From an uncultured Pseudomonadota bacterium (lineage in GTDB: Bacteria; Pseudomonadota; Alphaproteobacteria; RUG11792), in contig CACZTP010000016.1 in assembly GCA_902784055.1 (NCBI GenBank), positions 1-32,156 of the forward strand: a stretch of 32,156 nt of DNA, given 5' to 3'. The position numbers and the translations under genes were made by a program. Under the pieces are notes generated by a model. That model was not told the origin of the DNA and ran no database searches. It saw nothing but the letters and a program-made list of their open reading frames with translations. How positions within the stretch are numbered: position 1 is the first letter of the stretch; every line of letters starts with the position of its first letter. Below are positions 1-32,156 of this stretch, in pieces.

Positions 1-459
1 TTTTTGAATGCTTATTTCAGTACCTTCAGTTCCCCATGCATTCACGGAACCTTCGTAAACGAGCATTCCCTTTACATTTACAGATGGAACTTTTTCACCG
101 CTCGTGCTTAACTGTAATCTCCCATTTTCGATAGTTAGAGTATCATTAAAATTTGCAATTGAATCACCCATCATCCGCAAAATTGCATCACTGCCTGATA
201 TTGTGACAGGCTTCGTAGCTAAAAGCGTTGATCCATACTCATTATTTCCCATTATACCAACAGTAGTTGAAATCAAATATTCGTTAGCATTCTCAAGAGA
301 TAAATTGTTACCCGGATAAACTCTTATTGGGTCACTTATCGTAAGCCCATCTATTATCTTTTCTGCCACTGCTGTTCCTTCTTCGACTGGGACGGCAGAT
401 GCTTGCACTGCACTAATAAATGAAACAGCAACTAAAGGTGTTAACAAAAGTTTATTCAT
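1..459 (-). CDS. Exported protein of unknown function, 5' part only
   Basis: An open frame of 153 codons starts at an ATG at 459 (minus strand) and runs off the left edge of the window. A Shine-Dalgarno sequence (AGGAG) lies 8 nt before the ATG. The first 22 residues form a classical signal peptide: Lys at position 3, a hydrophobic core, then VQA and ASA, which allow signal peptidase I cleavage after residue 20 or 22. The mature part is rich in Ser, Thr, Asn, Gly and Val with short alternating hydrophobic stretches (for example TISGSDAILRMMGDS), which would suit a beta-rich surface or autotransporter-type passenger. That structural guess is inference. I recognise no family. It is transcribed divergently from the acyl-CoA synthetase gene. 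Confidence 0.75.
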   Translation of the reverse strand, partial: MNKLLLTPLVAVSFISAVQASAVPVEEGTAVAEKIIDGLTISDPIRVYPGNNLSLENANEYLISTTVGIMGNNEYGSTLLATKPVTISGSDAILRMMGDSIANFNDTLTIENGRLQLSTSGEKVPSVNVKGMLVYEGSVNAWGTEGTEISIQK

Positions 460-694
460 GATTAAAATCTCCTATAAAAAACTACGTTGCAAAAACACAT
501 GTTACTGCAACACTCAATTTATATTGATAACATTCAAACAGTTAAATAGCTGTTAATTAAACTAAAAAACAAAAATTTATTTGTATTTTTAAAATAAATT
601 GTACAAATATCAATTAATTATTTTCCGTTCTTATTGGTATAGGTGTTCAGTTTTTGAGCAACTCTTTTACGTTAATCGATTTTACAGTTAAACT

Positions 695-2683
695 ATGTTG
701 TATGAACAGTTAGAAAACACTAACAGACATATGAAAACTCTAGATTACGAACTATTACACAGCGATGATGCTTGGCGAAATGCTGATATATATAAAGAAA
801 TTTATGATTATTCAATTGCAGATCCAACAGGTTATTGGATGTCTCAAATCGATCGCCTATCTTGGAATATGCAACCCAAAATAGCGGCTAAAAAAGCTGA
901 AAATGGCGCCACTTTATGGTTTTTAGATGGTCGTATAAATGCTTGTTATAACTGTGTTGATCGTCACGTCAAAACTTCACCTGATAAAATCGCAATAATT
1001 TGGCAAAGTGAAGATTTTGACACATGTGAATATATAACATATAAAAAATTAAAAGATGAAGTTTGCAAATTTGCGAATATTCTTAAAACACTTGGATTAA
1101 CACGTAATGACTGCATAACAATATACATGCCCATGGTACCTGAAGCTGTTTATGCATGTTTAGCATGTACACGTTTAGGAATTCCTTATACCGCTGTTTT
1201 TGCAGGATTTTCTCCCAATGCAGTAGCAATGCGTATGAATGACTGTAAATCAAATTTCGTGATAACAGTGGACGCCAATACTCGTGGTGGTAAAACAATC
1301 TCGATGAAGTCAAACATAGATGAAGCTCGAAAAATTCTAAATTATCCTGTTAGGTGTCTCGTTGTTAAACGTAAGGGAATAAATATAAATTGGCACGATA
1401 AGTATGATATTGACTATTATGACATTTCAAAAAGCATGTCATGCGAATGTTCTATAGCTGAGACCTCCGCAACTGATAGACTGTTTATTTTATATACTTC
1501 AGGATCTGCCGGGAAACCTAAAGGAATAGTAATGAGTACTGGAGGATTTTTACTATTTTCGATGCTAACAGGAAAGTATTTTTTCAATATGTTCGAAAAC
1601 GAAGTTTTTTGGGGCTCTGGAGATATAGGCTGGATGGGGGGACATGCTTACGCTTTATATTCAGCACTTTGTAATGGTATTACTTCTGTATTTTATGAAG
1701 GCATTCCAACGTATCCAAGAAATTCAATATTCTGGGAAATAATAGATAAACACAAAATAACATCATTTAATACTGCTCCTACAGTGATAAGAGCGATGAT
1801 GCAACATGGCGATGAAGTATTAAATAACGTATCGCTTAGTTCGCTAAAGTATCTGGGTGTTTTCGGAGAGATTTTGAATAAAGACGCTTGGTATTGGTAC
1901 TTCAATAAGGTAGGTAAAGGGCGTTGCCCGATAGTTAATATGTGGGGACAAACAGAATTAGGAGGAGTTCCTACAGCTCCACTTAGTAACCTAGATGAAA
2001 TGAAAACATACGGACATATAGGTAGACAGTTTTTCGGTTGCGAACTAGTATTAAAGGATGACAACGATGTCACTATAACAAAGCCTGAAACTAAAGGCGC
2101 GTTATTTATAAAACATTCGATGCCTGGTATGCTAATTGATGTTGTTAATGGCTCACTTGAGGAGCTCTATTATTCGCAGACTTCCGAAAAACTATATTGT
2201 TGCGGAGATGAAGCATATTTTGACTGTGAGGGTAATTTTTGGATTACAGGACGTAACGATGATGTATTGAATGTTTCAGGTCACCGCATAAGTCCTATAG
2301 AGATAGAAGAAGTTATTGCAGAACTAGATATTGTTGCTGAAGTTTGTGTTGTAGGGTACCCTCATCCAATTAAAGGTGAAGGCATTTATGCCTTTGTTGT
2401 ACTAAAGAAAGACCTAACAAATGACGTTAAGTTAAAAGCGGTAACAGTTATAAACGAACATATTGATACAATAGTAAAACATGTAAAAGAAACGATAAGC
2501 CCTATAACAAAACCTGACGTCGTTAAAATAGTCCCAGATTTACCAAAAACACGCTCGGGGAAAATACTGCGACGAATATTGAGACATATAGCTTCCGGAG
2601 ACATAAGAGATTTTGAAGATCTAACGACTATTAGCAATCCTGAATGCATAGGTAAAATATTAGACAATGTTGCACTAAGGTAA
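695..2683 (+). CDS. acs: Short-chain acyl-CoA synthetase, acetyl-CoA synthetase (AMP-forming) family
   Basis: A 662-residue ANL-superfamily enzyme that activates a carboxylate to its acyl-adenylate and then to acyl-CoA in the cytosol. An N-terminal ACAS_N region (about residues 25-95, ending NCVDRHV) is followed by the P-loop YTSGSAGKPKG (267-277), GDIGWMGGHAY (309-319), WGQTELGG (417-424), the hinge region DVLNVSGHR (523-531) and the C-terminal KTRSGKILRR with catalytic Lys623. Length and motif order match Acs (about 650 residues). Three acyl-pocket positions differ from acetate-specific enzymes: Thr to Gly315, Val to Phe390 and Trp to Gly418. The P-loop Thr after SGS is Ala272. The real substrate may therefore be larger than acetate. 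The start lacks a clear Shine-Dalgarno; the ATG 12 codons further in (731) is possible. Confidence 0.88.
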   Translation: MLYEQLENTNRHMKTLDYELLHSDDAWRNADIYKEIYDYSIADPTGYWMSQIDRLSWNMQPKIAAKKAENGATLWFLDGRINACYNCVDRHVKTSPDKIAIIWQSEDFDTCEYITYKKLKDEVCKFANILKTLGLTRNDCITIYMPMVPEAVYACLACTRLGIPYTAVFAGFSPNAVAMRMNDCKSNFVITVDANTRGGKTISMKSNIDEARKILNYPVRCLVVKRKGININWHDKYDIDYYDISKSMSCECSIAETSATDRLFILYTSGSAGKPKGIVMSTGGFLLFSMLTGKYFFNMFENEVFWGSGDIGWMGGHAYALYSALCNGITSVFYEGIPTYPRNSIFWEIIDKHKITSFNTAPTVIRAMMQHGDEVLNNVSLSSLKYLGVFGEILNKDAWYWYFNKVGKGRCPIVNMWGQTELGGVPTAPLSNLDEMKTYGHIGRQFFGCELVLKDDNDVTITKPETKGALFIKHSMPGMLIDVVNGSLEELYYSQTSEKLYCCGDEAYFDCEGNFWITGRNDDVLNVSGHRISPIEIEEVIAELDIVAEVCVVGYPHPIKGEGIYAFVVLKKDLTNDVKLKAVTVINEHIDTIVKHVKETISPITKPDVVKIVPDLPKTRSGKILRRILRHIASGDIRDFEDLTTISNPECIGKILDNVALR

Positions 2684-2705
2684 ATATTTAAGTTTCTTTC
2701 CAATC

Positions 2706-2735
2706 TTGTCAATATTGTTTCATTTTGGATACTAT
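2706..2735 (+). promoter_or_regulatory. Possible sigma70 promoter for the antiporter gene
   Basis: TTGTCA (2706-2711) is separated by 18 nt from TACTAT (2730-2735), about 75 nt before the antiporter start. The -35 matches consensus at 5 of 6 positions and the -10 at 4 of 6. In AT-rich DNA this is only suggestive. Confidence 0.3.
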
Positions 2736-2810
2736 GTTTGTCCAATTGTTACAAAATCGTAAGATTTGCATTAAGATTTAATTAACATTTAAAATGGGAA
2801 GGGTTTAGCA

Positions 2811-4112
2811 TTGATTTTTATGAGGTCAAAAATGTCTTTAACGGCAAGGCAGTACGCAAGAGAAAACAAAGAATTTAATTACTGGAGAGTACGTACAATG
2901 TATTCAATAATGATTGGATACGGATTGTTCTATACCGTTAGGCAGAATCTGTCTTTTGCGGTTCCGTCAATGTGTTCAGAGCTTGGTATTAGTAAGAGCG
3001 ACATAGGATTCGCAATGAGTATTGGAGCAATTATATACGGAGTAGGAAAATTCATTTTTGGGTTAGTCGGAGATAGGTACAGTGCTCGATACGTTATGGC
3101 AATAGGTCTTTTTGCGTCTGGGCTAATGAATATATTTCTTGGCATGAGTTCGTTATTACCATTGATCGTTTTATTTTTCGCATTAAATCAATGTTTTCAA
3201 TCTATGGGTTCTCCTCCATGTTCAAAGATGTTGGCAAATTGGTTTGGTAAGAGTGAACAAGCTAGCAAATGGAGTATTTGGAATACATCCTTACACGTAG
3301 GGGGTGCGTTTGCTGGTTTTATATCTCCATGGCTATTGGAACGCTCAGGTTGGCGTATGGTGTTTTATGCACCTGGTATAATCGCAGTTCTTGCATCGTT
3401 TTTTATAATCAATAGATTAAGAGATACACCGAAATCACTAGGGTTTCCTTCTGTCGATGAAATCGAAGGGGTTGAACCGAGGGTAAAAATTTGCAACAAA
3501 CTCAATTTTCGTAAAACAGCTAAGCTAGTTCTTACAAACAAGTTTGTATGGACATTAGGTTTCGCGAATATGTTTATATACATTAATCGAATGACCTTTA
3601 TAAACTGGGGGCCAACAATGTTACAGGAAGCACGCGGTAGCTCTTCATTTTTTTCTGGGCATATGATGGCACTATTTGATCTTTCTGGTATAGTAGGAGC
3701 CTTAATAGTAGGTCATTTGTCAGATAAATATTTTAGAAATAAAAGATCTGTCCCGGCAATGTTATGTATGCTATGTGTTGTATTACTTAATCTTTTATTC
3801 TTATATATTCCAAAAAATTCGATAATTCTTAACGTTATTTGCCTGGGAGGGCTGGGGGCGTTCATGACTGCACCAATTGTCCTTATCAATGCATTAATAG
3901 CGGGGCATATAGATGGAAAAGCTGTTGCTAGTGCTATAGGTTTTTCGGGAACAATGGGATATTTTGGTACAGCTCTTGCAGGCTTCGGTACTGCACGTAT
4001 AGCTGAAACTCTTGGATGGAACGCAGTCGTTGTATTTACAATGAGTGCTGCATTCATAGCTTCTATTCTGTTTTATATATCAGCACGTAGCCAAAAAAAT
4101 TCCAATAAATAA
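2811..4112 (+). CDS. Organophosphate:phosphate antiporter family transporter (UhpC/GlpT-like)
   Basis: A 433-residue, 12-TM major facilitator of the organophosphate:Pi antiporter family. In such proteins the inner-membrane carrier exchanges phosphate for a sugar phosphate or glycerol 3-phosphate. Evidence is the N-terminal YGLFYTVRQNLSFAVP, which places Arg44 at the GlpT Arg45 position, and FIYINRMTFINW, which places Arg260 at the GlpT Arg269 position; these two arginines bind phosphate in GlpT. SIWNTSLHVGGA and NRLRDTPKSLG are typical of the UhpC branch. A TTG start at 2811 is preferred because GGAAGGG lies 7-8 nt upstream; the ATG at 2820 is the alternative. In a host-dependent cell this would import host sugar phosphates. 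No two-component genes (uhpA/B) are nearby, so transport is likelier than sensing. The exact substrate cannot be read from the sequence. Confidence 0.85.
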   Translation: MIFMRSKMSLTARQYARENKEFNYWRVRTMYSIMIGYGLFYTVRQNLSFAVPSMCSELGISKSDIGFAMSIGAIIYGVGKFIFGLVGDRYSARYVMAIGLFASGLMNIFLGMSSLLPLIVLFFALNQCFQSMGSPPCSKMLANWFGKSEQASKWSIWNTSLHVGGAFAGFISPWLLERSGWRMVFYAPGIIAVLASFFIINRLRDTPKSLGFPSVDEIEGVEPRVKICNKLNFRKTAKLVLTNKFVWTLGFANMFIYINRMTFINWGPTMLQEARGSSSFFSGHMMALFDLSGIVGALIVGHLSDKYFRNKRSVPAMLCMLCVVLLNLLFLYIPKNSIILNVICLGGLGAFMTAPIVLINALIAGHIDGKAVASAIGFSGTMGYFGTALAGFGTARIAETLGWNAVVVFTMSAAFIASILFYISARSQKNSNK

Positions 4113-4142
4113 TAATTTATACATTTCCCGCATTTTTTATTC

Positions 4143-5987
4143 TTAATTAATGTGGGATGTTTCTTTTCTTTGTTCTAATATCCTTTTTGTTTCTAATAGG
4201 ACATCTTTGGCAATTGGGGCTGCGACTGATGCTCCGCCCCCGCCATGTTCAATTACAACGCATACAGCGTATCTTGGATAATCTGCGGGAGCAAAACCGA
4301 TAAATAATGCGTGATCTTTTTCTTTGTATAAATCTGATTCGGTTTTACCTAACGCACGTTGCGATGTACTTATTCTTCTTACTTGAGAGCTTCCGGTTTT
4401 TCCAGCAAATTCAAATTTTTCATCATCAATTGCAGATTTACGAGCTGTTCCGATCGGAGAATTAACAACGTCGTACATGCCATCAACTATTACCTGAATA
4501 TGATCATCATTGTATTTTAATGATTGTATAGTTCTATCTAATTGAAATTTTTTATACACATAAGGGGTTATAGGACGAAGTCTATTTGCAAACATTGCAA
4601 CCATCTTAACGAGTTGTAAGGGAGTTGTAAGCACGTATCCCTGTCCGATTGACATGTTGCAACTATCACCCGCTGTCCACTTTTGCTTTTTCTTTTCATA
4701 TTTCCATGACTTTGTGGGAATAAGTCCTGAGCATTCATTTGGTATATCGATGCCCGTGGGTGTTCCCAAACCAAAATCATTTGCAACATTCGCTACCATT
4801 TCTGGACTTAAACGACTAGAAAGATTGTAAAAAAAACAATCACATGACTGTTCTAGTGCTTCTTGTACAGTAAGAGAACCGTGTCCTCCATATTTCCATT
4901 TCCAACAATAAAACTTATGTTTTCCGAGGGAGCAGTACCCTGAACAATTGAATCGTGTGTTTTTTGTTATTACGCCGTAATGCAGTCCGGCAAGTGCTGT
5001 TATAATTTTAAAAGTTGAACCTGGAGCATACAGCCCTGAAATAGCTTTATTTATCAATGGTTTTGCAGGATTTGAATAAACTTCTTGAAGTAGTTTGTGT
5101 GAAATTTGACTTGAAAACACATTAATGTCATAACCCGGGTAAGAAACTAAGGCTAATATAGCTCCCGTTTCAATATCCATTACAATACATGAGCCACTTG
5201 TTTCTTTTGACAATATTCTATACACTGCATTTTGTAATTCAGTATTTATTGTTAATTCAACTTTTTCCCCAGGTTCACTTGACTTTTCATTTATCGTTCT
5301 TATAATCTGTCGTCTTGAATTTACTTCTAATTTTTTTATTCCAACCTTTCCAAAAAGTAGTTCTTCATAACTTCTTTCAATTCCGCATTTTCCCGTTTTT
5401 GCCATAGGCAATTGTAAAGAGAAATTATTTGAACTTTTTATATCATTAACACTTGGCGACGCGGTATAACCTAACACGTGCGACATCTCAAACGGATTAA
5501 TATAGTGCCTTAATATAGTTCGTTCGATTATTATGTTCTGACAAAAATTTGATAAAACACAATATCGCGCTAAAGTGTTCCAATCAGCATTTTCTTTTAA
5601 TACGACATAACGATTTTTGTTATTAATCTTTTTTGGTACACAATTTAATATTGCTTCAGCCTTCGTATCAAGTGGGAAAAGTTTTAATTTATGTTTTAGA
5701 TCAAATAATTTTTCATATTTCATCCCGTACATATCTAATACGACTGAATATGAATATCTATTTGTTGCTATTACTTTGTCTTCAGCATCTCTTATTTCAC
5801 CCCGTAGAGGTAAAACCCTTGAAACAACTATTCTGTTTTTATCAGATAGTTTTTTATATTTCTCAGATTGATAAATTTGTAGATAAACGAGCCGTGCTAC
5901 TAACACAATTATTAGTATAAAGTTCAGTAAAATAAAAAAACGTACGCGTTTTAAAAATAGCGACTTCTCATCATTTTTACTGAACAT
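4143..5987 (-). CDS. mrdA: Penicillin-binding protein 2, peptidoglycan transpeptidase
   Basis: A 614-residue class B penicillin-binding protein that cross-links peptidoglycan in the elongation complex with RodA and MreB. It has a short cytoplasmic N-terminus, one membrane anchor (about residues 16-38), a dimerisation/pedestal region containing RGEIRDAEDKVIATN (62-76), and the transpeptidase domain. The catalytic motifs are SxxK at Ser324-Thr-Phe-Lys327, SxD at Ser381-Cys-Asp383 and KTG at 530-532. Length fits MrdA (about 630 residues) better than FtsI because of the PBP2-type N-terminal region. No rodA or mreC lies beside it. It starts 6 bp after the stop of the Asn-rich thioredoxin-fold gene on the same strand, so the two are probably co-transcribed. 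It converges with the antiporter gene, 30 bp away. Confidence 0.93.
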   Translation of the reverse strand: MFSKNDEKSLFLKRVRFFILLNFILIIVLVARLVYLQIYQSEKYKKLSDKNRIVVSRVLPLRGEIRDAEDKVIATNRYSYSVVLDMYGMKYEKLFDLKHKLKLFPLDTKAEAILNCVPKKINNKNRYVVLKENADWNTLARYCVLSNFCQNIIIERTILRHYINPFEMSHVLGYTASPSVNDIKSSNNFSLQLPMAKTGKCGIERSYEELLFGKVGIKKLEVNSRRQIIRTINEKSSEPGEKVELTINTELQNAVYRILSKETSGSCIVMDIETGAILALVSYPGYDINVFSSQISHKLLQEVYSNPAKPLINKAISGLYAPGSTFKIITALAGLHYGVITKNTRFNCSGYCSLGKHKFYCWKWKYGGHGSLTVQEALEQSCDCFFYNLSSRLSPEMVANVANDFGLGTPTGIDIPNECSGLIPTKSWKYEKKKQKWTAGDSCNMSIGQGYVLTTPLQLVKMVAMFANRLRPITPYVYKKFQLDRTIQSLKYNDDHIQVIVDGMYDVVNSPIGTARKSAIDDEKFEFAGKTGSSQVRRISTSQRALGKTESDLYKEKDHALFIGFAPADYPRYAVCVVIEHGGGGASVAAPIAKDVLLETKRILEQRKETSHIN

Positions 5988-5993
5988 GTTTTA

Positions 5994-7526
5994 TTAATGT
6001 TGCCTCTTACAACACCGCCTAACTTTACAGTTTTTCTTTTTAGACTTATTCGAAGTTCCACAGCGTTTAGATAAAGCTCGTTTTAACTTACATCCGCATG
6101 TAGTACAAGTGTCTGGTTCATGTGGTGCTGTATAATTTCCTTCAATGACATACTCTGCAGGTTTAGTTACAGGCGCTGAGCATTGCGGGCATACTGGACA
6201 AGCAGGGCAAGGAGGACACGAGGTTATTGTTGCATAAGTAACAGGAGGTGCCCACTTTTTTACGGCGCAGGCTAAGTTACAATCATTGTTCAACATTTCT
6301 GTGAAAACATTTGTCCTATCGGCGTTAATCTGTTTGTTATGTACAACCTTATTGTAACTACGAGTTTTGGAAGTTTTGTAATTATTATTGGAGTAAAACG
6401 GTTGAGGGGAGGTATTAGATTGATTTTGTCTTTCTTGGTTTCCAAACGAATTGAATACTTGTAAGAACTGTCCTATTGCATCTTGATTAGTAAATTCAAC
6501 TCGCTCTATAGAGTTATCAGCCCCTCCACGAAAGCATTCTTTACCATTGCTTACAGCCATCATTGTTGGCAAACTGTCAACAGCGTTGCCGTTTAAACTA
6601 GCCTTATCTCCCAATAATACAAGTTCTGAATTGTTTCCTACCTGAATGCTAAAGCTGTTTAGCTTCTGTAAGTGATTATTAAAGTCTGCATCAGTTGGTT
6701 CACGCCAGTTTTGCAATCCGTCAATTGACGGAACACCAATAAATATTATCTTGATGCCAGCCTGCGTTAGTGCAGACATGTTTTTTGAAAAGTTGCCTAA
6801 AAATCTAGCACAGTGAGGACACCAATCACCAAAAAATATTATTATTGCTCTTTGTAAATCATTTGAACCTAAAGTTGTTTTATATAAACGACCGTTGCCG
6901 TCTTTTCTATAAACAGTGGCAGTAAACTGCCTTCCTTTCAATGCGTAGTTTTCAGTAAAGACATTAGGTTGACCGTTATTAAAATTACTATTTTGGTTGT
7001 TACCTACATTCTGGTTATTAGAATTGTTTCCCGTATTGTTGTATCCGTTATTGTAATTGCCATTATTATTGTATCCATTATTGTTTTGATTATAGCCGTT
7101 CTGTCCGGGATTGTTTGTTGAATAAGCTCCGTTATTGCTATTGTTTAAAGTGATTGGTGTGTTGTACCCTCCAGCTCCGTTATTATTTGAATAACCATTT
7201 TGATTGTTTTGATTATTATAATTATTATTTCCGTTGTTCCCTTGATAATTACCATTCTGGGAATTACCGTTCTGGAAGTTCCCATTTTGAAAATTGTTAC
7301 CAGGTTGATTGGATCCGTTTTGACTGTTGTTAGAATTTTGCCCACCTGGATTGTTGTTAAAATTACCACTCGCTTGAGCCGAATACACTGGATTCATTCC
7401 GTATGATTGTGTCGCTAACATTGCGATGGCTGTCATTAAAATAGCTAATCTGCTTGTAATCTCTCTTTGGAATACAACATATCTAACAGTTTTAATTTTT
7501 AACATTTCAAGATACAGACAATTCAC
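5994..7526 (-). CDS. Periplasmic thioredoxin-fold protein with Asn-rich linker and Cys-rich tail
   Basis: Three distinct parts follow a signal-like hydrophobic segment (about residues 25-43). Residues 54-187 are low complexity, nearly half Asn with Gly, Gln and Tyr, including FQNGN-type repeats. Residues about 190-360 form a thioredoxin fold: FFGDWCPHC has redox Cys236 and Cys239 with a DsbA-like CPHC pair, and SLPTMMAV supplies the cis-Pro (Pro320). The C-terminus holds CPPCPACPVCPQC (437-449), TCTTCGC and a basic Cys-rich end. I infer an envelope thiol oxidoreductase or isomerase, or a metal-binding structural protein; no named family is recognised. GTG at 7526 is preferred because AGGG lies 8 nt upstream; GTG 7535 and ATG 7505 are alternatives. 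It lies immediately upstream of mrdA, which suggests an envelope role. Confidence 0.7.
   Translation of the reverse strand: MNCLYLEMLKIKTVRYVVFQREITSRLAILMTAIAMLATQSYGMNPVYSAQASGNFNNNPGGQNSNNSQNGSNQPGNNFQNGNFQNGNSQNGNYQGNNGNNNYNNQNNQNGYSNNNGAGGYNTPITLNNSNNGAYSTNNPGQNGYNQNNNGYNNNGNYNNGYNNTGNNSNNQNVGNNQNSNFNNGQPNVFTENYALKGRQFTATVYRKDGNGRLYKTTLGSNDLQRAIIIFFGDWCPHCARFLGNFSKNMSALTQAGIKIIFIGVPSIDGLQNWREPTDADFNNHLQKLNSFSIQVGNNSELVLLGDKASLNGNAVDSLPTMMAVSNGKECFRGGADNSIERVEFTNQDAIGQFLQVFNSFGNQERQNQSNTSPQPFYSNNNYKTSKTRSYNKVVHNKQINADRTNVFTEMLNNDCNLACAVKKWAPPVTYATITSCPPCPACPVCPQCSAPVTKPAEYVIEGNYTAPHEPDTCTTCGCKLKRALSKRCGTSNKSKKKNCKVRRCCKRQH
6966..7367 (-). repeat. Asn/Gly/Gln low-complexity coding repeat
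   Basis: These bases encode about 134 residues made of short imperfect units such as FQNGN, GYNNNGN and NNGYNN. On the plus strand the DNA appears as runs of ttattg/ttgttg-type triplets. Such tracts expand and contract by slippage, so length may vary between strains. It is a linker inside the thioredoxin-fold gene, not a separate element. Confidence 0.8.
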
Positions 7527-7588
7527 TCTAAACACCCTATTTTTAGGCTAACACAGCAAGAGATTAAAAGATTACAAAAGAAAAAATA

Positions 7589-7665
7589 TGGTGCGCCCGG
7601 AAGGATTTGAACCCTCAACCTCCAGATCCGTAGTCTGACGCTCTATCCAATTGCGCTACGGGCAC
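7589..7665 (-). tRNA. tRNA-Arg (anticodon ACG)
   Basis: The minus strand folds into a full cloverleaf. The acceptor GTGCCCG pairs with CGGGCGC (one T-G pair). The D arm is present with one G-A mismatch. The anticodon stem TCAGA/TCTGG flanks the loop CTACGGA with anticodon ACG, and the T arm is GAGGG-TTCAAAT-CCTTC. The 3' CCA is encoded (TGG at 7589-7591 on the plus strand). A34 would be deaminated to inosine by TadA to read CGN codons. It lies 47 bp downstream of secA on the same strand and probably shares its transcript. Confidence 0.96.
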
Positions 7666-7712
7666 CTCATGAGGATATTATCCAACAAAGTGCCCGCTGT
7701 TGCAATACGTTG

Positions 7713-10700
7713 TTAATTTTTTGTCTCATCTTTTTTTTCAAAAGAAGGCTTACGTGATGTTTTTTTTACGGCTGTTTCGCTTCGTGTCTTTGATTTGCTT
7801 TGTGTCTCTTGCTCACTCTGTTTTTTTGATAATGGTTTAGACTTCACAGAATTCTGTTTTTCTGCAATAGTAACAATTTTTTTACGAACAATTTTTCTCA
7901 CAGTTTTTTTCTCTTTCATATTCGAATTTGTTGTTAAAGTCGGTCGATTACCTTTCTTTTCCAAGTCCTCATGTTCTTCTATGTCAGAATTGCTTTTACG
8001 TATACTTATTGACCTTTTTATTGGGCGTTGCCGTTCTTTCTTCTTTTGTTTAGTTTCAGTTTCTAAAGAATCTTCATCATTTGTTAATACAGCCTTTATT
8101 TGATCTTGGGCAAAGTGCTCCAATATTTCTTGCGGTGTCATGTCATTGTTGTCGTTTTTGACTTGTGTTATAGCGTCATCAGATTGTGCAACATTTTCAT
8201 TGGTAGCTTTTATACCATGAGTAGTTCCCGCTTCAGACAAAGAGTTGCTCAAAGAGAACGATATCCTGCCAATTTTTCCACAACAATCTTTGTAACGTAG
8301 CCCTGAACCACATGGGCACATTGAGTTACGGGATGGGACGAGTTGTTGGTTAGACGCGTCTATAACTAGAGGCGTCGGCTCATCTTCTGAAATAGAATTA
8401 TCAACATCTGTATTCAAATTGTCAAATTCGTTGAATGGTAGTTGTTCATAACGTTCAGGGTGGAGTATTTCATCTGGTATTGATAAGTGCATCATTGCTG
8501 TAGTTACAGTTTTTCTAACTCCATTCATCATTTCTTCAAATATTTTAAAAGCTTCAACTTTGTATTCATTCAATGGGTTTTTTTGTGCGTAAGCTTGCAG
8601 ATTGATACTACGACGCAAATGTTCTATTACAACTAAATGTTTTTTCCAAGCTCCATCGAGCGTTTTTAATGTTAGTTCCTTTTCTATCTGGTGTAAAAAA
8701 TCTTCCGGAATTGGAGATATAATATCTGTGTATTTCTTTTCAATTTGTTCAACAAGCCGTTGTTTGAACAATTCAAATGTTATAGAAGTATCTTCTGATA
8801 TTTCCTTTGGCTCTATATCTACGTCATATATAGATTTTAAATCACTCTGTAACTTGCTTAGATCCCATTCGTAGGGAACAGAATTGGGAGATGTATATCT
8901 ATCGCAAAGGTCTATCGCGGTATTAGTTACCATAGAGCTCACAACATCCGACAAATCGTTAGACTTCATCAATTCAAGTCTTTCGCTATATATCTCCTTA
9001 CGTTGTTCGTTAATAACGTCGTCGTACTTAATAAGATGTTTTCTTATTTCAAAGTTCATTGCCTCTATTCTTTCCTGAGCTTTCTTAATGACCTTTGAAA
9101 ACCATGGGTGAGACAAAACCTCATCTTTTTTCACACCAAATCTCTTAAAACTTTGTGCCAATTTTGGAGAACCAAACCTCTTTATCAAATCATCATCAAA
9201 TGACAAAAAGTATTTTGATGCTCCCGGATCACCTTGTCGCCCTGCTCGACCTCTTAACTGATTATCTATACGGCGCGCTTCATTTCTCTCTGTACCAATA
9301 ACAAACAAGCCCCCAGCTTTAACAACTTCATCATGAGCCTCTGCTACTTCTTTTTTTATTTGCTCAATTTTTGCTTTACGTTCTTCTTCGTCCTCAATGT
9401 CTGCACATTCAAACATAACTCGAGTCTCAACAGACCCGCCAAGTTTAATATCAGTTCCGCGACCTGCCATGTTTGTAGCAATAGTAACAGCTCCAGGAGC
9501 CCCTGCTTCTGAGATTATGTAAGCCTCTCGTTCGTGTTGCTTTGCGTTTAATACATTATGTTGAATACCTTCACGTGTCAATAACTCGGATATATATTCA
9601 GAGCGATCAAGATTTGTTGTTCCTACAAGCACTGGTTGACGACGAGCAACACACTCTTTTATTAGTTTTATTACAGCTTTGTCTTTTTCTTCCATTGTCA
9701 TGTATATAGCGTCTTCCATATCCTTGCGAATTACTGGTTTATTCGGCGGAATACTTACAACTTTTAATTTATATATTTCTTCAAATTCTGCCTCCTCTGT
9801 CATTGCTGTGCCTGTCATGCCTGAAAGTTTTGGGTAAATTCTGAAAAGGTTTTGGTATGAAATGGATGCTATAGTTTGACTTTCTTCTTGAACTTTTACA
9901 CCCTCTTTAGCCTCCAAAGCTTGATGCAAACCTTCAGAATAACGACGTCCTTGCATTACACGACCAGTAAATTCATCAATAATCATTACTTCGCCGTTCC
10001 TTACCATATAGTCAACATCGCGTTTAAAAAGCTTATTAGCTTTTAATGCACAGTTAACGTAGTAGACCATTGAAACGTTGCTTGGATCATACAAAGGTTT
10101 ATCAATTAACCCTCGTTCCATAAGTTGTTGTTCGATCTTTGCCATTCCTTTTTCAGTAAAAGTTATATTTCTATGTTTTAGTTCTAATTCATAATCGCTT
10201 TCATCAACATTTTTAACTACATCGTTAACAGCAATATACATTTGTGACGCACTATCATCTTGACCAGAAATTATAAGAGGCGTACGAGCTTCATCAATTA
10301 AAATACTGTCTATTTCATCTACTACTGCATAGTTAAATGGTCTCATAACCATTTCTTCAATGCTGAATTTCAAATTATCTCTTAGATAGTCAAATCCAAA
10401 TTCATGGTTGGTTCCATATGTTATATCAGATGCATAAGCTTGACGCTTTTGTTCGTCAAACATGCCACTTAAAATAGTTCCTGTAGATAATCCCAAAAAG
10501 CCGTATATTTCGCTCATCTGTTCTGCATCACGTTTAGCCAAATAATCATTAACCGTAACAACATGAACTCCCTTCCCTGTAAGGGCATTAAGATACACAG
10601 GACATGTTTCCGCAAGAGTTTTACCTTCACCGGTTTTCATTTCCGCGATTTGCCCCTTATGTAAAGTAATCCCGCCTATGAGCTGAACGTCAAAATGCCT

Positions 10701-10940
10701 CATTCCTAATATCCTTTTGGAGGCTTCACGAACAACAGCAAATGCTTCAGGTAATATGTCGTCAAGCGTTTTCCCATCAGCTAAAGCATCCTTAAATTCA
10801 ATTGTCTTATGCGCAAGTTCTTTATCTGAAAGTCTTGAAATGTCAGGTTCAAACTCATTAATTTTTTTCACTATTTTCGAATACTGAGCAACAACTCTTG
10901 AATTAGCTGTCCCAATTAAACTAGATAAAAATTTTATCAT
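7713..10940 (-). CDS. secA: Preprotein translocase ATPase SecA with a long charged C-terminal extension
   Basis: The ATPase that drives unfolded preproteins through SecYEG. Counting from the ATG at 10940 (1075 residues), MKTGEGKT (101-108) is Walker A, VDEIDSILIDEARTPLI is the DEAD-type motif, and TNMAGRGTDIKLGG and RRIDNQLRGRAGRQGDPG mark the second nucleotide-binding domain. The zinc-binding SEC-C motif CPCGSGLRYKDCCG starts at Cys875. In most SecA proteins (about 900 residues) this motif is at the extreme C-terminus. Here about 185 more residues follow, and their last 115 or so contain about 36 Lys/Arg. The ATG is preferred because MIKFLSSLIG aligns with the E. coli N-terminus; GTG at 10955 is the alternative. 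Confidence 0.96.
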   Translation of the reverse strand: MIKFLSSLIGTANSRVVAQYSKIVKKINEFEPDISRLSDKELAHKTIEFKDALADGKTLDDILPEAFAVVREASKRILGMRHFDVQLIGGITLHKGQIAEMKTGEGKTLAETCPVYLNALTGKGVHVVTVNDYLAKRDAEQMSEIYGFLGLSTGTILSGMFDEQKRQAYASDITYGTNHEFGFDYLRDNLKFSIEEMVMRPFNYAVVDEIDSILIDEARTPLIISGQDDSASQMYIAVNDVVKNVDESDYELELKHRNITFTEKGMAKIEQQLMERGLIDKPLYDPSNVSMVYYVNCALKANKLFKRDVDYMVRNGEVMIIDEFTGRVMQGRRYSEGLHQALEAKEGVKVQEESQTIASISYQNLFRIYPKLSGMTGTAMTEEAEFEEIYKLKVVSIPPNKPVIRKDMEDAIYMTMEEKDKAVIKLIKECVARRQPVLVGTTNLDRSEYISELLTREGIQHNVLNAKQHEREAYIISEAGAPGAVTIATNMAGRGTDIKLGGSVETRVMFECADIEDEEERKAKIEQIKKEVAEAHDEVVKAGGLFVIGTERNEARRIDNQLRGRAGRQGDPGASKYFLSFDDDLIKRFGSPKLAQSFKRFGVKKDEVLSHPWFSKVIKKAQERIEAMNFEIRKHLIKYDDVINEQRKEIYSERLELMKSNDLSDVVSSMVTNTAIDLCDRYTSPNSVPYEWDLSKLQSDLKSIYDVDIEPKEISEDTSITFELFKQRLVEQIEKKYTDIISPIPEDFLHQIEKELTLKTLDGAWKKHLVVIEHLRRSINLQAYAQKNPLNEYKVEAFKIFEEMMNGVRKTVTTAMMHLSIPDEILHPERYEQLPFNEFDNLNTDVDNSISEDEPTPLVIDASNQQLVPSRNSMCPCGSGLRYKDCCGKIGRISFSLSNSLSEAGTTHGIKATNENVAQSDDAITQVKNDNNDMTPQEILEHFAQDQIKAVLTNDEDSLETETKQKKKERQRPIKRSISIRKSNSDIEEHEDLEKKGNRPTLTTNSNMKEKKTVRKIVRKKIVTIAEKQNSVKSKPLSKKQSEQETQSKSKTRSETAVKKTSRKPSFEKKDETKN

Positions 10941-10974
10941 TTTTAGATATTTCACTTATTATATTCCATATTAA

Positions 10975-10984
10975 TGGTATACCA
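10975..10984. promoter_or_regulatory. Perfect 10-bp palindrome upstream of secA
   Basis: TGGTATACCA is a perfect dyad 35-44 bp before the secA ATG. It could be an operator half-site pair, or chance in AT-rich DNA. No convincing promoter hexamers were found around it. Confidence 0.2.
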
Positions 10985-11022
10985 AACTATCCGTAACAAC
11001 AAACTCATTTCACTAAACTTAT

Positions 11023-11059
11023 ATAATCAACACGCTGTTGCGATTTTGATTATGCAACA
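11023..11059. other. Two interlocked inverted repeats in the secA/sulP divergent region
   Basis: ATAATCAA (11023-11030) pairs perfectly with TTGATTAT (11046-11053). TGTTGC (11036-11041) pairs perfectly with GCAACA (11054-11059). The arms interleave, so the two hairpins exclude each other in RNA. A full pseudoknot is unlikely because no nucleotides separate the two right-hand arms. The rest of the 200-bp gap is AT-rich and otherwise featureless to me. Confidence 0.35.
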
Positions 11060-11167
11060 TTATTAACAGATAAAATAATACTTTTTTATACTTACAACAT
11101 AAATTTAAATAAAATTAATATTTCGTCCTTATCATCAATTTTAGAATTGATTAACTCAACGACATGT

Positions 11168-13009
11168 ATGAAAATCTCAAGCTACATAAACGTAAAAGCA
11201 AATAAGATGAGAGAAAATGATCTATGTCCATCAATTTTAAATATCAACTTTAAAAAATATAAATTTTCATACTTTTTATTAGATATAATAGTTGGCTTGA
11301 AGATGTTTATAACAATAGTTCCTGTCGCAATATCGTTTGCTATATTCAGCGGAGGTTCTCCGATACAAGGGCTTATTTCTGTTAGCATTGCCAGCATAGT
11401 ATCAATATTCTTAGGGGGCTCAAAATATCAGATAAGCTCTGTAGCTTGGGCAGTTAGTTTAATATCCCTTGATGTATTCACTAAGTATCAGTATAAAGGC
11501 ATGTTACTAACATCTGGTATAATTGCTCTCATTTTAACTATATATGGCACCATTCAGATGGGAAATTTGCTCAAATATATATCTAAAACGTTTTTAGCAG
11601 CAATTGCTGTGTATATAGCTTTGATAATAATAATCACTCAAACCCAAGTGCTGTTAAATATTCCAATAACATATTCTCATCAAGTTTTTTATGGTAATTG
11701 TGTTGCTCTTTTATCTGGGCTTAAACAGGTAGACGCAACATCGTTATACATATACCTTATATTTATGGGTAGTTTATTATTTTTGAAATTATTCTTTAAA
11801 GGCTTTGGAGTATATGCGATTTATACTATCATCTGGTCACTAATTATGCTATGTGACGATTGTGATATATTCGAAATACCTGATATGCTATCGTCATTAA
11901 AAATGATGGGGCAAAGTTTTTTTCAAGGTTTAAACAGAAACAATATATTGAATATAAGTTACTCTTTTCCGTTTTCACAAAGTGTACTCAAAGACATTGT
12001 GTTACTATCATTTTCAATAGCTTTGGTAATTTCGTGTCAAGTTTGTGCAACAGCGGGAGTCACAAAGAGTCTTACAGGGGAAACAAAAACACAAACAAAT
12101 ATAGAACTTATATCAACGGGGCTAGCTAACTTTTTATCTGTGGCAACCGGAGGATTGTTCGTTGCTCCAGATCTCGATATTACAGCACAAAATGTAGAAA
12201 ACAAATCAAAATCTGTCGTAACACTATTTGCTATTGTAATTGCAATCGGTTCATTGCTTGAAGCAAAAGATTATATTTTTAAATATATCCCAGCATTTAC
12301 GATGTCCACAGTATTAGTGTATATAGCATTCCACCTCTTATATAGATATTTTTCCTTAAATTATCTTAATATTAAAAAGGCAAATTCCCAAATATTTCTA
12401 TTGATTCTATTTATTGCAATTAAATTTGAAATTGTTTCCGCAATAATTGTTGGATTTATAGTTTCTATAATGTACTTTTCAAACAGAATGCTTAATATAA
12501 AAGAAGCGTCTGTTAATACTCAACGTGGTCACAACTCGGCATTGACGGAACTTATCGCTAATAAGTACGGTTATCTACCAAATAAAGAAATATCAAAAAA
12601 ACTATTAAGTAAAATTGAAATAATACAATTTGAAAGCGTTTTAGATATCAATTTGCTAGAATATATTTCAGACACATTTTCAACTCGTAAAGTTTTCCCA
12701 AGTGTAGTAATAATATATTTTAAAAATATCCCATTTTTTGATGGCTACGCTTTTGAAGTTCTTAAAGAGTTCGTTCAAATAGCCTCAAAACACCACGCAA
12801 TGGTATTAGTAACGGGGACAAATGGATTATTGCTTGAACATCTAAAAAGAAAAACCAAAGAATATAATTCAGGCAACGTTTTTGGTTATATCATTCCAGA
12901 GTTCTCTGAAGCTGTAAAACAAACTCTTTATAGATTAAGATCTGATAAAGAAACTTCGAGGTCAAGGATTGATACACTCAAAAATTCATCGATGCCTCTG
13001 AATGCGTAG
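11168..13009 (+). CDS. SulP-family anion transporter with C-terminal STAS-like domain
   Basis: A 613-residue membrane protein. About residues 38-445 are hydrophobic, with 10 or more segments arranged as in SulP/SLC26 carriers. VPVAISFAIFSGGSPIQGL stands where the family has its conserved first-TM and GLPP-like region, and TGLANFLSVATGGLFVAPD matches the usual NxxSxxxGGxP area in weakened form. The last 150 residues form a STAS-like domain (YFKNIPFFDGYAFEVLKE), retaining the Asp but not the usual Ser of the DSSG loop. SulP carriers move sulfate, bicarbonate or dicarboxylates across the inner membrane; the substrate here is unknown because key motifs are divergent. The ATG at 11168 is preferred over the TTG at 11147; neither has a good Shine-Dalgarno. 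It converges with the NuoA-like gene. Confidence 0.75.
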   Translation: MKISSYINVKANKMRENDLCPSILNINFKKYKFSYFLLDIIVGLKMFITIVPVAISFAIFSGGSPIQGLISVSIASIVSIFLGGSKYQISSVAWAVSLISLDVFTKYQYKGMLLTSGIIALILTIYGTIQMGNLLKYISKTFLAAIAVYIALIIIITQTQVLLNIPITYSHQVFYGNCVALLSGLKQVDATSLYIYLIFMGSLLFLKLFFKGFGVYAIYTIIWSLIMLCDDCDIFEIPDMLSSLKMMGQSFFQGLNRNNILNISYSFPFSQSVLKDIVLLSFSIALVISCQVCATAGVTKSLTGETKTQTNIELISTGLANFLSVATGGLFVAPDLDITAQNVENKSKSVVTLFAIVIAIGSLLEAKDYIFKYIPAFTMSTVLVYIAFHLLYRYFSLNYLNIKKANSQIFLLILFIAIKFEIVSAIIVGFIVSIMYFSNRMLNIKEASVNTQRGHNSALTELIANKYGYLPNKEISKKLLSKIEIIQFESVLDINLLEYISDTFSTRKVFPSVVIIYFKNIPFFDGYAFEVLKEFVQIASKHHAMVLVTGTNGLLLEHLKRKTKEYNSGNVFGYIIPEFSEAVKQTLYRLRSDKETSRSRIDTLKNSSMPLNA

Positions 13010-13035
13010 TTGCACTAATTATAATTTGTAGCCAT

Positions 13036-13371
13036 CTACTTGTTCATAATAATTGAAATTAAAATAACGGATAAGCATATACAAACGGCTAACAATGTTA
13101 ATTTCATTACTAAACTAAATATAGCCCAAATTAATAACATTTCGATAAGTATATACGGTAGCAAAAAGATAGACATACTATTTTTATATTTAAATTTTTC
13201 CGTTTTGCCTATAAAACCACTTTCATAACCGTTAATATTAGATTTGTCCTTGTTTTGTTTCCCAATTAGGCTAGGTATTTTTGAAAAAACTACCGCACAA
13301 ATAGATATAACTAAACAAACTAAAAAGACTGTAACAAAGTCATTGACAGCTTCAGAGTGGGCTGACTCCAT
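13036..13371 (-). CDS. nuoA: NuoA-like small membrane protein (NADH-quinone oxidoreductase subunit A candidate)
   Basis: A 111-residue protein with three membrane helices (about residues 10-30, 65-86, 88-109). The loop after helix 1 contains NGYESGFIGKTEKFKYK, resembling the NuoA signature (YECGF, or FESGI in E. coli). Helix 2, FLLPYILIEMLLIWAIF, aligns with the NuoA FYLVA...FDxE helix and keeps the conserved Glu, while the nearby Asp is Leu. NuoA is a membrane subunit of complex I next to NuoH and NuoJ. Normally it opens the nuo operon; here it stands alone, starting 9 bp after the ftsZ stop on the same strand. The assignment rests on these short motifs and topology, so an unrelated small membrane protein remains possible. 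Confidence 0.55.
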   Translation of the reverse strand: MESAHSEAVNDFVTVFLVCLVISICAVVFSKIPSLIGKQNKDKSNINGYESGFIGKTEKFKYKNSMSIFLLPYILIEMLLIWAIFSLVMKLTLLAVCICLSVILISIIMNK

Positions 13372-13380
13372 CTTACACAG

Positions 13381-14751
13381 TTATCTTCTACGTCTAAAAC
13401 AGGCAGGAATTTCAAAGTTTTTATCATCATTCTGTATCGTAGATCGTCGCACTTGTTCTGAGTCATTTTCTTGTTGATTGTTCTTCGAACCAAACCGATC
13501 AAAAAAAGAACGGGATCTTCTCAAAGTAGTTCTTTCATCAAAATTTCGTTCCTCATCAACAGGATCTGATTGTTTGTAAGTGGGAATGCCTTTTTTATCA
13601 GTATTATCAAAACTTTTTGTGTTTGTCTGTTGATCAAACTGAGAACGAGAAGGTATATTATCCCCACTAACATCGTCTTTCGATTGTCCTAAAAAACTGG
13701 TTTGCTTTCTAGAAAAGTCTTGTTCTGGACCAATACCTGTAGCAACAACAGATACACGAATCTTGCCGTTAAGTTGCTCGTCAAAGGTAGCTCCGAATAT
13801 TATATTTGCATCTGAATCAGCTTCTTCTCTTATTTTATTGGCGGCCTCGTCGACTTCATACAAAGTCATATCGTATCCCCCTAGTACGCTTATCAAAATA
13901 CCTTTAGCACCTTTTAAAGAAACGTCGTCAAGTAATGGATTAGAAATAGCGGCTTCAGCTGCGTCGAGAGCCCGACGTTCCCCATCGCTCTCGCCTGTTC
14001 CCATCATAGCTTTACCCATTTCCCCCATCACAGCACGAATATCGGCAAAATCAAGATTTATTAATCCTGGCTTCGTCATTAAATCGGTAATTCCACGAAC
14101 GCCTGAATATAAAACGTTGTCAGCCATTTTGAATGCATCAGCAAGCGTTGTGCTTTCGTTAGCAAGTCTGAACAAATTTTGATTTGGGATAACAATGAGT
14201 GTGTCAACATACTGTTGCAATTCCTTTATTCCTTCGTCCGCAATCCTGGTACGATTTGGTCCTTCAAAAGAAAAAGGCTTTGTGACGACCCCTATTGTTA
14301 AAATACCTGACTCTTTGGCAACTCTTGCTATAACAGGCGCCGCTCCCGTTCCAGTTCCTCCGCCCATACCAGCAGCGATGAACACCATATTAGAGCCTTG
14401 GATTAATTTAAGAATGTCCTCTGAAGATTCTTCGGCGGCAGCTTTCCCCACACCAGGTTTAGAGCCAGCTCCCAGCCCTTGAGTTACAGAAAGACCTAAT
14501 TGTAAACGCTGAGCTTCATCAACCAAAGATTGTTTTAATGCTTGGGCATCGGTATTCGCAACAAAAAAAGATACTCCCTCTAAATTTGAGCGAATCATGT
14601 TATTTACAGCATTTCCACCTGCTCCACCTACGCCTATAACAATTATTTTAGGACCTAAAGATGCATCATTTACTAAACTTGCTGTAGCATTTACATCTGC
14701 ATCATTAACAAAATCATTAATATCGTTTGAGGAGTTCATTGTGCGAGACAT
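13381..14751 (-). CDS. ftsZ: Cell division GTPase FtsZ
   Basis: A 456-residue tubulin-like GTPase that polymerises into the division ring. It has an N-terminal variable segment (1-33), the GTP-binding [13 protein letters not shown] (41-53), the tubulin signature [11 protein letters not shown] (130-140), the T7 loop [11 protein letters not shown] and a disordered charged linker from about 330. The C-terminal peptide is [12 protein letters not shown], a slightly altered version of the usual IPAFLRR tail that binds FtsA and ZipA-like partners. No ftsQ or ftsA lies upstream, so ftsZ is separated from the usual dcw cluster. It is transcribed divergently from dnaA and is followed by the NuoA-like gene. 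Confidence 0.97.
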
Positions 14752-14786
14752 CAGCGCTTTTTATTTACAAACCCTTAGATATTTTT

Positions 14787-14815
14787 ATTGTACGATGTAT
14801 TGACCTTTTTTGAAA
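14787..14815 (-). promoter_or_regulatory. Candidate ftsZ promoter
   Basis: On the minus strand, TTTCAA (14810-14815) and TACAAT (14787-14792) are separated by exactly 17 nt, about 36 nt before the ftsZ ATG. The -10 is strong (5 of 6) and the -35 weak (3 of 6). Confidence 0.4.
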
Positions 14816-14887
14816 GTGAGCTACTATTGAAGAGATAATACATTTGAAAAAATGAGCATCTCCCTACGGGGGGTATTTTAGCAAAGG

Positions 14888-14903
14888 TTTACGTATTCGT
14901 AAA
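14888..14903. promoter_or_regulatory. Inverted repeat upstream of the dnaA promoter
   Basis: TTTACG-TATT-CGTAAA is a perfect 6-bp dyad with a 4-bp centre, 13 bp upstream of the dnaA -35 box and within the shared ftsZ/dnaA regulatory region. It could bind a regulator acting on either gene. It is not a DnaA box (TTATCCACA) and not a CtrA box (TTAA-N7-TTAA). Confidence 0.35.
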
Positions 14904-14916
14904 TAGTTTTGCGACG

Positions 14917-14945
14917 TTGATAAACTGAATTTTCAATGTTATACT
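14917..14945 (+). promoter_or_regulatory. Sigma70-type promoter of dnaA
   Basis: TTGATA (14917-14922), a 17-nt spacer and TATACT (14940-14945) match the consensus at 5 and 5 of 6 positions with optimal spacing. The predicted start near 14952 gives a leader of about 30 nt. This is the best promoter I see in the window. Confidence 0.7.
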
Positions 14946-14981
14946 GCTTGGGTCATACGGCTCTGAACTAAAAAAATATAT

Positions 14982-16355
14982 ATGAATAATTGTGATGTTT
15001 GGAGCAAAACGCTTGAGCAATTAAAAAAAAACATAGGTGTAGTATCGTTTAAAACATGGATTTCAAATTTACACTTGGTAAATTATGATAACAATATTCT
15101 ACGTTTATCCGTTAATTCGAACTTTATAAAAGACACCATACTCGCAAAATATTCAGATGAAATACTTAATACAATTAGAATATATATACCTACAATTATT
15201 TCAATAGATATAACGGTTACTGAAGATAACGCACAGCAGACGGATTATTTATCAGTGCCAGGTTCTTTATTTAATAACACATGGACAACAAAATCCGTAG
15301 ATTATGCACAACAAAAACCCGTAAGGAAATCTTTTTGCAGAAATGTAATATTAGATAAAAAATTTACTTTTGAAAATTTTGTTGTGGGACATTCAAATGA
15401 ATTTGCATATGCTACAGCTAAAAATGTGGCAGTACAAAATTCTACGGAGTTCAATCCTATTTTTCTATACGGAGGCGTAGGAATGGGAAAAACTCATTTA
15501 ATGCAAGCTATAGCCTGGTTCATACAAAAAAATCAGTCAGATAGAACGGTTATGTATGTGTCTGCTGAACGTTTTATGTATTTGTTTTTAAAGTCATTAC
15601 AGCTTAAAGATGGAATTAATTTTAAAGATTTTTTCGAAGGCGTTGATGTTTTGATAATGGACGACATTCAATTTATTGGCGGGAAAGAAAGTACTCAAGA
15701 AGAGTTTTTATATACTTTTAACAAATTTGTTGACAACGATCATCAGATAATCCTGTCGGCAAATAGAGCCCCTAACGAACTGAAAGGAATCAGCAACCGG
15801 TTAAAATCTCGTCTCTGCGGGGGGCTTATTGTTGATGTTCATCCTTCAACGTATGAGTTACGGGTCGATATACTTCAACAGAAAGCAAAAAAATTAAAAA
15901 TACAAATCCCGTCATATGTTATAGAAAATCTAGCTTGTAATATAACCTCAAGCGTTAGAGAGCTTGAAGGGGCGTTAAACAGGCTTGTAGCCCATGCAAC
16001 ACTTGTTGGTCAAGATATTTCATTAGATATGGTCAGGAATGTATTAAGTGACTTACCTACCGCTAAAAACAATTTTGTTTCAATAGAGACTATTCAAAAT
16101 AGCGTATGTGGTTCCTTTTCAATCGGATTATCGGATATGCTATCAACAACCCGAATTAAAACGGTTTCAATAGCTAGACAAGTTGCGATGTATCTGTCGA
16201 AAGAACTTACAGATTATTCCTATTCAGAAATTGGGAAATTATTTGGTAATAGGGATCATTCAACTGTTGTCCATGCTGTAAAATCTATAAAGAATAGGAT
16301 TAATACTGATAGTAATTTCTCAGAAAATATTAATGCATTGAAAAAATCGCTGTAA
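14982..16355 (+). CDS. dnaA: Chromosomal replication initiator DnaA
   Basis: A 457-residue AAA+ protein that binds origin DnaA boxes and melts the DNA. Domain I (1-80) carries WSKTLEQLKKNIGVVSFKTWI, followed by a short linker. The ATPase domain starts near 128 with FTFENFVVGHSNEFAYA and has Walker A GGVGMGKT (164-171), Walker B VLIMDD (223-228) and the sensor region ILSANRAP. The C-terminal DNA-binding domain has the signature GNRDHSTVVHAVKSI. All parts are intact. The start lacks a Shine-Dalgarno, but the leader is short and the promoter well placed. No DnaA-box cluster is visible in either flanking intergenic stretch, so the origin may lie elsewhere. Confidence 0.98.
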   Translation: MNNCDVWSKTLEQLKKNIGVVSFKTWISNLHLVNYDNNILRLSVNSNFIKDTILAKYSDEILNTIRIYIPTIISIDITVTEDNAQQTDYLSVPGSLFNNTWTTKSVDYAQQKPVRKSFCRNVILDKKFTFENFVVGHSNEFAYATAKNVAVQNSTEFNPIFLYGGVGMGKTHLMQAIAWFIQKNQSDRTVMYVSAERFMYLFLKSLQLKDGINFKDFFEGVDVLIMDDIQFIGGKESTQEEFLYTFNKFVDNDHQIILSANRAPNELKGISNRLKSRLCGGLIVDVHPSTYELRVDILQQKAKKLKIQIPSYVIENLACNITSSVRELEGALNRLVAHATLVGQDISLDMVRNVLSDLPTAKNNFVSIETIQNSVCGSFSIGLSDMLSTTRIKTVSIARQVAMYLSKELTDYSYSEIGKLFGNRDHSTVVHAVKSIKNRINTDSNFSENINALKKSL

Positions 16356-16380
16356 CAAGTTGTTTAAAAACAGTACTTGT
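16355..16380 (+). terminator. Hairpin at the dnaA 3' end
   Basis: ACAAGT (16355-16360) pairs with ACTTGT (16375-16380), and the inner TGTTT can extend the pairing to AAACA past a 2-nt bulge. It begins in the dnaA stop codon but lacks a following T-run, so it could be an mRNA 3'-end structure rather than an intrinsic terminator. Confidence 0.35.
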
Positions 16381-16436
16381 CTCAAGCGCACAATATAAAC
16401 TGTAACGCAAATATCTTGGTATTGTATTAGTATTGA

Positions 16437-16652
16437 CAGTATTCATCTATAAGTTCTTACCTCGAGCCCATAGCATCAAGCTTTTACAATATAAAACTCG
16501 GTAAACTTTTCCAACCTGAACATCAATTTACTGACCTGTTAGGTTCCGATTTCAATTTCATAAAAAGCAGTGAAAGTTGTACCTCTGTTTTTTCTATTAA
16601 AACAGGACGAACAATAATTTTGAATAACGGCACTAAATTTTTGAACCATTAG
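16437..16652 (+). pseudogene. Orphan open frame without a start codon, possible gene remnant
   Basis: Seventy-one sense codons run between a TGA at 16434 and a TAG at 16650 with no ATG or GTG and only a late TTG. The translation has balanced, protein-like composition (for example LGKLFQPEHQFTDLLGSDF and SVFSIKTGRTIILNNG). A hydrophobic stretch in another frame just upstream (from 16406) could be its former N-terminus. It lies in the dnaA-dnaG accessory pocket, which holds two more broken genes. It may equally be chance. The remainder of 16381-16724 holds only the dyad and iterons listed next. Confidence 0.25.
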
Positions 16653-16667
16653 AGATATTTCAACCGA

Positions 16668-16682
16668 TAGTATGTTATACTA
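16668..16682. promoter_or_regulatory. Dyad containing a -10-like box before the TGA-split gene
   Basis: TAGTAT-GTT-ATACTA is a perfect 6-bp dyad. It contains TATACT, a good -10 hexamer, 43 nt before the next ATG. No good -35 was found at 16-18 nt. Confidence 0.3.
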
Positions 16683-16685
16683 ATC

Positions 16686-16717
16686 CTGTAATCTTGTAAT
16701 ATTGTAATATTGTAAAA
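16686..16717 (+). repeat. Four tandem 8-bp repeats (TTGTAATA type)
   Basis: Four adjacent octamers occur: CTGTAATC, TTGTAATA, TTGTAATA and TTGTAAAA. They lie just upstream of the ATG at 16725. They could be an iterated binding site or simple slippage. Confidence 0.6.
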
Positions 16718-16724
16718 ATAAAAT

Positions 16725-17381
16725 ATGATTATTCTTTTAGCTGTTTTAGGGATAGGGCTTGTAGCAACACCTATTGTTTTAGAGAACATGGATCCTGCTC
16801 CTGTAGTCTCTAATATTGTAAATAAACCTACTGTAAATTACTCTCCTGCTCCTGTTGTAAAAGAGGATATAAAGGTAATTAATGAGAGGGTCTGAAAGCT
16901 ACTTGTAGAGTGGACGGAGTCCTTTTTAACAGACAGAATCGAAATGAGCAAAATATACAAAACGTTGCAAAACGAAGACCTTAGGAAAAATTTGTATATG
17001 TCCAAAATTAAAGAGTTTGCTTTAAAAGAAGAAGTACTTATAAATAAAATAAAATCTATAACAAAAGAACATAGCAAACGTTTTGCTGTCATGATAAAAA
17101 ATTTAGAAGGGGAATGCGACGCATATAAAAATAAAGTTGATGCGGTATATGATATGTGGTGTTGTAGAAAAAAAGCTGATTTGCCTTTTCTCTTCAGAGA
17201 GAACTATGATAGCTCTAAACACCGTGTTATTTATAGAGTTTCTTCTGTTTTGAATCTACCTGGTTTATTTGGTAAAGAACATTGGAGTGTATTCGACAAT
17301 GGATTTGTTTGTTTCAGAGAAACTAACTTTGTACCCATCAAAGCTTTACCAGACTCCGAAGTATCAGACTTCAAAGAGTAA
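16725..17381 (+). pseudogene. Membrane-anchored coiled-coil protein of unknown function, split by one in-frame TGA
   Basis: An ATG at 16725 opens a 56-residue frame that stops at TGA 16893-16895. The same frame then runs on without a stop, through an ATG at 16944, to TAA at 17379-17381, for 218 codon positions in all. The N-terminus is a hydrophobic anchor or signal (MIILLAVLGIGLVATPIV), followed by a Pro/Val segment with two PAPVV motifs. A charged helical, probably coiled-coil region continues across the TGA (INERV, stop, KLLVEWTESF) to about residue 125, and a globular C-terminus contains LNLPGLFGKEHWSVFDNG. No family is recognised. TGA is a genuine stop elsewhere here (lon, tatD, permease), so a nonsense mutation (from CGA or TGG) or readthrough is likelier than recoding. 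The 145-residue downstream part alone could still be translated. Confidence 0.6.
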
Positions 17382-18585
17382 CTAGCTTACAATGGTCACA
17401 GGAATCCAGTCGGTTTCTCCGTTTGTAAGAGATATTGTTGTAGATATGTTGAATTTGAAACTAATCCAGTCTCCATCAATTTGGATTACAAAAATTTTGT
17501 TTTTATAATCCCAGTCTATCAATTTAAATAATGGATCTTGTTTATAAGAAAGGATTTTATTGCCGCTGAGTATATCTGCTAATTTGTCTGATAACGCTCC
17601 GACAGTGTATTTACGACTAGCGACCACTTCTCTAAAAATAGGATCAACATAGAGTGTTGCCTTCGCTTTAGAGAGGTAACCAACTAAGTAAAATCCGTTA
17701 CTAGTAGGTGTTGTTACATATTTTTCTTTTTTGAAGAAATCCAGATTCTGAGTATAGACTATTTTTCGTTTCTGGTTATCATAAAGCATAACTACATTAT
17801 GCGAATTGTTTATTTCTTGGTTCGTTCTTAACTTATGTTTGATAACTTGCCACTGCCAGTTTAATGGACAATTAGTAAGCGTTCGAGGGAAAAACTGGAC
17901 AAAATCTGTCGTTGTCGCGTTAGCACCAAGTGCACCAAATACAGGATTTATAGGTTTCAACTTTATGGCGATGATATCCTTTTTAGTATTTTTTTGGATA
18001 ATAATAAGAGGTTCTTTTTTAATAGTTAGAGTAGCTTCTCTTCGCCTTTCTATAACAGGTAAAGTTACTCCTACCTCTATTTTGTCTTTTATTCCTTTTA
18101 ACCTTTCTATTTGGGTATATTTTATCTGAGGTCAAACACGTTGTTATTATCGGGATTATCATACTTGTTCTTTAAAGTACTTATTTGTGATAATAATTCC
18201 TCTCTTTCAGCATTAAATTCATCCTCTCTTATTTTAGACGTTTTATAATCATCAATTAGTTGGTTATATTGTTCTTCTATATCGTCTAATAAAAATACAT
18301 TATCGGATAAATTCTCTGCAGACGCCGTAGCTAAATATACAGATTTGAACATCGACGAAATTAAGAAAAGATTCAATTTTTCCTGCTATTGCAAACTCTT
18401 CCAAAATGTAGTGGTGTATTGTGGTAAAACATCCATCCATCTTAGACATAAAACCTAAATCTTCGCAAATTATCGCATATATGCTTGCTTTTAAAACGCG
18501 CGCAGTAGTTTATTGCAAAATGGAACAGTTCGAAGAAAGCCGAAATCGCTAAAAACAATAATACGAATTTAGTGTAATGCATCAT
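17382..18585 (-). pseudogene. Unknown secreted or anchored coiled-coil protein, apparently broken by three frameshifts
   Basis: Four consecutive open segments on the minus strand read like one protein of about 400 residues. The first starts at ATG 18585 with a hydrophobic leader (MMHYTKFVLLFLAISAFFEL). The second, through about 18450-18360, includes KMDGCFTTIHHYILEEF. The third (18376-18122) is a coiled coil, IEEQYNQLIDDYKTSK. The last (18131-17382, 249 residues) has a globular end including YVDPIFREVVASRKYTVG and WDYKNKIFVIQIDGDWISF. The frame slips one base near 18500, one near 18370 and two near 18130, at or beside A/T homopolymers. The last segment has no ATG, only a TTG at 17960. No family is recognised. 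It abuts the plus-strand broken gene exactly. Separate small genes are possible but less likely. Confidence 0.5.
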
Positions 18586-18592
18586 AACGGTC

Positions 18593-18607
18593 TTATTAAA
18601 TTAATAA
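18593..18607. promoter_or_regulatory. AT-rich dyad between the broken gene and dnaG
   Basis: TTATTAA-A-TTAATAA is a perfect 7-bp dyad, 61 bp before the dnaG ATG. It could be an operator, but such sequences arise easily in AT-rich DNA. Confidence 0.2.
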
Positions 18608-18668
18608 TAAACCTCATAAGTATGGTTGAGTATATCATTATATAAAAAACACGCAATCATTGAAATTT

Positions 18669-20396
18669 ATGACAAACTTTTCAGACACGTTATTACAAAT
18701 AAAAGACAGGTTGATTTTATCCGATTTTATACGTAAGGATGTTGAATTAACACTTAAAGGACGGGAATACGTAGGTAATTGTCCATTTCATTCAGAAAAG
18801 ACCGGATCGTTTTTTGTAAGCGATGAAAAGTGCGCTTTCCACTGTTTTGGTTGCGGTGTCTCTGGCGACATATTTAAATATGTAATGCTTCGGGATGGAG
18901 TAACTTTCCCTCAGGCTTTTAAAAAACTGGCTGATCTTGTAGGTATCGAGTTGATAGAGAACAAGAGTAAACAAAAAAACGCGGGGATATATAAGGTTCT
19001 CGAAGCAGCTACTGATTTTTTTGAAAAAAACAAATCAATTGTAACTGAATATATGAAAAAACGGGAACTCGACGATCTAACGATATATAATACTTTTCAT
19101 ATTGGATATGCACCGAATAGTAACGAGTTATATAAGTATTTAATAAATAACGGATGTAAAGAAACCGACATTACAAAATCCGGATTATTTCTTGAAAAAT
19201 ATACAAATAAATTTTATCCAAGATTTAAGGAACGCCTTATTTTTCCTATATACGACAGACGAAACCGTGTAATAGCCTTTGGTGGGCGAGTTGTAAGCAA
19301 TGGTGAACCGAAATATTTAAATTCTCCTGAAACAGAAATATTTTTAAAACATAATACTTTATACGCTTATAACATTGCTTACGAAAATGTAACCGATAAA
19401 AAGCCGTTCATAGTTACCGAAGGATATGTAGACGTTATTACAATGCATAGATACGGTTTTAATACAACGGTAGGAACTATGGGAACAGCATTATCAACTA
19501 ACCATTTGGCTATGTTATGGAAATACTCTGACGAACCGATAATTTGCATGGATGGAGATGACGCAGGACAGAAAGCTATGAATAGAATTGCTCGTTTAGC
19601 TTTAACTGCTTTGTCTCCTGGGAAAAGCCTCAAATTCTGTTTATTACCAAACAGTGTAGATCCAGACACATTTTTAAAAACGGAAGGTGCGAACGCTATG
19701 CATTCTCTGTTATCGCGCCCGATAAGTTTAAGTGATTTCCTATGGGAAGAATATTTAAAAGAGCTTTACAAAACTGACAGAACACCAGAAAAAACGGCTT
19801 TATGGGAAAATAAGATATTTAAAGATTTGGAAACAATTCCAGATAATACGATCCGAAGACTATATAAATCAAAAATTAGATCAAGTATATATAATCTTAA
19901 TCATAGTAAATCACAACGGGTTATTCGTAAAATATTAAACGCAAGCGCATACAAGCAATTATCTGTTATAGAGAGAAACGCCATGTGTGAGTATGTGTTA
20001 TCATACATACTTGTAATGAGACCCGCTCTCGTCAGCTCCATGATTGAAAAACTTTCATACATCACTTTTAGTAACAAAAGTCTCAGAAATTTTTGGAATT
20101 TTATTGTTGAAAGTGATGATCCATCTGATGTAATTGCTTCGGATAAGTTTTCTCGGGTAGTTGAAGAAATTAGAACAACGGGGAGTAAATTCTATCAAAT
20201 AAATGAACAGTCAGACGAAGAATTACTTAATGATTGGATTTTTATTTTTGATAAAATCGTTTCAAGACCTGCGGAAAAAAAGGAACAAGAAATGGCATCA
20301 AAAGAATTTGCGAAATCAGGGAGCGAAAAATCATGGGAGCGATTAAAAGCGTTAAAAATGTATTCTATACAAGTTCAGAGAGGTAAGAATGCCTAA
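18669..20396 (+). CDS. dnaG: DNA primase DnaG
   Basis: A 575-residue primase that lays RNA primers at the replication fork with the DnaB helicase. The zinc finger is [12 protein letters not shown]...FHCFGCG, with Cys38, His41, Cys59 and Cys62. The catalytic core has [20 protein letters not shown], and the Toprim motifs are TEGYVDVI (Glu251) and CMDGDDAG (Asp295, Asp297). The C-terminal helicase-binding region is present but divergent. The ATG at 18669 is chosen over a TTG at 18660. Its stop overlaps the rpoD start by 8 bp, a common alphaproteobacterial dnaG-rpoD arrangement that suggests translational coupling. Confidence 0.96.
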
Positions 20397-22254
20397 GTTT
20401 AATATTGATACAGATGATTTCGATATAGTCGAAAAAAATCATGATGTACTTGATGGTACTGGAAAAGAAAGTATCGAAGAGGATCAAAATGTAATTCAGC
20501 TACTTAAATTGTATAAATCGCGTGGATACATAACAACTGACGAACTTAATGAAGTAATATCTGCAGATCAGTATGATCCAGAACAATTTGCAAGTGTTGT
20601 TCAGTATTTCAATGAACTTAATGTAAAAATTTTATCTCCAGATGAAGTAGATTCTTTTCTTGCAGAACAAGAAAAAACTGGAAGTGACAATGACGAGGCA
20701 ATTCCTACACTTGATGATGAAATAAATCTACAAGGGGATGACCCTGTAAAGCTCTATCTTAAAGAAATGGGGCATGTAAACCTCCTTACCCGTGAAGGGG
20801 AAGTTGCTATTGCTAAGCGTATTGAAGAGGCAAAAACAGCCCTTGTAAGGGCTCTATGCGAACTAAAGCCTGTAGCAGATTCATTGGCAACACTTGAAGC
20901 TAAAGTTAGCAAAGATACTATATTACTGAGAGATGTCATTGTCGTAAACACTGATGATGATATGTATGCGTCAGATCTAGATGAATACGATGCAGATGCT
21001 GATAACTATGTAAATGGAGACGACGAAGTTAAAAAACATCTATTAAGCCAATTTGAAAACCATATGAAGTTATCTTCGCAACTTTTTGAAATGCAAAAGT
21101 CTTTCGAATATGATTACGATAAATTCGAAAAAAATGAAGAATATAAAAACATTCTCGATAAACTTACTCAAAACTTTTTTGATATGAGTTTGAATGATAA
21201 AAGGATAAGCGTTATAAAGGAAAACATTTTCAATAGAGTTGCGGAAATTACAGAGATCGAAAGAAAAATTGCTGAATATAGCGAGAGATATGGGATCTCT
21301 AAATCCGATTTGCTTGGTTCTTTTGTTGATCAGCCACTTGATGCCATGTGGTTAAAGACAGTCGAGAATTATGACAAACCAGGTAATTGGAAGGCACTTG
21401 TCAATGACAATCTGGATTTATATCAAGAACTAATGATTCGTGCATCGTACATATCTGAAGATGCTGATATTCCTTATCTTTTGTTTAAAAAAATATATTA
21501 CAAAATAAAAAAGGCGGAACGTGAAGAGTTGCAAGCGAAAAAAGAAATGATCGAAGCAAACTTAAGACTTGTTATTTCCATAGCTAAAAGGTACACAAAT
21601 AGAGGTTTGCAATTTTTAGACTTAATCCAAGAGGGAAATATTGGTTTAATGAAAGCGGTTGATAAATTTGAATACAAAAGGGGGTACAAGTTTTCAACAT
21701 ATGCAACTTGGTGGATAAGGCAAGCTATAACAAGAGCTATAGCAGATCAAGCTAGGACAATTCGTATTCCAGTACACATGATAGAAACAATAAACAAACT
21801 TGTAAGGATGTCGAAACAATTGATGAGCGATTTAGGTCGCGAGCCAACACACGAAGAACTAGCTGTTAAATTGGCAATGCCCGTCGAGAAAGTCCGGAAA
21901 GTTATGAAAGTTGCAAAAGATCCAATAAGCCTCGAAACACCAATAGGAGATGAAGATGAAAGTCATCTTGGAGATTTTATAGAAGATAAACATACTCCCA
22001 TTCCTGTTGATACGGCTATACAAAATAATTTAAAAAGTGCTACCGATAAAGTTCTTGCAACGCTTACACCAAGAGAAGAAAAAGTCTTAAGGTTACGTTT
22101 CGGTATAGGAATACAATCTGACCATACATTGGAAGAAGTTGGACAACAGTTTTCTGTAACAAGGGAGCGAATAAGACAAATAGAAGCAAAAGCTTTAAGA
22201 AAATTGAAACACCCTAGTAGATCTAAAAAGTTACGCAGTTTTCTCGATACGTAA
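20389..22254 (+). CDS. rpoD: RNA polymerase primary sigma factor (sigma70)
   Basis: A 621-residue group 1 sigma factor. Region 1.1 occupies about residues 30-90. Region 1.2 contains [21 protein letters not shown] (about 115-135). An acidic non-conserved region follows, then regions 2.1-2.4 with [17 protein letters not shown] and [20 protein letters not shown], which recognise the -10 element. Region 3 and region 4 ([14 protein letters not shown], then [17 protein letters not shown]) recognise the -35. Length and region 1.1 distinguish it from RpoH-type factors. GAGGTA lies 4-9 nt before the ATG, inside the dnaG end. It should serve promoters such as the one before dnaA. Confidence 0.98.
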
Positions 22255-22313
22255 GCTTGGTAAGCCCCAACCTTGTTATTATTAAACTCAGGTATGGGGA
22301 AAAGGAACGTATT

Positions 22314-23162
22314 TTGATTAAATTAAGTAGACGAAATTTTAAGAGTGTATGTAGAGATGCTTGTCGTATCCGGCGAAAAATGTCGACAAAATCTTTTTTT
22401 AACAAAATAAAGGGCGTTACGCAAGAACTAAACGAGAGAGTAAGGAGATTAGATTTTTGTAGTGATAAATTGGGAGCAATAGCAGACGCTACTACAGCAT
22501 TCGTGGCATTGATAATATCAACAATAATGAGGATGGGGTGCGGAATATTTGAGTATTCCCGTGTATCATTGCTATTAAACGGACTGATCTACTCACTAAT
22601 AACAGGAGCAGTGTTTATTAAAACAGGAGTTATAACAAGAGATCGGCAAAATTTTTCAAATACAACTATAAAAAAAATATTTATAAGCGTTGCTATTACA
22701 AATGCAATAGCATACCCGCTTATAATGTTCGCCGATAGACAAAAATGCTTATCGTCGTCGATAATGTTTATCGACTTTTTTGTATTTGTTGTATTACTGT
22801 TGTCACAATACATTTTTTCAAGGAAAACAACTATACGCAGAGCCTCGGATATTCTTGTAGGAAGTCCCAAACACATATCGGATCTAGTATCAAAAAACAG
22901 ATTTGGAACATCAAGATTTAACCCGATAGGTGTTATATCAACGGAAGAAACTAATTACAGTAACAGCTTTCAAATTCAATCATTAGGTTTATCATCTGAT
23001 ATATCGTCAATACTTCATTCTCTTGATGCTAAAGGGATAGTACCAAAGCGTTTTGTAATAGTAGATCCTATAACATCCGATGAAATTACAATATTAAAAG
23101 AATATGCAAATAAAAATGGAATTATACTATTGCAGGTTTTTAGTTCAGAGTTTGAAAATTGA
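22314..23162 (+). CDS. CapD/WbpM-like membrane protein lacking the catalytic domain
   Basis: A 282-residue protein from the TTG at 22314, which has AAAGGA 7 nt upstream. The first ATG is at 22380, and the frame is open back to 22257. A basic N-terminus precedes four membrane helices (about residues 55-73, 84-104, 121-139 and 149-168). A soluble region from about 180 then begins RRASDILVGSPKHISDLV, includes RFNPIGVIS, and ends with PKRFVIVDPITSDEI before a final strand. This order resembles the membrane and CoA-binding-like N-terminal half of CapD/WbpM nucleotide-sugar dehydratases, whose extended SDR catalytic half (Ser-Met-Lys or Tyr-x-x-x-Lys) is absent here. The glycine-rich turn is also weak. 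It may be a degraded or repurposed remnant. It sits between rpoD and lon. Confidence 0.5.
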   Translation: MIKLSRRNFKSVCRDACRIRRKMSTKSFFNKIKGVTQELNERVRRLDFCSDKLGAIADATTAFVALIISTIMRMGCGIFEYSRVSLLLNGLIYSLITGAVFIKTGVITRDRQNFSNTTIKKIFISVAITNAIAYPLIMFADRQKCLSSSIMFIDFFVFVVLLLSQYIFSRKTTIRRASDILVGSPKHISDLVSKNRFGTSRFNPIGVISTEETNYSNSFQIQSLGLSSDISSILHSLDAKGIVPKRFVIVDPITSDEITILKEYANKNGIILLQVFSSEFEN

Positions 23163-23210
23163 GACGAAGCTGATTTACACTTAACAAGTATATCATTGAT
23201 TAATACCGTA

Positions 23211-25526
23211 ATGGCACATATCCAATCTTTACCACTTATAGCGTTGCGAGACAGCGTGATATTTCCAGAAGTGGTTGAACCGTTATTTATAGGTAGAAGT
23301 AAATTTATAAACGCAGCTAATGAAGCCTATGAGAATGATAAAGAGGTTTTTATAATTGCTCAACATGATGCCAATATTGATGAAGTATCACAATCAGATT
23401 TATTTGAAGTAGGTACTATAGCGCGCATATATCACCTTATGAGCTTGAGCGATGGAACTATAAAAATACTAGCTGGTGGATTAAGACGAGCATCATTAAA
23501 ATCAATAAAAATAAAAGACAGTGTCATACTAGCTAACGTAACTGAATTAAAAACTCGCATAAAAAACGAAAGAGTTATTGATGGAATGACAAAAGCACTT
23601 AAATCAACTTTTGAACAGTTCTGTAAACAAAACCGAAACGTTCCGTCTGATACCTTACACACAATATCAGGTATTGATGATCCTGAAAAATTATGTGATT
23701 GTATTGCATCCTATTTACCGTTGAAGTTGTCGGAATACCAGGAATTGTTAGAAACAGTTGATTTAAAAAAACGAATAGAAAAGACTTTATATTTAATTAT
23801 TGATCAATCAGAATTAACCGTTCTTGAGAAGAGAATAAAAAATCGTGTAAAAAAACAAGTTGAAAAAAATCAAAAAGAGTATTATCTCAATGAACAACTG
23901 AAAGCGATAAATAAAGAATTAGGTCGAGATGAAGAGCAAGCATCAGAATTTGACAAATTAGAGAAAGAAATAAATTCCCGAAAAATGACAAAAGAAGCTA
24001 AAGAAAAAGCCTTTAGCGAACTAAAAAAACTCCGCAACTTGCCACCTCTCGCGCAAGAAGCGTCAGTAATAAAGTCGTACATAGAATATCTTATTGCATT
24101 GCCTTGGGAGGCAGATCATTCAGAGATTTCAATGTCTTTTGCTTCAGAAACACTCAATAGCGGTCACTATGGATTAGATAAAGTGAAAGACCGAATCTTG
24201 GAATATATAGCTGTAAACAAACGTCTTTCAAAGAAAGAGAAGATGAAAGCTCAAATTTTATGCTTTGTCGGTCCTCCAGGCGTGGGGAAAACATCCCTTG
24301 GTAAAGCTATTGCATCGGCTATAAATCGTCCTTTTGTTCGCATAGCTCTAGGTGGAGTATGTGATGAAGCAGAAATTCGCGGTCATAGAAGAACGTATGT
24401 TGGTGCTATGCCGGGAAAAATAATACAGGCTATTAAACGAGTTCCTGTAAGAAATCCTGTGATTATGCTAGATGAAATAGACAAAATGGGTGATGACGGT
24501 CGCGGAGATCCTTTATCTGCTCTTTTGGAAGTTTTAGATCCGGAGCAAAATAATACTTTCACAGATAACTATATTGAGATCCCATATGATTTATCAGAAG
24601 TCATGTTTATAGCGACTTCAAACAGTTTTGAAATTCCTTTACCTTTAATTGACAGAATGGAAGTAATACAGCTTAGCGGATACACAGAAGAAGAAAAACT
24701 AGAAATAGCAAAACAGTTTATATTGCCTAAACAACTTTCTGAGAATGGATTGAAGAAAAACGAGTTAAAAATAAATTATAACTCAATAAAGAAAATAATT
24801 CGAAATTATACAATGGAATCCGGAGTTCGTAGTTTAGAACGTAATATTGCAAAAATAGCCAGAAAATCCGTTTTACAGTTAGAATTAGGCAAAACAAAAG
24901 CTCCGATTACTGTAACTGAAGATAACCTTGAAGGCTTTTTGGGTGCCGTCAAGTACATAGATACGATGGCGTTAAAAAATCCGACTGTTGGTGTTGTGAT
25001 GGGGCTTGCATGGACTGAGACGGGAGGAGATGTATTGAGTATTGAAGCTTTAAAACTTCCTGGTTCTGGTCAACTTATAACAACAGGAAAACTTGGCGAA
25101 GTAATGCAGGAAAGTATGAAGGCTGCATATAGTCTTGTTAAGTCAAAACATGAAGAATTTAAAATAGACGAAGAAGAATTTTCAAAATGCGATATTCATA
25201 TACATGCTCCCGAAGGTGCTGTTCCAAAAGACGGTCCTAGTGCTGGTGTAACTATATGCACCGCTATAGTTTCAGCAATGACTAATATAAAGGTAAAACC
25301 AGACATAGCAATGACTGGCGAAATAACACTTACAGGTAAAGTTTTAGCTATAGGTGGACTTAAGGAAAAATTACTTGCTGCGCGGAGAAGTGGTATTAAA
25401 AAAGTCTTGATACCCAAGGAAAATGAAAAAGATATATCAGAATTGCCTGATGTATTAAAAACCGATTTAACAATTCAATGTGTGGAAACAGTTGATGAAG
25501 TTTTTAAAGAGGCTCTATTGCGCTGA
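23211..25526 (+). CDS. lon: ATP-dependent protease Lon
   Basis: A 771-residue cytosolic AAA+ serine protease that degrades damaged and regulatory proteins. The N-terminal substrate-binding domain begins LPLIALRDSVIFPEVVEPLF. A coiled-coil stretch (about 200-280) leads to Walker A GPPGVGKT (354-361) and VIMLDEIDKMG. The protease domain has the catalytic Ser677 in PKDGPSAG and Lys720 in GGLKEKLLAA, 43 residues apart as in E. coli. The ATG at 23211 is preferred to the upstream TTG at 23196; neither has a clear Shine-Dalgarno. clpX, the usual alphaproteobacterial neighbour, is not here. Confidence 0.97.
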   Translation: MAHIQSLPLIALRDSVIFPEVVEPLFIGRSKFINAANEAYENDKEVFIIAQHDANIDEVSQSDLFEVGTIARIYHLMSLSDGTIKILAGGLRRASLKSIKIKDSVILANVTELKTRIKNERVIDGMTKALKSTFEQFCKQNRNVPSDTLHTISGIDDPEKLCDCIASYLPLKLSEYQELLETVDLKKRIEKTLYLIIDQSELTVLEKRIKNRVKKQVEKNQKEYYLNEQLKAINKELGRDEEQASEFDKLEKEINSRKMTKEAKEKAFSELKKLRNLPPLAQEASVIKSYIEYLIALPWEADHSEISMSFASETLNSGHYGLDKVKDRILEYIAVNKRLSKKEKMKAQILCFVGPPGVGKTSLGKAIASAINRPFVRIALGGVCDEAEIRGHRRTYVGAMPGKIIQAIKRVPVRNPVIMLDEIDKMGDDGRGDPLSALLEVLDPEQNNTFTDNYIEIPYDLSEVMFIATSNSFEIPLPLIDRMEVIQLSGYTEEEKLEIAKQFILPKQLSENGLKKNELKINYNSIKKIIRNYTMESGVRSLERNIAKIARKSVLQLELGKTKAPITVTEDNLEGFLGAVKYIDTMALKNPTVGVVMGLAWTETGGDVLSIEALKLPGSGQLITTGKLGEVMQESMKAAYSLVKSKHEEFKIDEEEFSKCDIHIHAPEGAVPKDGPSAGVTICTAIVSAMTNIKVKPDIAMTGEITLTGKVLAIGGLKEKLLAARRSGIKKVLIPKENEKDISELPDVLKTDLTIQCVETVDEVFKEALLR

Positions 25527-25588
25527 TTGTGTAGTTAGAGTTGCATACGGTAACATTAAGTGTGTAGACTAATCGTTTTGGGAATAAA

Positions 25589-26371
25589 ATGCTTATAGAT
25601 AGTCATTGTCACCTTTTTTACGATAGAATATATGATCGGATTGATGAGGTCTTAGCTAACGCTAAATCAATGGGTGTTGATTACTTTTTATCAGCTGGCG
25701 TTAACTCTCAAACAATGTTGAAGAACATTGAAATAGCTGAAAAATATAATAATGTAGTTTGTGCTGTTGGTATCCATCCTTGCGAGTATAAAAACGGGTA
25801 TAATGTTGACGAAATGAAAACGCTTGTTCAAGAACATCCAAGAATAGTAGCAATAGGTGAAGTTGGTCTAGAATACTTTTACGACGATACCCCAAGAAAT
25901 CTACAATGGAAATTATTTGAGGAAATGCTACAACTTGCACAGGATGTTAACTTGCCACTGATTTTACATTTAAGAGAAAGTTTAAACGATGATTTATTTG
26001 CGATTTTAAAACACTTTAATTTACCTGCAGTATTCCATTGCTTTACTGATACTTTAGAAAGTGCAAAAAGAGCAGTAAACGATGGATATTACATATCATT
26101 TTCAGGAATAGTAACTTTTAAAAAAAGCGAAGATTTACGAAAAGTCGCGAAATATGTTCCAGATGATAGGATTTTGGTTGAAACTGATGCCCCATATCTT
26201 ACTCCCGAGCCCAAAAGAAAAATACGGGTTAACGAGCCTGGATTTGTTAAATATGTAGCCGATTGTGTAGCAGAACAGCGGGATTGCACTTTAGAATATT
26301 TAGCAGAAATTACAACAAATAATTTCTTTAAATTGTTTACAAAAGCCAAAGAAGAATTTGGATTGCGTTGA
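25589..26371 (+). CDS. tatD: TatD-family metal-dependent hydrolase (DNase)
   Basis: A 260-residue TIM-barrel hydrolase of the TatD/YcfH type, a family with 3'-5' exonuclease activity on DNA. Metal ligands are visible as DSHCHLF (His6, His8), AIGEVGLEYFYD (bridging Glu), ILHLRES (His), FHCFTD (His) and LVETDAPYL (Asp). The C-terminal motif is RKIRVNEPGFVK, a slight variant of the usual RGKRNEP. Full length. GGGAA lies shortly before the ATG. In many bacteria tatD (ycfH) follows metG or holB; here it follows lon by 62 bp. Confidence 0.94.
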   Translation: MLIDSHCHLFYDRIYDRIDEVLANAKSMGVDYFLSAGVNSQTMLKNIEIAEKYNNVVCAVGIHPCEYKNGYNVDEMKTLVQEHPRIVAIGEVGLEYFYDDTPRNLQWKLFEEMLQLAQDVNLPLILHLRESLNDDLFAILKHFNLPAVFHCFTDTLESAKRAVNDGYYISFSGIVTFKKSEDLRKVAKYVPDDRILVETDAPYLTPEPKRKIRVNEPGFVKYVADCVAEQRDCTLEYLAEITTNNFFKLFTKAKEEFGLR

Positions 26372-26412
26372 TTTGTTAAACTTGATGCATGGGGTTAACA
26401 ACTGCTTAATTT

Positions 26413-29361
26413 ATGAATCGATCTAAATTTAAGGTATTGCTCTTTTCTATGTGTACCGCGTTCTATACAACATTGGGACACTGTGAAAATGTAAACGACA
26501 TATCAAAAACAGAGAAGGTAACAAAAGCGATAAAGGCAGGTTCCAACAAAGTTAAATCAGCCTTAACTAAGGCAAAGGATAGCGTCGTAAAGGGAATTGA
26601 GAAAGGAAAGGAAAAGATTATGGATACGAAAAAAGCAAATGGTTTTACACCGGAAGATTTTAAATTTGAAGAATTTCAACACATAGATATTTCAAAGTGC
26701 GAAAAGCCAAATGTTATTGAAGTAAAATCAAACTTCGAAAAGCCTGTATGGTTTGTAAAAACAGAGGGGAGTACTGTATGTATAAACATAACCTTTAGAA
26801 ACGAAGGTTATAGGAGCTTTTATAAACAACCCAGTTTACTAAGAATGTTGATACAAAGCCTTACAGATAACGTAGGAAGTTACGGGCAGGGCGGATTTAG
26901 CCAAGCGTTGGAAGACAAAGCTATCTCAATGAACGTTTATGAAACAGACGATAACTGTGTTGTTTCAATTTCCTGTTTAAAAGAACATTATTGTTTGGCA
27001 TTGTCTATGCTGAGTGAGCTATTAACTCAATCAAATTTGACGGAAAGCACAATTGAACAGAAAAAACTTGAACGCATAAGTGAATTAAAACAAGCAAAAG
27101 CCGATACACAAAAGATGGCAAATGAAAAACTATCAAATCTCGTTTCAATTCCAGAATACGACTACTCACTTAATGCATCTTTAAGAGCAATCCCAACATA
27201 CACAAGAAATGACGTTATAAAATGTTATAAAACTTTGTTTGATCCTAGAAATGCCGAGATCACAGTTGTGGGAAATATTTCGATTGAGCTACTTACGACA
27301 GAATTAAACAAAGTTTTTGCTTCCATAAAGAACAGACACAATGATTTCAAAGGTGGAGAACAGAAAACTGCACTTAAAACAGAGCAATCAAAATACGAAC
27401 ATGTAGAGCTGGATAATCCAAATACAACTATTTGTTTTGCGTTACCGGGTGTCACCTTAACTGATGAAGATCGATTTGCTATATATACAGCAAATCGTAT
27501 ATGGGGTAATAACGGACTTACGTCTAGATTATTTAGGGATATAAGAGAGACGCAACACTTGGTGTATGGAATACGCACATCAATAGATATCAATGATTTG
27601 CAAGTTTATCTGTACGGTTGGGCAAAAACAAGTCCTCAATATATTCAAGCCGTTATAGCTGGAATAGTAAAACAACTCCAAGATTTACACGATAAAGGAA
27701 TTACTGAAAAAGAATTATCGGACGATAAGGTTGGAATTGTATCGTCTTATGTACTTGATTGTCCAGCAGCAATACTTTCTTATGTAGTCGGACGTCGTTC
27801 ACAGGGGGCGACCATTTCTACAATTAACGAACATTTTGAAAAATATTCAAAACTAACTATTGAAGATGTAAACAAAGCTTTAAAAAAGGTGTTTGATCCA
27901 TCAAAGATTGTTGTTGTAAGTTGCGGTAAAACTGTTGAACAAGTTGCCAAAGCCGATTCCAATACTGCGCAAAAGGGCGAGCAACCTAATATCTCAGAAG
28001 AAAGGAAAGCGACTCCGCAATCTGGCACAAAAACAGATACTAATATTGCCAAATCGGAGACGGCTTTTCCTATAGAGGAAGCCGTTCTTGAAAATGGTTT
28101 ACGAATTGTCGTGTGCAATATGCCAGCAAGTAAAGATGCGGTCTATTTTGGTGTCGGATATCTTGTCGGAGCCGCGGACGATCCACGTGATATAGTTGGT
28201 GCATCACACTTTCTAGAGCATATGGCATTTAAAGAAAGTAAAAATATTCCAGCTGGAAAAATGGATCATTTCTTAAGTACTTTCAATAAATATACAAATG
28301 CATTCACATGTGATGACATAACTTTTTACACACAGCATTGTAATAAAGCATTTTTAGATGCTGATTTAAGAATGGAAAGCGAACGTATGAGCAATGCAAA
28401 ATTTTTAGAAGACACTGTACTCGACGAAACGAATGTGATCCTTGCGGAACGCGAAATGAGAATAGACGCGGATCCGTATACAAAATACATACATGAATTA
28501 ATTCTAAAAAACTTTTACCTGTACTCCAATTATTCATATGAAACAATAGGTTATCCAGATCAAATAAAAGCATGCGCATATAAAAGGCTTGAAGAACATT
28601 ATAAAAAATATTATATTCCAAATAATGCAATTGCTTTATTTGTAGGAGATATTACTTTACAGGAGGCTGTTGATGCATGTAAACGTAACTTTGGGCATAT
28701 AAAGCGTGGCAAAGATATTGAACGAAATAGAGTTATTGATCCTACAGATATAGATGTATCAAGTGAAATAACATATAGAAACCCTCAAATAAAACAAAAG
28801 AAGCTGACTATAGTATATAAAATTCCACGCAAGAAAATCGAAAGTATAAAACAAGAAGCAATAGCATCGATTATAAACGATGTGTTATTTAGCGGAGAAA
28901 ATTCAATTGTTAATGAAAAGATAAATAACAAACTGGAGTTGGCGTACAACATTACAGGATATATTGATAAACGTGCATACGATGCAATTCCTTGGCAAAT
29001 AGATATGACACTAAAAACGAACGATGTTGATTTTGAAGAATTGAAAACAAAGGTTTTCAAAACAATTAATGATTTCTTGGAACAAAAAAATCCATCTTCA
29101 ATAAAAGAAAGGTTTGAAAAAGCAAAAACAAGTGCCAGACTTCAATATCAGAAAATGAAGGACAATCCTGATAGCATGAACTGGTTTCTTGTAACAGAAA
29201 TGCTTATTTTAGGGCACTCGGTAAATGAAATTAGTGATATAATCAGCGTAGTTGATAAAATTACTTTTGATGAATTCATGGATATGGCAAAAAATTTATT
29301 AAAAGAGCAACGCAAAGCTATTTCCATAAAATATGAGCCATCAGAAGTCGAAAAAAATTAA
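26413..29361 (+). CDS. Two-module M16 metallopeptidase, inactive module first and active module second
   Basis: A 982-residue exported protein. Residues 1-24 form a hydrophobic signal-like segment, and 30-75 a Lys/Ala-rich amphipathic stretch. Module 1 (about 100-505) has the M16 fold features, including the glycine-rich NNGLTSRLFRDIRETQHLVYG, but no zinc motif: the HxxEH position reads LLRML. A flexible linker (about 506-550) precedes module 2, which begins EEAVLENGLRIVV. It has the zinc motif HFLEH (599-603) and the distal ligand Glu679 in VILAERE. HFLEHMAFK is identical to the mitochondrial processing peptidase beta motif. Fused M16 proteins such as pitrilysin and PqqL normally have the active module first; here the order is reversed. 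It probably degrades peptides in the periplasm. The permease starts 5 bp downstream. Confidence 0.88.
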   Translation: MNRSKFKVLLFSMCTAFYTTLGHCENVNDISKTEKVTKAIKAGSNKVKSALTKAKDSVVKGIEKGKEKIMDTKKANGFTPEDFKFEEFQHIDISKCEKPNVIEVKSNFEKPVWFVKTEGSTVCINITFRNEGYRSFYKQPSLLRMLIQSLTDNVGSYGQGGFSQALEDKAISMNVYETDDNCVVSISCLKEHYCLALSMLSELLTQSNLTESTIEQKKLERISELKQAKADTQKMANEKLSNLVSIPEYDYSLNASLRAIPTYTRNDVIKCYKTLFDPRNAEITVVGNISIELLTTELNKVFASIKNRHNDFKGGEQKTALKTEQSKYEHVELDNPNTTICFALPGVTLTDEDRFAIYTANRIWGNNGLTSRLFRDIRETQHLVYGIRTSIDINDLQVYLYGWAKTSPQYIQAVIAGIVKQLQDLHDKGITEKELSDDKVGIVSSYVLDCPAAILSYVVGRRSQGATISTINEHFEKYSKLTIEDVNKALKKVFDPSKIVVVSCGKTVEQVAKADSNTAQKGEQPNISEERKATPQSGTKTDTNIAKSETAFPIEEAVLENGLRIVVCNMPASKDAVYFGVGYLVGAADDPRDIVGASHFLEHMAFKESKNIPAGKMDHFLSTFNKYTNAFTCDDITFYTQHCNKAFLDADLRMESERMSNAKFLEDTVLDETNVILAEREMRIDADPYTKYIHELILKNFYLYSNYSYETIGYPDQIKACAYKRLEEHYKKYYIPNNAIALFVGDITLQEAVDACKRNFGHIKRGKDIERNRVIDPTDIDVSSEITYRNPQIKQKKLTIVYKIPRKKIESIKQEAIASIINDVLFSGENSIVNEKINNKLELAYNITGYIDKRAYDAIPWQIDMTLKTNDVDFEELKTKVFKTINDFLEQKNPSSIKERFEKAKTSARLQYQKMKDNPDSMNWFLVTEMLILGHSVNEISDIISVVDKITFDEFMDMAKNLLKEQRKAISIKYEPSEVEKN

Positions 29362-29366
29362 TAAAA

Positions 29367-30677
29367 ATGCGAAAGAAGGGGCTTGGCTTTTTAGCTCTAG
29401 TTTCAATAGTAATAGGTAGTCAAATAGGATCGGGTGCTTTTGTTCTCCCGTCCGTCCTGGCTCCATTTAAAACAATAGGGTTATTAGGTTGGGGCGTATC
29501 AGTTTCTGGTGCTATAGCTCTAGCGCTTATTTTCGCAGAACTTGCATCACATTTACCTAAAAATGGAGGTCCTCATGTTTATGTAGGTGAGGCATTTGGG
29601 AAAACAGCATCATTTTTTACGGCGTGGATATATTGGATAATTTCATGGTCTAGTAGTTCTGTACTTCTAGTCACAGCTGTTAACTACCTGAAAGCTATTA
29701 CCGGTACTCTTACGACGTTTGAATGTATAAGCATTGAGTTAATGATATTATTCGTAGTTACTTACATAAACGTGATTGGAGTAAAATTTTCTGGGATTAT
29801 AGAAACGATATTGACAGTACTTAAAGTTATACCACTTATAGTCTTGCCAGTTATATTCTTTTTCTTTTTTGAACCTTCTTATTTTAATTTCTCAATGAAG
29901 GATGTTGCGGGTAATACTGATTTGTTAAGTGTGATATCGAAAACAGCTCTTTTGACCTTTTGGGGATTTATAGGTGTCGAATGTGCTACAACCCCAGCCG
30001 AGAGCGTAAGAAACCCATCAAAAACTATTCCACGAGCTATAGTATTGGGAACGTCGTGTGTTGCCCTAATCTACGTAATAAATACTGTTTCTGTGATAGG
30101 AGTTACTGGGTTTGATGTTTTAACAAATACATGTGCTCCTTATGCTATTGCTATGGGTAAAATTTTTCCAAAATACAGCGATATTGCCATATCAATAATG
30201 GCAATTATAGTATGTATAGGTACGCTTAACGCATGGACATTAACAAGCAGTCAAATAGCGTACGGAGCTGTATCTGATGGATTGTTTCCAAAGATATTTG
30301 CTAGAACTAATAAGTCTGACGCTCCCGTTTTTTCGTTATGGATCTCAGCTTTTGGTATGATACCTTTCATCGTGTTATCGGAAATAAATTGCATGCAACA
30401 TGGAATTGATAGGTTAATAGATTTGTTAGTAAGTATATTTATATTTGTATACTTAGTGTGCTGTATATCATATATGAAAATGATAAAAAGGTGGTATCCG
30501 GATAAAAATAAACGAATAAAAATGATCTTATTAAGTCAGTTTGCTGTACTATTTTGTATATTTACTTTATATCAAGATTTGTTAGCCTCGTTTGTTGTTT
30601 TGTGCATATTTTTGGTGCTAGGTTTTCCAGTTTTCTGGAAACATCGCAAGAATATAAAATTCAGTAATTGCGAATGA
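29367..30677 (+). CDS. APC-family amino-acid antiporter, AdiC-like
   Basis: A 436-residue inner-membrane carrier with about 12 helices. Residues matching arginine/agmatine antiporter AdiC are visible: IGSQIGSGAFVLP for the unwound helix 1 substrate site, LLTFWGFIGVECAT (Trp199, AdiC Trp202), SVRNPSKTIPRA, and GTLNAWTLTSSQ (Trp290, AdiC Trp293), followed by DGLFPKIFAR. It probably exchanges a basic amino acid for a related amine or amino acid. The exact pair is unknown, and no decarboxylase gene is nearby. It starts 5 bp after the M16 peptidase and its stop overlaps the lolC start, so the three genes look like an operon. One reading is that peptides are cleaved and the amino acids imported, but this is inference. 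Confidence 0.85.
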   Translation: MRKKGLGFLALVSIVIGSQIGSGAFVLPSVLAPFKTIGLLGWGVSVSGAIALALIFAELASHLPKNGGPHVYVGEAFGKTASFFTAWIYWIISWSSSSVLLVTAVNYLKAITGTLTTFECISIELMILFVVTYINVIGVKFSGIIETILTVLKVIPLIVLPVIFFFFFEPSYFNFSMKDVAGNTDLLSVISKTALLTFWGFIGVECATTPAESVRNPSKTIPRAIVLGTSCVALIYVINTVSVIGVTGFDVLTNTCAPYAIAMGKIFPKYSDIAISIMAIIVCIGTLNAWTLTSSQIAYGAVSDGLFPKIFARTNKSDAPVFSLWISAFGMIPFIVLSEINCMQHGIDRLIDLLVSIFIFVYLVCCISYMKMIKRWYPDKNKRIKMILLSQFAVLFCIFTLYQDLLASFVVLCIFLVLGFPVFWKHRKNIKFSNCE

Positions 30678-31897
30678 TTACATCATTTATAGGGTTACGG
30701 TATTTAAAGGGATCGGGTTTTACAAAAGTAGTTACCTGGTTTTCATTCTTAGGAATAGCCTTAGGTGTTGCAACATTAATAATAGTTACTTCAGTTATGA
30801 ATGGGTTCAGGTCTGAATTGTTAGACAAAATAGTCGGAATGAATGGGCATATTGAAGTTTCCACATATGGCGATACAGGTATTGCGAATTACAACGGGAT
30901 AAGAAGAATATTACAAAAGAATAGAAACTTATCAGCAATAATAGCAACGGTTGATAAACAGACTATACTTTTAGCGCAAGATAATGCTCGAGGCATTGTA
31001 GTCAACGGTATTTCTATTGAAGATTTGAAGCAAAAAAAAATAATTGCATCGAATATAAAATCAGGAAATATATCAAATTTTTATGAGAATGTTGTTTTTA
31101 TAGGTACACGTCTGGCTGAAACGATGGCGTTAAAGTTAGGCGATACAGTTAGATGCTTAATTCCTGACGGTTTAATAACTGCATTCGGAACAGTTCCGAA
31201 AGAGGAAGAATTTAAAGTTGCTGGTATTTTTGAAGCTGGTATGAATGATTACGATAAAAATGTGATTCTAATGCCGTTAAGTACTGCTCAGGACTTTTTT
31301 AATATTAATGGCAAAATTTCAAAATTTGAACTTTTTGTTAGGGAGGATGTAAGCGTCAATAGAGTAACATCGGAATTATTAAAAACACTTCCTAGAAATT
31401 TACGCATTTTAGATTGGCAACATGCAGATGCCGGCATTTTTCATGCCGTAGTTGTTGAAAAAAATGTAATGAGTTTGATTTTAAGCATTATTATATTAGT
31501 CGCAGCTTTTAATATAATTTCAGGTTTAACAATGCTTACAAGTAATAAAACACGAGATATAGCAATTCTCAGGACTGTAGGAATGACTAAGCATTCAATA
31601 TTAAAAATATTTCTCTATATAGGATCTACTATAGGAGTGTTCGGTACTGGGTTGGGGTTAGCTCTTGGTCTTGCAGTTTCATTAAATATTGAAAAAATAA
31701 AAAACTTTTTAGAAAAATTAACTGGGAACGAACTATTTAGTGAAGAAGTTTATTTTTTATCACAACTTCCTGTCAAAATAAATCCGGTGGAGATACTATT
31801 TATAGCTATTTTTTCTTTGTTGATGTGTTTTTTGGCAACAATATACCCAGCAAAAAAAGCATCGGCGTTAAACCCAGTCGATGCTTTAAGATTTTAA
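30674..31897 (+). CDS. lolC: Lipoprotein-releasing ABC transporter permease LolC/LolE
   Basis: A 407-residue permease of the Lol system, which extracts outer-membrane lipoproteins from the inner membrane and passes them to LolA. It has one N-terminal membrane helix (WFSFLGIALGVATLIIVTSV), then a large periplasmic domain, then three helices near the C-terminus. These enclose TSNKTRDIAILRTVGMTK, the coupling region that contacts the ATPase LolD. It ends YPAKKASALNPVDALRF, the classic LolC/E terminus. Many alphaproteobacteria have a single LolC/E-type protein that forms a homodimer. The start ATG (30674) overlaps the permease stop as ATGA, so translation is coupled. lolD, usually next, is not recognisable in the remaining bases. 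Confidence 0.92.
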   Translation: MITSFIGLRYLKGSGFTKVVTWFSFLGIALGVATLIIVTSVMNGFRSELLDKIVGMNGHIEVSTYGDTGIANYNGIRRILQKNRNLSAIIATVDKQTILLAQDNARGIVVNGISIEDLKQKKIIASNIKSGNISNFYENVVFIGTRLAETMALKLGDTVRCLIPDGLITAFGTVPKEEEFKVAGIFEAGMNDYDKNVILMPLSTAQDFFNINGKISKFELFVREDVSVNRVTSELLKTLPRNLRILDWQHADAGIFHAVVVEKNVMSLILSIIILVAAFNIISGLTMLTSNKTRDIAILRTVGMTKHSILKIFLYIGSTIGVFGTGLGLALGLAVSLNIEKIKNFLEKLTGNELFSEEVYFLSQLPVKINPVEILFIAIFSLLMCFLATIYPAKKASALNPVDALRF

Positions 31898-32156
31898 CAG
31901 GTACCATATCTGTACTTTAATCGTTCAACTATTTGGGACTTATATTTCTTGATATTGTATAAAGGAGATTTCCATTTTTCATTTTTATTTTTACACATTT
32001 ATCGTAAGAAACTACAGTCCTCATCTACAATTGATGCGATAAAATGCATAACAAAACATCCAGAATTTAGCCAGTATTCAAGATTGGAAGATCTTATAAA
32101 AGATGGGTGTAGCTTTGCTCTCGCATCTGAAAGATTAAAATTGTTCTCACCACAGG
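31898..32156 (+). other. Unassigned open frame running off the right end
   Basis: From the lolC stop to the window end one frame stays open for 86 codons, in the same frame as lolC. It has no ATG or GTG; TTG codons occur at 31949 and 31955. Its second half looks protein-like (ITKHPEFSQYSRLEDLIKDG, then ALASERLKLFSP). A strong ribosome-binding-like AAAGGAGA lies at 31960-31967, but no standard start follows it in this frame. It may be the start of a gene with an unusual start, or a decayed one. I do not recognise the family. Confidence 0.3.

Follow-up and report, generated by a model that had tools for sequence, protein, structure and literature searches.

Which task is performed by an exported, cysteine-rich thioredoxin-fold protein whose gene directly precedes that of penicillin-binding protein 2 (PBP2) is the question raised by this locus; the window, i.e. 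the whole stretch of DNA analysed, comprises 32,156 nucleotides. The gene (TRX; 5994..7505, minus strand; ORF call and homologues) likely starts with the ATG at 7505, giving a protein of 503 aa, while the alternative upstream GTG starts at 7526/7535 would lengthen the product by 7-10 aa. The first-pass annotation had reported a 6-bp spacing to PBP2: the TRX stop codon is indeed separated by 6 nt from the ATG (5987) of mrdA (4143..5987, minus strand), and the neighbour is a true PBP2 (TIGR03423, 585 bits; cut-off 455). A tRNA-Arg(acg) gene (7589..7665, minus strand) is located just upstream of TRX; promoter and terminator scans gave no signal above shuffles. Elsewhere in the window, the ORFs 22257-23162, 13036-13371, 16944-17381 and 17385-17960 were without convincing Pfam match.

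The TRX protein (all of the following coordinates on the minus strand) begins with a signal peptide region (residues 1-36, 7398..7505; recognised in the sequence, with a predicted helix at 14-30 and A-x-A^QQ-type sites in relatives) and the mature N-terminal motif PVYSAQAS (7368..7391; family form PVYxAxAG, alignment A1), a motif type found in TRX only among 955 ORFs examined. An Asn-rich, predicted disordered linker (residues 48-181, 6963..7364; pLDDT <50 nearly throughout) leads to the thioredoxin domain (residues 182-360, 6426..6962) with the CPHC redox centre (C229-C232, 6810..6821) and the cis-Pro loop SLPT (P313, 6564..6575); a second linker connects this domain with the predicted helix RTNVFTEMLN (residues 395-406, 6288..6323), referred to as aTxxLN, and a Cys-rich tail follows (residues 409-499, 6009..6281; 14 Cys) that includes the CPPCPACPVCPQC array (6180..6218). 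The tract initially described as nearly half Asn over 134 residues contains 62 Asn (46%), and the redox centre with its cis-Pro loop as well as the array followed by more Cys were likewise read correctly. Cysteines occupy positions 229, 232, 324, 409, 413, 430, 433, 436, 439, 442, 467, 470, 472, 482, 493, 498 and 499; they form six CxxC pairs versus 0.54 expected from same-protein shuffles (0/10,000 reached six). The architecture is not represented in Pfam, NCBIfam or the PDB, in line with the earlier statement that no named family has it, and no description of it was found in the literature searched.

By its CxxC and the opposed cis-Pro (C229, C232 and P313 are invariant) TRX belongs to the thioredoxin superfamily, in agreement with the AF2 model (pLDDT 87 for the thioredoxin domain) and Foldseek. 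The best PDB matches to the domain were ResA, DsbE-like, Etrx and TlpA proteins (ResA-type E 6e-8; TM for the ResA group about 0.5 of the query and 0.65-0.72 of the target), and the profile search against ResA (1st9; E 2e-7) was in accord with the fold. In the profile search proposed at the outset, the only matches were weak ones of the central domain to the thioredoxin superfamily: the broad superfamily model AhpC-TSA (PF00578) was barely over its cut-off (26.1 bits versus 26), the StoA model (NF041202; 16.5 bits) far under its curated cut-off of 210, and the dsbE equivalog gave no above-cut-off match. The StoA profile matched 18 of the 30 TRX members known (E up to 0.01); the DSBA domain (PF01323) had no match in the window TRX and matched two of the 30 members at E <0.01. 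ResA, StoA and CcmG carry a buried conserved Glu at +6 relative to the first Cys (PMC3961690), a position occupied in the TRX sequences by Phe (27/30) or Leu (3/30) and never by Glu. Judged by its sequence, TRX works on a known principle yet is not a clean member of the ResA/StoA/CcmG group.

Within a single little-known, uncultured family of small-genome, Holosporales-like alphaproteobacteria living in rumen and termite guts (according to record titles; termite origin read from isolate names), 30 of the 35 genomes encode a homologue of TRX; the family profile retrieved none from 286 alphaproteobacterial genomes outside it. Both CxxC cysteines, P259, L304, the cis-Pro, T402, L405 and N406 are invariant across the 30 sequences (alignment A1), and the dipeptide of CPHC is found in 25 of them; as aligned, aTxxLN is the most conserved non-catalytic feature of the protein; it had gone unnoticed in the first-pass annotation, as had the candidate client site in PBP2. 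The fusion for which relatives had been suggested as a check recurs only in part: the same architecture is encoded by two same-genus genomes (17 of 17 Cys retained; motif identity 89%; array conserved as CPPCPxCPVCPxC in three species), whereas the Asn tract and the Cys array are absent or different in other genera. The Asn-rich linker is confined to the window's genus and one sister genus, being elsewhere Pro/Gln/Gly-rich or short, and the number of tail cysteines ranges from 0 to 19, with a C-terminal CxC ending many of the relatives. Both elements, varying or vanishing across the family, were thus discarded as defining features. Within the genus, tail identity is only 59% and synonymous sites are saturated or near-saturated, and 17/17 Cys are kept; hence the Cys tail is genuine and under selection. 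Chance or an assembly artefact was dismissed on the same ground and by the conservation of the protein in 30 genomes. The Cys-rich tail is nevertheless a local addition within the genus. Since nine relatives are devoid of any Cys after aTxxLN, the thioredoxin centre cannot depend on the array as its substrate or resolving relay, two roles considered in the first-pass annotation.

The linkage to mrdA, also put forward there for comparison among relatives, is kept in 19/30 genomes, where the two genes are read in the same direction and TRX stands immediately before PBP2 (intergenic distance −4 to 120 nt); in 11/30 TRX does not adjoin PBP2. In the PBP2 tree, linked genomes occur in the g1+g7 lineage and in most other lineages; because g1+g7 represents the deepest TRX-bearing branch, the linkage looks ancestral with several losses. 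No TRX relative was detected near PBP2 in 30 control alphaproteobacterial loci.

The PBP2 of the window contains a putative Zn/thiol site, C348-x12-C361-x7-H369-x12-C382 (4842..4946, minus strand; pattern match), comparable to the Zn-binding C-x12-C-x6-H-x12-C of Clostridioides difficile SpoVD (PMC9974482) and the C-x14-C-x5-H-x12-C of C. difficile PBP3 (PMC9974482, PMC9334274). Zn is held at the corresponding place in Acinetobacter baumannii PBP2 and the C. difficile class B PBPs, and loss of the Zn site abolished the rod shape of A. baumannii (PMC9974482). Every alphaproteobacterial PBP2 whose sequence was inspected in this region, whether of the family or of the class controls (30/30), had a C-x12-C-x5-7-H-x12-C site; the family and control proteins conform to the class B PBP ligand rule (C/D, C/D, H, C at known spacing). 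The control PBP2s (L124-L153) showed C-x12-C-x5-H-x12-C in 30/30 cases. By its ligand pattern, the three-Cys alphaproteobacterial site goes beyond the motif D/D/H/C published for beta/gamma-proteobacterial PBP2 (PMC9974482). A PBP2 site special to the family was abandoned as the reason for TRX, the site being class-wide, and so was a correlation between TRX and the site based on G015: this genome is without TRX and has the site, the earlier pattern having been too strict. In four genomes of the family, 84-96% complete, the PBP2 site is present and TRX is missing.

Concerning possible redox partners, the 0.75-Mb genome carrying the window keeps DsbB and a 607-aa DsbD that ends in a thioredoxin domain; TRX itself is its only, weak, Redoxin-family match, and DsbA (PF01323) was not detected in this genome or its genus. 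DsbD was not found in the TRX-bearing genomes G007, G008, G010 and G023, which weakens it as an obligatory partner; an electron route from DsbD to TRX is plausible. In two loci with TRX unlinked to PBP2, an exported DsbA/Thioredoxin_4-like protein is encoded near TRX (L045:349-1242, L047:2029-2940); the L045 copy, on which the Pfam run was performed, matched PF13462.

On these grounds we tentatively favor, as a possibility that stays short of probable, a DsbD-fed StoA-like thiol oxidoreductase that keeps the Zn/thiol site of PBP2, and perhaps further thiols of the envelope, functional. The export signal, the fold, the invariant active site, the gene linkage, the PBP2 site and the presence of DsbD and DsbB are observed; we infer the reductase direction, PBP2 as client, Zn in the window PBP2 and the roles of motif and tail. 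TRX would serve in the periplasm as a thiol-disulfide oxidoreductase with a ResA/TlpA/StoA-class fold; flexible linkers would flank the catalytic domain, and the C-terminal aTxxLN helix would dock it. The membrane reductase DsbD would supply the electrons that maintain CPHC in its reduced state, which in turn would keep client thiols free of wrong disulfides. The first client would be the C-x12-C-x7-H-x12-C site beside the PBP2 active site, which could thus hold Zn while the transpeptidase stays active, in analogy to the action of StoA on SpoVD in Bacillus; the Cys-rich tail in the window's genus may provide an extra thiol or metal site. In favor of this reading are the fold and profile nearest to ResA with StoA also matched, the PBP2 linkage in 19/30 genomes with its ancestral look, the site in all PBP2s examined together with the published cases of SpoVD, PBP3 and A. 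baumannii PBP2, the retention of DsbD and DsbB in so small a genome, and the weak but sole Redoxin-family match of TRX there. The strongest points against it are that the PBP2 site occurs class-wide without TRX and that four family genomes do without the protein; further objections are the 11 unlinked TRX genes, the four TRX genomes without detected DsbD, the DsbA dipeptide in CPHC, and the replacement of the ResA/StoA/CcmG Glu by Phe or Leu.

Two of these objections, CPHC and the unlinked genes, are among the arguments for a general periplasmic disulfide oxidase or isomerase, which would replace or complement DsbA as the partner of DsbB, or act in a DsbC-like manner, on many envelope proteins; linkage to PBP2 would then reflect only co-expression with growth. 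CPHC in 25/30 sequences, the retained DsbB, the failure to detect a PF01323 DsbA in the own genome or genus and the 11 genomes with unlinked TRX are consistent with this role, which we nevertheless regard as rather unlikely: TRX is nearer to ResA/TlpA than to DsbA in fold and profile, relatives possess a separate DsbA-like protein beside TRX (the PF13462 protein of L045:349-1242), and the PBP2 linkage looks ancestral. An adaptor or metal handler, in which aTxxLN would address a shared receptor and the CxC/Cys-rich tail would bind Zn or Cu for clients such as PBP2 in a thioredoxin-Sco-like fashion, could account for the strong selection on the tail cysteines within the genus, the C-terminal CxC of many relatives and the occurrence of aTxxLN in another exported protein; it is improbable in view of the nine relatives without Cys after the motif and of a TRX sequence without known metallochaperone signature. 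A CcmG/ResA-type reductant for cytochrome c maturation is very improbable, for although ResA is the closest fold and TRX the sole Redoxin-type match in the genome, the conserved Glu is absent (PMC3961690), no dsbE equivalog match exceeded the cut-off, and the genomic link is with PBP2.

The docking step of the favored oxidoreductase reading draws on the recurrence of aTxxLN outside TRX. Weak profile hits pointed to a small exported protein, present in the window's genome as G000:C10 = L088:1808-2188 (minus strand), with signal peptide, acidic linker, Lys-rich stretch and RTNEFTEDLNND, versus RTNVFTEMLNND in TRX; it has relatives across the family, most of them with aTxxLN. These small Lys-rich proteins (L088:1808-2188, L165-L180, L089, L213-L215) are ~100-210 aa long and have a MNKIS-type signal peptide. 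A 19-column motif profile built from TRX and the small protein matched, at E <0.02 in the 35 genomes, only these two and one PPIase-like protein of G019, most matches being so by construction of the profile from both proteins; the G019 protein and the copies of G026, G016 (E 0.023) and G011 (E 0.11) were not among its input sequences. The G019 protein (G019:C55, L212:738-2747) is exported, with Rotamase_2 just below cut-off and a Lys/Glu-rich linker bearing EASDATESLNKK directly after the signal anchor; the G019 genome is without TRX. The residue preceding the motif Thr is identical in TRX and the small protein in 9/14 genomes (shuffle p 0.0005, relatedness ignored), which suggests a common partner. 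In TRX, aTxxLN is probably a short docking-type motif not described before. Doubtful, taken as one joint claim, is the wider proposal that Lys-rich stretch and aTxxLN constitute a new family docking module by which several exported folding factors (the thiol oxidoreductase, the PPIase-like protein and the small Lys-rich protein) would be directed to one envelope receptor, forming a folding and repair centre that serves PBP2.

The probable task of TRX is to safeguard sulfur chemistry in cell-wall proteins. If the favored reading is right, symbiont-like Gram-negative bacteria would possess a gene pair dedicated to thiol control of an elongation PBP, such control of a PBP having so far been known for the spore-specific PBP in Bacillus. 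The class-wide three-Cys/His site of PBP2 raises the testable question of how, in the oxidising periplasm, it remains reduced and loaded with Zn, a question that is general because every alphaproteobacterial PBP2 examined has the site; aTxxLN, common to several exported proteins, is a separate and directly testable lead.

In comparison with known systems, TRX shares with ResA, TlpA and CcmG (DsbE) its best fold and profile match, and with ResA, StoA and CcmG a Leu before the cis-Pro and a strand beta1 free of acidic residues; it differs from the ResA/TlpA/CcmG proteins by the missing conserved Glu, an extra segment after the VPS loop, the appended exported modules and a position in the window that is not near cytochrome genes. 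With DsbA it has the CPHC dipeptide in common, whereas fold and profile are nearer to ResA and no above-cut-off DSBA match was obtained. The Zn-binding class B PBPs (C. difficile SpoVD/PBP3, A. baumannii PBP2) agree with the window PBP2 in the ligand spacing C-x12-C-x5-7-H-x12-C; Zn has been seen in the former and is predicted for the latter from its sequence pattern. Bacillus subtilis StoA is likewise an extracytoplasmic thioredoxin fold, and its known client is a class B PBP bearing a site of CCHC type, like that of the PBP2 adjoining TRX: StoA interacts with the B. subtilis SpoVD motif, which was at that time taken for a disulfide (PMC9334274). Unlike StoA, TRX has no Glu at +6 and combines CPHC with long linkers, the aTxxLN helix and a Cys tail, and it is a Gram-negative protein whose gene adjoins that of PBP2 rather than a sporulation gene.
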